Below are positions 1-64,000 of a stretch of DNA of 64,000 bases, piece after piece (position 1 is the first letter of the stretch; each line of letters opens with the position of its first letter). The notes beneath the pieces were generated by a model, which was not told the DNA's origin, did not search any database, and worked only from the letters and a program-made list of their open reading frames with translations. Both the position numbers and the translations under genes were made by a program. Source of the DNA: Rhodothermus marinus (lineage in GTDB: Bacteria > Bacteroidota > Rhodothermia > Rhodothermales > Rhodothermaceae); NCBI RefSeq assembly GCF_009936275.1, contig NZ_AP019797.1:1479501-1543500 (forward strand), in the 5' to 3' direction.

Positions 1-65
1 CTGGCGCCGGTGCTTCGGGCAGGATGCGAATTGGCTTGTTGCACGAAATGGACAGCTCCGGTGTG

Positions 66-94
66 TTTTTCTGAAGGGACAGCCCGTATCTTTC
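66..94 (+). promoter_or_regulatory. Predicted promoter of mannosylglycerate synthase
   Basis: A T-rich box (TTTTT, 66-70) lies 16 nt before TATCTTTC (87-94), close to the Bacteroidota -7 consensus TAnnTTTG. It would give a leader of roughly 35-40 nt before the ATG at 137. The spacer is a little shorter than ideal. Nothing else in 1-136 could be assigned; any upstream gene ends outside the window. Confidence 0.4.
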
Positions 95-136
95 CCTGAG
101 CAAAATGCGGGCGTAGCGTCAACCGGCTGAATCGCC

Positions 137-1330
137 ATGAGCCTGGTCGTTTTTCCCTTCAAGCATGAGCACCCCGAAGTGCTGTTGCACAACGTGCGTG
201 TGGCGGCCGCTCATCCCCGGGTGCACGAGGTGCTCTGCATCGGATACGAGCGCGAGCAGACCTTCGAGGCCGTCGAACGGGCTGCGCCCGAGATCTCGCG
301 AGCTACGGGTACGCCGGTAACGGTCCGGCTGCAGGAGCGGCTGGGCACGATGCGGCCCGGCAAGGGCGACGGCATGAACACGGCGCTCCGGTACTTTCTG
401 GAAGAAACGCAGTGGGAGCGCATCCACTTCTACGACGCCGACATCACCAGCTTCGGGCCGGACTGGATCACCAAGGCCGAAGAGGCGGCCGATTTCGGCT
501 ACGGGCTGGTACGGCACTACTTCCCACGGGCCTCGACCGATGCGATGATCACCTGGATGATTACGCGGACGGGGTTCGCGCTCCTCTGGCCGCACACCGA
601 GCTGTCGTGGATCGAGCAGCCGCTGGGCGGCGAGCTGCTCATGCGGCGCGAAGTGGCCGCCATGCTTTACCAGGACGAACGGGTGCGGCGGCGGAGCGAC
701 TGGGGCATCGATACGCTCTACACGTTCGTTACCGTGCAGCAGGGCGTTTCGATCTACGAGTGTTACATCCCCGAGGGCAAGGCGCATCGCCTCTACGGCG
801 GGCTCGACGACCTGCGCACCATGCTGGTCGAGTGTTTTGCGGCCATCCAGAGCCTCCAGCATGAGGTAGTCGGCCAGCCGGCCATTCATCGCCAGGAGCA
901 CCCGCACCGCGTGCCGGTCCATATCGCCGAGCGCGTGGGCTACGACGTGGAGGCCACGCTGCATCGCCTCATGCAGCACTGGACGCCCCGGCAGGTGGAG
1001 CTGCTGGAGCTTTTTACCACGCCCGTGCGCGAAGGAATGCGCATCTGCCAGCGTCGCCCGGCTTTCAACTTCATGGACGAGATGGCCTGGGCGGCCACCT
1101 ATCACGTGCTGCTCGAGCACTTTCAGGCGGGCGACCCGGACTGGGAGGAGCTGCTCTTCAAGCTCTGGACGACCCGCGTGCTCAACTACACGATGACGGT
1201 CGCGCTGCGCGGCTACGACTACGCGCAACAGTACCTTTACCGTATGCTGGGGCGCTACCGCTACCAGGCCGCGCTGGAGAATGGACGCGGCCATCCGGTA
1301 CCGCCGCGCGCGGCGCTTTCAACCGCCTGA
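137..1330 (+). CDS. mgs: Mannosylglycerate synthase (GT78)
   Basis: This enzyme joins GDP-mannose and D-glycerate in one step to make mannosylglycerate, a compatible solute used against salt and heat stress. The 397-residue product has the length I recall for the R. marinus enzyme and matches it almost throughout. It has the GT-A type N-terminal fold, a D100-A-D102 metal/nucleotide motif, D192 and the metal ligand H217 (in EGKAHRLYGG), all at the published positions. It is cytoplasmic; no signal peptide or membrane segment is seen. The ATG at 137 gives the expected N-terminus MSLVVFPFKHEHPEV. A promoter-like element precedes it and a RodZ-like gene follows on the same strand 70 nt later. The two-step MpgS/MpgP route is not in this window. 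Confidence 0.96.
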   Translation: MSLVVFPFKHEHPEVLLHNVRVAAAHPRVHEVLCIGYEREQTFEAVERAAPEISRATGTPVTVRLQERLGTMRPGKGDGMNTALRYFLEETQWERIHFYDADITSFGPDWITKAEEAADFGYGLVRHYFPRASTDAMITWMITRTGFALLWPHTELSWIEQPLGGELLMRREVAAMLYQDERVRRRSDWGIDTLYTFVTVQQGVSIYECYIPEGKAHRLYGGLDDLRTMLVECFAAIQSLQHEVVGQPAIHRQEHPHRVPVHIAERVGYDVEATLHRLMQHWTPRQVELLELFTTPVREGMRICQRRPAFNFMDEMAWAATYHVLLEHFQAGDPDWEELLFKLWTTRVLNYTMTVALRGYDYAQQYLYRMLGRYRYQAALENGRGHPVPPRAALSTA

Positions 1331-1400
1331 CGAAACACGGACGCACCGGCCGGGTCCAATATTGGACCAATCCAGATGTTGCTGGCAAAAGCGCCTCACC

Positions 1401-4486
<3,086 letters not shown>

Positions 4487-4555
4487 GGGGCTTGAGACGG
4501 GGAACCTTCCTGCATCCGACATTTCTATCGAATTGTGAACGCAGCTGGCAATGCG

Positions 4556-4822
4556 ATGAAAACGACGGTACGTCTTACACGCAAAGGGCAAATTACGGTA
4601 CCCAGGCAGGTTCGTGAGACGCTGGGTTTGCATGCCGGGGATGAGGTTGAACTATCTGTTGAGGATGGAAAAATTGTTATCCGTCCGGTAAGGCGCTACA
4701 GTGTAGATGAACTGCTCAAGCTATTACCCGGGAGTCCTGCTTCCTATCCTGGCGAGGCTGCGGAAAAAGCGGCTATCGTGCAGGAATTGGCCCGAAAGGA
4801 GCATCGAATCCGTGATCGTTAG
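4556..4822 (+). CDS. AbrB/MazE-type antitoxin
   Basis: This 88-residue protein has an N-terminal SpoVT-AbrB swapped-hairpin domain (MKTTVRLTRKGQITVPRQVR, then LGLHAGDEVELSVEDGKIVI). Its C-terminal tail probably wraps the toxin. The ATG at 4556 starts at the conserved domain; a GTG at 4535 would add only seven unconserved residues. It ends three nucleotides before the start of a PIN-domain gene, the classic antitoxin-toxin order, so it should bind its own promoter and neutralise that nuclease. Base composition is lower in GC than the neighbours, consistent with recent acquisition. Confidence 0.87.
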   Translation: MKTTVRLTRKGQITVPRQVRETLGLHAGDEVELSVEDGKIVIRPVRRYSVDELLKLLPGSPASYPGEAAEKAAIVQELARKEHRIRDR

Positions 4823-4825
4823 GCG

Positions 4826-5218
4826 ATGCGTTTCTGGCTGGATACCAATGTGCTGGTGCGCCTGATTACCCGACAGCCAGAAGAAATGTTCAGGCGCACC
4901 GTGGCCTTTCTCCGCAACGCAGAGGCCAATCGATACACCCTGTCTGTCCATTCCTTTTACGTTGCCGAGGCCATCTATGTACTTCGTGGTGTGTATGGCT
5001 TTTCATTGGAGCGGTTGCTGACCGACCTGCGGCACGTGCTTCGGTTACGGCTGCTGGAAGTCGATGAACACGTGCTGGAAGCGCTGGCGCTGATGGAACG
5101 CCACCGTGTGGATTTCGATGATGCTTTTCTGGCTGTGCTGGCCTCCAGCCGTGGCGAAAGCCTGCTTTCTTTCGACCGAGATTTTGCACGGTTGCCCGTA
5201 AATTGGAGGGAACCATAG
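4826..5218 (+). CDS. PIN-domain toxin (VapC-like RNase)
   Basis: Predicted Mg2+-dependent ribonuclease of 130 residues and the toxin half of the pair. The PIN acidic residues are visible: D6 in WLDTNVLV, E48 in YVAEAIYVL, D98/D99 in VDFDDAFLAV and D117 in LLSFDRDF. It starts three nucleotides after the antitoxin stop codon, so the pair is translationally coupled. It is typical of VapC/PIN proteins paired with AbrB-like antitoxins; the target RNA cannot be inferred. The stop codon is directly followed in the same frame by an exported-protein ORF. Confidence 0.85.
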   Translation: MRFWLDTNVLVRLITRQPEEMFRRTVAFLRNAEANRYTLSVHSFYVAEAIYVLRGVYGFSLERLLTDLRHVLRLRLLEVDEHVLEALALMERHRVDFDDAFLAVLASSRGESLLSFDRDFARLPVNWREP

Positions 5219-5830
5219 ACAAAACAAACCATACTGGCGACGCTGATTTTGCTGCTGGCGCTATTGGCGCCGCCTTCAGACACGACGGCCACGGTCTGGT
5301 TGGAATGGCATGCCGGCCGTCGATGGATCCACACGCAGGAGGGATCGGGCTTTTACACGGGGATGCTGCTGGGATGGCCCGTCTCGTCCCGGCATGGAAT
5401 CCAGTTCGGGCTGGGCTTCATGCGGCGCCTGACCGAAGCCCTCGAAGCACACGAGATCGGTCTGCTTGCACCGGGAGGACGGGGACCAGCGCATGACCGC
5501 TTTCCGTTGACGCAACTCGACGGATACGTGCGTCTGTACGTCCAACCCGATCTGAGCTCTTCCCTTCAGGTAGAGATTGCGGGCGGCCTGGGGATCGTCT
5601 GGACGGAGATGCCTTACAGAGCGCCGCTTTTCTGCATTCCGGAGTGGTGTGTCGCAGACCGATCTGTCGTCAGTTCCAGGCGACGTCTGGACGGCGGGCT
5701 CAGCGGTAGCCTGGCTGTGTTGATTCCGGTCGGAGCGCTGGTGATAGGTGGACGCCTGAGCATCCATCAACTCTTCGCCACGGCGCGTGACGTCTGGATG
5801 GTGGGGCTGGTGCTGCGGTTGCGCCGGTAG
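5219..5830 (+). CDS. Small exported protein, start codon unclear
   Basis: The frame is open from the codon after the PIN stop (5216-5218). Its first residues read TKQTILATLILLLALLAPPS, a good signal peptide, followed by about 175 residues with alternating beta-strand patterns that could form a small outer-membrane or periplasmic beta structure. No relative is recognised. There is no ATG or GTG in frame. The first common alternative is TTG at 5249, which would cut the signal peptide in half; ATA (5231), CTG (5234, 5243) and ATT (5246) also occur. The start may have been lost, or a rare start codon may be used. A GGAGGG at 5206-5211 would suit a start near 5216-5219. The feature is given from the first sense codon because the signal peptide begins there. 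Confidence 0.55.
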   Translation, partial: TKQTILATLILLLALLAPPSDTTATVWLEWHAGRRWIHTQEGSGFYTGMLLGWPVSSRHGIQFGLGFMRRLTEALEAHEIGLLAPGGRGPAHDRFPLTQLDGYVRLYVQPDLSSSLQVEIAGGLGIVWTEMPYRAPLFCIPEWCVADRSVVSSRRRLDGGLSGSLAVLIPVGALVIGGRLSIHQLFATARDVWMVGLVLRLRR

Positions 5831-5920
5831 CCCGAGAAGGGCTTGCTGCACTATTTTTTGACGCATTTCTGATCAGCTTTTTATACGACTGGATTGCCTC
5901 GAACACTTCAACTTCTTTTT

Positions 5921-5940
5921 TTAAGACAAAAATGTCTTAA
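5921..5940. promoter_or_regulatory. Perfect palindrome, candidate operator
   Basis: TTAAGACA (5921-5928), a four-base AAAA spacer and TGTCTTAA (5933-5940) form a perfect 8-bp inverted repeat. It sits in the AT-rich gap (5831-5974) that separates the small exported protein from the porin-like gene, 35 nt before the porin ATG. There is a T-run on the 5' side (5914-5922) rather than a T-tract after the hairpin, so an operator is more likely than a terminator for the plus strand. Confidence 0.5.
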
Positions 5941-5974
5941 TTATCGATTTTTCCTATCAAACCTGCAGGGTGTT

Positions 5975-7180
5975 ATGCAACGTTTTGTGCTGTTTATACT
6001 GGGGTGGGGGCTGGCATGGGCTGGCTCCGTCCGGGCCGGTGTTCCGGCCGATACGATCCAGGCACAGGGCACCTGGGGGCAGGTGCGGCTGGACGCCCGC
6101 TATCGCTACGAGCTGGTGGACGAGACAGGCAAAGAAACCGCGCGGGCCTCGACGCTGCGGCTGCGTGTGGGATACGGAACGCCCGCGGTTGAGGGCGTCC
6201 GGGCCTATGCGGAGGTCGAGGGCCTGAAAGCGGTGGGTGCCGACCGTTACAACAGCCTGCGTAATGGACGCACGCAATATGCCACGGTGGCCGATCCGGA
6301 AAAGGCCGAACTGAATCAGCTCTGGCTGGAGGCGAACCTGATTCCGCGGACGCGCCTGCGGGTGGGGCGTCAGCGGATCACCTACGACAACCACCGCTTC
6401 ATCGGCAACGTGGGCTGGCGCCAGCTCGAGCAGACCTACGACGCGGTCGCGCTGACGAGCCGCCCGTTGCCCGGGCTGACGATCGACGGGGCTTACCTGT
6501 GGCGCGTGCAGAACGTGCTTTCGCAGCGGCAGCGGCTTGCTGCACCATTGCTGCACCTGGCCTACACGGGCTGGCGCGTTGCCCGCGTGGTGGCCTACGG
6601 CTACTGGATCGGCTACGAAGAAGCGGCCAGTGCGGCGCGCTCGGTGCAGACCTACGGGATCCGTCTGGAAGGCAGCCGGCCGCTTACCGATCGGCTGGCG
6701 CTGCGCTACACGGGCGAATATGCCTACCAGATGGACTACCGGGACAATCCGAACGATTTTGCCGTGCAGTACGCGCATGGTCTGCTGGGGCTGACCCTGC
6801 GGCAGCAGGGCTGGGTGGTGTCGGCCACTGGCGCGCTGGAGCTCTTCACGAGCAACGACGGGGTGGCCTTCAGCACGCCGCTGGCCACGCTGCACGCCTT
6901 CCAGGGATGGGCCGACCGCTTCCTGAGCACGCCGCCGCAGGGCCTGCGCGATCTGTACGTGTCGCTGAGCGTGCGGCGGGGACGTGTCCAGGCGACGGGC
7001 GTCTATCATGACTTTGCCAGCGACGACGGCGACGTAGCCTACGGACGCGAGCTGGATCTGGTGGCGGGCTACGTGCTCACGCCAAATCTTTCACTCCTGG
7101 TAAAATATGCCGCCTACGAAGCCCGCGCCTGGAGCGTGGACGTCCAGAAATACTGGCTCATGATGACCTTCAGCTTCTGA
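5975..7180 (+). CDS. Outer-membrane porin-like protein (alginate-export type)
   Basis: Predicted 401-residue outer-membrane beta-barrel. It has a signal peptide (MQRFVLFILGWGLAWAGSVRA, cleavage near residue 21), then continuous amphipathic strands and a terminal Phe (MMTFSF), the usual barrel-assembly signal. The stretch LRVGRQRITYDNHRFIGNVG and the following WRQLEQTYDAVAL resemble the alginate-export/porin family that forms selective anion channels; the transported substrate cannot be read from sequence. ATG 5975 is preferred over the upstream in-frame start at 5894 because it begins directly at the signal peptide. A palindromic candidate operator lies upstream and a strong terminator follows, so the gene is a single-gene unit. 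Confidence 0.75.
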   Translation: MQRFVLFILGWGLAWAGSVRAGVPADTIQAQGTWGQVRLDARYRYELVDETGKETARASTLRLRVGYGTPAVEGVRAYAEVEGLKAVGADRYNSLRNGRTQYATVADPEKAELNQLWLEANLIPRTRLRVGRQRITYDNHRFIGNVGWRQLEQTYDAVALTSRPLPGLTIDGAYLWRVQNVLSQRQRLAAPLLHLAYTGWRVARVVAYGYWIGYEEAASAARSVQTYGIRLEGSRPLTDRLALRYTGEYAYQMDYRDNPNDFAVQYAHGLLGLTLRQQGWVVSATGALELFTSNDGVAFSTPLATLHAFQGWADRFLSTPPQGLRDLYVSLSVRRGRVQATGVYHDFASDDGDVAYGRELDLVAGYVLTPNLSLLVKYAAYEARAWSVDVQKYWLMMTFSF

Positions 7181-7207
7181 AGAAACCGACGTCCTTGCGC
7201 GTTTAAG

Positions 7208-7241
7208 TCCCCACCCGTATTGCATGGGTGGGGATTTTTTT
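7208..7241 (+). terminator. Rho-independent terminator after the porin-like gene
   Basis: TCCCCACCC (7208-7216) pairs perfectly with GGGTGGGGA (7226-7234) across a nine-base loop and is followed by seven T (7235-7241). It ends the porin-like transcript, 28 nt past the stop codon. Confidence 0.9.
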
Positions 7242-7333
7242 ATAGAATGGGCCGCTGCGTCGATATTAGCTGCTGGAACAGGGTTTGCCCGGCCATAGAA
7301 GTCGTTCATGATCAACCAGCAGTAAGGATGCGT

Positions 7334-7540
7334 ATGCGTGTGCGGGCAGAGGATGTGTGCCTGATGATGCAGCACGTGTTCAACGCGGCCATTGCGTTGC
7401 TCAAGGACAGCGAGCAGCTCAGCGAGGAAGTGAGCCTGGTGCGGACGGCGCGGCTGGCGGCGTTGCAGCGCTCGCTGGAGGATGTGGTGACCATCTACAA
7501 GGCCTACGAAGAAGACCAGCAGCAGCGATTCCGCTCCTGA
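7334..7540 (+). CDS. Small helical protein of unknown function
   Basis: Encodes 68 residues (MRVRAEDVCLMMQHV...) that look entirely helical and probably dimerise as a coiled coil; no known family is recognised. The open frame reaches back to 7220, but that lies inside the terminator hairpin, so an internal start is used. ATG 7334 has AAGG at 7324-7327 at a good distance; ATG 7328 is too close to it. The gene ends six nucleotides before the SSS symporter gene, so the two are probably cotranscribed, and the small protein might serve the symporter. That link is inference only. Confidence 0.6.
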   Translation: MRVRAEDVCLMMQHVFNAAIALLKDSEQLSEEVSLVRTARLAALQRSLEDVVTIYKAYEEDQQQRFRS

Positions 7541-7546
7541 CCGTCG

Positions 7547-9112
7547 GTGCTGACCCCCCTCGATTATCTGATCCTGCTGGGCTATCTGCTGGGCTCCGTT
7601 GCACTCGGACTGTGGGCCGGTGGACGCCAGCGTCATGCCGTCGATTATTTCCTCGGCAGCCGCACGCTTCCCTGGTGGGCACTCTGCCTGTCGGTCGTCG
7701 CCACCGAGACCAGCACGCTGACGGTGATCGGTATTCCGGCCGTGGCCTACGGAGGCGATCTGAGCTTCTGGAAGCTCACGATCGGCTACGTGCTGGGCCG
7801 CATCGCCGTCGCTTTTTTTCTGTTGCCCCGCTACTTTGAAGGCTCGCTCACGACGGCCTATGCCTTTCTGGGGCAGCGCTTCGGGCAGGGCATGCAGGCG
7901 GCCGCCTCGCTGGTTTTTCTGGCCACCCGGTTGCTGGCCGATGGCGTGCGCCTCTTTGCCACGGCCATTCCGCTGAAGGTAATGGCCGACATGGCCGGGC
8001 TGTCGGTTTCGTATTTTGAGGTGATTCTGGTGGTGGCCGGTGCTACCGTGCTCTATACGTTGATCGGCGGGCTGCGCGCGGTGGTCTGGCTCGACGTGAT
8101 GCAGCTGCTGGTGTACATCGGCGGGGCCCTGGGGGCGCTGTGGGTACTCTGGCAGGGGGCTCCGGACGGATGGTGGCAGACGGCCACGGCGGCGGGCAAA
8201 ACCCGCCTGCTGGTGCCCGGCGCCGAGACCAGCCCGATCCGGTGGCTGACCGAACCCTACGTGTTCGTGACGGCCGTCGTGGGAGGTGCCGTCTTTTCGA
8301 TGGCCTCGCACGGCACGGATCACCTGATGGTGCAGCGCCTGCTGGCCTGTCGCGACCTGAGCGACAGCCGGAAGGCGCTCATCGGCAGCGGGCTGATCGT
8401 GATGGCTCAGTTCGCGCTGTTTCTGCTGGTGGGGCTGCTGCTCTGGGTGCATTACGACGGGGCTACGCCGGCCGAGCTGGGGCTGTCGCGCGCCGACGAG
8501 GTGTTTCCGCGCTTCATCATCGAAGGATTGCCGCCGGGCATCTCCGGGCTGCTGCTGGCCGGCATCCTGGCGGCCGCCATGAGCACGCTTTCCTCTTCGC
8601 TGAACGCACTGGCGTCTTCGACGCTGTTCGATCTTTACGAGCGCTGGCGGGGGCGGCCGCTCGACGGCCGGCAGTCGCTCGTGGTTTCACGGCTGCTGAC
8701 GCTTGGCTGGGCGCTGGTGTTTGTCGGCTTTGCCAGCCTGTTCGAGAGCACCGACAACCCGGTCGTCGAACTGGGGCTCTCGATCGCCTCGTTTACTTAC
8801 GGCGGGATGCTGGGCGTTTTTCTGCTGGGGCGCTTCAACCGGCGCGTTTCACAGCGCTGGGCGATCGGAGCCTTTCTGGCAGCCATCGGATTGATGGTGT
8901 TGGTGATTTTCGGCGTGTGGGTGCGTCCGGATGGTCATCTGCTTTTTGCGCTGAAACCAGAGGCGGCGCGTGTGGCCTCCGAGGGTCTGCGCAGCCTGGC
9001 CTGGCCGTGGTACACGCTGCTGGGCGCGCTGCTCACCTTGCTGTTTGGATCCTTGCCGCACCTGGGGCATAGGTACCGACGTTCATCAAGCCAGACGCGG
9101 CACCTCCGATGA
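7547..9112 (+). CDS. Sodium:solute symporter (SSS family)
   Basis: A 521-residue inner-membrane transporter with about 13 predicted membrane segments. It carries SSS-type signatures: GYLLGSVALGLWAGGRQRH at the start, VDYFLGSRTLPWWALCLS, a GIPAVAYGG element and GLLLAGILAAAMSTLSSSLN, which corresponds to the conserved Na+ site segment. It couples inward Na+ flux to uptake of an organic solute; the substrate is not determinable here, though the best-known relatives carry sugars, sialic acid or amino acids. The start is GTG at 7547. Its TGA stop overlaps the ATG of the next gene by four bases (ATGA), so the two are translationally coupled. Confidence 0.88.
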   Translation: MLTPLDYLILLGYLLGSVALGLWAGGRQRHAVDYFLGSRTLPWWALCLSVVATETSTLTVIGIPAVAYGGDLSFWKLTIGYVLGRIAVAFFLLPRYFEGSLTTAYAFLGQRFGQGMQAAASLVFLATRLLADGVRLFATAIPLKVMADMAGLSVSYFEVILVVAGATVLYTLIGGLRAVVWLDVMQLLVYIGGALGALWVLWQGAPDGWWQTATAAGKTRLLVPGAETSPIRWLTEPYVFVTAVVGGAVFSMASHGTDHLMVQRLLACRDLSDSRKALIGSGLIVMAQFALFLLVGLLLWVHYDGATPAELGLSRADEVFPRFIIEGLPPGISGLLLAGILAAAMSTLSSSLNALASSTLFDLYERWRGRPLDGRQSLVVSRLLTLGWALVFVGFASLFESTDNPVVELGLSIASFTYGGMLGVFLLGRFNRRVSQRWAIGAFLAAIGLMVLVIFGVWVRPDGHLLFALKPEAARVASEGLRSLAWPWYTLLGALLTLLFGSLPHLGHRYRRSSSQTRHLR

Positions 9113-11505
9113 GCATCTGGGAACGATTCCAACGGGGGCGGCGAACGCCCCGACCGGTCGGCCAGCAACTGGAACGTGGCCGCGAGCAGGAGACCCGTCG
9201 GCAGCGTCGGCGGCAATGGATGATCAAAGCGGCGATCTGGCTCGGACTGATCGTGCTGACGCTGATCGCCTTTCCACGTGAACGCGTCTATCAGTTCACC
9301 GTGCGCGTCGGCGAGGTCTGGCAGCACAACGATCTGGTCGCCCCCTTCGATTTTGCCCTCTACAAGGATCCCGAGCAGCTGGAGCAGGAGCGTCGCCAGG
9401 TGATCCTCCAGACGCCTCCGTACTTCCGGGAGGTGCCCGATGCGATGCGTCGCATGGAGGCCAACCGCGACACCGTGCGCATGCAACTGGAGGCAATCTT
9501 TGAGGCCTATGCCAGCTATCGCCGGAATCTGCTGCGGGGACGACAGGATGCCGCGCGGGACGACTCGCTCCGCTATGCGGAGCTCCGGCGTAATGCCCGC
9601 GTCAAGCTGACGCCAGAGCAGTGGCGTCTGCTGGCCGAAGACTATCGGGCTGCTATTAACGAGGCAGGTCAGGTAGTCCGACGCGGTGGCCAGGAGCCGC
9701 TGTACGTGCGGGCGCTGGAGGAAGCCTGGTCGTTCGGCGTGCAGGTGCTTCAGCTCGGGCTGCTCGATGTGCCGCGCGACAGCGTGCTGACCGACGAAAT
9801 CGTCGTGCGCAACGAAGTGGAACGAACCGAACGCGTGCTTTCGGTCGATCGCGTCTTCGGGCTGGACGAAGCCTACGGCGCCGCCCGCGAGTATTTCCTG
9901 CAACAGTTCAACAATCGCCCCGAGCTGGCCAGTATTGCGCTGGCTTTTTTCCGGGCGATTCTGGTGCCTTCCTATGTCTATCTGCGCGCCGAAACGTTGC
10001 ACGCCTGGGAGCAGCAGCAGGCGCGTATTTCGCCCACCTACGGGCTGGTGAAGGCGGGTGAGGTGATCGTACAGCGCGGCCAGGTCGTGACCGAAGAGAT
10101 CAAGCGCAAGCTGACCTCGCTCGAACGCGCCCAGCAGGAACGCGGCGGCACGGCACTGTTCTGGCGACGCCTGCTCGGCCAGACGCTCGTGACGCTGGCG
10201 ACCTATCTGTTTTTCTTCCTGTATCTGTTCCTGCTCCGGCGGCCCATCTTCGACGACAACGCACAGGTGCTGCTGATCGCTCTGATCTTTGCGGCCATTC
10301 TGGGGCTTTATGCCATTGCCGTGCGGTTGCCCACACTGGCCATGTATGCCGTGCCCGTGGCCATCGCCTCGATTCTGCTGACGGTTATTTTCGATTCGCG
10401 CGTGGCGCTCTTCGGGACGATCACGCTGGCCTTCATCGGGGGGCACCTGCTCAGTTACGACTTCGAGTTCGTGTTTGCCACGGTCTTTGCCGGAACGCTC
10501 GGCATCTTCAGCGTGCGCGACATCAAAAACCGCGGCCAGTTTTTCCTGAGCGCCGGGCTGGTCTTTCTGGGCTATCTGGTGGTACTGGGCGCTTCGGCCC
10601 TCTGGCATCCGGCCGCCAGCGGGCGCTTTCTGTCGGACCTGCTGCTGGTGGGCATCAACTCGGTGCTGGTGCTGATGGCCTATCCGCTGCTCTGGGTCTT
10701 CGAGCGGGCCTTCGACATCACCACCGATCTGACGTTGCTGGAACTGTCGGACACCAACCGGCCGCTACTCAAAGAGCTGAGTCTGCGGGCACCGGGCACC
10801 TTCAACCATTCGCTCCAGGTGGCCAACCTTGCCGAGGCGGCCGCGGCGGCTATCGGAGCCCATGCGCTGCTGGTGCGCGTCGGAGCGCTCTATCATGACA
10901 TCGGCAAGATGGTCAAGCCCGAGTACTTCGTGGAAAACCAGCGGCCGGGCATGAATCCGCACGAGAACCTCAAGCCGCGCATGAGCGCGTTGATCATCGC
11001 CAGCCATGTGAAAGAAGGACTGGAGATCGGCCGCCAGTACGGGTTGCCCAAAAAGGTGCTGGATTTCATCCCCATGCACCACGGTACCACCCGGATCGAG
11101 TATTTCTATCGGAAGGCGGTAGAGCAGACGGGCGATCCGAATCTGCCGGATGCGGAGTTTCGTTATCCCGGACCCAAACCAAACTCCAAGGAAACGGCCA
11201 TTCTTATGCTGGCCGATTCGGTCGAGGCCGCCAGCCGGGCACTCGAAGAACCCACGCACAAGCGGCTGGAGGCGCTGATCGATCAGATCTTCCGGGCACG
11301 CATCGAGGACGGGCAACTGGACGACACGGACCTGACCTTCCGGGACCTCCAGAAGATCAAAGAGACGTTCCTGCAGATGCTGCTGGCCATCTACCACATC
11401 CGCGTGAAGTACCCGGGTATGGAAGAGCCGGAGCAGAAAGATCAGAAGGCGCCGAGCGAAACGCCCACCTCGCAGGAGACGCCCGCGCCCACGCAGGATC
11501 GGTAA
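9109..11505 (+). CDS. 7TM-HD phosphodiesterase (PgpH-like)
   Basis: A 798-residue membrane protein with the layout of PgpH: one N-terminal membrane segment (about 40-57), a long extracytoplasmic 7TMR-HD-type domain (about 65-345), seven membrane segments (about 360-545) and a cytoplasmic HD domain. The HD motif is ALYHDIGKM with H596-D597; other metal-binding elements are FNHSLQVANLAEAAA, MSALIIASHVKEG and IPMHHGTTRIEYF. PgpH relatives hydrolyse the second messenger cyclic di-AMP, so this enzyme probably lowers c-di-AMP and influences osmotic and cell-wall homeostasis. The start ATG overlaps the stop of the symporter gene. Confidence 0.9.
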   Translation: MSIWERFQRGRRTPRPVGQQLERGREQETRRQRRRQWMIKAAIWLGLIVLTLIAFPRERVYQFTVRVGEVWQHNDLVAPFDFALYKDPEQLEQERRQVILQTPPYFREVPDAMRRMEANRDTVRMQLEAIFEAYASYRRNLLRGRQDAARDDSLRYAELRRNARVKLTPEQWRLLAEDYRAAINEAGQVVRRGGQEPLYVRALEEAWSFGVQVLQLGLLDVPRDSVLTDEIVVRNEVERTERVLSVDRVFGLDEAYGAAREYFLQQFNNRPELASIALAFFRAILVPSYVYLRAETLHAWEQQQARISPTYGLVKAGEVIVQRGQVVTEEIKRKLTSLERAQQERGGTALFWRRLLGQTLVTLATYLFFFLYLFLLRRPIFDDNAQVLLIALIFAAILGLYAIAVRLPTLAMYAVPVAIASILLTVIFDSRVALFGTITLAFIGGHLLSYDFEFVFATVFAGTLGIFSVRDIKNRGQFFLSAGLVFLGYLVVLGASALWHPAASGRFLSDLLLVGINSVLVLMAYPLLWVFERAFDITTDLTLLELSDTNRPLLKELSLRAPGTFNHSLQVANLAEAAAAAIGAHALLVRVGALYHDIGKMVKPEYFVENQRPGMNPHENLKPRMSALIIASHVKEGLEIGRQYGLPKKVLDFIPMHHGTTRIEYFYRKAVEQTGDPNLPDAEFRYPGPKPNSKETAILMLADSVEAASRALEEPTHKRLEALIDQIFRARIEDGQLDDTDLTFRDLQKIKETFLQMLLAIYHIRVKYPGMEEPEQKDQKAPSETPTSQETPAPTQDR

Positions 11506-11511
11506 GGGAGC

Positions 11512-12429
11512 CTACAGGCTCTGCAGATGGGCCTGGAGGGCTTCGACGGATTCGGGCCCGATCCGAAACGAAAGCAGGGCCGCCGGTCGATCGCGCAGGG
11601 CGGCCACACGCCGGTGGCTCTGGGGCGTGCAGAGCAGCAGATCGGCCTGTTCGAGGAGCGGGCGCAGGTGGTGGCGGCTTTCTTCGATGGCCACGGCCAG
11701 TACCTGTCCGCCAAAGCCCGTGGCCACGCGGAGTTCGGTCAGCAGATGAGGAATCGTTTCGGGTTGCAGCGTGACCAGCCCGATCGTCTCACGGGGAAGG
11801 AGCATGGCGACGCGTTCCAGCGCGGAGGGCTCTAAGTAGGCCATGAGGCCGAGCCAGTCGGCCTGCGGAAGGCGGGCACGGAAGCGATGCAGGTCGGCAT
11901 GGCGGGCCAGTACGAGATCGGCGTCTTCGTGGTGAACGAGCGATTCAGGCGTTGCGGGTTCGATCCATTCGGCCCAGGGCGCGCCCAGCGCCGCAATCAG
12001 ACCTTCAGCCAGCTCCCGGGTCGGGGCCAGACAGAGTACTTTGGGAGCAGGGGCATGATCTTCCAGGAGCGACAGTTGCTCCTGGAGCAGGTATTCGATG
12101 TCTTCCGGGCTGAGTCCGATGCCGACGAGCCTGCGCAGCGCCTCCTGCAGCAGGGCAGCGCCCTGCTCCAGCCGCATCTCCCGGGTCGGCACGGCTTCGG
12201 GCCGTACCAGATAGCGGCGGCCGGACTGACTGTGGATCAGGCCTTCGGCTTCGAGCTGCTGGTAGGCCTTGCGTACCGTGTGGAACGAAATCCCGAGCTG
12301 GCGGGCCAGTTCTCGTGTGGACGGAAGCGAAGCGCCCGGCCGGAAGTGCCCGCGTGCGATCAGGTAGCGCAATTGCGCCACCAGTTGTTCGTGGATTGGT
12401 TGAGATCCCGAGCGATCCAGCGTGATCAT
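11512..12429 (-). CDS. GntR-family transcriptional regulator with unusual C-terminal domain
   Basis: A 305-residue regulator. Residues 1-75 form a GntR winged helix (SQPIHEQLVAQLRYLIARG, PGASLPSTRELARQLGISF, VRKAYQQLEAEGLI). The remaining 230 residues are not a recognisable FCD, UTRA or aminotransferase domain. They read as two alpha/beta lobes (VLCLAPTRELAEGLIAALG ... TIGLVTLQPETIPHLL ... ADLLLCTPQSHRRVAAL), perhaps a periplasmic-binding-protein-like sensor. ATG at 12429 begins at the conserved winged helix; the open frame further upstream overlaps the zinc-ribbon gene. The two genes are four nucleotides apart, so they form an operon. Confidence 0.8.
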   Translation of the reverse strand: MITLDRSGSQPIHEQLVAQLRYLIARGHFRPGASLPSTRELARQLGISFHTVRKAYQQLEAEGLIHSQSGRRYLVRPEAVPTREMRLEQGAALLQEALRRLVGIGLSPEDIEYLLQEQLSLLEDHAPAPKVLCLAPTRELAEGLIAALGAPWAEWIEPATPESLVHHEDADLVLARHADLHRFRARLPQADWLGLMAYLEPSALERVAMLLPRETIGLVTLQPETIPHLLTELRVATGFGGQVLAVAIEESRHHLRPLLEQADLLLCTPQSHRRVAALRDRPAALLSFRIGPESVEALQAHLQSL

Positions 12430-12433
12430 CGTC

Positions 12434-12631
12434 TCAGTCGAAGTCGCTGCAGGACATGAAGTAATGGCAGCGAGGGCACCGGTACTTGCAGCGATGGTTT
12501 TCCAGCCGGTGGCCGCAGTTCGGGCAGTAATCCCACCAGGCATCGGGTGAAGGTTCGTCCGCGGAGGCGTCCCGATGGCGTGGGTGCTCCGGTAGTGGAT
12601 CCAGCGAGGAGGAATGTGCGGGGCGTTTCAT
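12434..12631 (-). CDS. Small zinc-ribbon protein
   Basis: A 65-residue protein with a disordered, His/Pro/Ser-rich N-terminal half and a C-terminal zinc ribbon: YCPNCGHRL followed by [14 protein letters not shown], giving Cys at 36, 39, 48, 52, 55 and 61. Such ribbons bind one Zn2+ and act in nucleic-acid or protein binding; no specific function is known. The frame continues upstream to 12886, but ATG 12631 excludes sequence overlapping the next gene. It lies four nucleotides upstream of the GntR gene, so it may act with or be regulated by that protein. Confidence 0.65.
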
Positions 12632-12764
12632 GGCAGGCAAGCGGGATGGCGGCCTATAAACCGGAAATCGCCGCATCAGGTTCGCGCTTGTAAGCAGGCG
12701 AGCCGTGCTGGAAGAAAAAAGAGCCGTTCGTTGCGCCTGAGTGGCGATTGCGATGACAGGCTGG

Positions 12765-13220
12765 CTATGAGTCTTCGGGGCTGCTATGGCGGTCGCGAAG
12801 CCGTGCAACCAGGCGTTCGGCTTCGGGCCAGTCGGCGTCGCGAAGCGTGTAGAGCACGTCCGCAAAGAACAGGTGCGTGCGGTCATGGTCGCGGCGGACG
12901 CCCAGCAGTCGGCGTGGCGGCGGTTGCCGTCCGGTCAGCACGTCCCAGACGCTGCGCAGCACGACCGTGTCGGCGTGCAGGTGCAGTTCGGCCGGCGTCT
13001 GTTGCATCCAGTAGCCGGTCCAGCCCAGCGCGATCAGCACGGCCAGCGGCAGCCCCAGCGACAGCCAGAGGCCCAGTGGCTGCGTCTGCAACGCGCGCAC
13101 CAGCAGCACCACGGCCAGCGCCAGCAGACAGGTCGCCAGCGGACGCACCAGCGCCGTCCGAAACGCCCGCAGGTCGGGCGTCTGCGCGGGATGGAAGCGG
13201 CTGAAGAAGACGGCGTCCAT
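12765..13220 (-). CDS. Membrane protein of unknown function
   Basis: A 151-residue protein with two adjacent hydrophobic segments (about 28-43 and 52-72), followed by a C-terminal cytoplasmic domain with PH-domain-like beta strands ([19 protein letters not shown] ... [19 protein letters not shown] ... [10 protein letters not shown]). This architecture resembles small bacterial two-TM/PH-like proteins, but no family is claimed. The frame extends far upstream as an artefact inside the P5C dehydrogenase gene; ATG 13220 lies just beyond the terminator of that gene. The gene probably has its own promoter or is reached by read-through. Confidence 0.6.
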
Positions 13221-13229
13221 GATGGCACG

Positions 13230-13264
13230 AAAAAAAGCCCGGCCGGCGCGAACCGGCCGGGCTT
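13230..13264 (-). terminator. Rho-independent terminator of the P5C dehydrogenase gene
   Basis: On the minus strand AAGCCCGGCCGG pairs with CCGGCCGGGCTT (plus-strand 13235-13246 and 13253-13264) around a six-base loop, and the transcript then runs into seven U (plus-strand A-run 13230-13236). It begins directly after the stop codon region of the gene at 13271. Confidence 0.9.
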
Positions 13265-13270
13265 CGGCGT

Positions 13271-14941
<1,671 letters not shown>

Positions 14942-15047
14942 GGGTCCTCGGTGTCTGGTTGGCGAAAAAATCGATCCGAATGCACCGGACCCACCTTCGG
15001 GGTCCGGCGTTGAAAGAACGCCCTGGCCGGAGGGGTTGTTTTCGGGA

Positions 15048-15078
15048 TTGTGGGAAAGGAACGCGTTGGTTAACTTTT
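15048..15078 (+). promoter_or_regulatory. Predicted promoter of tRNA-Leu
   Basis: TTG (15048-15050) and TAACTTTT (15071-15078) are 20 nt apart, matching the Bacteroidota -33/-7 pattern. Transcription would start a few bases before the mature tRNA 5' end at 15087. Confidence 0.45.
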
Positions 15079-15086
15079 CGCGCGGC

Positions 15087-15173
15087 GGGGAGGTGGTGGA
15101 ATCGGTAGACACACGGCACTTAAAATGCCGTGGGCCCAGGTGGCCCGTGCGGGTTCGAGTCCCGCCCTCCCCA
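15087..15173 (+). tRNA. tRNA-Leu (anticodon TAA)
   Basis: The acceptor stem GGGGAGG (15087-15093) pairs with CCTCCCC (15166-15172), with discriminator A at 15173. The anticodon arm is CGGCA / TGCCG around loop CTTAAAA, giving anticodon TAA at 15121-15123. A long variable arm, typical of class II leucine tRNAs, and a T-arm GCGGG-TTCGAGT-CCCGC follow. The 3' CCA is not encoded. It is transcribed divergently from the P5C dehydrogenase gene. Confidence 0.96.
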
Positions 15174-15393
15174 CAAATAATCTGCATATCTTTTTGCCTG
15201 ACAGTACCTCGGGACAATTGTGGGTGAAAACCGCGGCGTAATCAACGCACTCTTTTCGTTCGGATCAGATTAATCCGGGGATGTCCGTCTCTGTCGCGTT
15301 GTTTTCATCGCCGAGAGTCTGTGACGCTTCAGGAACGTAATTTCTTGCCGGGGAGTTTGGGAGCGCCGGAAGGAATCGGCTGTTCTGTTGCCT

Positions 15394-15966
15394 ATGAAAC
15401 CAGAAGCTACAACGCCCGAACCGGAGTCGCGGCCGCAATCGCGGGCCGAAGTGGAAGCTGCGCTGCAGGCCAAGGCGCAGGAAATCGAAGCCGATCTGGA
15501 GGCGCTCCAGGAAGAGGTGCGTCAGCTGGGACGGTCGTTTCGGGAAGCGCTCTGGAACCATCCGCTGGTCAGTGTGGGCGGTAGTCTGGTCGCCGGTTTG
15601 CTGGTCGGCTGGGTGTTGGGAGGGCTGGGGCGTCGGCGCCCGCGACTGTCGAAGACGCATCGGGCGCTGGTGTCGGCCTACCTGGAGGCCCTCGTCGCCG
15701 AAGCCCGTAAGGCGGCGCGGCGTGGACGCGACCCAGTGCAGGCGATCCGGAAGGCGCTCGAGGAGCGCGTGCCGCTCGTCATCGTTCAGGATAACGAAGG
15801 CGCGTCCGAGAAAGGTGTGCTGCGGTCGATCGGTGGGGCCGTGCTGGGACTGGTCGGCAGCGCTGCGAGTGTGGCGCTTAGCCGCGTGCTGGCCGATGCG
15901 CTGCTGGATGCGTTTGCCGCAGGACAGCAAACCGAAGCGGTCGATGCGGAGATTCCGGAAGCCTGA
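15394..15966 (+). CDS. Membrane-anchored coiled-coil protein (DUF883-like)
   Basis: A 190-residue protein. Residues about 15-50 form a charged coiled coil (AEVEAALQAKAQEIEADLEA). HPLVSVGGSLVAGLLVGWVL is a glycine-rich membrane or peripheral segment like those of ElaB/YqjD (DUF883) proteins, and VLRSIGGAVLGLVGSAASVAL is a second hydrophobic stretch. It may sit at the inner membrane; the ribosome-binding role known for YqjD is not assumed. ATG 15394 is preferred to the TTG at 15388. The 220 bases before it (15174-15393) hold no other gene that I can support. Confidence 0.65.
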   Translation: MKPEATTPEPESRPQSRAEVEAALQAKAQEIEADLEALQEEVRQLGRSFREALWNHPLVSVGGSLVAGLLVGWVLGGLGRRRPRLSKTHRALVSAYLEALVAEARKAARRGRDPVQAIRKALEERVPLVIVQDNEGASEKGVLRSIGGAVLGLVGSAASVALSRVLADALLDAFAAGQQTEAVDAEIPEA

Positions 15967-16037
15967 GGTGCGTTTTTCATCTCATTCTCGGCAAACGGGC
16001 GTGTCCTTTCACTGCGCCATTCATAAGTTTAGTTGAA

Positions 16038-16076
16038 CCGCTTCCGAAAGGAAGCGCGGTTGTTCCGCCGGAACAA
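16038..16076 (+). promoter_or_regulatory. Double hairpin in the adk leader
   Basis: Two adjacent perfect hairpins precede adk: CGCTTCC-GAAA-GGAAGCG (16039-16056), with a stable GNRA-type loop, and TTGTTCC-GCC-GGAACAA (16060-16076). They end 15 nt before the adk ATG. No T-tract follows, so they are not a terminator; an mRNA-stability or translational-control element, or an operator, is possible. Confidence 0.5.
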
Positions 16077-16091
16077 GCTCGAAGACGAACC

Positions 16092-16739
16092 ATGCGCATT
16101 GTGTTCATGGGGCCGCCCGGCGCCGGTAAAGGCACCCAGGCCAGACGGCTGGCTGCGGCCTACGGACTGCGCCATATTTCAACCGGCGACCTGATTCGCG
16201 CGGCCATTCAGGAGGAGACGCCCCTGGGAAAGAAGGCGCAGCCCTATATCGAAAAAGGCCAGTTGGTGCCGGACGAACTGGTCTGGGAACTCGCCAAAGC
16301 GGCACTGGCCGAAAACCGCTACGATCACTTCGTGCTGGACGGATTTCCCCGGACGATCCGCCAGGCCGAATGGCTGGACGCGCTGCTGGAGCAACAGGGG
16401 CGACCGCTCCAGATCGTGCTGAATCTAATCGTGCCGGACGATCTGATCGTCGCGCGTCTTTCGCGCCGGCGCGTGCACAAGCTCACGGGGGAAAACTATC
16501 ACTTGGATTTCAATCCGCCGCCGCCGGACGTGGATCCTTCGCTGATCATTCAGCGTCCCGATGATCGTCCGGAGGCGATCCGGCGCCGCCTGGAAGTGTA
16601 CCGTACGACGCACGAGCCGCTCGCGCAGTACTACCGCCAGCGCGGGCTGCTGGTCGACGTGGACGGCGTCGGATCGATGGACGAGGTGTTTGGCCGGATT
16701 CAGGAAGTCCTTCGCCGTCAGGGCGTACTGGTGGAATAG
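16092..16739 (+). CDS. adk: Adenylate kinase
   Basis: Adk catalyses ATP + AMP = 2 ADP. The 215 residues contain the P-loop GPPGAGKGTQ (7-16), the AMP-binding ISTGDLIRAA, the DGFPRTIRQAEWL motif and the long LID domain (RRRVHKLTGENYHLDFNPPP ... IIQRPDDRPE). The LID lacks the four-Cys zinc site found in many Gram-positive enzymes. The gene begins an apparent operon with a polyprenyl synthase: the ATG of the next gene directly follows its TAG. Confidence 0.98.
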   Translation: MRIVFMGPPGAGKGTQARRLAAAYGLRHISTGDLIRAAIQEETPLGKKAQPYIEKGQLVPDELVWELAKAALAENRYDHFVLDGFPRTIRQAEWLDALLEQQGRPLQIVLNLIVPDDLIVARLSRRRVHKLTGENYHLDFNPPPPDVDPSLIIQRPDDRPEAIRRRLEVYRTTHEPLAQYYRQRGLLVDVDGVGSMDEVFGRIQEVLRRQGVLVE

Positions 16740-17732
16740 ATGGAGGTAACGCGCCAGGAGGCTGCTGCGCAGGTGACCCGACTGCGCCGGCTCGTGGAGC
16801 AGGCGCTGCCCGGTCTGGTCGAGGCCACGCGCGAGCCGGCCGAACTCTACGAACCCGTTCGCTACGTGCTGAGCGGTACGGGCAAGCGCATGCGCCCGGT
16901 ACTGCTCATGCTGGCGGCCGAACTCTACGGCCGTCCGGCCGAGTCGGTGCTTCCGGCCGCGCTGGCCGTCGAGGTCTTCCATGCCTTCACGCTCGTGCAC
17001 GACGACATCATGGACCATGCGGCCGAGCGCCGGGGGCGTCCGACGGTCCATGTGAAATGGGATGAGGCCACCGCGCTGCTCTGTGGCGACTACCTGATGG
17101 GCCTTTCCTACGCGCTGCTGGGGCAGGTAGAAAATGCTCCGCTGGCGCGCGTGCTGGCCATGTTTCACCGCATGGTGGAACGCCTCTGCGAGGGGCAGGC
17201 GCTCGACAAAGCCTTCGAGACGCGCGCGCACGTCTCCGTGGCCGAATATCTGCAGATGGTGGACGGCAAAACGAGCGCGCTCCTGGAGTTGTGCCTGCAA
17301 CTGGGCGGACTGCTGGGCGGTGCCGACGAAGCCGACCTGCGGGCGCTCGAGCAACTGGGACGCAACTTGGGGCGGGCCTTTCAGATTCAGGACGATCTGC
17401 TGGATCTGACGGCCACTTCTCCGCAGTGGGGCAAGCCCATCGGCGCGGATCTGATGGAAGGGAAAAAGACGTTCCCCGTGCTGGCCGCTCTTGAACAGGC
17501 CGGCGAGGACGAACGCGCCTGGTTCGAGGAGCGTTTACGGCGGAGGTTTCGTTCCGAGGAGGTGCCGGAGGCGCGGCAGCGCCTGGAGCGGCTGGGCGGG
17601 CTGGAAGCGGCCCGCCGGGCGGTTGACCGCTATCTGCAGGAAGCCCGGGCCGCGCTGGCGCAGTTGCCCGACCGTCCGCCGGGCCAAGCCCTGGCCTGGT
17701 TCCTCGACCAGCTGGCGCAGCGTCGTCACTGA
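16740..17732 (+). CDS. Polyprenyl diphosphate synthase
   Basis: A trans-isoprenyl diphosphate synthase of 330 residues that condenses IPP with an allylic diphosphate. It has the two Asp-rich motifs, D88-D-I-M-D92 (followed by HAAERRGRPTVH) and QIQDDLLDLTA, and the GTGKRMRP substrate motif. F83 lies five residues before the first Asp and there is no insertion in the first motif. By the usual chain-length rules this suggests a short product (C15-C20) such as GGPP, needed for carotenoids, rather than a long menaquinone chain; this is inference. The ATG directly follows the adk stop codon, so the genes are cotranscribed. Confidence 0.9.
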   Translation: MEVTRQEAAAQVTRLRRLVEQALPGLVEATREPAELYEPVRYVLSGTGKRMRPVLLMLAAELYGRPAESVLPAALAVEVFHAFTLVHDDIMDHAAERRGRPTVHVKWDEATALLCGDYLMGLSYALLGQVENAPLARVLAMFHRMVERLCEGQALDKAFETRAHVSVAEYLQMVDGKTSALLELCLQLGGLLGGADEADLRALEQLGRNLGRAFQIQDDLLDLTATSPQWGKPIGADLMEGKKTFPVLAALEQAGEDERAWFEERLRRRFRSEEVPEARQRLERLGGLEAARRAVDRYLQEARAALAQLPDRPPGQALAWFLDQLAQRRH

Positions 17733-17745
17733 ATCGCTTCTGCCT

Positions 17746-18015
17746 ATGATCGTCCGCGAAGTTGTGGTCAAGAACAAATCCGGACTGCACACGCGGCCGG
17801 CCTCGATGATCGTGCGTACGGCCTCGCGTTTTAAGTCGGATTTTTTTATCGAAAAGGACGGATACGAAATCAACGGAAAGAGTATCATTGGTGTAATGAC
17901 CCTGGCGGCAGAACCCGGCGCCCGGTTGAAGCTTGTCTTTGATGGGGAGGACGAAGAGGAGGCAGCGGAGGCGATTGTCGCGTTGTTCGAGCAGGGCTTC
18001 GGGGAAATCGAATAG
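17746..18015 (+). CDS. ptsH: Phosphocarrier protein HPr
   Basis: HPr is the small phosphocarrier of the PEP:sugar phosphotransferase system. The 89 residues contain the phospho-accepting H15 in SGLHTRPAS and the regulatory serine S46 in NGKSIIGVMTLAAE, where HPr kinase would act; neither HprK nor an EII is in the window. ATG 17746 gives the conserved start MIVREVVVKNKSGLH; the frame upstream overlaps the polyprenyl synthase. ptsI follows nine nucleotides later. Confidence 0.96.
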   Translation: MIVREVVVKNKSGLHTRPASMIVRTASRFKSDFFIEKDGYEINGKSIIGVMTLAAEPGARLKLVFDGEDEEEAAEAIVALFEQGFGEIE

Positions 18016-18024
18016 GAGGCGGGC

Positions 18025-19857
18025 ATGGAGCAGCGATCGATCCAGGCCGAAGCGCAGGAACGCATTTTTATCGGGATCCCGGCCGCGCCGGGCATTGCGA
18101 TCGGTCCGGCTTACCTGTTCAACAAGCGGGAGGTGGTGGTGGAAGCCCGGCGCATCTCGGAGGCCGAAGTGGAAGCCGAGCTGGAGCGCTTCGAGCAGGC
18201 GGTGCAACGGGCCGAGCGTGACCTGAACAAGATCAGCTCGGTCGCCCGGGAAAAGCTCGGCGAGGAAAGCGCCTCGGTCTTCGAAGCGCAACGCCTGATG
18301 TTGCACGACGCATCGGTCTACGATCGCATCCGTGAATACATTCAGACGCATCGCTGCAACGCCGACTATGCCGTGGCGCACGTGCTGGACGAGCACATTC
18401 GCCGCCTGGAAGCCAGCAACAACGCCTACCTGCGCGAGCGCGTGGCCGACTTGATCGACGTCAAGGAACGGCTGATCCGTCATCTTCGTCGCGAAAAGCT
18501 GCTTTCGGCCATCGATCCCGAGCACATCATCGTGGCCGAAAACCTCTCGGCCGCCGACGTGGTGCTCTTCAGCCGCCGGGGCATTCTGGGCTGTGCCACC
18601 GACCATGGCGGACCCACCTCGCACGTGTCGATCATGGCGCGGGCGCTGGGCGTGCCCGCCGTGGTGAGCCTACACGGCCTCTCGGACAGCGTGCAGACCG
18701 GCGATCTGATCATCCTCGACGGCATTCAGGGACGCGTCGTCGTCAACCCGCGCCCCGAAACGCTGGCCCTGTACCGGACCCGCCAGGAGCGCTACCGCCG
18801 CCTGCTGCAGGACCAGCAGCACCTGATCCCGCTTCCGGCCGAAACGCTCGACGGCCATCGCTTCGTGCTGCGCGCCAACCTGGAGCTGATCGAAGAACTG
18901 GATCTGCTGAAAAAATTCGGCGCCGAGGGCATCGGTCTGTTCCGGACCGAGGTGCTCTTTCTGATGCGGGGACCGCTGAACGTCTCCGAAGACTACCAGC
19001 TGCACGTGTATCGCCAGATCGTCGAGCGCGTCAAACCGAATCCGACCACGTTCCGGTTGCTCGACCTGGGCGGCGACAAGATGCTTCCGATCGCACACCG
19101 CGAGCACAACCCGTTCCTGGGCTGGCGCGGACTGCGTGTGCTGCTGGACCGCCCCGAGCTGCTGTTGCCCCAACTCCGGGCGCTGCTGCGGGCCAGCGCC
19201 TACGGGCCGATTCGCATCCTGGTGCCGATGGTCACGGCGCTGGACGAATACCGTCGGTTCCAGGAAGTGCTCGAAGACGTCAAGGCCGAACTGCGCGCGC
19301 GGGGCGAACCCTTCGACGAAGCGGTGCCGGTGGGCATCATGGTGGAAGTGCCTTCGGTGGCGCTCATGGCCGATCTGTTCGCCGAAGAAGTGGACTTCTT
19401 CTCGATCGGCACGAACGACCTGACGCAGTACACGCTGGCCGTCGATCGCGGTAACGACCTGGTGGCGCCACTTTACGAAGCGCTGCATCCGGCCGTGTTG
19501 CGTCTGGTCAAGCACACGATCGACGCCGGCCATCGGCACGGCATCCCGGTGAGTCTGTGCGGCGAACTGGCCGGTGATCCGCAGGCCACGCCGATCCTGG
19601 CCGGCATGGGACTGGACGAGTTCAGCGCGGCGCCGCCGTATCTGCCCGAGGTGAAGCGGGTCATCCGGGCCATGCAGTTCCGCGAGGCCCAGGAGCTGGC
19701 CGAACAGGCGCTTCAGTGCCGTACGGCCACCGAGGTGGCCACGCTGGTCAACGCGTGGTTGCAGGAGCATGGCTGCGGTCTGCTGCAGTACATGCAGGCC
19801 GACGAACCAACGGCCGGCAACGGCCGCGCCGAAGCTTCCAGTTTGCAGGAATCCTGA
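18025..19857 (+). CDS. ptsI: PEP-protein phosphotransferase (enzyme I)
   Basis: Enzyme I takes the phosphoryl group from phosphoenolpyruvate and passes it to HPr. The 610 residues contain the swivelling phosphohistidine domain with H200 in GGPTSHVSIMARALG, and the TIM-barrel PEP-binding domain (EGIGLFRTEVLFL, LDLGGDKMLP, VPSVALMADLF, FSIGTNDLTQYTLAVDRGN and the catalytic Cys in SLCGELAGDP). It has an AGGAGG site at 18014-18019 and follows ptsH. The complete HPr-EI pair without an enzyme II here suggests either unlinked EIIs or a regulatory phosphorelay. Confidence 0.97.
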   Translation: MEQRSIQAEAQERIFIGIPAAPGIAIGPAYLFNKREVVVEARRISEAEVEAELERFEQAVQRAERDLNKISSVAREKLGEESASVFEAQRLMLHDASVYDRIREYIQTHRCNADYAVAHVLDEHIRRLEASNNAYLRERVADLIDVKERLIRHLRREKLLSAIDPEHIIVAENLSAADVVLFSRRGILGCATDHGGPTSHVSIMARALGVPAVVSLHGLSDSVQTGDLIILDGIQGRVVVNPRPETLALYRTRQERYRRLLQDQQHLIPLPAETLDGHRFVLRANLELIEELDLLKKFGAEGIGLFRTEVLFLMRGPLNVSEDYQLHVYRQIVERVKPNPTTFRLLDLGGDKMLPIAHREHNPFLGWRGLRVLLDRPELLLPQLRALLRASAYGPIRILVPMVTALDEYRRFQEVLEDVKAELRARGEPFDEAVPVGIMVEVPSVALMADLFAEEVDFFSIGTNDLTQYTLAVDRGNDLVAPLYEALHPAVLRLVKHTIDAGHRHGIPVSLCGELAGDPQATPILAGMGLDEFSAAPPYLPEVKRVIRAMQFREAQELAEQALQCRTATEVATLVNAWLQEHGCGLLQYMQADEPTAGNGRAEASSLQES

Positions 19858-19894
19858 CCATTCCTCATAACCTGAAGTACATTGCCGTAGTACC

Positions 19895-20938
19895 ATGCGA
19901 CTCGAAGACATTCGCCGGGTAGATCCCCAGGGGATGTACGACGCCATCCGGGACTTTCCGGAGCAGTGGCGTCGGGGCCGGGAACTGGCCCGTGACTTCG
20001 ATCCGGGCTTTACGGTCGAGGGCAAAGACCACCTGGTCGTTGCCGGTATGGGCGGTTCGGCCATTGGAGGCGATCTGTTGCGCACGCTGGTGGCCGACGC
20101 GGCCCGCCTGCCGGTGACCGTCGTCCGGCACTACCGGTTGCCGGGCTTTGTGACGGAGCGTTCGGTCGTGATCGCTTCGAGCTATTCGGGTAATACGGAA
20201 GAGACGCTGGCCGCCTTCGAAGAGGCGCGGGCACGGGGCGCCACGGTCGTCTGCGTGGCGTCGGGTGGTGAGTTGCTGCGGCGGGCCCGGGCCGAAGGGC
20301 TCCCGTATTTGCAGATCCCGGGTGGTTTGCAGCCACGGGCCGCGCTGGGCTATTCGTTCACGGCGCTGCTGACCATCGCCGAGCATATCGGCCTGGTGGC
20401 CCCCGACGAGGCGGCCTGGGACGAAACGCAGGAGCTGCTGGAGCAGCAAAGCGAGGTTTTCGGCGATCCGTCCGGCAACGACGCGCTGGAGCTGGCCGAG
20501 GCGTTGCAGGATCGCCTGCCTTTCATCTACAGCGGGACCGGACTCATGGAGGCCGTCAACCTGCGCTGGCGCTGCCAGATTCAGGAAAACGCCAAGCGGC
20601 TGGCCTCCGGCAACGTCTATCCCGAGTTGAACCACAACGAAATCATGGGCTGGGAGTACCCCGGCCCGCTGCACGAGATGATCGGGGTGATCGTGCTGCG
20701 CGACCGCGAGGATCACCCCCGCGTCCAGCAGCGCATGGAGGTGACGCGCGAGTTGATCTCGGACCGGGCCGGCTACTGGGCCGAGGTGCAGAGCCAGGGC
20801 GAAAGTCGTCTGGCCCGGATGATGTCGTTGGTGAACCTGGGCGACTGGGTCAGCCTGTACCTGGCCGTGCTGCTGGGCGTGGATCCGACGCCGGTGCCGC
20901 TGATCGGACAGCTCAAGGAAACGCTGGCGCGCGTGTAA
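19895..20938 (+). CDS. Bifunctional phosphoglucose/phosphomannose isomerase
   Basis: A 347-residue two-SIS-domain isomerase that interconverts glucose-6-P, fructose-6-P and mannose-6-P. Motifs include VVAGMGGSAIGGDLLRTLV, the SIS signature SSYSGNTEETLAAFEEARA and the catalytic-region LNHNEIMGWEYPG (Glu/His). Length and motifs match the archaeal/bacterial bifunctional PGI/PMI family rather than classical Pgi. Mannose-6-P is the precursor of GDP-mannose, the donor used by the mannosylglycerate synthase at 137-1330. It follows ptsI by 37 nt and ends at a terminator. Confidence 0.9.
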   Translation: MRLEDIRRVDPQGMYDAIRDFPEQWRRGRELARDFDPGFTVEGKDHLVVAGMGGSAIGGDLLRTLVADAARLPVTVVRHYRLPGFVTERSVVIASSYSGNTEETLAAFEEARARGATVVCVASGGELLRRARAEGLPYLQIPGGLQPRAALGYSFTALLTIAEHIGLVAPDEAAWDETQELLEQQSEVFGDPSGNDALELAEALQDRLPFIYSGTGLMEAVNLRWRCQIQENAKRLASGNVYPELNHNEIMGWEYPGPLHEMIGVIVLRDREDHPRVQQRMEVTRELISDRAGYWAEVQSQGESRLARMMSLVNLGDWVSLYLAVLLGVDPTPVPLIGQLKETLARV

Positions 20939-20945
20939 GCGCCGA

Positions 20946-20974
20946 AGCCCTGTCCTGAGAGGGACGGGGTTTTC
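20946..20974 (+). terminator. Probable terminator after the PGI/PMI gene
   Basis: CCCTGTCC (20948-20955) pairs with GGACGGGG (20962-20969), with one G.T pair and a six-base loop, followed by TTTTCT. It sits 10 nt after the stop codon. Confidence 0.65.
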
Positions 20975-21086
20975 TGTGTACGGGCCGGGAAATTGCGCGC
21001 CGGTAGCCGGTTGTTTCCAGAGAAAAGCAAGGCGTGTCAGTGCGTGGTAGCAGACAGGCCGTTTTTGAGGAAACGGAGCGCACCTC

Positions 21087-21881
21087 ATGAAAAGCCGAGC
21101 CATGGTATGGATGGCCGGGGTGCTGGTGCTGGTCGGTTGTACTGGTAGCCGTCCGGTCTCGCAACGTCCCGGCCTGCTGAGTACGCGCTGGGTGCAGACG
21201 TCGGCCGAGTACACCGCGCTGGCGCTGCAGGCTTACGAGATGGCCCGGCGCCAGCTCGTGCAGGCGCTGGCCGACAGCACCTGGACGGCCTACCCGGCCC
21301 AGGCCGACGCGCCGGATCTGGCCCGGCGTCCGCCGGCCGTGATCGTGGACGTGGACGAGACCGTGCTCGACAACAGCCCCTATCAGGCCTGGCTCGTTAC
21401 GACAGGCCGGACTTTTGCGCCGGAGAGCTGGGCGCGCTGGGTGCAGGCTGCACAGGCCGAACCTGTGCCCGGTGCTGTCGTGTTCGTACAGGAGGCGCGC
21501 CGGCACGGCGTCCAGGTCTTTTATGTGACCAACCGCACGGCCGACCTGGAAGAGGCCACCCGTCGTAACCTGCAGGCCGTTGGCTTCCCACTGCCGGACA
21601 CGCTCGACGTAATCCTGACGCGTGGCGAGCGGCCCGAGTGGGCATCTTCCGACAAAGAACCGCGCCGGGCGTTCCTGGGCCAGCGCTATCGCATCCTGCT
21701 CCAGATCGGCGACCAGCTGGGCGACTTTATGTCCGATCCTGAAACCAGAGCCGAAGCACGGCGAGCACTGGTCCGGCGTTATCGCTCCTGGTGGGGCACG
21801 CGCTGGATCGTCCTGCCCAATCCGCAATACGGCGCCTGGCAGCGCGCACCGGATAGCCTCCGAACCTGGCCGGGCAATTGA
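21087..21881 (+). CDS. Class-B/e(P4)-like acid phosphatase lipoprotein
   Basis: A 264-residue lipoprotein of the HAD superfamily, 5'-nucleotidase e(P4) type, which removes phosphate from nucleotides outside the cytoplasm. The lipobox is LVGC (C18). The catalytic motif is VDVDETVLDNSPYQAW (nucleophile D88, acid/base D90); the other HAD motifs are VFYVTNRTADLEEATRRNL and ILLQIGDQLGDFM. ATG 21087 starts the signal peptide. It may feed phosphate salvage together with the alkaline phosphatase 0.8 kb downstream. Confidence 0.9.
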   Translation: MKSRAMVWMAGVLVLVGCTGSRPVSQRPGLLSTRWVQTSAEYTALALQAYEMARRQLVQALADSTWTAYPAQADAPDLARRPPAVIVDVDETVLDNSPYQAWLVTTGRTFAPESWARWVQAAQAEPVPGAVVFVQEARRHGVQVFYVTNRTADLEEATRRNLQAVGFPLPDTLDVILTRGERPEWASSDKEPRRAFLGQRYRILLQIGDQLGDFMSDPETRAEARRALVRRYRSWWGTRWIVLPNPQYGAWQRAPDSLRTWPGN

Positions 21882-21971
21882 CAACGAGACACCGGACGGT
21901 TTGGACGAAAACGGGAACCTCCAGAAATAAGGTGCGATTTCCTTTTAGCCTATGCCTATGTGGAGGCGCTC

Positions 21972-22496
21972 ATGGCAATTCTGACCGTCCCGAAAGTTTT
22001 GCGTGAAAAGCTCGGCGACGAAGGCGTCGAGGCGCTCATCAATTTGCTTAACGAGGCGGCCCATCACGAGCGTAACAATCTGCTGGGGATTGTCGAGGAG
22101 CGTTTCGCGCGGCGGGTCGCCGAGACCGAAAAGCGCCTGGACAATCGCATCACCGAGGTGGAAGCGCGTCTGGAGCAGCGCATCACGGAGGAGGTGGCTC
22201 GGCTGGAGCAGCGCATCACCGCTGTAGAGGCAAAGCTTGACCGCCGGATTGCCGAGGTAGAGGCAAAGTTTAATGGCCGGATCGCCGAGGTGGAAGCGAA
22301 GCTTGATAGCCGGATCGCTGAGGTGGAGGCCAAGCTCGACAGCCGGATTGCCGAGGTGGAGGCGAAGCTTGATAGCCGGATTGCCGAGGTGAAAGTGATG
22401 CTAAGCGAGCGGTATGCAAGTCTGGTGCGCTGGATGTTCATTTTCTGGGCGGGACAGATCGGGGTGATTTTGGCGCTGTTTGCGCTGCTGCGTTGA
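21972..22496 (+). CDS. 11-residue-repeat coiled-coil membrane protein
   Basis: A 174-residue protein with three parts: a short N-terminal helical domain (about 1-47), nine tandem 11-residue repeats of the form RIAEVEAKLDS (48-146) predicted to make a right-handed or straight coiled coil, and one C-terminal membrane segment (LVRWMFIFWAGQIGVILALF). It resembles the small tail-anchored coiled-coil proteins related to CCDC90/DUF1640, with unknown function. ATG 21972 is chosen over the upstream GTG at 21960 because GGAGG (21962-21966) then lies at a good distance. It may scaffold a membrane complex. Confidence 0.75.
   Translation: MAILTVPKVLREKLGDEGVEALINLLNEAAHHERNNLLGIVEERFARRVAETEKRLDNRITEVEARLEQRITEEVARLEQRITAVEAKLDRRIAEVEAKFNGRIAEVEAKLDSRIAEVEAKLDSRIAEVEAKLDSRIAEVKVMLSERYASLVRWMFIFWAGQIGVILALFALLR
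22113..22409 (+). repeat. Nine 33-bp tandem repeats within the coiled-coil gene
   Basis: Nine consecutive 33-nt units encode the 11-residue repeats. Units 5-8 are near-identical at the DNA level (gcc-gag-gtg-gag-gcg-aag type), which suggests recent expansion by slippage or unequal exchange. Confidence 0.85.
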
Positions 22497-22608
22497 GGTC
22501 GCAGCCCGGCCGGGTTGGCCCTCAAGGTGGACAGGTGTTCGGGTGGTTGGCTTTTCTATGGTGCTCTTTCCGTAGTATCCGGGGCTGTGGATGAAAGCCG
22601 ATCTGTCG

Positions 22609-22616
22609 TATCTTTG
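22609..22616 (+). promoter_or_regulatory. Predicted -7 box of the alkaline phosphatase gene
   Basis: TATCTTTG is a perfect match to the Bacteroidota -7 consensus TAnnTTTG, 36 nt before the chosen start. No good -33 TTTG is visible at the expected position, so an activator may be required, which would suit a phosphate-regulated gene. Confidence 0.5.
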
Positions 22617-22651
22617 AAACAGCCCGTGTTCATCAGATGGAGCGATGCACA

Positions 22652-24019
22652 ATGCGCTGGATATTGCTGTTTTTGGTGATGCTGTTGGGGGGCGGAGAAG
22701 GAGCTCAGGCTCAGTCGCCGCGTCCGAAGAACCTGATCCTGATGATTGCCGACGGGTGTGGCCCGGCCAGCATCACGATGGCCCGTGACTATGCCCGGGC
22801 CGTGCTGGGACGCGAGGAACTGACGCTGGATGCCATTCAGACCGGTGCCGTGCGTACTGCTTCGGCCTCCAGCCGGGTGACCGACTCGGCCGCCGGGGCG
22901 ACGGCCTATGCCTGCGGCGTCAAGACCTACAACGGCGCGATCGCTGTCGATACGGCCGGACGCCCACTCGCCACGTTGCTCGAAGCGGCAAAGGCGCGTG
23001 GGATGGCGACCGGACTGGTGGCGACCAGCCGGATTACGCACGCCACGCCGGCCGCCTTTGCCGCCCACGTGCCGCAGCGCGCCATGGAAAGCGAGATCGC
23101 CGCGCAGATGCTGGCGCAACGCGTCGATGTGCTGCTGGGGGGTGGCTGGAGCTATTTCCTGCCGACCGCGGAGGGCGGACGGAGACAGGACGGCCGCAAT
23201 CTGCTGCGCGAAGCCGAAGCGATGGGCTACCAGGTGGTGCGTACGGCCGCCGACTTCCGCCGGGGGGTGAGGAGACCGGTGCTGGGACTGTTCGGTCCGG
23301 ACCACCTGCCCTACGAGCTCGACCGCGACCCGGAAGAGGTCCCCTCGCTGGCCGAGATGACCCGCACCGCCCTTGAGCTGCTGGCGGAGGACCCGGACGG
23401 CTTCTTCCTGATGGTGGAGGGCAGCCGCATCGACCACGCTGGACATGCCAACGACGCCGCCGCCCACGTCCGCGAAGTGCTGGCTTACGATGAAGCCGTG
23501 GCCGTGGTGCTCGACTTTGCCCGCCGCGACGGACAGACGCTCGTCGTCTCGGTGGCCGACCACGAGACGGGCGGTCTGTCGCTGGGGCGCAACGTGAACG
23601 GCCGCGGCGTCTACGACTGGCACCCGGACGTGCTGGCCCGCGTGCAGGCTTCCTACGAACGGCTTATCCCGGCACTGCGCCGTTCGGAGCGACCCGACTC
23701 GCTCCTGCAGGCCTGGCTTGGCCTCGACAGCCTGCGTGCCGACGAGCAGGCGCTCGTAGCGCAGGCCATGGCCGAGCCCGATACCTGGGCCGAGGTGGTT
23801 ACCGAGCTGATCGGTCGCCGGGCCGTGGTGGGCTGGACCTCGAATGGCCACACCGCTGTGGACGTCAATCTGTACGCCTTCGGACCCGGCGCCGAACGGC
23901 TGGTGGGCAGCTTCGAGAATGACGAACTCGGCCGCTTACTGGCCGAACTCATGGGTTTCGACCTGCCGGCCCTGACCGAGACGCTCCGGCAGGAGGAAGC
24001 CGTCGGCGAAAGCCACTGA
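22652..24019 (+). CDS. Alkaline phosphatase
   Basis: A 455-residue secreted phosphomonoesterase of the alkaline phosphatase superfamily. The signal peptide is MRWILLFLVMLLGGGEGAQA. Metal and catalytic residues are visible: D34 in LMIADGCGPASI, the nucleophile S79 in VTDSAAGATAYACG, VEGSRIDHAGHAND, VADHETGGLSLG and GHTAVDVNLYAFG. It releases phosphate from organic esters in the periplasm or outside the cell. ATG 22652 begins the signal peptide with GGAG at 22639-22642 upstream; the alternative ATG 22637 adds only MERCT. The next gene starts five nucleotides after its stop. Confidence 0.93.
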   Translation: MRWILLFLVMLLGGGEGAQAQSPRPKNLILMIADGCGPASITMARDYARAVLGREELTLDAIQTGAVRTASASSRVTDSAAGATAYACGVKTYNGAIAVDTAGRPLATLLEAAKARGMATGLVATSRITHATPAAFAAHVPQRAMESEIAAQMLAQRVDVLLGGGWSYFLPTAEGGRRQDGRNLLREAEAMGYQVVRTAADFRRGVRRPVLGLFGPDHLPYELDRDPEEVPSLAEMTRTALELLAEDPDGFFLMVEGSRIDHAGHANDAAAHVREVLAYDEAVAVVLDFARRDGQTLVVSVADHETGGLSLGRNVNGRGVYDWHPDVLARVQASYERLIPALRRSERPDSLLQAWLGLDSLRADEQALVAQAMAEPDTWAEVVTELIGRRAVVGWTSNGHTAVDVNLYAFGPGAERLVGSFENDELGRLLAELMGFDLPALTETLRQEEAVGESH

Positions 24020-24023
24020 GGGG

Positions 24024-25721
24024 ATGCAGCTCGACGCCGTTTCGTTCGTCGTCGTCGATACCGAGACGACGGGCTCCGGGCCTGCCGATCGGATCATCGA
24101 ACTGGCAGCCGTGCGTGTGCAGGGTGGCCGGATCGTCGATCGCTTCGCCACGCTCATCAACCCCGGTCGCTCGGTGCCGCCCTTCATTACGCGTCTGACC
24201 GGTATCACCACGGCCATGCTGGTGGGCAAACCTTCGGCCGACGAGGTGCTACCGGACTTTCTGGACTTTCTGGGCGACGGCGTGCTGGTGGCGCACAACC
24301 TGGCCTTCGACCGTAAAATGCTGGAGGCCGAGCTGCAACGGATCGGCCTTCTCTGGCCTGGCAACCCCACGTTGTGCACGCTCAGGCTGGCACGTCGGCT
24401 GCTGCCCGGCCTGCCCGCAAAAGGGCTCGACGGCCTGATTCGCTTCTATCAGATCCCTGTAGAAAACCGACATCGGGCCCTGGGCGACGCCGAGGCGACC
24501 GCCTACGTGCTGCTGCGTCTGCTGGAGGAAGCGCGCCGACAGTACGGGATCGATACGCTGGAGGCGCTGCTGACCTTCCAGCAGCAGCGCTATCCGCAGT
24601 ACAAAAACGCAAGCCCGCTGGTGCGGCTGCGTGAAACGCTGCTGCCGCGGCTGCCCGAAGCGCCCGGTGTCTATCTGTTCCGGGACGAGCACGGGCGGCT
24701 TCTGTATGTGGGCAAGGCCCGCAACCTGCAGGCCCGCGTGCGTCAGCATCTGACGGCCGTCGAAGCCCATCCACCCCGGCTGCGCCAGATGGTGAGCGAG
24801 ATTCGCCAGATCGAATGGCACGTGACGGCCACCGAACTGGAAGCCCTGCTGGAAGAATCCCGGCTCATCAAACAACACCAGCCCCGCTACAACCGATTGC
24901 AGCGTCGCTACCGCACCCGACCTTTTCTGCGGCTGGCGCTGCACGAAACCCCGCCCGTGCTCTCGCTTACGCCCGTGCTGCTCGACGACGGCGCCGAGTA
25001 CTACGGTCCGCTGCCGGGGCGGCGTCAGGGACGTCGTGCGCTGGAAGCCCTGCAGGAGATTTTTCGACTGCCCCGCCAGAATGCCCATCTGGTGCTGACG
25101 GGTCGTTGTCCACTTGCCGGCGGCGAGCTCTGCACGAATGCCTGCGCCGACGGGGAGGCCGAAGTGGTCGCCTGTGTGCGCCGGTTGCTCCGGGGAGGGT
25201 GTACGCATCCGCTTTCGTGGCTTGAGACGCAGATGCGGGCGGCCGCCGCCCGGCTGGAATTCGAAGCGGCGGCTCGCTACCGGGATCAACTCCGCCTGCT
25301 TACCCGCCTGCTGGAGCGGCCGCTGCTGGCCGATGCGTCCGTGCTGGAGCGCGAGGCCGTGGTGCTCGTGCGCGAGGCACCCGACCGGCTGGCCTGTTGC
25401 CTGGTGCAGGCGGGCCGCCCGGTGGCCGTTCGCGCCCTGCCGTTTCCGCCCTCACAGGACGCCATCGACGCACTCGTTGCCTGGGTTCGCGAACACCTTG
25501 CTGCGAAACGGTCTCCTGCAGCCTATCATCACGCCGAGACCGACGCCATGCAACTCCTGGCGCACTGGATGCATCTTCACCGCGGACGACTCCGGCTGCT
25601 GCGTCGCCGTCCGGATGAGCCTATGGCATCCTTCAGCCGCCGCCTCCGCCACGGTTTACGCCATCTTGTCCCTGATCGGGCGGAACCTGACACTTCCGGC
25701 GCATCGGAGGGCGGCGCATAA
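24024..25721 (+). CDS. DnaQ-like exonuclease fused to a GIY-YIG (UvrC/Cho-like) nuclease
   Basis: A 565-residue fusion. Residues 1-175 form a DEDDh 3'-5' exonuclease like the Pol III epsilon subunit (D12/E14 in VVDTETTG; H150 and D155 in HRALGDAEA). Residues about 208-295 form a GIY-YIG nuclease domain like UvrC/Cho (GVYLFRDEHGRLLYVGKARN, then E276-region ELEALLEESRLIKQ). A UVR-like motif (RLEFEAAARYRDQLRLL) lies near 410-427. Cysteines at 362, 370, 374 and 384 repeat the C-x7-C-x3-C spacing of UvrC. Exonuclease/GIY-YIG fusions are known in several bacteria; the role is probably DNA repair, but the precise substrate is unknown. It overlaps neither neighbour; the IS begins 30 nt after its stop. 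Confidence 0.85.
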   Translation: MQLDAVSFVVVDTETTGSGPADRIIELAAVRVQGGRIVDRFATLINPGRSVPPFITRLTGITTAMLVGKPSADEVLPDFLDFLGDGVLVAHNLAFDRKMLEAELQRIGLLWPGNPTLCTLRLARRLLPGLPAKGLDGLIRFYQIPVENRHRALGDAEATAYVLLRLLEEARRQYGIDTLEALLTFQQQRYPQYKNASPLVRLRETLLPRLPEAPGVYLFRDEHGRLLYVGKARNLQARVRQHLTAVEAHPPRLRQMVSEIRQIEWHVTATELEALLEESRLIKQHQPRYNRLQRRYRTRPFLRLALHETPPVLSLTPVLLDDGAEYYGPLPGRRQGRRALEALQEIFRLPRQNAHLVLTGRCPLAGGELCTNACADGEAEVVACVRRLLRGGCTHPLSWLETQMRAAAARLEFEAAARYRDQLRLLTRLLERPLLADASVLEREAVVLVREAPDRLACCLVQAGRPVAVRALPFPPSQDAIDALVAWVREHLAAKRSPAAYHHAETDAMQLLAHWMHLHRGRLRLLRRRPDEPMASFSRRLRHGLRHLVPDRAEPDTSGASEGGA

Positions 25722-25745
25722 GCGTTGAGAACAGGGCGGGATGAT

Positions 25746-26838
25746 TTTAATAGGACTTACGCAGTTGACCGTGATGATGTAACTTTGGGAGGCACACTGG
25801 GACAACGCTTTAGTCTGGGAGGCCAACCGTGAACGCGTCGAAAGTGGATGAGTTAGATTACATTCATTTCTTGGTTGCGGCCCAACGGGTCTTCACCACC
25901 ACCGAAGCGGCTCGGATTCGGGCAGGGGAGCTCAACGCCCCGGCGCATGATGCCTATACGCGTCTGCTGAAGCGGATTCCGCCCGATACGGAAGCCCTGT
26001 GGCAGGAGGTGGCCCCCTTTGTCCGGCCAGACCGTGGGGTGTTGGTGGTGGACGATACCACGCTGGACAAGCCCCATGCTCGGAAGATGGCATGGGTGAC
26101 ACGCCATTGGTCGGGTAAGCACAAGCGGGTGGTCCAGGGCATCAACCTGATCTCGCTGTTGTGGACCGAAGGTCAAGCACGCCTGCCTTGCGATTTTCGC
26201 CTTTACAACCGGGCAGAAGACGGCCTGACCAAGAATGACCACTTTCGAGCCCTGCTGCAAACGGCCCATGCGCGTGGCTTTCAGCCCCGGTTGGTTGTCT
26301 TTGACAGTTGGTATGCCAGTCTGGCCAACTTGAAGTATGTGCGCCAGCTGGGATGGGAATGGTTCACGCGTTTGAAAGCCAACCGGTTGGTTTCGGTAGA
26401 GGGCGAGCGCCGGAATCGTCCGGTATCGAGTTGGCCGATCCCTGCTGAAGGTTGTGTGATGCATCTGAAAGGGTACGGCTGGGTGAAGGTGTTCAAGACG
26501 GTGACCCCAGACGGTCGCGAGGAATACCGGGCCAGCAGCCGCCTGGATATGACCCTGGAAGAAACCGCCGCGTATGGCCGGCATGCCTGGCAAATCGAGG
26601 TGTATCATCAGGGTCTGAAGCAGTTCACAGGGATCGAACGGGGGCAATTTCGTGTGGCTGAAGCCCAGCGCAACCACATTGGTTTGGCCATTCGAGCCTT
26701 TTTGCGCTTGGAAGTGGCCCGTTTGCAGCGTGGTATCAGCTGGTTTGAGGCCAAACAGGCCATCCTTCGGGAGGCTATCCGTCATTACTTGGCCTCTCCC
26801 TCCCTGATCCTTCATTCAACTGCGTAACTCCTATTTAA
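25746..26838 (+). mobile_element. Complete insertion sequence (IS701/IS4-type)
   Basis: The element spans 25751-26833 (1,083 bp). Imperfect terminal inverted repeats are TAGGACTTACGCAGTTGA on the left (25751-25768) and TCAACTGCGTAACTCCTA on the right (26816-26833); 17 of 18 positions match. A perfect 5-bp direct repeat, TTTAA, flanks both ends (25746-25750 and 26834-26838), as expected for a target-site duplication. One intact transposase fills almost the whole element. It lies between two genes and disrupts none. Confidence 0.9.
25829..26827 (+). CDS. IS701-type DDE transposase
   Basis: A 332-residue transposase of the IS4/IS701 superfamily. The predicted catalytic triad is visible as an Asp in GVLVVDDTTLDKP, an Asp in LVVFDSWYASL and the Glu in WQIEVYHQGLKQF, the conserved Y-x2-G-x3-Q-type signature. 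The sequence HWSGKHKRVVQGINLISLLW is characteristic of this group. The reading frame is full length, uninterrupted and nearly reaches the right inverted repeat, so the element is probably still functional or recently arrived. Confidence 0.92.
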   Translation: MNASKVDELDYIHFLVAAQRVFTTTEAARIRAGELNAPAHDAYTRLLKRIPPDTEALWQEVAPFVRPDRGVLVVDDTTLDKPHARKMAWVTRHWSGKHKRVVQGINLISLLWTEGQARLPCDFRLYNRAEDGLTKNDHFRALLQTAHARGFQPRLVVFDSWYASLANLKYVRQLGWEWFTRLKANRLVSVEGERRNRPVSSWPIPAEGCVMHLKGYGWVKVFKTVTPDGREEYRASSRLDMTLEETAAYGRHAWQIEVYHQGLKQFTGIERGQFRVAEAQRNHIGLAIRAFLRLEVARLQRGISWFEAKQAILREAIRHYLASPSLILHSTA

Positions 26839-26884
26839 TTTGAAAACGTGGAAGAGACCACGTCAAACCTTCCGGGAGGAAGCC

Positions 26885-27982
26885 ATGAAGCGCGCATCGT
26901 TGCTGGGGATCATGCTGTTGGTGACCGGCTGCTGGCTGGTCTGGCCCATCCCATCGCAGGCACAGATCTGGAAACGACTGCAGCAGAAAGCGGAGGAAGC
27001 GGCCAAACAGAAGGCCGAAGAGAAGGCGGCCGAAGAGGCCGAAGAAGCGATGGCCGGCGACTCGGACGACGGCATCGCCGATTTTCGCAAGCTCAAGGCG
27101 CTTTTGCCCGAGGAGGCGGCCGGACTGCCGCGTGTGCGGGCCGAAGGCTCGAAGGGCGGGGCGTTCGGCATCCGCACCTCAAAAGCCGAGGCTTTTTATG
27201 AGGAAGGCGACCGGAGCCTCCATATCGAAATCGTCGATCCCGGTACGCTGCAGGGCTTCGCGGCGCTGGGTTACAGCTGGATGCAGCAGGACATCGACCA
27301 GGAAGACGAAGACGGTTACGAACGAACGCTGACGCTCGACGGTCGCCGCGCCTACGAAAAAGTCACCCGCTACGACGGCACCATCGAAGCCGAACTCTCG
27401 ACCGTGGTGGCCGATCGCTTCGTGGTGAGCCTGGAAGGCACCAACGTGCCGCCCGAGGCGCTTCGCGAAGTGCTGCGCAGCATGGACCTGGCGGTGCTCG
27501 AGGAGATGGCGAAGGAACTGGGCGAAGCGAAGGCGGAGCTGACCGACTTCCGGGTGCTCAAAGAGATGTTGCCCGAATCCATCGACGGGCTGAAGCGCGT
27601 GGAGGCTTCCGGCGAGCGCAGCTCGGCCATGGGCATCCAGATCAGCCAGGCCTCGGCCACCTACCGCGACGGCGACCGCGAGGTGCGGGTGAAGATCAGC
27701 GATATGGGCTCGATGCAGCAGATCATGGGGTTTGCGGCGGCCTGGATGCGCCAGGAGATCGACCGGGAGAACGAGCGCGGCTACGAGCGCACCACGCGCT
27801 ACCAGGGACATCCGGCCTATGAGAAGATGGAGCGCCTGGACGACGGCACTACGCACGCCACGCTGCAGGTGGTGGTGCGCGATCGCTACATGATCGAACT
27901 GGAGGGCACGAACGTCTCGATGGACGTGCTGCGGTCCGCGCTGGAGCAGATCGACCTGAGCCGTCTTGAAGGTGAAGGGTAA
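26885..27982 (+). CDS. Envelope protein with a duplicated domain
   Basis: A 365-residue exported protein. The N-terminus (MKRASLLGIMLLVTGCWLVW) contains a lipobox-like VTGC (C16) as well as a possible signal-peptidase-I site after SQA at residue 26, so it is either a lipoprotein or a secreted protein. A short Ala/Glu/Lys coiled coil follows (about 31-56), then two homologous domains: one from about residue 66 (DFRKLKALLPEEAAGLPRV) and one from about 221 (DFRVLKEMLPESIDGLKRV), each ending with DRxxxxLEGTNV and a terminal helix. No family is recognised. ATG 26885 has GGAGG at 26875-26879. Confidence 0.65.
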   Translation: MKRASLLGIMLLVTGCWLVWPIPSQAQIWKRLQQKAEEAAKQKAEEKAAEEAEEAMAGDSDDGIADFRKLKALLPEEAAGLPRVRAEGSKGGAFGIRTSKAEAFYEEGDRSLHIEIVDPGTLQGFAALGYSWMQQDIDQEDEDGYERTLTLDGRRAYEKVTRYDGTIEAELSTVVADRFVVSLEGTNVPPEALREVLRSMDLAVLEEMAKELGEAKAELTDFRVLKEMLPESIDGLKRVEASGERSSAMGIQISQASATYRDGDREVRVKISDMGSMQQIMGFAAAWMRQEIDRENERGYERTTRYQGHPAYEKMERLDDGTTHATLQVVVRDRYMIELEGTNVSMDVLRSALEQIDLSRLEGEG

Positions 27983-27983
27983 T

Positions 27984-28094
27984 AGTCGGGCACGGAGCGA
28001 AGCGTCGTGTCGTCTCGGGGGACGCCACCACGGCTGACGCCTTCGTGGCTTACTACAGTCACGTGCCCGTAGTCGGGCACGGGGCGTAGCGAAG
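27984..28094. repeat. Paired GC-rich palindromic repeats
   Basis: AGTCGGGCACGGAGCGAAG (27984-28002) recurs as AGTCGGGCACGGGGCGTAGC (28071-28090). The second copy forms a hairpin with CGTGCCCG just before it (28062-28069, four-base loop). No T-run follows. They resemble REP-type intergenic repeats rather than terminators; the rest of the 252-nt gap 27983-28234 shows nothing I can assign. Confidence 0.5.
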
Positions 28095-28234
28095 TTACAT
28101 TGCCCGGGCTACACAGCGCCCCTTCCGGGGGCGACGTTTTCCGGGTTAACGCAGAATTAAGGATCGGGTGAGCCGGGAACGGCCCGAAGGCGCGGCGGTT
28201 GGAAGCGACGGACGTCAGTAAACCGCCAGGCGAT

Positions 28235-29872
28235 ATGTCCGAAGCGGACGAAGTGGGGGCCTGTCCGGTGCCGGCCGTCGTGGCCGAACTGGAGCAGGCC
28301 ACGCGGTCCCCGGTGCGCATGTGCGTGATCGATCTGGGGACCAATTCCTTTCATGCGGTCATCGTCGACGCACTGCCCGGCACGTTCCGGGTGGTGGATC
28401 GCTTCAAAGAGATGGTGCGGCTGGGGGAGGAAGGGTTGCAGGGCCAGCGGCTCTCGGAGGCGGCCATGCAACGAGCCATTCGGGCGCTCCGGCGCATCCG
28501 TCAGCTGGCCGAAGGCTGGGGGGCTACCGAATTTCTGGCCTGTGCCACCAGCGCCATCCGGGAGGCCGAAAACGGCGGCGAGCTGTTGCAGCGTATCCGC
28601 AGCGAAGTGGGGCTGCATGTGCGTGTGATCGACGGCCTGCAGGAAGCCCGGCTCATCTACAAGGGCGTCCGGCGGGCCGTTCCCATGCCGGAGCCGGTGC
28701 TCATCATGGACGTGGGGGGCGGCTCCGTCGAATTCATCGTGGGCACGAGCGAGCAGCCGCTGCACCTGTTCAGTTTAAAGCTGGGCGCGGCGCGCATGAC
28801 GCGCCAGTTCATCCGGAACGATCCGGCCACGCGCGAAGAATTGAAGGCGCTGCGGGCCTTCTACCGCGAGCAACTGCAACCCGTCTTTGAAGCGGCTCGC
28901 GCTCACGGCGTTCGCGAAGTGGTGGGGTCCTCGGGCGCGATGGAAAACCTGGCATCGGCCTGCGCCCGGATGCGTGGCGAGGCGATGCATTCCATCTATG
29001 AGATAACCTTTCCGGCTGAGGACATCCGGCGCGTGGCACGCCGGATCATGCGCCTACCGCGAGAGCAACGTCGCCGCCTGCGCGGCATCGATCCGAAGCG
29101 GGTGGACCAGATCGTGGCGGCGGCTGCGCTGATCGACGTCGTGCTGAAAGATCTGGCCATCGAGCGCGTGCGCATTTCGCCACATGCGTTGCGCGAGGGC
29201 CTGGTGGTGGACTTCGTCGAGCGCAACGCCCCGTTGCTGGCCCGGCTCACGGCCTTTTCCGACGTGCGCCGCCGTAGCATTTACGAAATGGGCTGGCGCT
29301 TCGACTGGGAGTACCGCCATGCGCAGCAGGTGGCGGCCCTGGCGCTCCAGCTCTTCGACGCCACGCAGCCGCTGCACGGGCTGGGCCCCATCGACCGCGA
29401 GCTGCTCGAATATGCGGCGCTGTTGCACGACATCGGCTACCACATCAGCCATCGCAGCCACCACAAGCACGGCCTTTATCTGATCAAACATGCCGATCTG
29501 CGGGGGTTCACCTCGGAGGAGATTGCCGTGCTGGCCAACGTGGTCCGCTACCATCGCGGAAGCCTGCCCAAGCCGACGCACGCCGACTACATGGCCCTCT
29601 CGGAAGAAAACCGGGAGCGTGTCTGCAAGCTGGCCGCGCTGCTCCGGCTGGCCGAAGGACTCGACCGCAGCCACAACCAGAACGTACACACGCTGCACGT
29701 GCGGCTGGAGCCCGACCGGCTGGTGCTCCATCTGGAGACGCGGGGCGATCCGGAACTGGAAATCTGGGGGGTGCGGCGCAGCGCCGAACTGTTCGAGCAG
29801 ACCTTCGGGCGCACCGTCGAGGTATCGGCCACGGCCGAGCCGCCGCTGCTGGAGGAGACAGCCGGTGCTTAA
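28235..29872 (+). CDS. Ppx/GppA phosphatase with HD domain
   Basis: A 545-residue exopolyphosphatase/guanosine-pentaphosphatase-family protein. The ASKHA ATPase-fold domain has VIDLGTNSFHAVIVD (31-45) and MDVGGGSVEFIVG, and the C-terminal HD-like domain has LEYAALLHDIGYHISHRSH (H398-D399) as in E. coli Ppx. It degrades polyphosphate and/or converts pppGpp to ppGpp. The open frame reaches back to a TTG at 28199, but ATG 28235 is the better start. It precedes the complex I genes with a promoter in between. Confidence 0.88.
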   Translation: MSEADEVGACPVPAVVAELEQATRSPVRMCVIDLGTNSFHAVIVDALPGTFRVVDRFKEMVRLGEEGLQGQRLSEAAMQRAIRALRRIRQLAEGWGATEFLACATSAIREAENGGELLQRIRSEVGLHVRVIDGLQEARLIYKGVRRAVPMPEPVLIMDVGGGSVEFIVGTSEQPLHLFSLKLGAARMTRQFIRNDPATREELKALRAFYREQLQPVFEAARAHGVREVVGSSGAMENLASACARMRGEAMHSIYEITFPAEDIRRVARRIMRLPREQRRRLRGIDPKRVDQIVAAAALIDVVLKDLAIERVRISPHALREGLVVDFVERNAPLLARLTAFSDVRRRSIYEMGWRFDWEYRHAQQVAALALQLFDATQPLHGLGPIDRELLEYAALLHDIGYHISHRSHHKHGLYLIKHADLRGFTSEEIAVLANVVRYHRGSLPKPTHADYMALSEENRERVCKLAALLRLAEGLDRSHNQNVHTLHVRLEPDRLVLHLETRGDPELEIWGVRRSAELFEQTFGRTVEVSATAEPPLLEETAGA

Positions 29873-29894
29873 CGGGATTTTTGAGGGGCGACGC

Positions 29895-29925
29895 TTGCTG
29901 TTATGCCGGGCGTGCTCTAATTTGG
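29895..29925 (+). promoter_or_regulatory. Predicted promoter of the nuoJKLM-nhaD-pcd-nuoN operon
   Basis: TTG (29895-29897) is separated by 20 nt from TAATTTGG (29918-29925), close to the Bacteroidota -33/-7 pattern. It lies between the Ppx gene and nuoJ and would drive the membrane-arm complex I genes independently. Confidence 0.5.
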
Positions 29926-29975
29926 CCGACTGTTAAGCCCGGAAAAAGCCGCTGGCCAAACCCGACACGCCCCGC

Positions 29976-30488
29976 ATGATTGCGCAACTCCTGTTCTTCC
30001 TGCTGGCCGTGACGGCCATTGCGGCCGCGCTCGGCATGCTCATCGCGCGCAACCCGGTATCGAGCGCGCTGTGGCTGGTGCTCAACCTGTTCTGCATCGC
30101 CGGCCTGTACCTGACGCTCCAGGCGTCGTTTCTGGGGGTGATCCAGGTGCTGATCTACGCAGGCGCCATCATGGTGCTGTTTCTGTTCGTGATCATGCTG
30201 TTGAACCTGGAGGCGCTCCCGCATCCACGCCAGATCGACTGGGGCAAGGTGCTGGCCTTCGTGGTCACGATGATCGTGCTGGCGCAGCTCGTCTATGTGG
30301 TGGCGCTGGGCCTGGACGTGCTGCCCACGTTCGTGGCCACGCCCGAGCAGGCCGCCGTTACGGGAAGCGCGCAGACGCTGGGACGGGAGTTGCTCACGCG
30401 CTACATCATGCCGCTGCAGGTGATTGGCATTCTGCTGCTGGCGGCCACGATCGGGGCGGTCATGCTGGCCAAGCGGCGCTTCATCTGA
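29976..30488 (+). CDS. nuoJ: NADH-quinone oxidoreductase subunit J
   Basis: A 170-residue membrane subunit of complex I (Nqo10), with five predicted membrane helices (for example [20 protein letters not shown]), the last being [18 protein letters not shown]. It helps link the quinone site to the proton-pumping antiporter-like subunits. It is the first gene of the operon here; subunits A-I are not in the window and so must lie elsewhere. Confidence 0.95.
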
Positions 30489-30513
30489 ACGGCGCGACCA
30501 ACGGGAATCGACC

Positions 30514-30819
30514 ATGGAAATTACGCTGAACTGGTACCTGGCCCTGGGCGTGGTGCTCTTCACGCTGGGCGTGCTGGGCGTGCTCTTCCGGCGCAACGCC
30601 ATCGTGATTCTGATGTCGGTGGAGCTGATGCTCAATGCGGTGAACCTGACGCTGGTGGCGCTCAGCCAGGCGATGGGGGACGTGTCGGGTCAGGTGCTGG
30701 TGTTCTTCGTGATCTCGGTGGCCGCCGCCGAGGCGGCCGTCGGACTGGCGATCGTGATTGCCCTGTTCCGCAAGAAGGTGACGGTGGACGTGGGGGAATT
30801 CAATCTGTTCAAGTACTGA
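30514..30819 (+). CDS. nuoK: NADH-quinone oxidoreductase subunit K
   Basis: A 101-residue complex I subunit (Nqo11) with three membrane helices. The conserved buried carboxylates are visible in [17 protein letters not shown] and [21 protein letters not shown], both part of the proton path. ATG 30514 follows nuoJ by 25 nt, and nuoL starts 38 nt after its end. Confidence 0.96.
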
Positions 30820-30857
30820 TGCTCCGGGCCTTCCGAAGCTAACCGACCTGCTCGGAT

Positions 30858-32846
30858 ATGAACCACACGACCCTGGTTGGACTGATCCTGCTGCTGCCGC
30901 TGGCGGGGGCGGTTTTTAATGGACTGGGTGGCCTTGCCTTCCACGGACTCCGGCGCCAGAAAGTGCTCATCGGGGCGCTGGCGACGCTGGCTGTGGCCGT
31001 GCCCTTCGTGCTGGCGCTCTATCTGTTCCTGACCTACGAAGGGGAGCCGCTGCTGGCCCGCTTCTTCACCTGGATCGCCGCGGGCGAGCTGGAGCTGGCC
31101 TTCCAGTACCGGATCGACGAGCTCTCGCTCGTGATGACGCTCATCGTCACGGGCGTGGGCGCGCTCATTCATCTGTATTCGATCGGCTACATGTACGAGG
31201 ACCGGGGGTACTGGAAGTACTTCAGCTACCTGAACCTCTTCATCTTCATGATGCTCAACCTGGTCCTCGCCGACAACCTGACGCTGCTGTTTCTGGGCTG
31301 GGAGGGCGTCGGACTCTGCTCCTACCTGCTGATCGGTTTCTGGTACGAGGACTTCAAAAACAGCGAGGCCGCCAACAAGGCCTTCATCGTCAACCGCGTG
31401 GGCGACGCGGCCTTCCTGCTGGCGATGTTCCTGCTGTTCCGGGAGGTGGGAAGCCTGGACTTTGGCGCGTTGCTGGCCGATCCGGCCGCGTTGCCGTCGG
31501 GTGTGGTGGCGGCGGCCGTGCTGCTGCTGTTCATCGGCGCCACGGGCAAAAGCGCTCAGATTCCGCTCTTTGTGTGGCTCCCGGACGCCATGGCCGGCCC
31601 GACACCCGTCTCGGCGCTGATCCATGCCGCCACGATGGTCACGAGCGGTCTGTATCTGTTCGCCCGCATTTCGCCGCTGGCGCTGGCCGCACCGGGCGTG
31701 CTCGTGGTGGTGGCGCTGGTGGGCGCGCTGACGGCTTTCATGGCGGCCACGATCGCCATCACCCAGTACGACATCAAGAAGGTGCTGGCCTATTCGACGG
31801 TCTCCCAGCTCGGCTACATGTTCATGGCGGCCGGCGTGGGCGCCTTCTTCGTGTCGATCTTTCACGTGCTCACGCACGCGTTTTTCAAGGCCTGTCTCTT
31901 TCTCGGATCGGGTAGCGTGATCCACGCCATGCATCATGTGGAGCACACGCTGCACGAGCGGGGCCATCACGGCCATCTCGATCCGCAGGACATGCGCAAC
32001 ATGGGCGGGCTGGGGCGCTTCATGCCGGCCACGCGCACCACGTACCTGATCGCCACGCTGGCCATCGCGGGCTTTCCGCTGACGGCCGGCTTCTTCTCGA
32101 AAGACGAGATTCTGTTCAAAGCCTTCGAATACGGCTACAACGGCCACGCCTATGCCTGGATCGCCTGGATCCTGGGCGTGGTGACGGCGCTGCTGACGGC
32201 CTTCTACATGATGCGCTCCTACGTGCTCACCTTCGAGGGCACGCCGCGCTGGCCCATGGCCGATCAGGTGCACCCGCACGAGTCGCCCGCAACGATGACG
32301 CTGCCGCTCTGGGTGCTGGCCGCACTGTCGCTGGTGGGCGGCTTTGTGGGGCTGCCGGGCGTAATCGCCCACGGCGAATGGAACCTGATCCATCACTACC
32401 TGGGCGCTTCGGGTGGCGGACCGGTGGCCGAGCCCGAGTTGCATGCGCACGTGCCGCTGGCCGTCGAGTGGGCGCTGATCGGGCTGGGCGTGGCGATCGC
32501 GTTGATCGGGCTCTACTGGAGCTGGACGGCCTACCGCCGCCACGGCCTGGCCTACGACGACGTGCTCCGCGAGCGGTTCGGTGCTTTCTACCGCGTCTGG
32601 GCTGCCAAATACTACTGGGACGAATTCTACGATCGGGCGATCGTGCAGCCGCTGCTGCGCTTTGCCCGCTACGGGCTGGCCGTCTTCGACCAGAAGGTCA
32701 TCGACGGCGCCGTCAACGGCGTGGCGCGGCTGATGGCCGAGATCGGTCAGCGCGTACGCCGGGTGCAGACCGGCGTCGTGCAGGCCTACGCCATGGCCAT
32801 CGTGCTCGGCGTGGCGCTTGTCCTGGCGCTGATGCTGTTTGGATAA
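30858..32846 (+). CDS. nuoL: NADH-quinone oxidoreductase subunit L
   Basis: A 662-residue antiporter-like proton-pumping subunit (Nqo12). It carries the conserved blocks GWEGVGLCSYLLIGFWY, VWLPDAMAGPTPVSALIHAA and ITQYDIKKVLAYSTVSQLGY, and the long C-terminal amphipathic helix that runs along the membrane arm. Its stop codon is 25 nt before nuoM. The subunit has the full expected length. Confidence 0.97.
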   Translation: MNHTTLVGLILLLPLAGAVFNGLGGLAFHGLRRQKVLIGALATLAVAVPFVLALYLFLTYEGEPLLARFFTWIAAGELELAFQYRIDELSLVMTLIVTGVGALIHLYSIGYMYEDRGYWKYFSYLNLFIFMMLNLVLADNLTLLFLGWEGVGLCSYLLIGFWYEDFKNSEAANKAFIVNRVGDAAFLLAMFLLFREVGSLDFGALLADPAALPSGVVAAAVLLLFIGATGKSAQIPLFVWLPDAMAGPTPVSALIHAATMVTSGLYLFARISPLALAAPGVLVVVALVGALTAFMAATIAITQYDIKKVLAYSTVSQLGYMFMAAGVGAFFVSIFHVLTHAFFKACLFLGSGSVIHAMHHVEHTLHERGHHGHLDPQDMRNMGGLGRFMPATRTTYLIATLAIAGFPLTAGFFSKDEILFKAFEYGYNGHAYAWIAWILGVVTALLTAFYMMRSYVLTFEGTPRWPMADQVHPHESPATMTLPLWVLAALSLVGGFVGLPGVIAHGEWNLIHHYLGASGGGPVAEPELHAHVPLAVEWALIGLGVAIALIGLYWSWTAYRRHGLAYDDVLRERFGAFYRVWAAKYYWDEFYDRAIVQPLLRFARYGLAVFDQKVIDGAVNGVARLMAEIGQRVRRVQTGVVQAYAMAIVLGVALVLALMLFG

Positions 32847-32871
32847 CGACCGCGAAATTCAGCCTGAAGCG

Positions 32872-34476
32872 ATGAACCTGCCGTATCTGACCTCGATCGT
32901 CATCTTCCTGCCGCTGGTCGGCGCGCTGCTCATGCTGCCGATGCGCCGCGTGTCGGCCATCCGGTGGACGGCGCTGGCGACCACGACGGTTACGTTTCTG
33001 ATCTCGCTGCTGCTGTACGTCGGCTACGATCCGGCCGGGAGTCCGGCACAGCCGCAGTTTGTGGACCGGATCGCCGGGTGGTTTCCCGGGCTGGACATCC
33101 AGTACTACGTGGGCATCGACGGCCTGGGCCTGCTGCTGATTCTGCTGACGACGCTGCTGGGGCCCATCGTCGTGCTCTCGTCCTGGAACTACATCGACCG
33201 GCACCAGAAGGGCTACTACACGCTGCTGCTGGTGCTGCAGACCGGCATGACGGGCGTCTTCGCCGCCTATGATCTGATCCTGTTCTACATCTTCTTCGAG
33301 CTGACGCTCATCCCGATGTACTTCATCATCGGCATCTGGGGCGGCGAGGATCGCATCTACGCGGCTGTCAAGTTCGTGCTCTACACGCTGGTGGGCTCGC
33401 TCTTGATGCTCGTCGGCATTCTGTATCTGGGCTTTGCGGCCGGCGATGCGGTCAACGGCGGGGTGTTCACCACCGACTACTTCAAGCTGCTGGCCTACAA
33501 TGTGCCGCTGGCCGCGCAGGGGTGGCTGTTCTTCGTGTTCGCGCTGGCCTTTGCGATCAAGGTGCCGCTCTTTCCGCTGCATACGTGGTTGCCCGACGCG
33601 CACGTGCAGGCGCCCACCGGCGGGTCGGTCATCCTGGCCGGCGTGCTGCTGAAGATGGGAACCTACGGCCTGGTGCGCTTCTGCCTGCCGTTCTTCCCGA
33701 ACGCCGCCACCGACTACGCGCTCTGGCTGGCGGTGCTGGCCGTGGTGGGGATCGTCTACGGCGCGCTCGTGTCGCGCGTGCAGGCCGACGCCAAGAAGCT
33801 GGTGGCCTACTCGTCGGTGAGCCACCTGGGCTTCGTGGTGCTGGGTATCTTCGCCTTCACGGTCGAGGCCATGCAGGGCGCCATCATCCAGATGATCAAC
33901 CACGGGCTTTCGACGGGCGCGCTCTTTTTGCTGGTGGGCATGCTCTACGAGCGGCGCCACACGCGGCTGATGGAAGAGTTTGGCGGCATTGCCCGCGTGA
34001 TGCCCGTGTTCGCCCTCTTCCTGGTCTTTACGGCGCTGGCATCGGCCGGACTGCCCGGGCTGAACGGCTTCGTGGGCGAGTTCATGATCCTGCTGGGTTC
34101 GTTCAAAAGTGCACTGGTGGGGCATCCGCTGCTGATTGCGCTGGCCACGTCGGGGGTGATTCTGGCGGCTGTTTATTTGCTCTGGCTACTTTACCGAACG
34201 CTTTTCGGGCCGATTCAGAAGGAGATCAACCGCACGCTCCCCGACCTGAACGCCCGTGAGGTGCTGCTGCTGGTGCCGCTGGCGGTCTTCATGCTCTGGA
34301 TTGGCGTGGCGCCCGGGCCGTTCCTGAAGCGGACGGAGCCCACGGCGCGCTTCCTGCTGGAGACCGTCGAACAGAAGCGGCTGGCGGCGCTGGAAGAGGC
34401 GGAGCAGCCGGCTACCACGGCCAGCGCGCGTCTGGAGGTGTCGGAAGGGGAGACGGTGCGGGCCGCTAACCCCTGA
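32872..34476 (+). CDS. nuoM: NADH-quinone oxidoreductase subunit M
   Basis: A 534-residue antiporter-like subunit (Nqo13). It has LFYIFFELTLIPMYFIIGIWGG, FALAFAIKVPLFPLHTWLPD, AHVQAPTGGSVILAGVLLKMG and VAYSSVSHLGFVVLG. ATG 32872 is preferred; an upstream in-frame start at 32839 would overlap nuoL. The gene is followed after 24 nt by nhaD instead of nuoN, which is the unusual feature of this operon. Confidence 0.97.
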   Translation: MNLPYLTSIVIFLPLVGALLMLPMRRVSAIRWTALATTTVTFLISLLLYVGYDPAGSPAQPQFVDRIAGWFPGLDIQYYVGIDGLGLLLILLTTLLGPIVVLSSWNYIDRHQKGYYTLLLVLQTGMTGVFAAYDLILFYIFFELTLIPMYFIIGIWGGEDRIYAAVKFVLYTLVGSLLMLVGILYLGFAAGDAVNGGVFTTDYFKLLAYNVPLAAQGWLFFVFALAFAIKVPLFPLHTWLPDAHVQAPTGGSVILAGVLLKMGTYGLVRFCLPFFPNAATDYALWLAVLAVVGIVYGALVSRVQADAKKLVAYSSVSHLGFVVLGIFAFTVEAMQGAIIQMINHGLSTGALFLLVGMLYERRHTRLMEEFGGIARVMPVFALFLVFTALASAGLPGLNGFVGEFMILLGSFKSALVGHPLLIALATSGVILAAVYLLWLLYRTLFGPIQKEINRTLPDLNAREVLLLVPLAVFMLWIGVAPGPFLKRTEPTARFLLETVEQKRLAALEEAEQPATTASARLEVSEGETVRAANP

Positions 34477-34500
34477 GGTCCACCATCAACCTGACGTCCC

Positions 34501-36084
34501 ATGAACGCACCACACCTGAAAGCTTTCGGAAGCGGGCTGGCGCGCATGCTGGGCCCGCTTGTCGTATGTCTATGGTTGTTGCCGGTGGCTTCGGCCCTGG
34601 CGCAGGAAGTACCGGCCGCCGAGGCGCCGGCCACTGAGGCCGTCGAAGCCGAACATGCACACGACACGTCGGCGGCGGTTGCCCATGCCGAAGAAGCGGC
34701 GCATGCGGCGGCCGACGAGCACGGACCGCGTCCGCCGGTCTGGCTCGTGCTGCCGTTCGCGATCCTGCTCATCATGATCGCCACCGGGCCGTTGTTCTAC
34801 CCGCACCACTGGCATCACCACTATCCGAAGTATGCCGTAGGGCTGGGGCTGTTCGTCTCGCTCTACTACATCTTCGGGCTGGGATCGACCACGCCCGTGG
34901 TGCACGCCATCGAAGAGTACCTGTCGTTCATTGCGCTGGTGGCCTCGCTGTTCATCGCGGCCAGCGGCATCTACATCAACATCAACGCGAAGGGCACGCC
35001 CCGCAACAACGCGATTCTGCTGTTTGTCGGATCGCTCGTGGCGAACCTGATCGCCACCACGGGCGCGGCCATGCTCTTCGTGCGCAGCTACATGCGCCTG
35101 AACAAAGGCCGGCTCAAGCCCTACCACCTGATTTTCTTCATCTTTCTGGTGGCGAACGTGGGCGGTGGTCTGACGCCCATCGGCGACCCGCCGCTGTTTC
35201 TGGGCTTTCTGCGCGGGGTGCCGTTCTTCTGGACGCTGACGCACGTGTGGTTCGTCTGGCTGCCGACGGTGCTGCTGATCCTGGCCGTCTTCTACGTGAT
35301 CGATGCGCGCAACAAGATCGAGAGCCCGGATCCCGATCCGTCGCAGCCGCTCGTGCAGATCCGCGGCGCTAAAAACTTTCTCTGGGTGCTGGTGATCATC
35401 CTGTCGGTGTTCATCGACCCGAACGTCTTTGAGTGGGTGCCGGACCTGCATGAGCTTTTCCATATTCCGTTCGGCATCCGCGAGATTATCATGTTCTCGG
35501 TGGCCGTGCTGGCCTACAAGCTGGCCGACAAAGAGGCGCTCCAGAAGAACGAGTTCACCTTCGAGCCCATTCGCGAGGTGGGCTGGCTGTTTCTGGGCAT
35601 CTTCGCCACGATGCAACCGGCGCTCCAGCTCATCAGCCTGTTTGCGCACGACCACGCCGAGCAGCTCACGGTGGGTATGTTCTACTGGGGGACGGGCTCG
35701 CTCTCCAGTGTGCTGGACAACGCGCCCACCTACCTGAACTTCCTGGCGGCGGCCATGGGTAAATTCGGACTCGACGTGAACGTGCCCGAGCAGGTGAGGG
35801 CCTTCGCCGAAGCGTCGGTGCATCCGGAGACCTGGTTCTACCTGCAGGCGATCTCCATTGCGGCCGTATTCTTCGGCGCCATGACGTATATTGGCAACGC
35901 GCCCAACTTCATGGTGAAGGCGATCGCCGAGGAGAACAAGGTGGAGATGCCTTCCTTCATGGGATACGTGACGAAGTACTCGCTCCCGATTCTGATTCCG
36001 ATTTACTTCCTGATTTACCTGCTGTTTTACAGCGGACTGTTTCCGGGACTGGATGCTTTCTTTGAACAGCTACTGATTCGATAG
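34501..36084 (+). CDS. nhaD: NhaD-type Na+/H+ antiporter within the complex I operon
   Basis: A 527-residue Na+/H+ antiporter of the NhaD/ion-transporter superfamily, with about 12-13 membrane segments and motifs such as VANLIATTGAAMLFVRSYM, NVGGGLTPIGDPPLFLGFL and SVLDNAPTYLNFL. The N-terminus carries a signal-like helix and an Ala/Glu/His-rich segment (EAEHAHDTSAAVAHAEEAAH, about 58-77) before the first true helix near residue 80. It sits between nuoM and the pcd and nuoN genes, so it is made with complex I and probably exchanges Na+ against the H+ pumped by complex I. Confidence 0.93.
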   Translation: MNAPHLKAFGSGLARMLGPLVVCLWLLPVASALAQEVPAAEAPATEAVEAEHAHDTSAAVAHAEEAAHAAADEHGPRPPVWLVLPFAILLIMIATGPLFYPHHWHHHYPKYAVGLGLFVSLYYIFGLGSTTPVVHAIEEYLSFIALVASLFIAASGIYININAKGTPRNNAILLFVGSLVANLIATTGAAMLFVRSYMRLNKGRLKPYHLIFFIFLVANVGGGLTPIGDPPLFLGFLRGVPFFWTLTHVWFVWLPTVLLILAVFYVIDARNKIESPDPDPSQPLVQIRGAKNFLWVLVIILSVFIDPNVFEWVPDLHELFHIPFGIREIIMFSVAVLAYKLADKEALQKNEFTFEPIREVGWLFLGIFATMQPALQLISLFAHDHAEQLTVGMFYWGTGSLSSVLDNAPTYLNFLAAAMGKFGLDVNVPEQVRAFAEASVHPETWFYLQAISIAAVFFGAMTYIGNAPNFMVKAIAEENKVEMPSFMGYVTKYSLPILIPIYFLIYLLFYSGLFPGLDAFFEQLLIR

Positions 36085-36094
36085 GAGGGAAGCG

Positions 36095-36394
36095 ATGAGC
36101 CGGGTGGAACCGCTGAGCCGCGAGGCGATCGAAGCCGCGCTGGCCGAACTGCCGGGCTGGACCTATGCCGAGGATCGGCTGCAGAAGACCTACACGTTCG
36201 GGAGCTTTCGGGAGGCGGTGAGCTTCATCGTGCGCATCGCCTTCGAGGCGGAGCAGTTGAACCACCATCCCGAACTGCACAACGTGTACAACCGCGTGAC
36301 GCTGGCGCTGACGACGCACGCGGCCGGCAACCGGGTAACGGCCCGGGACGTGGAGCTGGCGCGCGCCATCGAGCGCATTGCCTGGGTGAAGTAG
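36095..36394 (+). CDS. Pterin-4a-carbinolamine dehydratase
   Basis: A 99-residue enzyme of the PCD/DCoH family, which dehydrates 4a-hydroxytetrahydropterin. The active-site motif is complete: LNHHPELHNVYNRVTLALTT followed by H. It begins 10 nt after nhaD and precedes nuoN by 25 nt. No pterin-dependent hydroxylase is in the window, so its role in a complex I operon is unclear; an assembly or cofactor role is speculation. The same gene order has been reported, as I recall, for R. marinus. Confidence 0.92.
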   Translation: MSRVEPLSREAIEAALAELPGWTYAEDRLQKTYTFGSFREAVSFIVRIAFEAEQLNHHPELHNVYNRVTLALTTHAAGNRVTARDVELARAIERIAWVK

Positions 36395-36419
36395 CACAAA
36401 ACAAGACGCCTCATCCGCA

Positions 36420-37922
36420 ATGGACCTACTGGAAGCCTACCGGATGCTTCCGGCCGACCTATGGGCGGCCTTTCCGCTGGTGCTGACGGCCGTCGTGGGC
36501 CTGGTGCTGGTCGTCTGGGACGCGTTCTGGAACGATGCCCCGCCGATTCCCTGGGTGGCGGCCGGCACACTGGCACTGGCGCTGCTCTGGGAGCTGGGCG
36601 GTCTGAGCCGTGCACCGGAGACGGCCTTCTACGGGCTGATCCGGGTCGGCGGCATGGCTTCATTCGTGAACGCGATCATTCTGGCCAGCGGCCTGCTGAC
36701 GATCGCGCTATCGGGGCCCTACCTGAAGCGCATTCGCCACCTGCACGGCGAGGTCTATGCGCTGATTCTGTTCGCCACGGTCGGTATGATCGTGCTGGCC
36801 TCGGCCAACAGTCTGATCTCCGTCTTCGTGGGCCTGGAGACCATGTCGATCTGCCTGTACATCATGACGGGACTGGTCCGCGAAGACGTGGGGGCCGGCG
36901 AGGCCGCCCTGAAGTACTTCCTGCTGGGCGCCTTCTCGACCGGCTTTTTCCTGTACGGCATTGCGCTGCTCTACGGGGCCACGGGCACGATGTACCTGCC
37001 CCAGATGGCGGCGCATCTGGCCGAGGGAGCCCACCCGATCATGTTCTGGGCCGGCGTGGCGCTGCTGCTGATCGGCTTTCTGTTCAAGGTGGGGGCCGTG
37101 CCCTTCCACATGTGGACGCCCGACGTCTATCAGGGCGCGCCGACGACGCTGACGGGCTACATGGCCGCGGCGTCGAAGGCGGCGGCCTTTGCGGCGCTGG
37201 TGCTGGTGCTTGACGCCGCGCTGCCGGCCGAGCGCTGGCAATTGCTGCTGGCGCTGGTGGCGCTGGTGACGATGGTGGCCGGCAACGTGCTGGCGCTCGT
37301 GCAGCAGAACGTCAAGCGCATGCTGGCCTACTCGTCGATCGCCCACGCCGGTTACATCCTGACCGGCCTGGCGGCCGGCACGCCCGAAGGGTACGCCGGG
37401 GCGCTTTTCTACCTGCTGGTCTATGCGCTGATGAACATCGGCGCCTTCGGTGTGATGGCCTTTCTGGAGTGGGACGGTAAGGAGGGCTACGAGCAGACCA
37501 TTGACTCGCTGGCAGGGATCGGCTACCGGCGGCCGCTGCTGGGCGTGGCCATGGCGTTCTTCATGTTCAGCCTGACGGGCTTCCCGCCGCTGGCCGGGTT
37601 CATCGCGAAGTACGCCGTCTTTGCGCCGGCCGTGAAGGCGGGGCTGACCTGGCTGGTGATCGTCGGTGTGCTGGCCAGCGTGCTTTCGGCCTACTACTAT
37701 CTGCGCGTGGTGTACGTCTTCTGGATGAAGTCGCCGGACGAGGCGCCCGAGGCGGTGCGTCAGCAGGCGTTCCCGGTACCGCTGGCCCCGCAGGCGGTGC
37801 TGGTGGTGTGCGTGGTGCTGATCGTGCTGCTGGGCGTGCTGCCCGGCCTGCTGGAGGTGACCGCGTCGTTTTTCCCGACGCCGGCCGCACCACCGGCGGC
37901 CACGACGGCTCTGCTGCCTTAG
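36420..37922 (+). CDS. nuoN: NADH-quinone oxidoreductase subunit N
   Basis: A 500-residue antiporter-like proton-pumping subunit (Nqo14). Motifs include VFVGLETMSICLYIMTGLV, ALKYFLLGAFSTGFFLYGI, FKVGAVPFHMWTPDVYQGAP and VQQNVKRMLAYSSIAHAGY. It is the last gene of the operon and is followed 24 nt later by a strong terminator. Confidence 0.97.
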   Translation: MDLLEAYRMLPADLWAAFPLVLTAVVGLVLVVWDAFWNDAPPIPWVAAGTLALALLWELGGLSRAPETAFYGLIRVGGMASFVNAIILASGLLTIALSGPYLKRIRHLHGEVYALILFATVGMIVLASANSLISVFVGLETMSICLYIMTGLVREDVGAGEAALKYFLLGAFSTGFFLYGIALLYGATGTMYLPQMAAHLAEGAHPIMFWAGVALLLIGFLFKVGAVPFHMWTPDVYQGAPTTLTGYMAAASKAAAFAALVLVLDAALPAERWQLLLALVALVTMVAGNVLALVQQNVKRMLAYSSIAHAGYILTGLAAGTPEGYAGALFYLLVYALMNIGAFGVMAFLEWDGKEGYEQTIDSLAGIGYRRPLLGVAMAFFMFSLTGFPPLAGFIAKYAVFAPAVKAGLTWLVIVGVLASVLSAYYYLRVVYVFWMKSPDEAPEAVRQQAFPVPLAPQAVLVVCVVLIVLLGVLPGLLEVTASFFPTPAAPPAATTALLP

Positions 37923-37945
37923 AAATTACGGTTCGCTGGTTATAG

Positions 37946-37974
37946 AAAAGGCCGCCTGAGGGCGGCCTTTTTTT
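37946..37974 (+). terminator. Rho-independent terminator of the complex I operon
   Basis: GGCCGCC (37950-37956) pairs with GGCGGCC (37961-37967) around the loop TGAG, preceded by AAAA and followed by seven T (37968-37974). Confidence 0.93.
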
Positions 37975-38034
37975 GTGGCAATTCTGGTTGGGATCGGCGC
38001 GGTCGTTCTTCCGGGGCCTGAAGGGCGGACATGC

Positions 38035-38577
38035 TCAGGCAAACAGCCACTGCACGAGGTAGATGGCCATGAGCATGGCGGCCACGTCGGCGATCAGGCC
38101 GGCGGGTACGGCATGGCGCGTTTTGGTGATGTTGACCGCGCCGAAATAGACCACCAGCACGTAAAAGGTCGTCTCGGTCGAGCCGAACATCACGGCCGCG
38201 ATCTTGACGATGAGGGAGTCCTCGCCGTACTGGCGGATCAGGTCGAGCACGACGGCCGCTGAGCCGGAGCCCGTCAGCGGGCGCAGAATGGCCATGGGCA
38301 GCACTTCGGGCGGAATGCGCAGCGGACTCAGCACCGGACGGAGCAGTTCGGTCAGAAAATCCATGGCACCCGAGGCCCGAAACATTCCGATCGCAAACAG
38401 GATCGCCACCAGGTAGGGGATGATCCGGACGGCCACGTCGAAACCCTCGCGGGCACCTTCGACGAAGGCTTCGTAGACGGGCACGCGGCGCAGCAGCCCG
38501 TAGAGCGGAAAGCTCACGATCAGCAGCGGAAGCACCAGCAGCGAAAGCGTCTCGATCAGCGTGCGGAAGGTTTCCAT
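38035..38577 (-). CDS. SpmB-like nucleoside-recognition/gate membrane protein
   Basis: A 180-residue membrane protein with five or so helices and the Gate/nucleoside-recognition pattern: FAIGMFRASGAMDFLTELL, LPMAILRPLTGSGSAAVVLD and VMFGSTETTFYVLVVYFGAV. It matches Bacillus SpmB. It starts five nucleotides after the stop of the SpmA-like gene, so the two form an operon. In non-sporulating bacteria such pairs are membrane proteins of unknown, possibly transport, function. Confidence 0.85.
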   Translation of the reverse strand: METFRTLIETLSLLVLPLLIVSFPLYGLLRRVPVYEAFVEGAREGFDVAVRIIPYLVAILFAIGMFRASGAMDFLTELLRPVLSPLRIPPEVLPMAILRPLTGSGSAAVVLDLIRQYGEDSLIVKIAAVMFGSTETTFYVLVVYFGAVNITKTRHAVPAGLIADVAAMLMAIYLVQWLFA

Positions 38578-38582
38578 GGCGT

Positions 38583-39584
38583 TCAGGCGTCCGTTTCGGG
38601 TTGCTTCGGATCGTTGTTTGTGGTCAGCATCGGATCGGTGCGGCGATAGGCAGGCAGTCGGCCCAGCAGTTTGGCCGCCACGATGGCCACCACGAGCGAG
38701 GCGAGCGTGACCAGAATGATCGGCAGGATCAGCTCGTTGATGGCCGACCCCATGATGGCCATGAGCAACACGGGCGGCACGAGCTGCACGCTGGCCGTAT
38801 TCATCGCCAGCAGCATGACCATGGCGTTGGTGGCCGTGTCGGGGCGGGGATTGAGCTTCTGCAGTTCTTCCATGGCTTTGATGCCCAGTGGCGTGGCCGC
38901 ATTGCCGAGGCCGAGCATGTTGGCCGTCAGGTTCAGCGTGATGAGCGCGAAGGCCGGGTGATCGCGCGGCACGTCGGGAAAGAGTGGGCGCAGCAGCGGG
39001 CGGGTCCAGCGGGCCAGATGCTGCACGAGGCCGGCCGCCTCGGCGATGCGCAGCAGCCCGAGCCAGAGGGCCAGCAGACCGATCAGCCCCAGCGCCAGCG
39101 TGACGGCCGTTCGGGCAAACTCGAAGGCCGCGTCGGTGATGGCCTGCAGCCGCACGAACCGCACCGGCGCAAACAGCACGGCCGCCGTGGCCAGCGAGTC
39201 ACTGACGAACGTCAGCGCCTGCAGCGTGCCGCGCAGGTCGTTTTCGCGGGGGGAGGTCACGCGCCGAATCGTGGCCAGCGGCTCGGGTATGTCTACGTCT
39301 TTTGCAAAGCGCAGCTCGCGCCCGGTGCGAAACTGCACCAGCTCGCCCGCATAGGCCGAGTCCGGGACGCTTTCCGTGCGATAGAAGGCCCGGTATGTAG
39401 TCGGGTCGATCCGTACCCTGACGGGCTGGTGGCGGGCCTCCGGGCGATAGCCTTCGGGGAAGACGAGCGTGACGGGCAGGGGATCGCCGTTGCGGTAGGT
39501 GTTGCGCGTCAGGTCGCGCACGTCCGACACTGCGGCGAACACGAGGCTGAAGATGATCAGCCCGGCCCAGATGTAGTTCAGCAT
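38583..39584 (-). CDS. SpmA-like membrane protein with a large insertion
   Basis: A 333-residue protein. Residues from about 160 on match SpmA (LGLIGLLALWLGLLRIAEAAG, ITLNLTANMLGLGNAATPLG, MVMLLAMNTASVQLVPPVLL), with Gate-domain helices. The first helix (MLNYIWAGLIIFSLVFAAVS) is followed by an extra 100-120-residue, mostly beta, extracytoplasmic segment with a Tyr/Arg-rich sequence before the next helix. Bacillus SpmA is about 200 residues, so this insertion is unusual. ATG 39584 is the only upstream start. The 72 nt to uvrC's end hold no gene. Confidence 0.8.
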   Translation of the reverse strand: MLNYIWAGLIIFSLVFAAVSDVRDLTRNTYRNGDPLPVTLVFPEGYRPEARHQPVRVRIDPTTYRAFYRTESVPDSAYAGELVQFRTGRELRFAKDVDIPEPLATIRRVTSPRENDLRGTLQALTFVSDSLATAAVLFAPVRFVRLQAITDAAFEFARTAVTLALGLIGLLALWLGLLRIAEAAGLVQHLARWTRPLLRPLFPDVPRDHPAFALITLNLTANMLGLGNAATPLGIKAMEELQKLNPRPDTATNAMVMLLAMNTASVQLVPPVLLMAIMGSAINELILPIILVTLASLVVAIVAAKLLGRLPAYRRTDPMLTTNNDPKQPETDA

Positions 39585-39656
39585 GGCGGCGGGGAGGCTA
39601 CGTGTACGGATGCTTCCGCCGCAAACATAACGCGGCGCGTGAGAAATTGCCAGCGC

Positions 39657-41504
39657 TCAGGAAGAGGTAGAAGCGGTGTCGAAGTGCTGACGGATACGCT
39701 CGGCGCGGGCGCGTCCGACGACGGCGGCCAGCGCCTCCAGGTCGGCCTCGCGCACGCGCCGGGCCGATCCGAAATGCTGCAGCAGTTTCTCGACGGTGCG
39801 CGGTCCGATGCCCGGGATGTCGAGCAGCTCGGAGCGCAGCACGCGGCGGCGCTGGCGGCGCTGCATCGTGACGGCAAACCGGTGCGCCTCGTTGCGGATG
39901 CGCTGCAGAAGCTGGAGCGCCGGACTGGTCTTCGGAAGCTGGTAGGGATCGGGATCGCCGGGGCGGTAGATCTCCTCCAGCCGCTTGGCGAGGCCGATCA
40001 CCGGGAACCGTCCGCGCAGCTCCAGGGCCTCGAGCGCTTCGAGTGCACTGGAGAGCTGGCCCTTGCCGCCGTCGATCACCACCAGATCGGGCCACGGGCC
40101 GCCCTCGTCGCGAAGGCGTCGGTAGCGTCGTGTGACGGCCTCACGCATGGCCTGGTAGTCGTCCGGCTTGCCCGGCGTGACGCTCCGGATCTTGAAGGTC
40201 CGGTAGTCGCGTTTGCTGGGACGGCCGTCCTCGAAGACCACGCAGGAGGCCACCGTGCCGGTGCCGCCGAGGTGGGAGATATCGAAGCATTCGATGCGGC
40301 GGGGTAGTCCGGGCAGGCGAAGCGCCTCCTGCAGAGCACGGACGGCTTCCGGAATCCGGGCTTCGCCGCGTTTTTTCCGGGCCAGCCGCCATTCTTCGAG
40401 CAGCAGTCGGGCGTTGGCTTCGGCCAGGTGGACCAGTCCGGCCTTGTCGCCGCGTTGTGGCACACGCAGCGGCACTTTTTTACCACGACGCTCCCGAAGC
40501 AGCGCCTCCAGCGCGTCGGGTTCTTCCAGTTCGTGCGAGAGCAGCACTTCGTCGGGGAAGAAGACGGCCTCGGCGTAGTAGTCTTCGACGAAAGCCTGCA
40601 GCAGCGCGCCATCGCGCTGGCCCTCGATGCGGCGCAGGTACCGGTGGCGGCGGCCGATCACCTTGCCCTCACGCACCTGAAACACCACGCCACAGGCCAC
40701 GCCGTCGGTGCGATCGACGGCCAGCGCAAACACGTCGCGGTCGGCAAAGTCCTGGCTGACGATCTTCTGACGCTCGGCGTGCTGCTCAAGCAATCGGATC
40801 TGGTCGCGCAGTTCAGCCGCCCGTTCGAAGTCCAGCGCTGCCGCCCGCGCCTTCATCTCTTCCCGGAGCTGGGCGATGAGCGCCTGTGTCTTGCCGTTGA
40901 GCAGCTGTTCGATCTGGCGGATGGTGGCGTTGTAGTCTTCCTCGGACTGCAGCCCGATGCAGGGCGCCGCGCATTTCTTGATGTGGTACTCCAGGCAGGG
41001 CTGGTACTTGCCCGCCGCGATCGCCTCGGGCGAGAGGTTCAGGTTGCAGGTGCGCAGCTTGAACAGCGAACGGATCAGCCGCAACAGCCGGTGCATCTGG
41101 CCGACGTCGGTGTAGGGGCCGAAATACTTCGAGCCGTCCTTCCGCACGCGCCGCGTGGGGAAGACGCGCGGAAAGCGTTCGTTCGCAATGCAGATGTACG
41201 GGTAGGTCTTGTCGTCGCGCAGGTTGATGTTGTAGCGGGGCTTGAGCTGCTTGATCAGGTTGTTTTCGAGGATGAGCGCTTCGGCTTCCGTGTCGGTGAC
41301 GATGACTTCGACGTCGGCGATCTTGCGGACGAGCGCTTCGAGCCGGCCGTCGCGCGGACGGCTTTCCTGGAAGTAGGAGCGGACGCGCTGGCGCAGGTTC
41401 TTCGCCTTACCGACGTAGAGCACCTGTCCCGCGGCGTCGCGGTAAATGTAGACGCCCGGGCATGTGGGCAGATGGGCCAGTTTTTCTTGCAGGTCCACGT
41501 GCAT
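39657..41504 (-). CDS. uvrC: Excinuclease ABC subunit C
   Basis: UvrC makes both incisions in nucleotide excision repair. The 615-residue product has an N-terminal GIY-YIG domain (CPGVYIYRDAAGQVLYVGKA), four cysteines that suit the reported Fe-S site (C153, C170, C178, C182), a UVR motif (ALDFERAAELRDQIRLL), the RNase H-like endonuclease domain (ECFDISHLGGTGTVASCVVF, VIDGGKGQLSSALEAL) and tandem HhH motifs (LLDIPGIGPRTVEKLLQHFG). ATG 41504 begins at the conserved MHVDLQEKLAHLP; the alternative ATG 41513 adds three residues. It is divergent from the Uma2-like gene. Confidence 0.96.
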   Translation of the reverse strand: MHVDLQEKLAHLPTCPGVYIYRDAAGQVLYVGKAKNLRQRVRSYFQESRPRDGRLEALVRKIADVEVIVTDTEAEALILENNLIKQLKPRYNINLRDDKTYPYICIANERFPRVFPTRRVRKDGSKYFGPYTDVGQMHRLLRLIRSLFKLRTCNLNLSPEAIAAGKYQPCLEYHIKKCAAPCIGLQSEEDYNATIRQIEQLLNGKTQALIAQLREEMKARAAALDFERAAELRDQIRLLEQHAERQKIVSQDFADRDVFALAVDRTDGVACGVVFQVREGKVIGRRHRYLRRIEGQRDGALLQAFVEDYYAEAVFFPDEVLLSHELEEPDALEALLRERRGKKVPLRVPQRGDKAGLVHLAEANARLLLEEWRLARKKRGEARIPEAVRALQEALRLPGLPRRIECFDISHLGGTGTVASCVVFEDGRPSKRDYRTFKIRSVTPGKPDDYQAMREAVTRRYRRLRDEGGPWPDLVVIDGGKGQLSSALEALEALELRGRFPVIGLAKRLEEIYRPGDPDPYQLPKTSPALQLLQRIRNEAHRFAVTMQRRQRRRVLRSELLDIPGIGPRTVEKLLQHFGSARRVREADLEALAAVVGRARAERIRQHFDTASTSS

Positions 41505-41619
41505 GGCGCCCATACGTTCGCCCGAAGGCGGCCGGAGTTCCCCGAAGGCCACGGAACCGGCTCCGGTAGGCCGCATATCACCCGCAAACAGCGCTTTTCA
41601 GCAAAAGGCTGAACGCCGC

Positions 41620-42189
41620 ATGTCGGAGTCCGTCGCCGAAACAGTGCGCTTTTCGCGCTACGAAGACTTTCGCCGGTGGACGGAATCACAGCCGGGCTAC
41701 TGGATCCTTGTCCACGGAGAACCCATGCCGAGCCCTTCGCCTTCGCGGATTCATCAGGAAGTTTCAATCCGTCTGGAACTGCTCCTGGTCGATGTGGTGC
41801 GCCGAACCGGTCGCGGATGGGTCTACAACGCACCGCTGGATGTCAAGCTTCGTGAAGACACGGTCTACCAGCCGGATCTGCTCGTGGTGCTCCGGGAGCA
41901 TGCCGATCGACTTCGGCCCACGCACATCGAAGGCGCGCCCGATCTGATCATCGAGGTGCTCTCGCCCGCGACGGCCCACCTGGATCTTTGGGAGAAGCGC
42001 TACGACTATGCGCAGGCGGGCGTGCAGGAATACTGGATCGTCGATCCCGAATCGCGGCGTATCGAGCTGTATGTGCGGGAAGGGGAGCAGTTCCGGTTGC
42101 ACGCCGGCGCGCAGCACAGCGGCCGCCTGCGCAGCGTGCTGTTGCCGGGCTTCGAAGTCGATCTGGAAACGCTCTTCCGGGACCTGTAA
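41620..42189 (+). CDS. Uma2-family (DUF820) PD-(D/E)XK nuclease-like protein
   Basis: A 189-residue protein of the Uma2 family, which has a restriction-endonuclease fold. Visible features are the pattern VYQPDLLVVLREHADRL, then IEGAPDLIIEVLSPATAHLD (conserved E-x-L-S-P) and KRYDYAQAGVQEYWIVDPE. The true DNA substrate and function are unknown; families are abundant in cyanobacteria and other lineages. ATG 41620 gives the conserved start MSESVAETVRFSRYED. It is divergent from uvrC and followed after 63 nt by a CDF transporter. Confidence 0.85.
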   Translation: MSESVAETVRFSRYEDFRRWTESQPGYWILVHGEPMPSPSPSRIHQEVSIRLELLLVDVVRRTGRGWVYNAPLDVKLREDTVYQPDLLVVLREHADRLRPTHIEGAPDLIIEVLSPATAHLDLWEKRYDYAQAGVQEYWIVDPESRRIELYVREGEQFRLHAGAQHSGRLRSVLLPGFEVDLETLFRDL

Positions 42190-42252
42190 ACGGGCACGAA
42201 GTGGCCGCCCGTGCGTTCAGTAGGCGCATCCTGAGACGCTTTCGGTTTGCAC

Positions 42253-43203
42253 ATGCAGTGGCCTGATTTACGCGATCCGCGCCACCGGGCAATGGCGGCC
42301 AGCCTGGCGGTGTCGGTACTGATGCTTGTCGGGAAGTTTACCGCCTATCTGCTTACGGGAAGCGCCGCGATCTTTTCGGACGCCGCCGAGTCGCTCGTGC
42401 ACATCCTGGCCACGGCGTTCGTCGCCTTCAGCCTCTGGTATGCGCTCCAGCCGCCCGATCCCGATCACCCCTACGGGCACGGCAAGATCGCCTACTTCTC
42501 GGCCGGCTTCGAAGGCGCCATGATTCTGCTGGCCGCCGCCGGTATTCTCTACACGGCCGTGCAGGACCTGCTGCACGGGCCGGAGCTCCGACGGCTGGGG
42601 CTGGGCGTGCTGCTGACCGCGCTGTTCAGCCTGATCAACCTGCTGCTGGGGCTTTACCTGATCCGCGTGGGGCGGCGGCACCACAGCCTCGTGCTGGAAG
42701 CCAACGGCCGCCATGTGCTCACGGACATGTGGACCAGCCTGGGCGTGGTGGTCGGCGTGGCCCTGGTGGCCTGGACCGGGGTGGTCTGGCTGGACCCGCT
42801 GATCGCAATCGTCGTGGCGCTCAACATCCTCCGGACGGCCTTTCAGCTGCTCCGCCAGGCCGTGGCCGGCTTGATGGAGCGTGTGGATGAGGAGGACACG
42901 CGCCGGTTGATCGAGGTGCTCGACGAGGCCGTGCAGCAGGGGATCATCTCCGATTATCACCAGCTTCGGCACCGTCGCACCGGCGATCAGCTCTGGGTAG
43001 AGTATCACCTGATGTTGCCCGGCGAGCGTTCGCTGGAAGAGGCGCACGCACAGGCACATCGGGTCGAAGAAGCGATCCAGAAGCGGTTCCCCGGACGTCG
43101 CGTCTACGTGACGGCCCACCTGGAGCCCGAACATCACGAAGTGGCACATCCCGCCGGTCATCGCGAGCCCGAAGATCCGTTAAAAGCACAGGCCCGGCGA
43201 TAA
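42253..43203 (+). CDS. Cation diffusion facilitator (CDF) metal transporter
   Basis: A 316-residue inner-membrane H+/metal antiporter of the CDF family with six predicted helices and a cytoplasmic C-terminal domain (from about 215). The metal-site segments are AAIFSDAAESLVHI in helix 2 and GRHVLTDMWTSLGV in helix 5, with the HPYGHGKI loop between. In helix 2 the residue pair is D-x-x-E rather than the usual D/H-x-x-x-D, so the metal could differ from Zn2+. ATG 42253 is used; the TTG at 42247 is an alternative. A hairpin (ACGGGC/GCCCGT, 42190-42212) lies upstream. Confidence 0.87.
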   Translation: MQWPDLRDPRHRAMAASLAVSVLMLVGKFTAYLLTGSAAIFSDAAESLVHILATAFVAFSLWYALQPPDPDHPYGHGKIAYFSAGFEGAMILLAAAGILYTAVQDLLHGPELRRLGLGVLLTALFSLINLLLGLYLIRVGRRHHSLVLEANGRHVLTDMWTSLGVVVGVALVAWTGVVWLDPLIAIVVALNILRTAFQLLRQAVAGLMERVDEEDTRRLIEVLDEAVQQGIISDYHQLRHRRTGDQLWVEYHLMLPGERSLEEAHAQAHRVEEAIQKRFPGRRVYVTAHLEPEHHEVAHPAGHREPEDPLKAQARR

Positions 43204-43231
43204 CCGATTCGCTTTCGGCACCGGACTGTTT

Positions 43232-43239
43232 TATCTTTC
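43232..43239 (+). promoter_or_regulatory. Predicted -7 box of sbcC
   Basis: TATCTTTC matches the -7 consensus except the last base; TTTC (43213-43216) lies 15 nt upstream. It would give a leader of about 25-30 nt before the ATG at 43274. Confidence 0.4.
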
Positions 43240-43273
43240 AGCAGTCAGCTCAACGAACGCGGAGAACGCAGGG

Positions 43274-46200
43274 ATGGTACCGGTCGCGTTGCGCCTCAAG
43301 AACTTCATGAGCTACGGGGAGGCGGCGCCCGTGCTCGATTTCGAGCAGTTTCAGGTGGCCTGTCTGTCGGGCAACAACGGCCAGGGCAAGTCGGCGCTGC
43401 TGGACGCGATCACCTGGGCCCTCTGGGGCGAGGCGCGCAAGACGAGCGACAGCAGAAAACCCGACGAGCACCTGTTGCGCGTGGGGGCGCAGCAGATGGA
43501 GGTGGAGTTCACCTTCGACCTCGAAGGCCAGCGCTACCGGGTGCTCCGGCGCTACACGCGCTCCAGCTCCGGCAAAACCAGCAAGTCGGAGCTGGAACTG
43601 CAGGTGTACGAGCCGGAGACCGGCACCTATCGGCCGCTTACAGGCGCTTCGGTTTCCGAAACGCAGGAACGACTCAACCAGCTGCTGGGCCTTGACTACC
43701 AGACTTTTATCAACGCGTCGTTTCTGCTGCAGGGGCGGGCCGACGAGTTCACGCGCAAAAAGCCCGGTGAGCGCAAGGAAATCCTGGCCCGTATCCTGAA
43801 CCTGGATCGCTACGAGCGACTGGCCGAACTGGCGCGGGAGGAGGTCCGCGAGGCGAAAGCCCGGGCCGAGCAGATCGAACGCCAGCTGGAGCAGATTCAG
43901 GAAGCACTTCAGGAGGAGTCCGAGCTGAAAGCCCGGCACGAAGCGTTGCAGGAGCGTCGCCAGGCGCTGGAGGCCGAGCGTGAAACCCGCCAGCGGCACC
44001 TGCAGACGCTTCAGGAGCAGCGCGTACGTCTGGAAGAAAACCGCCGCCGCCTTGAAGAACTGCAGGAGCAGGAGCGTCAGCAGACGGCCCGCCTGCGGGA
44101 GGAACGTGAGCGGCTGGTCCGACTGGAGGCCGAGCTGCAGGACCTGGAGCAATTGCTGGCGCGACGTGAGGAGATCGAACAGGCCCATGCCCGCGAGCGA
44201 ACCCTGCAGGAAGAGCGCCGCCAGCTCGAAGCAAAGCGCGAGCAGTACTGGGGCATCCAGAAGCAACTGGATCAGGTCCAGAGCGAACTGGAACGCCAGC
44301 GGAGCGAGCTGGAAAAGAAGCTGGCGCTGGTCCGCAAAGAGCAGGAGCATGTGCAGCGACAGCTCCAGGAGCTGACCACGCGGCTGCAGGAGCGACCCCG
44401 GATCGCGCAGCGCCTGAAGGCGGCCGAGCAGGCACGTCAGGAAATGGCCCGGCTGGAGCAGCAGCGTCAGCAGCGCAGCGCGCTGGAGGAGGAAATCCGC
44501 CACGTCTCCGAAGCGCTGCTGGCCGCGCAGAAGGAGCTCGAAGGACAATTGCGGTCGCTGCAGCGCCAGCTGGAGCAGGAGGCCGACGTGCCGGAGCAGC
44601 TTGCCGCACTGGAAGCCCGGTGCCGTGAGCTGGAGCAGCAAGAAGTCCGCTACCGGGCGCTGCAGGAAGAACTGGAACGACTGAAGGAGACGGGGCAGGG
44701 CAAGAAGGCGGCGATCGAAGCGCTGCAGGCGCGGCTGCAGGAGCTGGAGCGACAGCAGCAGGACCTGCAGCAGCGCTACGATACGTTCCGGCAGGCCGAA
44801 GCGGACGTGTGTCCGGTCTGTGGCAGCGAGCTGGGGCCCGAGCACCGGGAAGAGGTCGAGCGCCACTACGAAGAGCAACTGGGGGAGCTGGCGCGTGGAC
44901 TGGATGAAGGGCGCTGGCGGCTGGCCGCGCTGGAGCAGGAGCGGGAAGCGCTCCGGCAGCAGTACATAGCCCGACTTTCGGAAGCAAAGCGGCTGGAGAA
45001 GGCGCCTGAAGAGCTGGCGCGTGCGCGCGCGCAGCTGGAAGAACTGCAGCGGCGTAATGCCCGACGGGAGGCGCTTGCGCGTCAGCTATCGGCACTTCAG
45101 GTACAACTTGAACAGCGCGCCTTTGCGCAGGAGCAACGGCGTCGGCTGGAGGAACTGCACCGGAAGCTGGAGGCCATTCCATTCGACGAGCAAAAATTTG
45201 AGGTGCTACGGCAGCAGGCGGCCGAAGCCGCTTCGCTCCGCGAACGACTTCAGGAGCTGGAGACGCTGCAGGGACGGCGGGAAAGCCTGGAGAACGAGCA
45301 GCGGCGGCTGGCGCAACTGGAGCAGCAGTACCGTCAGGAGCTGGATCAGGGGCCGGCTTTGCAACAGCTCCTGCAGCGCAAGCGCGCACTTCAGGAAAAG
45401 CTTCAGGCGATCGGCTTCGATCCGGCGCGTCTGCAACAGGTGCAGCAGGAGCTGGAGGCGCTGGGCGACGTCGGCGCCCAGGTGCATCGCCTGCTCCATG
45501 CGGAGGAAAACCTGAAGAAAGGCCGGCAGGAACGAGAGACGTTGCAGCGACGCATCCGACAGGAGGAACAGGCGCTGGAGCGGCTGCAGGCGCAGCTGCA
45601 GCAACTCCGGCAGGAGCTGGAAGATCTTCCCCGCGTGCAGGCGGCCTGCGAAGAAGCCCGGCAGCAACTGGCGGCCACAGAGGAGGCGCTGCAGGAGGTG
45701 CGGCAGGCAATCGGTGAATGCCAGGCGCGTATGGAGCAATTGCAGGCGCTTCGTGTGCAACGCAAACAGCTCCAGCAGGAGCTGGAATCGGTACGGCATC
45801 GGGAACGGCTGCACCGACATCTGCAACAGGCCTTCGGCAAGCACGGCATCCCTTCACTGATCATCGAACAGACGCTTCCCGAGCTGGAGGCCCGCGCCAA
45901 CGAGTTGCTCGAGCGGCTGACCGACGGCCGCATGCACGTTTACCTGCGCACGCAGCGCGCCAAAAAATCCGGAGGCACGAAAGAAACGCTCGACATCATC
46001 ATCACCGACGAGCAGGGGGCGGCCCGTCCCTACGAGACCTTCTCCGGGGGCGAGGCTTTCCGGGTCGATTTTGCGCTGCGGCTGGCGCTGGCCCAGCTGC
46101 TGGCCGAGCGCAGCGGCGTGCGCGTGCGCACGCTGGTCATCGACGAGGGCTTCGGCACGCAGGACCTGCAGGGACTGCAGCATCTGGTGGAGGCCATTCA

Positions 46201-46333
46201 GGCCGTACAGTCCGATTTCGACAAGATTCTGGTGATCACGCACCTGAGCGAACTCAAGCAGGTGTTTCCGGTGCGGATCGAGGTCGAGAAAGACCCGGTC
46301 GAGGGCTCGCGCTTCGAGGTGATCGGCGTGTGA
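43274..46333 (+). CDS. sbcC: SbcC/Rad50-like SMC ATPase
   Basis: A 1019-residue Rad50-type ATPase that, with the SbcD/Mre11 nuclease, opens hairpins and processes double-strand breaks. Walker A is LSGNNGQGKSALLDAITWAL (about 33-52). Two long coiled coils flank the zinc hook C513-P-V-C516, and the C-terminal half has the signature ETFSGGEAFRVDFALRLALA, Walker B in VRTLVIDEGFGTQD and an H-loop in LVITHLSELKQVF. Unlike many genomes, no sbcD/mre11 gene lies next to it; the partner must be elsewhere. Confidence 0.94.
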   Translation: MVPVALRLKNFMSYGEAAPVLDFEQFQVACLSGNNGQGKSALLDAITWALWGEARKTSDSRKPDEHLLRVGAQQMEVEFTFDLEGQRYRVLRRYTRSSSGKTSKSELELQVYEPETGTYRPLTGASVSETQERLNQLLGLDYQTFINASFLLQGRADEFTRKKPGERKEILARILNLDRYERLAELAREEVREAKARAEQIERQLEQIQEALQEESELKARHEALQERRQALEAERETRQRHLQTLQEQRVRLEENRRRLEELQEQERQQTARLREERERLVRLEAELQDLEQLLARREEIEQAHARERTLQEERRQLEAKREQYWGIQKQLDQVQSELERQRSELEKKLALVRKEQEHVQRQLQELTTRLQERPRIAQRLKAAEQARQEMARLEQQRQQRSALEEEIRHVSEALLAAQKELEGQLRSLQRQLEQEADVPEQLAALEARCRELEQQEVRYRALQEELERLKETGQGKKAAIEALQARLQELERQQQDLQQRYDTFRQAEADVCPVCGSELGPEHREEVERHYEEQLGELARGLDEGRWRLAALEQEREALRQQYIARLSEAKRLEKAPEELARARAQLEELQRRNARREALARQLSALQVQLEQRAFAQEQRRRLEELHRKLEAIPFDEQKFEVLRQQAAEAASLRERLQELETLQGRRESLENEQRRLAQLEQQYRQELDQGPALQQLLQRKRALQEKLQAIGFDPARLQQVQQELEALGDVGAQVHRLLHAEENLKKGRQERETLQRRIRQEEQALERLQAQLQQLRQELEDLPRVQAACEEARQQLAATEEALQEVRQAIGECQARMEQLQALRVQRKQLQQELESVRHRERLHRHLQQAFGKHGIPSLIIEQTLPELEARANELLERLTDGRMHVYLRTQRAKKSGGTKETLDIIITDEQGAARPYETFSGGEAFRVDFALRLALAQLLAERSGVRVRTLVIDEGFGTQDLQGLQHLVEAIQAVQSDFDKILVITHLSELKQVFPVRIEVEKDPVEGSRFEVIGV

Positions 46334-46336
46334 TCC

Positions 46337-47254
46337 TCACGAAGGCAGCGGCATGCGGCGGGCCCGGCGCATCAGGAGCAGGCCGCCGATGATGCCGGCG
46401 CCGCCCAGGAGCTGGGCCGGGGTGATCGGCTCGCCGAGCATCAGGTAGCCGGCCACAAGCGCCACCACCGGGACCAGATTGCCGAAGGCGGCCGTGTGGG
46501 AGGGGCCAACGTGCCGGATCGCATGGTTCCAGAAGGCGACGGTCAGGCCGGTCGAGAGCGCCCCGGAAAAGATCAGCGCCGCCCAGATGGTGGCATCGAC
46601 GTCGGCCCACACCACCGCGTCGATATGCAGCAGGCCCAGCAGCGCCAGGATCGGATAGGCCAGCAGCAGGCTGAAAAATGTCAGGCTGGCCGGGTCCATG
46701 CGATGAACGAACGGCTGGCTGAGCGCCGTGTAGGCGCCCCAGGCCACGGCTGCCCCGGTCATCAGCAGGTTGCCCAGCAGCGCATCTTCTGAAAAGTCCA
46801 GTGCGCGCGGTCCGTAGAGTACCACGACGGCGGTCCCGAGCAGCGACACCAGCAACCCGATCCAGCCCAGCAGGTTCAGCCGATCGTAGCCCCGGAGCTG
46901 GCTGATGACGGCGGTCCAGAGCGGTGCGCTGGCCATGATGAGCGCGGCGCTTCCGGAGGTGGTCAGGTTGACGCCTTCGATGAAGGCCAGCTGGTAGATC
47001 ACGTAGCCGAGCAGGCCCAGCAGCAGGATGGCGCGGCCGTGTGTGCGCAGCGGCTCGAAAAACGGCGTGCGGTCGCGTCGGTGCGTCCAGGCGTGCAATG
47101 CGCCCAGCACCAGCAGCGAGAAAATGAAACGAAAGAGATTGACCACGAACGGATGCATGGCGGCCAGGGCCACCTTGAGGATGGGAAAGTTGATGCCCCA
47201 GACCAGCACGTCGAACAATAGCGCCAGCTCGTATTTGAGGCGGCTCTGCGACAT
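46337..47254 (-). CDS. EamA/DMT-family transporter
   Basis: A 305-residue drug/metabolite transporter with ten predicted helices in two EamA repeats (for example LLFDVLVWGINFPILKVALA and LLMTGAAVAWGAYTALSQPF). Members export amino acids, nucleotides or drugs; the substrate is unknown. ATG 47254 (MSQSRLKYELALL) is chosen over an upstream in-frame Met because it begins at the first helix. It converges with sbcC, leaving three nucleotides between their ends. Confidence 0.88.
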   Translation of the reverse strand: MSQSRLKYELALLFDVLVWGINFPILKVALAAMHPFVVNLFRFIFSLLVLGALHAWTHRRDRTPFFEPLRTHGRAILLLGLLGYVIYQLAFIEGVNLTTSGSAALIMASAPLWTAVISQLRGYDRLNLLGWIGLLVSLLGTAVVVLYGPRALDFSEDALLGNLLMTGAAVAWGAYTALSQPFVHRMDPASLTFFSLLLAYPILALLGLLHIDAVVWADVDATIWAALIFSGALSTGLTVAFWNHAIRHVGPSHTAAFGNLVPVVALVAGYLMLGEPITPAQLLGGAGIIGGLLLMRRARRMPLPS

Positions 47255-47306
47255 GGCCGTTCGGCAGGTTGTGCGGTTTGGAAGCTTCAAATATCCGGAA
47301 AGCGCC

Positions 47307-47337
47307 TTTTCGTTTTGATAGCTTCCCGTTAAATTTG
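47307..47337 (+). promoter_or_regulatory. Predicted promoter of the MerR-family gene
   Basis: TTTT (47307-47310) and TAAATTTG (47330-47337) are 19 nt apart; TAAATTTG is a perfect TAnnTTTG. It lies in the divergent region between the EamA and MerR genes. Confidence 0.55.
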
Positions 47338-47359
47338 CAGCAGCAGACCGGGCGACGTT

Positions 47360-47725
47360 ATGCAGGAGCAGCAGAAGTGGTACAGCATCGGGGAGGTAGC
47401 GCAGCGGACGGGGCTGGCGCCCCATGTGCTGCGGTACTGGGAGACCGAGTTCGAGGAGTTACGGCCGCAGAAGGATAAGGCCGGCCGTCGTCGCTACTCG
47501 GAAGAAGATCTGACACTGTTACGGGAGATCCAGCACCTGCTGCATGTGGAGCGCTACACGATCGAAGGGGCGCGGCGCGTGCTGGCACGTCGGCGCCAAC
47601 GGCAGGACGGTGCCATGCGGGCGCAATTGCTGGAACTCCGGGCGTTTCTGGTGGAGTTGCTGCAGTACCTGGAAGCGCGGCCCGGCTGTGAAGAGCCGGC
47701 AAAAGGGAACTCCGGCCCCGATTGA
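47360..47725 (+). CDS. MerR-family transcriptional regulator
   Basis: A 121-residue regulator. The N-terminal MerR winged helix is clear (WYSIGEVAQRTGLAPHVLRY, WETEFEELRPQKDKAGRRRY, then IQHLLHVERYTIEGARRVL). A short C-terminal helix (ALLELRAFLVELLQYLE-like) would mediate dimerisation; there is no metal- or drug-binding domain. Similar small MerR proteins in Bacteroidota are often of unknown target, sometimes linked to cell-envelope genes. tRNA-Pro follows 59 nt downstream. Confidence 0.85.
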   Translation: MQEQQKWYSIGEVAQRTGLAPHVLRYWETEFEELRPQKDKAGRRRYSEEDLTLLREIQHLLHVERYTIEGARRVLARRRQRQDGAMRAQLLELRAFLVELLQYLEARPGCEEPAKGNSGPD

Positions 47726-47784
47726 AGCATTTGCAGCCCTTGCCTGACGGCTACCATTCGGTGTAGTTTGCCAGCGAATGATGT

Positions 47785-47861
47785 CGGGACGTAGCGCAGC
47801 CCGGTAGCGCACTAGCATGGGGTGCTAGGGGTCGTGGGTTCAAATCCCACCGTCCCGACCA
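47785..47861 (+). tRNA. tRNA-Pro (anticodon GGG)
   Basis: The acceptor stem CGGGACG (47785-47791) pairs with CGTCCCG (47851-47857), followed by A and an encoded CCA. The anticodon arm CTAGC/GCTAG encloses loop ATGGGGT, giving anticodon GGG at 47819-47821. The T-arm is GTGGG-TTCAAAT-CCCAC. Confidence 0.96.
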
Positions 47862-47862
47862 G

Positions 47863-47892
47863 GCCCCGCCCTTTCGGGCGGGGCTTTTTTTT
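47863..47892 (+). terminator. Rho-independent terminator after tRNA-Pro
   Basis: GCCCCGCCC (47863-47871) and GGGCGGGGC (47876-47884) form a perfect 9-bp stem with loop TTTC, followed by eight T (47885-47892). Confidence 0.95.
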
Positions 47893-48450
47893 GTGCGGGC
47901 AATTCTGGCGAGCTGCTTGAGCGTCATCCCGTTGCAGATCCTGACGCTTCCTGAAATTGTCCGGTGCTTTGTTCTGATCGGTAAAGCTTTTTTGGTGGCG
48001 CCTGCTGTCGAGCTAAAAGAGTAATTGTCTGTGTGAATAATGTATAAACAAGAAAGTCGAAAGATTAGAATTGCTCAATGAAACTAAGGTTTGATGGAAA
48101 GTTTTTCTTAAAAACAAAAATGAAAAGGGCTTCCAATCCGTTTAGATTTAATGAAAGCGCTACCGACGCTGTTGTTTTTGCAGGATTTGCTGCTTGACGG
48201 CGAGGATCTTAAATGCGTTATTGCAATCAAAAAGCAACGTTACGCTGCAAATTGACGGGTACGCGCATGCATCACCTTGCTTCTCGTCAGACAGGCCGGT
48301 TGTCACTTCCCGGATGCAACGGGAAGCAGGGTGTCGTGCGTCGGGTGTGCGCCAGGATGGTCCGTGCGGTACGACCTTGCGGTGCGGTCCTTATTACGGC
48401 CCCTACGGGCCGCGTAACGACGATTACCGCCTGATTCTCCAACCTGGCGA
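47893..48450. other. Gene-poor AT-rich gap before gltB
   Basis: No gene is supported here. 47990-48190 is strikingly AT-rich for this genome and likely holds the promoter for gltB. 48190-48450 is GC-rich; a 73-codon ORF (48213-48434, ending in [15 protein letters not shown]) is open but lacks family resemblance or a good ribosome-binding site. A hairpin (CGGCCC-CTA-CGGGCCG, 48397-48412) lies in that ORF. The region may be a long leader of the gltB transcript. Confidence 0.45.
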
Positions 48451-48519
48451 CCCCGGCTGCCTCTCTTTTACAACTTTTTTAAAAGATTGCAGCGCAGACC
48501 GGGGCGCCATAAACCCCGG
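48451..48519 (+). promoter_or_regulatory. Mutually exclusive hairpins in the gltB leader
   Basis: CCCCGGCTGC (48451-48460) pairs with GCAG-A-CCGGGG (48494-48504): a 10-bp helix with one bulged A, enclosing an inner stem TCTTTT/AAAAGA (48464-48469 and 48481-48486). The segment CCGGGG (48499-48504) can instead pair with CCCCGG (48514-48519), a hairpin that ends six nucleotides before the gltB ATG and would mask ribosome access. The two folds share CCGGGG and cannot coexist. Confidence 0.55.
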
Positions 48520-48525
48520 GTTGCG

Positions 48526-53058
<4,533 letters not shown>

Positions 53059-53083
53059 AAACCCACAAGTTGTACGCAAGCGT

Positions 53084-54562
53084 ATGGGATCCCTGCGAGG
53101 TTTCATAGAAATCCCCCGCGAGAATCCCGAGAAGCGACCGGTCGAGGAGCGCGTTCGGGATTTCCGAGAGGTGTACCGGCTGCTGCCGGACGAACGCATC
53201 CAGCAGCAGGCCGCCCGCTGCATGGACTGCGGCATTCCGTTCTGCCACTCCGGTTGCCCGCTGGGCAACGTGATTCCGGAGTTCAACGACCTGGTGTACC
53301 GCAACCGCTGGCGGGATGCCTACGAGCGGCTGCGCGCTACGAACAATTTCCCGGAGTTTACCGGACGCGTCTGTCCGGCCCCCTGCGAGTCGGCCTGCGT
53401 GCTGGGCCTGATCGAACCGCCGGTGACGATCGAACAGATCGAGTGGGCCATCATCGAACGGGCTTTCCGTGAAGGATGGGTCAAACCTGAGCCACCGGCG
53501 CGCCGGACCGGCAAAAAGGTGGCCGTCATCGGATCGGGGCCTGCCGGACTGGCCTGCGCCGACCAGCTCAACCGCGCCGGCCACTGGGTGACGGTTTTCG
53601 AGCGGGATGACCGCATCGGAGGGCTGCTGCGCTACGGCGTGCCCGACTTCAAGATGGAAAAGTGGGTGATCGACCGGCGCGTGGCCATTCTGGAAGCCGA
53701 GGGCATCACGTTCCGCACCGGGGTACACGTGGGCCGCGACTATCCCGTCGATCAGCTCCGGCGCGACTTCGATGCGATCGTGCTCTGCACGGGCGCCACG
53801 CAACCGCGCGACGTGAAGGTCCCCGGACGCGAACTGGCCGGCATTCACTTCGCCTGGGAATACCTCTGGCAGGCTACCAAGCGGGTGGCTCGCGACGACC
53901 TGGAAGCGGCCGGCATCCCGATCATCGACGCCGCCGGCAAGGACGTGATCGTCATCGGCGGGGGCGACACGGCCAGCGACTGTATTGGCGTGGCCAATCG
54001 GCAGGGCGCCCGCTCCATCACGAACTTTCACATCTGGCCGGCGCCGCCAAAAGAGCGCACGCCCGAAATGCCCTGGCCCTATCATCCGCACCTGCTGCAG
54101 GTGACCACCTCGCACGAAGAAGGGTGTGAGCGGGTCTGGAGCGTGCAGACGATCGCCTTCGAGGGGCGCAACGGGCACGTCGAGCGGGTGATCACGGTGG
54201 ACGTCGAACCCGGTCCGCCGGGACCGGACGGCCGCCGCATGCGCCGCGAGGTGCCCGGCTCCCGCCGCGAATGGCCAGCCGATCTGGTGCTGATCGCCAT
54301 CGGCTACGAGGGACCGGAGCGGAGCCCGTTGCTGGAGGCGCTGGGCGTCGAACTGGACGAACGTGGACGCGTGAAGGCGGACGAACACTTCCAGACGAAC
54401 GTCCCCGGCGTGTTCGTGGCAGGCGACGCGCATCGGGGCGCTTCGCTGGTGGTCTGGGCCATCTCGGAAGGGCGTGAGGCGGCCCGCGGTGTCGATCTGT
54501 ACCTGATGGACTATACGACGCTGCCCACGAAGGGCGAAGGCGACCTGCCCTTGCTCCGATAA
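53084..54562 (+). CDS. gltD: Glutamate synthase small subunit
   Basis: A 492-residue FAD/NAD(P)H-binding subunit that passes electrons to GltB. Its N-terminal Fe-S segment has RCMDCGIPFCHSGCPLGNVI and RVCPAPCESACVLG. Two dinucleotide sites are AVIGSGPAGLACADQLNRAG and VIVIGGGDTASDCIGVA. The end reads GVFVAGDAHRGASLVVWAIS, typical of the family. It is the second gene of the glutamate-synthase operon, and a possible promoter for thrB lies within its last codons. Confidence 0.97.
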   Translation: MGSLRGFIEIPRENPEKRPVEERVRDFREVYRLLPDERIQQQAARCMDCGIPFCHSGCPLGNVIPEFNDLVYRNRWRDAYERLRATNNFPEFTGRVCPAPCESACVLGLIEPPVTIEQIEWAIIERAFREGWVKPEPPARRTGKKVAVIGSGPAGLACADQLNRAGHWVTVFERDDRIGGLLRYGVPDFKMEKWVIDRRVAILEAEGITFRTGVHVGRDYPVDQLRRDFDAIVLCTGATQPRDVKVPGRELAGIHFAWEYLWQATKRVARDDLEAAGIPIIDAAGKDVIVIGGGDTASDCIGVANRQGARSITNFHIWPAPPKERTPEMPWPYHPHLLQVTTSHEEGCERVWSVQTIAFEGRNGHVERVITVDVEPGPPGPDGRRMRREVPGSRREWPADLVLIAIGYEGPERSPLLEALGVELDERGRVKADEHFQTNVPGVFVAGDAHRGASLVVWAISEGREAARGVDLYLMDYTTLPTKGEGDLPLLR

Positions 54563-54581
54563 GTCGGCCACTCGTATCTTG
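54551..54581 (+). promoter_or_regulatory. Predicted promoter giving a near-leaderless thrB mRNA
   Basis: TTG (54551-54553), a 21-nt spacer and TATCTTG (54575-54581) fit the Bacteroidota promoter pattern. Initiation about five bases downstream would leave only a few nucleotides before the thrB ATG at 54590. Confidence 0.45.
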
Positions 54582-54589
54582 CCGCCGCT

Positions 54590-55567
54590 ATGGAAGCTGT
54601 ACCATCGTCAATTTCTGTGGTATCCGACCGACAGGGCGAGCGCGTGGTGGTCTGGGGCCCCGGCTCGCTGTCGAATCTTGGTCCCGGCTTCGATGCGCTG
54701 GGGCTGTGCATCCAGGGGCTCGGGGATCGGGTGGAAGCCTGGCGCACGGAAACGCCCGGCGTGACGCTGGTGGAGGCCAACGGCCTGCCCGGCTCCAGCA
54801 TTCCCTGTGATTCCACCACGAACACGGCCGCCGTGGCGGCCGCCGCCGTATTGCGCCAGGTGGGTGCCCGCCACGGAGTGGCGCTACGCCTGCATAAAGG
54901 GCTGCCCTCCGGCTCGGGACTGGGCAGCTCGGCCGCCAGTGCCGTGGCCGGCGCCTGGGCGGCCAACCTGTTGCTGGACGAGCCCCTGCCGCGCGAGGCG
55001 CTCGTGGAAGCCGTGCTCGAAGGGGAGGCCGTCGCTTCGGGCAGCCGACACGGCGACAACGTGCTACCGGCGCTTTTCGGCGGACTCGTGCTCGTGTCGG
55101 CCAGCGATCCGACCTGCTACCGCCGCATTCCGCTGCCCGGGCCCCTGTCGATCGCGTTGATTCTGCCCCGGGTCGAAATCCTGACGCGTACGGCCCGCGA
55201 AATTCTGCCCCGGCAGGTGACGCTGCAGGACGCCGTGCACAATGCCTCGGCACTGGCGTTTCTGATCGACGCGTTCCGGGCCGGCGACTGGGAGACGGTG
55301 GGGCGCTGGATGATGGCTGATCGGATCGTGGAGCCCGTTCGGGCGCGGCTGGTGCCCTGCTACGAGCCGGTACGCCGGGCCGCGCTTTCCGCCGGAGCCT
55401 TCGGCTGCGCCCTGACCGGCTCGGGCCCGGCCATGTTCGCACTGGCCCGCGACGAAATGCACGCCCGTCAGGTGCTCTCGGCCATGCGGGAAGCCTGCCT
55501 GCAAAGCGGGGTGGACGTGGAAGGATACGTTACGGCTGTCGATTTTGAAGGCGCACGTCAGCTCTGA
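54590..55567 (+). CDS. thrB: Homoserine kinase
   Basis: ThrB phosphorylates homoserine, the fourth step of threonine synthesis from aspartate. The 325-residue protein is a GHMP kinase: WGPGSLSNLGPGFDALGLCI at the N-terminus, the P-loop-like GLPSGSGLGSSAASAVAGAW, and the C-terminal CALTGSGPAMFALARD. ATG 54590 starts 27 nt after gltD. thrC starts four nucleotides after its stop codon, so the two threonine genes form an operon. Confidence 0.95.
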   Translation: MEAVPSSISVVSDRQGERVVVWGPGSLSNLGPGFDALGLCIQGLGDRVEAWRTETPGVTLVEANGLPGSSIPCDSTTNTAAVAAAAVLRQVGARHGVALRLHKGLPSGSGLGSSAASAVAGAWAANLLLDEPLPREALVEAVLEGEAVASGSRHGDNVLPALFGGLVLVSASDPTCYRRIPLPGPLSIALILPRVEILTRTAREILPRQVTLQDAVHNASALAFLIDAFRAGDWETVGRWMMADRIVEPVRARLVPCYEPVRRAALSAGAFGCALTGSGPAMFALARDEMHARQVLSAMREACLQSGVDVEGYVTAVDFEGARQL

Positions 55568-55571
55568 GATC

Positions 55572-56882
55572 ATGAGTGCTCCGGAGCCCATCCGTTTTGT
55601 CAGCACGCGCGGGAAGGCGCCCGCCCTGACGTTCGACGAAGCCCTGTTGCAGGGGCTGGCGTCTGACGGTGGCCTCTACATCCCGGAGCGTGTTCCGCAA
55701 CTGCCATCCACCGTCTGGCGCGCGGCCCGCTCGTTTCCCGAGATGGCCGCCGAGGTGCTGGCGCGCTGGCTGCAGGGCGTTTTTCCGGAGGAAACGGTGT
55801 CCCGGGTAACGGCCGAGGCGCTTTCGTTCCCGGTACCGCTCGTGCCGCTGGGCGACGGCCTTTACGTGCTGGAGCTTTTCCACGGGCCGACGCTTTCGTT
55901 CAAGGACTTTGGCGCCCGCACCATGGCCCGCTTTGCCCGTGAGGTGCTGCGCCGGCGAGAGGAGCGCCTGCTGGTGCTGGTGGCCACGTCGGGCGATACG
56001 GGCAGCGCCGTGGCCGATGGCTTCGCCGGACTGGAGCGCGTGCAGGTAGGCCTGCTCTATCCCTACGGCCAGGTCAGTCCCGTGCAGGAGCGCCAGCTCA
56101 TCGTGCAACGGCCGGGCGTGCAGGCCTTCGCCGTGCACGGCACGTTCGACGACTGCCAGCGGCTGGTCAAATCGGCCTTCGCCGATCCGGACTTTTCCCG
56201 CGTGCGGCTCTCTTCGGCCAACTCGATCAACGTGGGACGCCTGCTGCCGCAAATGCTCTACTACATCTGGGCCGTGGCCGAGGGCGGGTTCGACGAAGTG
56301 GTCTTCTGCGTGCCCAGCGGCAACCTGGGCAACCTGACCGGCGGGGTGCTGGCCGCACTGAGCGGGTTACCCGTGCGGCGTTTCATTGCCGCCCACAACG
56401 CGAACGACTTCTTCCCGCGCTTTCTGGCGGGAGAGGGACCGGCCTTCGGGCCATCGCGACGCACGCTGTCGAATGCCATGGACGTGGGCGCGCCGAGCAA
56501 CTTCGAACGGTTGCAGGCGCTGCTGGGCGCGTCCATGCCCGAGCGCATCTGGGGCACGAGCGTATCGGACAAAGAAACGCTGCAGACCATCCGGCGGGTG
56601 TACGAGACGACCGGCTACCTGGCCGATCCGCATACGGCCGTGGGGCTGGAGGCGGCCCGCCGCTACCGGGAGGCCACAGGTGATCGGGCACCACTCGTGG
56701 TGCTGGCTACGGCCCACCCGGCCAAGTTTCCCGAAGTGATCCGCCAGGCGCTGGATTTCGAGCCGGAGGCGCCCGAGGCGCTGGCACGGCTCTGGAAGCA
56801 GGAAGTTTCTGTGGTTCATGTCGAAGCCGATCTGGAGGCCTTGAAAGCGCACCTGTTGCCTCATGTGGCTGCCGGGGCGTGA
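55572..56882 (+). CDS. thrC: Threonine synthase
   Basis: ThrC converts O-phosphohomoserine to threonine with pyridoxal phosphate. The 436 residues contain the PLP lysine in GPTLSFKDFGARTMARF, VATSGDTGSAVADGF (phosphate-binding), SSANSINVGRLLPQMLYY and VPSGNLGNLTGGVLAA. It belongs to the longer class I type seen in E. coli. ATG 55572 follows the thrB stop codon; the next gene overlaps its last 20 nt. Confidence 0.96.
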   Translation: MSAPEPIRFVSTRGKAPALTFDEALLQGLASDGGLYIPERVPQLPSTVWRAARSFPEMAAEVLARWLQGVFPEETVSRVTAEALSFPVPLVPLGDGLYVLELFHGPTLSFKDFGARTMARFAREVLRRREERLLVLVATSGDTGSAVADGFAGLERVQVGLLYPYGQVSPVQERQLIVQRPGVQAFAVHGTFDDCQRLVKSAFADPDFSRVRLSSANSINVGRLLPQMLYYIWAVAEGGFDEVVFCVPSGNLGNLTGGVLAALSGLPVRRFIAAHNANDFFPRFLAGEGPAFGPSRRTLSNAMDVGAPSNFERLQALLGASMPERIWGTSVSDKETLQTIRRVYETTGYLADPHTAVGLEAARRYREATGDRAPLVVLATAHPAKFPEVIRQALDFEPEAPEALARLWKQEVSVVHVEADLEALKAHLLPHVAAGA

Positions 56883-57591
56883 TCCGGCCGAAGTCGCACC
56901 GGAAAAGCTGACCGCGCTCGTACCACCGGTGCGCACCTTTGAGGGCTTTGCGCCCGAAGCGTTCGAGGCCCTGGCTCGTCTGAAGTCCCGTCCGCACATC
57001 GAGCAGTACCGACAGGAAAAGCCCGCGTTGCGCCGGTACGTGCAGGAGCCTTTTCGGAGGCTGCGGGACGATCTGGTGGTGAACTGGGTGCTCCCTAACG
57101 CCCTGGCACTGGAGACGGAGCGCAACGTGTTCAGTCGGTTTCTGAAGAATGACTTCGGGGCCGGTGGCTGCTATGCGCATTACTGGATGGCGTTTTACCG
57201 GCAGGGGCGGCGACGTCTGGCCGATGTGCAGCTTATCGTGAGTTTGCATGCCGATGGTTTGCGGGTGGGCGTGTATGCCGGGGAGCCGGCGCGAACGGTC
57301 TGGCGTGCGGTGCGGGCGCGTCTGCCGGAGGCCGGGGTATCGGTTCTGGGGCCGATTATTCCGTTATTGCAAGTCAAAATCTACCCGAGGAAGGGAGAAG
57401 CGCGTCTGATAGGTGGCGTGGAGGATCTGCAGCGCCTGTCGGTCCTGCTGCGTGGTGCGGAGGGTATCTGGGCGGGATGGACGTTGTCTCGAGAGGCCGT
57501 GCTGGAACGGGGAAGTGAGGTGGTGGACTGGATCCTGGAAACCTGGCGGATGGCCTGGCCCCTGTATCGTTTCTGCTGTGCGGTCAGTTGA
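56863..57591 (+). CDS. Conserved protein of unknown function, overlapping thrC
   Basis: A 242-residue soluble protein. Helical N-terminal region (FEALARLKSRPHIEQYRQEK) is followed by a mixed alpha/beta core with YAHYWMAFYRQGRRRLADVQ, then LIVSLHADGLRVGVYAG and a C-terminal helix (VVDWILETWRMAWPLYRF). The core pattern is weakly similar to DUF2461-like and McrB-N-terminal-like domains, but I cannot assign it. It overlaps thrC by 20 nt, so it is translationally coupled to threonine synthesis genes, and it converges with the next gene with an eight-base overlap. Confidence 0.65.
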   Translation: MWLPGRDPAEVAPEKLTALVPPVRTFEGFAPEAFEALARLKSRPHIEQYRQEKPALRRYVQEPFRRLRDDLVVNWVLPNALALETERNVFSRFLKNDFGAGGCYAHYWMAFYRQGRRRLADVQLIVSLHADGLRVGVYAGEPARTVWRAVRARLPEAGVSVLGPIIPLLQVKIYPRKGEARLIGGVEDLQRLSVLLRGAEGIWAGWTLSREAVLERGSEVVDWILETWRMAWPLYRFCCAVS

Positions 57592-58408
57592 GCGCGAAGG
57601 CCAGCACGTCGCCCGCGCCATCGTAGGGCAGCAGGTAGAGCGTGTCGCGATGCAAGGCCAGCCCTTCGCGCGTCAGCGGCCATCCCTGGCGGGTCCGTCC
57701 TACGGGCAGGCGATGCACTAGCCGTCGGTTTTCCAGATCGATCCAGTCGAGGACGCCCTGAAAAAGCCGGTGGTAACCGCCGCACAGCAGCAGCCGCTCG
57801 ACGAACTGGCAGTCCTGGTAGGCCACGCCGGTGGGACTGGGAAACTGCGCAAGGAGTCGACCGGAGGGGTCCCAGATGTAAAAGTGACGCGAGTCCCAGT
57901 CGGTCCCGACGAGGCGTCCTTCCGGATCGGCGGCCAGCAGGCTGATGTGTCGGGGCGCTGAGAAGCTGTGCACGACGGAAAAGTCGTCGGGGGACAGCGC
58001 GAGGATGCGGGAGGGACCGCCGGGATGGTAGGGAGCACTGGGGACCCAGAGCAGGCGTCCGTCGAAGGCGAGACCGCCGGGGTGGATGCGTTCGCCTTCG
58101 GTCAGCTCCCGGCGGAGAGTGGGGCGTCCGCTGGCGCGCGCGACGCGAAAGATCCAGCCGCGTCGTTCTCGACGATCGACGGCGGTAATGAAAAAGGCGG
58201 TGTCGGTCACGACCAGACCCTGGACGTGGTAGGCGTCGAAACGAAGGGGAAAGCGAACGGTGGGATCGGGCAGACGATGGCGTACGATCGAGGCGGGGAG
58301 CTCCGAAGAAGGCGGCGCGGAGCCCGGGGGTGCTGGCAGGGAAAGCGTGCTGAGGAGCAGCAGGATCGGTGTAAGCTGTAGCGGTCGGATCATGGCGGCT
58401 TTTTTCAT
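57584..58408 (-). CDS. Secreted beta-propeller-like protein (possibly DUF6454)
   Basis: A 274-residue exported protein. The signal peptide runs to about residue 30 (MIRPLQLTPILLLLSTLSLP). The mature part has repeated beta-blade motifs (HVQGLVVTDTAFFITAVDRR, IHPGGLAFDGRLLWVPSAPY, LLAADPEGRLVGTDWDSRHF and DPSGRLLAQF). The pattern VGRTRQGWPLTREGLALHRD and its neighbours resemble the DUF6454 secreted family as I remember it; the function is unknown. ATG 58408 is used; ATG 58393 is an alternative. Confidence 0.7.
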   Translation of the reverse strand: MKKAAMIRPLQLTPILLLLSTLSLPAPPGSAPPSSELPASIVRHRLPDPTVRFPLRFDAYHVQGLVVTDTAFFITAVDRRERRGWIFRVARASGRPTLRRELTEGERIHPGGLAFDGRLLWVPSAPYHPGGPSRILALSPDDFSVVHSFSAPRHISLLAADPEGRLVGTDWDSRHFYIWDPSGRLLAQFPSPTGVAYQDCQFVERLLLCGGYHRLFQGVLDWIDLENRRLVHRLPVGRTRQGWPLTREGLALHRDTLYLLPYDGAGDVLAFALN

Positions 58409-58564
58409 TCTGGCCGCCGTATGCTACAGACGAGCTGTTAGTGCAGAATAAAGGGGCCGTTATTGCATCATAAAAAGCGATGGGGTATCATAGGAAGGGC
58501 CTTCGGGTTTACCTGCTTTGTCGATAAAGATCGGACGATCCGACGCGTTGATCGAGATAATCGC

Positions 58565-59353
58565 ATGGAACTGGTACAGACGCACATTGAACAGCCGATC
58601 GCGACGCTGACGCTCAACCGGCCGGACAAACGCAACGCGCTGAGCGGGGCGCTGGTCACGGAGCTTTCTCAGGCATTGGCCGCTGTTGCTGAGCGCGATG
58701 AGGTGCGGGTGGTGGTACTGACCGGGGCGGGCAAGGTGTTTTCGGCGGGGGCCGATCTGGCGGAGCTTTCGCGGCTTCAGGAGGCGACGGCCGAGGAGAA
58801 TCTGGCCGACTCGGAGCGCCTGGCCGCGCTGTTTCGTCAGATTGCTTATTATCCGAAGCCGCTTATTGCAAAGGTGAACGGCCATGCCATTGCCGGCGGG
58901 TGCGGGCTGGCCGTGGCCTGCGACTTCGCCATCGCGACCGCCGGCAGTAAGCTGGGCTTTACGGAGGTGCGCATCGGGTTCGTGCCGGCCATTGTGGCCA
59001 CGTTTGTGCTGCGCCGGGTGGGCGAGACCGTCGCCCGCGATCTGTTGCTGCGCGGCCGGCTCATCGAAGCGGAGGAAGCCGTGCGGCTGGGGCTGATTCA
59101 TCAGGCGGTGCCGGCCGATGTGCTGGATGCTACGGTGCAGGCACTGGCCCATGAGCTGGCCACCGAGACGAGCCCTTCGGCCGTTGCGCTGACGCGTCGT
59201 CTGCTGGCCGATCTGCCCGGCCTGAGTCTGGACGCGGCGCTGGCCTATGCCACGCGGGTCAATGCGCTGGCGCGGGGTACGGCCGACTGCAAGGCCGGCA
59301 TCCGGGCCTTTCTGGAAAAGCAGGATCCCCCCTGGCGCCAATCGTCAGGCTGA
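58565..59353 (+). CDS. Enoyl-CoA hydratase/isomerase-family protein
   Basis: A 262-residue crotonase-fold enzyme that hydrates or isomerises acyl-CoA substrates. The oxyanion-hole motifs are visible in GKVFSAGADLAEL and AIAGGCGLAVACDFAIA, and one catalytic Glu in KLGFTEVRIGFVPAIVA. The other catalytic Glu position, in GGCGLA, is Gly, as in methylglutaconyl-CoA hydratase (LiuC)-like members, so leucine or a related degradation route is possible. ATG 58565 begins the conserved MELVQTHIEQPIATLTLNRP. The squalene-synthase-like gene starts three nucleotides after the stop codon. Confidence 0.87.
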   Translation: MELVQTHIEQPIATLTLNRPDKRNALSGALVTELSQALAAVAERDEVRVVVLTGAGKVFSAGADLAELSRLQEATAEENLADSERLAALFRQIAYYPKPLIAKVNGHAIAGGCGLAVACDFAIATAGSKLGFTEVRIGFVPAIVATFVLRRVGETVARDLLLRGRLIEAEEAVRLGLIHQAVPADVLDATVQALAHELATETSPSAVALTRRLLADLPGLSLDAALAYATRVNALARGTADCKAGIRAFLEKQDPPWRQSSG

Positions 59354-59356
59354 ACC

Positions 59357-60169
59357 ATGGCGCTGATCCGCCCCTTTTACGAAAAGCCCTGGCCCGAAGC
59401 GTTGCGTCCGGCTGCCCGGGCGCTCTGGCACTGGCACCTGGCGCTCCGGCGTCCGAACGTGCCGGCCACGGAGCCGGAGGCGGTGACGGCCTTTCTGGAA
59501 GCGGAGGCCGTGCGGCTTCAGCAAGACGAGCCGATCCGGGTGGTGCCCGAGGAGGTATGGCGGGCAGCCCGGGAGGCCGCGATGCAACACGAACTGCCCG
59601 TAGAGCTACTGGCCGAGCAGGTGCGGGCGGCATGGGCCTGGGTGGCGCCGGTGCGTTTTCCGGATGCGGCCGCCCTGGAGGCGTTTCTGCAGGATTTTGC
59701 CGGGGCGCACGGGCGGCTGCTGGCCCGACTGGCCGGCGTGGGCACGCGTTTCAACGACCCTCAGGTCAACGCGCTGGCGGCCGGCTTCTTTCTGACGGAT
59801 CGGCTGACCCGGCTGCCGCGCGATCTGGCGGCCGATCGGCTGTTTATCCCGCTGGAAGATCTGGAGCGGGCCGGGGTGTCGGTGGAACTGCTGCAGCGAG
59901 GAGCCGGCCATCCGGCCGTGCGACGGTTGATCTGGAAGCAGGTGGTGCGGGCCCAGGAGGCGCTGGCGCGGGGACGCACACTGGTGCACGAACTGCCGCG
60001 GCGTTATGCCCGGGCGCTCCGGCGCGAGTGGCTGCTGGCGCTCGAAGTGCTACGCACGATCGAACGCCGCGATTACGACCTCTGGCGTGGTCCCATTCGC
60101 CTTTCCCGCTGGCAGCGCCTGCAGGTGGCCTACCAGGCCCGCTTCTCCCGTGTGGCCTTTCGGGCGTAG
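59357..60169 (+). CDS. Divergent squalene/phytoene synthase-family protein
   Basis: A 270-residue protein whose middle and C-terminal parts match the squalene/phytoene synthase fold: FPDAAALEAFLQDFAGAHGR corresponds to the V-x-R-L helix region, DRLTRLPRDLAADRLFIPLE to the second Asp motif and the L-P-x-E element, and RREWLLALEVLRTIERRDYD to the C-terminal helices. The first Asp-rich motif (D-x-x-x-D, substrate Mg site) is missing, and the second keeps only part of its acidic residues (RDLAAD). It is therefore probably not a normal head-to-head synthase. NDUFAF6-like assembly factors are a catalytically inactive branch of this family. It is coupled to the hydratase gene upstream. Confidence 0.7.
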   Translation: MALIRPFYEKPWPEALRPAARALWHWHLALRRPNVPATEPEAVTAFLEAEAVRLQQDEPIRVVPEEVWRAAREAAMQHELPVELLAEQVRAAWAWVAPVRFPDAAALEAFLQDFAGAHGRLLARLAGVGTRFNDPQVNALAAGFFLTDRLTRLPRDLAADRLFIPLEDLERAGVSVELLQRGAGHPAVRRLIWKQVVRAQEALARGRTLVHELPRRYARALRREWLLALEVLRTIERRDYDLWRGPIRLSRWQRLQVAYQARFSRVAFRA

Positions 60170-60203
60170 ATAGCTTTGAACAGTTTTTCATACGATAACC
60201 GTT

Positions 60204-60210
60204 TATATTG
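60204..60210 (+). promoter_or_regulatory. Possible -7 box for purM
   Basis: TATATTG lies 46 nt before the purM ATG; TTTG at 60175-60178 is somewhat too far upstream for a standard -33 box (25-nt spacer). The call is tentative. Confidence 0.3.
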
Positions 60211-60256
60211 GATTGCAATGGGCGTTGGACAGAAAAACTTTCGGAGACCCTGACCC

Positions 60257-61258
60257 ATGACGACCTACCGGGATGCCGGCGTGGACATCGACGCCGGCGA
60301 CGAGCTGGTGCGGCGCATCAAGCCGATCGTGCGCGAGACGTTCATCCCTGGCGTTTTGACCGACATCGGCGCCTTTGGCGCCTTTTTCGAGCCGGATTTT
60401 TCGGCCTACCGGCGGCCTGTGCTGGTTTCGTCGGTGGACGGCGTGGGTACGAAACTGAAAGTCGCCTTCCTGATGAACCGGCACGACACGGTAGGACAGG
60501 ATCTGGTCAACCACTGCGTGAACGACATTGCAGTCTGCGGCGCCCGGCCCCTGTTCTTTCTCGACTATCTGGCCACCGGGCGGTTGAAGCCGGACGTGGC
60601 CGAGCAGATCATCCGCGGGTTTGCCACGGCCTGCCGGGAGAACGGCTGTGCGCTGATCGGCGGCGAGACGGCCGAAATGCCCGACTTCTATGCGGCGGAC
60701 GAGTACGACCTGGCCGGGATGATCGTGGGGGTGGTGGACCGCGATGCCATCCTTGACGGAAGTCGCGTGCAGGCGGGCGACGTGTTGATCGGACTGCCCT
60801 CGACCGGCCTCCATACGAACGGCTATTCGCTGGCCCGCAAGGTGCTCCTTAGCCACTTTTCGGTACACGACCGACCGCCTGCGCTGGAGGGCATGTCGGT
60901 GGGCGAGGCGCTGCTGGCCGTGCACCGCTCCTACCTGAAGCCGATCCGGGCCCTGATCGAGGCCGACTGCGTGCACGCGCTGGTGCATGTGACCGGCGGC
61001 GGCATTCCCGGCAACACGGCGCGCGTGGTACCCGAAGGCCTGCGCTTCGAGGTGGATTACGACGCCTGGGAGCGGCCGGCTATTTTCCGACTCATTCAGG
61101 AGCTGGGCGAGGTGCCCGAAGACGACATGCGGCGCACGTTCAACCTGGGCATCGGCCTGATTGCCATCGTACCGGGCGATCGCAAGGCCGAGGCGATGCG
61201 CACGCTGGAAGCGCTGGGCGAGCGCCCGATCGAAATTGGACGGATCGTGCCCGCCTGA
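60257..61258 (+). CDS. purM: Phosphoribosylformylglycinamidine cyclo-ligase
   Basis: PurM forms AIR from FGAM with ATP, step five of purine synthesis. The 333 residues show the family's glycine-rich signature, [74 protein letters not shown] and [17 protein letters not shown]. It stands alone; no other pur gene is in the window. ATG 60257 is chosen for the conserved MTTYRDAGV. Confidence 0.97.
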
Positions 61259-61297
61259 CAGCCTGGCGTCCTTTTTGTTGGGAAAAACCGCTTGCAT

Positions 61298-61323
61298 GGA
61301 AACTTCCGATCCCGGAAATTCCG
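61298..61323. promoter_or_regulatory. Paired GGAA-TTCC palindromes upstream of plsY
   Basis: GGAAACTTCC (61298-61307) and the perfect palindrome CGGAAATTCCG (61313-61323) lie 40 nt before plsY. Two half-palindromes a short distance apart suggest an operator; the binding protein is unknown. TATTTCG at 61339-61345 could be the -7 box. Confidence 0.4.
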
Positions 61324-61362
61324 TTTACACAATAACTGTATTTCGTTGCGAAAAAGGCAGCC

Positions 61363-62058
61363 ATGTTGTCGCTGATTGTCATTCTGATTCTGAGCTATCT
61401 GGTGGGCTCCATCCCGGGTAGTGTGTGGGTGGGACAGTTGATGTACGGCATCGACGTGCGTCAGTACGGCAGCGGCAACGCCGGCGCCACGAACGTCTTC
61501 CGCGTGCTGGGCTGGAAAGCGGGCATTCTGGCGACCATTGTCGATCTGGGCAAAGGATTGCTGGCGGCCGGCGTGATTGCGACGATCCGGATTGACGACC
61601 TGCCGTCGGGCTTGGCACACTGGCATATCGAAACGGTGGTGCGGCTGATGGCAGGCATTGCCGCCGTGCTGGGGCACATGTTTCCCATCTGGGCCGGTTT
61701 TCGTGGTGGCAAGGGCGTCAACACGTCGGCCGGCGTGCTGCTGGCGCTGACGCCGGTCACGACCCTGATCACGGCGGCCGTCTTTGTGGTCGTGCTGCTG
61801 GTGTCGCGCTACGTGTCGCTGGCTTCCATCGTGGCGGCCATTGCGTTTCCTTCGACCGTGGCGATTCGTAAGTATGTGTTCGGCATCGAGTCGCTGGACA
61901 CCAGCCTGCTGATATTCGGCATCGTGCTGGCCGCCATTGTGATCTGGGCACACCGCTCGAACATCCGGCGGCTGCTCAGCGGCACGGAAAACCGCGTGCG
62001 CACGTTCCGGCCGGCCCGCGGCATGCTGGGACGCGGCGAGCTGAAGCCGAAGGCATAG
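61363..62058 (+). CDS. plsY: Glycerol-3-phosphate acyltransferase PlsY
   Basis: PlsY transfers acyl groups from acyl-phosphate to glycerol-3-phosphate, the first committed step of phospholipid synthesis. The 231-residue membrane protein has five predicted helices and the PlsY motifs GSIPGSVWVGQLMYGIDVRQ, GSGNAGATNVFRVLGWKAG, the phosphate loop FRGGKGVNTSAGVLLALTP and a C-terminal RHRSNI-like element. It is longer than the usual 200-210 residues by about 20 C-terminal residues. gpsA, which makes its substrate, follows 40 nt downstream. Confidence 0.96.
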   Translation: MLSLIVILILSYLVGSIPGSVWVGQLMYGIDVRQYGSGNAGATNVFRVLGWKAGILATIVDLGKGLLAAGVIATIRIDDLPSGLAHWHIETVVRLMAGIAAVLGHMFPIWAGFRGGKGVNTSAGVLLALTPVTTLITAAVFVVVLLVSRYVSLASIVAAIAFPSTVAIRKYVFGIESLDTSLLIFGIVLAAIVIWAHRSNIRRLLSGTENRVRTFRPARGMLGRGELKPKA

Positions 62059-62098
62059 CACGGACGATTTCGTTCTCGAAGACGACCTTCACAGAGCC

Positions 62099-63205
62099 AT
62101 GAAGGCACACGCCAGCCAGGCCCGACGGCCGGCCGGGCGCAGGGTGACGGTTTTTGGTGCGGGAAGCTGGGGAACGGCTCTGGCCCTGCTGCTGGCGTCG
62201 AATGGACACGCGGTCACGCTCTGGGCCCGGCGGGCCGAAGTGGCCGAGCACATCCGCCGCACGCGGCACAATCCGACCTATCTGCCCGAGATCGAGCTGC
62301 CGCATTCCGTACACGTGACGGCCGATCTGCAGGAAGCAGCCGCCGACCGGGACATCTGGGTGGTGGCCACGCCGGCCCAGGCTATACGCGCGCTGGCCGA
62401 GCAACTGCGACCCTGGGCGCATCCGGACCTGATCATCGTCTCGGTGGCTAAAGGGCTGGAAATCGCCACGCTGAAAACCACCACCCAGGTGCTGGCCGAA
62501 GTGCTGCCTGAAGTGCCCCGGGAACGAATCGGCGTGCTCTACGGTCCCAGCCATGCCGAAGAGGTGGCCGCCGGCATGCCCACCACCGTGGTGGCCTCGG
62601 CCCCTTCCTGTGCGGTGGCCGAGCAGATTCAGGCGCTGTTTATGGCCCCGACCTTTCGGGTGTACGTCAACCCCGACCTGATCGGCGTCGAGATTGCCGG
62701 CTCGGTCAAGAACGTGCTGGCGCTGGCGGCCGGCATGAGCGACGGCGTGGGCTTCGGCGACAACGCGAAGGCGGCCCTGATCACACGCGGTCTGGCCGAA
62801 ATTCAGCGGCTGGGCGTTCGGCTGGGGGCCGATCCGGCCACGTTTGCCGGACTGGCCGGTATCGGCGATCTGGTGGTTACCTGCATGAGCCGCCACAGCC
62901 GCAACCGTTACGTGGGCGAGCAGATCGGCCGCGGCCGCACGCTCGAAGAGGTGCAACGGGAAATGCAGATGGTGGCCGAAGGGGTGCCGACGACTGCGGC
63001 CGTCTATCGACTGGCTCGGGAACTGGGCGTCGAAATGCCGATCACCGAGGCCGTCTATCAGATCCTGTTCGAGGGCAAAAAGCCCCGCGAGGCCGTCCGG
63101 GAACTGATGACGCGCGAGGCCAAGTACGAAGACTGGTTGCCCCACACGCCGGAAACGACCCGGCCTGACGGGCTGGCTGCTTCAGAACCGACTCCTTCTC
63201 GATAG
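62099..63205 (+). CDS. gpsA: Glycerol-3-phosphate dehydrogenase [NAD(P)+]
   Basis: GpsA reduces dihydroxyacetone phosphate to sn-glycerol-3-phosphate, the substrate of PlsY. The 368 residues contain the N-terminal dinucleotide motif VFGAGSWGTALALLLASNGH, KTTTQVLAEVLPE, YGPSHAEEVAAGMPTTVVAS, EIAGSVKNVLALAAGMSDGV and GLAGIGDLVVTCMSRHSRNR. About 35 extra C-terminal residues follow the family core. ATG 62099 begins with an eight-residue lead before the dinucleotide fold. Confidence 0.97.
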   Translation: MKAHASQARRPAGRRVTVFGAGSWGTALALLLASNGHAVTLWARRAEVAEHIRRTRHNPTYLPEIELPHSVHVTADLQEAAADRDIWVVATPAQAIRALAEQLRPWAHPDLIIVSVAKGLEIATLKTTTQVLAEVLPEVPRERIGVLYGPSHAEEVAAGMPTTVVASAPSCAVAEQIQALFMAPTFRVYVNPDLIGVEIAGSVKNVLALAAGMSDGVGFGDNAKAALITRGLAEIQRLGVRLGADPATFAGLAGIGDLVVTCMSRHSRNRYVGEQIGRGRTLEEVQREMQMVAEGVPTTAAVYRLARELGVEMPITEAVYQILFEGKKPREAVRELMTREAKYEDWLPHTPETTRPDGLAASEPTPSR

Positions 63206-63222
63206 CCCGACGCCGTCCCACC

Positions 63223-63879
63223 ATGACGCTTCAGGAACTGAACCAGCTGGTGGCCCTGGGCGAGGGGCTCACGCTGGAATTCAAGCGCCGCGTTCCCCGT
63301 CCCGAGCGGATCGCCAAGGAGGTCATCGCCTTTGCCAACACGCGCGGGGGACGCCTGCTGCTGGGTGTGGACGACAGCGGCGCCATCGTGGGCGTGCGCG
63401 ACCCCGACGAAGAGGTCTTCGCCCTGCGACAGGCCCTGCACCGTTGCGCCACGCCGCCCATTGCCTTCACGCTGGAGCGCGTTCAGGTGGAGCACCGGCG
63501 GGAGGTGATCGTGGTGACGATCGAGGAGAGCGCGCGTAAGCCGCACTTTCTGCGCAACGGCCGACACCGGCAGGCTTATATCCGGGTGGAAGATCGGAGC
63601 ATCGAGGCCAGTCCGGAAGTGCTGGCGCTCATGCGGGCCGAAAAACATCCGCGCAATGTCGTCTTCACCTTTGGCGAGAAGGAGCTGTTGCTGATGAGGT
63701 ATCTGGAGCATTACGGCCGCATCACCGTGCAGCAGTTCGCCCAGCTGGCCAATCTGTCGCGTCGGCAGGCGTCGCGCACGCTGGTGCTCCTCACGGAGGC
63801 CAACGTGCTGCGCCTGCACCCCGACGAGCCGCACGACTACTTTACGCTGGCCTACAACGTTTCGTCCTCGGCCGCCTGA
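63223..63879 (+). CDS. AlbA-domain DNA-binding protein with winged helix
   Basis: A 218-residue predicted regulator. Residues 1-130 form an AlbA_2 (divergent AAA-4-associated) domain with GEGLTLEFKRRVPRPERIAK, EVIAFANTRGGRLLLGVDD and RQAYIRVEDRSIEAS. The C-terminal 75 residues (about 145-215) make a winged helix (LLLMRYLEHYGRITVQQFAQ, LANLSRRQASRTLVLLTE). Such proteins sense a small molecule or nucleic acid and bind DNA; the target is unknown. It starts 17 nt after gpsA and may be cotranscribed. Confidence 0.8.
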   Translation: MTLQELNQLVALGEGLTLEFKRRVPRPERIAKEVIAFANTRGGRLLLGVDDSGAIVGVRDPDEEVFALRQALHRCATPPIAFTLERVQVEHRREVIVVTIEESARKPHFLRNGRHRQAYIRVEDRSIEASPEVLALMRAEKHPRNVVFTFGEKELLLMRYLEHYGRITVQQFAQLANLSRRQASRTLVLLTEANVLRLHPDEPHDYFTLAYNVSSSAA

Positions 63880-63925
63880 AGGGGTGACAGACTGCTGTCA
63901 CCGAAGCGCGGGTAAACTCGGGGCG

Positions 63926-63956
63926 GATACGGAATCCGTTCGGAATTCGTATCTTG
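63926..63956 (+). promoter_or_regulatory. Imperfect palindrome overlapping a promoter-like box
   Basis: GATACGGAAT (63926-63935) and ATTCGTATC (63945-63953) form an inverted repeat with a single bulge and an inner palindromic CCGTTCGG. Its right arm overlaps TATCTTG (63950-63956), a -7-like box, so binding would repress a gene that begins after the window. Confidence 0.45.
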
Positions 63957-64000
63957 TTCTGTGCGTTCATCCGAAAAGTCTGTTATTGCGATACAAAAAT

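Follow-up and report, generated by a model that had tools for sequence, protein, structure and literature searches.

The locus examined here raises two questions. In Rhodothermus marinus a crotonase gene is closely followed by a gene for a protein related to squalene and phytoene synthases. Do these genes form a functional pair, and what would the second protein do with its catalytic motifs missing? The window, meaning the whole stretch of DNA that was analysed (64,000 nucleotides), belongs to a host genome made up of a single 3.43-Mb contig.

A predicted synthase fold with altered motifs

The crotonase (enoyl-CoA hydratase/isomerase family, here called the hydratase) is encoded at 58565..59353 on the plus strand, with its ATG at 58565 and its stop at 59351-59353. 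The protein has 262 aa and matches Pfam ECH_1 with E=3.9e-59. The squalene/phytoene-synthase-fold gene that lacks the catalytic motifs (the synthase-like gene) lies at 59357..60169 (+), with its ATG at 59357 and its stop at 60167-60169, and encodes 270 aa matching Pfam SQS_PSY (PF00494) with E=8.7e-26. These coordinates agree with an earlier note on this DNA, which had placed the start of the second gene three nucleotides after the first. The next gene is purM (AIR synthase, Pfam AIRS/AIRS_C) at 60257..61258 (+). The genes belong to an old syntenic block with the order thrB-thrC-unknown-hydratase-[synthase-like]-purM-plsY-gpsA. A 242-aa protein without a Pfam match is encoded at 56863-57591 (+), with its start overlapping the end of thrC, and its relatives occupy the same position in many of the Rhodothermales loci examined. 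The stretch from this gene to the hydratase holds a gene for a DUF6454 family protein on the opposite strand (57584-58408, -).

The motifs were assessed by aligning 23 synthase-like orthologues with 48 HpnC, HpnD and CrtB proteins from Bacteroidota. The columns of the first motif, D-D-x-x-D, are occupied in the synthase-like protein by R31, R32, P33, N34 and V35. The second motif has F145 and D148 at its Q and N columns and R152 at its first D column, and D156 alone is kept. The first D-x-x-x-D is absent and the second motif mostly lost in 23/23 orthologues, whereas the 48 references keep both. The earlier note had described the D-x-x-x-D as lost and the second motif as partial, and the alignment confirms this. 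Other columns that are invariant in the canonical enzymes have been exchanged for conserved residues, namely Tyr for Trp24 (21/23), Gln for Phe145 (21/23) and Tyr for Phe163 (20/23). Seven residues (Pro6, Phe7, Trp193, Lys194, Gln195, Trp225 and Trp243) do not vary among the 23 orthologues, W26 is kept in 21/23, and D156, R198 and Y240 are mostly kept.

The protein scores 91.6 bits for Pfam SQS_PSY, where the cut-off is 26. The nearest NCBIfam families are HpnC and HpnD for 23/23 orthologues, and the window protein scores 82.5 bits for HpnC against a cut-off of 250.45 and 81.4 bits for HpnD against 278.6. In a maximum-likelihood tree the synthase-like clade is monophyletic (support 100/100, stem of 2.15 changes per site) and separate from HpnC, HpnD and CrtB, with long branches that leave its exact point of attachment unsure. 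Among the genomes searched the clade is found only in Rhodothermales. There is a sharp gap in the Bacteroidota sample between the Rhodothermales orthologues, at E 1e-67 or better, and all other proteins, at 1e-29 and weaker. The closest named matches are from Rhodothermus MAGs (83-89% identity). A Streptomyces plasmid match was rejected as a clade member since its second motif is of the usual kind and it looks canonical.

A confident AF2 model built from the 23 sequences (pLDDT 92, pTM 0.90) predicts a squalene-synthase fold. PDB fold matches of the predicted model are HpnC, CrtM, LvqB4/CqsB4, YisP and human squalene synthase, with best TM-scores of about 0.6-0.78 and E<0.001 for HpnC, CrtM and human SQS. 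The dN/dS of the window gene against six congeners is 0.087-0.137, and the same comparison gives 0.066-0.143 for the hydratase and 0.073-0.078 for purM where computable. The synthase-like gene is under strong purifying selection and is not decaying in Rhodothermus. Since the motif-loss pattern is common to 23/23 orthologues and dN/dS is this low, the pattern is due neither to chance nor to decay. Judged from its motifs, the protein has very probably lost synthase catalysis, and the earlier proposal of a prenyl-synthase fold without that catalysis is supported as very probable, the fold by prediction and the loss of activity by the missing motifs. The earlier note had looked to homologues with both Asp motifs, lying in carotenoid or hopanoid clusters, as evidence against its reading; none is present in the clade.

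In the hydratase the first catalytic Glu is replaced by Gly114, and the second is present as Glu134. The Gly had been pointed out in the earlier note, correctly, but the weight placed on it is not supported. The same Gly/Glu pattern is present in every hydratase orthologue that covers both positions and in the nearest relatives of known structure, 1UIY and 3I47. A classical enoyl-CoA hydratase has Glu at both positions, which the window protein does not, and other crotonases of the host genome do have both (C1:1993594 and C1:101168). The protein reaches no NCBIfam equivalog cut-off among the matches listed. Enoyl-CoA isomerases are among the single-Glu members of the crotonase superfamily; therefore, hydratase activity should not be assumed for the window protein.

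Distribution and neighbourhood in Rhodothermales

Co-occurrence was assessed in 78 Rhodothermales genomes with a completeness of 90% or more, counting the synthase-like gene as present at E 2e-55 or better and the hydratase orthologue at E 1e-60 or better. The synthase-like gene occurs in 46/78 genomes and the hydratase orthologue in 50/78, with both in 27. The synthase-like gene is found without the hydratase in 19 of its 46 genomes (family f14, most of f15, and G013). In 14 genomes the hydratase occurs with nothing synthase-like other than ordinary family members, and it is accompanied by weak or partial matches in 9 further genomes, 7 of them in f4. It directly adjoins purM, with no synthase-like gene between, in G023 and several f9, f10 and f12 genomes. 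Family f13 has about 2.4 kb between the two genes, or has them unlinked (e.g. G330, G334), and at locus L037 a gene named aconitase-like from its sequence stands between them.

The hydratase lies within 250 nt upstream of the synthase-like gene in 14/26 loci examined. The most constant neighbour is purM, which is at most 155 nt downstream in 19/26 loci. In f15 the synthase-like gene overlaps both thrC and purM. The gap between hydratase and synthase-like gene is two or three bases in the genus Rhodothermus. The fixed pairing of a crotonase with a pseudo-synthase, as the earlier note had it, is contradicted by this search, with each gene present alone in whole families and the two sometimes far apart, and obligate pairing is largely refuted. 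Because the pairing breaks elsewhere, the three-base gap is a local feature, and the case warns that such a gap is poor evidence for joint function. At L038 the synthase-like gene looks as if it were fused in frame to purM, but this is an artefact, as the two are joined by a stretch of N. In G005 the synthase-like gene and purM are separated by about 3.4 kb (L033:2061-5459) containing a long open frame with repeated beta-propeller-like motifs, and in G002, G003 and G006 purM is not within 1.1-1.5 kb downstream.

Families f3, f9, f10, f12 and most of f4 have either lost the synthase-like gene or carry a highly divergent copy; therefore, they can do without its function. In f4 (e.g. L094:1056-1577) short or highly divergent synthase-like frames stand beside the hydratase, and these may represent a gene undergoing loss in that family.

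The host genome has just one further SQS_PSY match, a phytoene synthase domain at the C-terminus of a 586-aa protein (L001:1420-3180, -). The long hydrophobic N-terminal part of this protein looks like a putative lycopene cyclase-type domain. In five draft genomes (G002, G003, G005, G006 and G027) the synthase-like gene is the sole SQS_PSY match, and a carotenoid accessory role is disfavoured because the gene persists in these drafts with no other SQS_PSY protein. A hopanoid role was rejected since no tandem HpnC/HpnD pairs appeared in a PF00494 search of 40 relatives. No terpenoid genes are adjacent to the synthase-like gene at the window locus, and at the loci examined no clade member was found next to carotenoid or hopanoid genes. 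The branched-chain or isoprenoid acyl-CoA route suggested in the earlier note gained no positive support.

Complex I is present in the window genome and in most relatives. A search of three large family f8 drafts (G013, G025 and G034) gave no match to NuoD or NuoH, which suggests complex I loss in this family as far as drafts can indicate.

Discussion

The motif loss is clade-wide, the clade is monophyletic, the gene is under purifying selection and it occurs independently of the hydratase. The best explanation, to which we give a probability of about one half, is that the locus holds two separable genes, a single-Glu crotonase and an old Rhodothermales pseudoenzyme that would bind a hydrophobic ligand or a client without turnover. 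The helical bundle of the squalene-synthase fold is predicted to be retained, and both Mg/diphosphate-binding motifs are lost. Several polar residues of the canonical active site have become conserved hydrophobic or aromatic ones, within a new set of fixed residues. Such a protein would make neither squalene nor phytoene. Instead of catalysing a reaction, its helical bundle may bind a client protein or a hydrophobic ligand of isoprenoid or lipid type; this is suggested because the bundle is kept, metal and diphosphate binding is lost, the polar sites are hydrophobic or aromatic and the residue set is new. A narrower and tentative version is that the clade is a Rhodothermales-specific SQS-fold pseudoenzyme family that acts as an isoprenoid or lipid binder, or as a chaperone of a membrane client other than complex I.

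A pseudoenzyme is the most economical reading of the sequence, and a different catalytic activity is possible. The protein may be a repurposed enzyme that carries out different chemistry on a prenyl diphosphate or another substrate, an alternative we put at perhaps a little below the narrower version. Its sequence and fold matches include YisP and the carbazole prenyltransferases LvqB4/CqsB4. Lys194 and Gln195 are among the seven invariant residues, and the clade has largely retained D156, R198 and Y240, so it could catalyse another kind of reaction on a prenyl substrate. However, the protein lacks the first metal motif and the greater part of the second, as well as the Gln, Asn, Arg and Tyr residues that are invariant in the canonical enzymes, and the neighbouring genes are not terpenoid genes. 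The least likely account, which we consider very improbable, is a decaying squalene synthase remnant. The gene is indeed lost or shortened in several families, as in the 174-codon frame of G009, but decay is contradicted for most of the clade by intact frames, by residues that do not vary throughout the order and by a dN/dS of about 0.1 within the genus; parts of f4 may be an exception.

An NDUFAF6-like assembly factor for respiratory complex I, as proposed by analogy in the earlier note, is an unlikely role for the synthase-like protein. The complex I assembly factor NDUFAF6 is likewise an SQS/PSY-fold protein without DxxxD motifs (PMC8007014, PMC12470011), and the host genome and most relatives do have a complex I to assemble. 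However, the f8 drafts G013 and G034 keep the synthase-like gene without NuoD or NuoH, the latter at the syntenic locus, and the gene is absent from many genomes that have NuoD (e.g. G014, G015, G017, G022, G026, G035 and G036). In addition, no nuo gene was seen near the synthase-like gene. The evidence against a role specific to complex I is strong but, coming from draft genomes, not final. Even less probable is that the crotonase and the synthase-like protein work together as the products of a dedicated two-gene module. The short gap in Rhodothermus and the adjacency in 14 of 26 loci fit such a module, but the 19 genomes with the synthase-like gene alone, the 14 in the reverse state and the separated genes of f13 do not. 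The pseudoenzyme with a separable crotonase stays our preferred reading. As a small protein of a thermophilic bacterium whose conserved residues are sharply defined, it would make a good target for structure determination and ligand finding.

Comparison with known systems

The hydratase resembles the single-Glu crotonase 1UIY from Thermus, which likewise combines a Gly in place of the first catalytic Glu with an intact second one and matches the window protein with E=9.6e-62. For the synthase-like protein the best sequence relatives are HpnC and HpnD, and the HpnC structure 4HD1 is the top PDB match by sequence and fold. It differs from these families in missing both Asp motifs and other invariants, in forming a separate clade and in having no tandem HpnC/HpnD context. 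YisP, a farnesyl diphosphate phosphatase of Bacillus, is an SQS-fold protein with a non-synthase activity (PMC10148934). Its structure 3WE9 matches the synthase-like protein by sequence and fold, but the identity in the fold match is 17%.

Motif-less SQS-fold proteins are already known in mitochondria, and the synthase-like clade is a distinct bacterial one; a limited literature search found no description of it. The molecular role of the mitochondrial proteins is still open (PMC8007014). The likeness to NDUFAF6 lies in the SQS/PSY fold, predicted here, without DxxxD motifs; it would be common to any inactive member and is therefore weak as evidence. Human and Arabidopsis NDUFAF6 are reported to have AxxxD and A/SxxxH as replacements (PMC12470011), whereas the window protein has RRPNV and RLPRD, and its occurrence does not track complex I. 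If the clade is a pseudoenzyme family that binds isoprenoids or lipids, or chaperones a client other than complex I, it would be an independent bacterial parallel to NDUFAF6.
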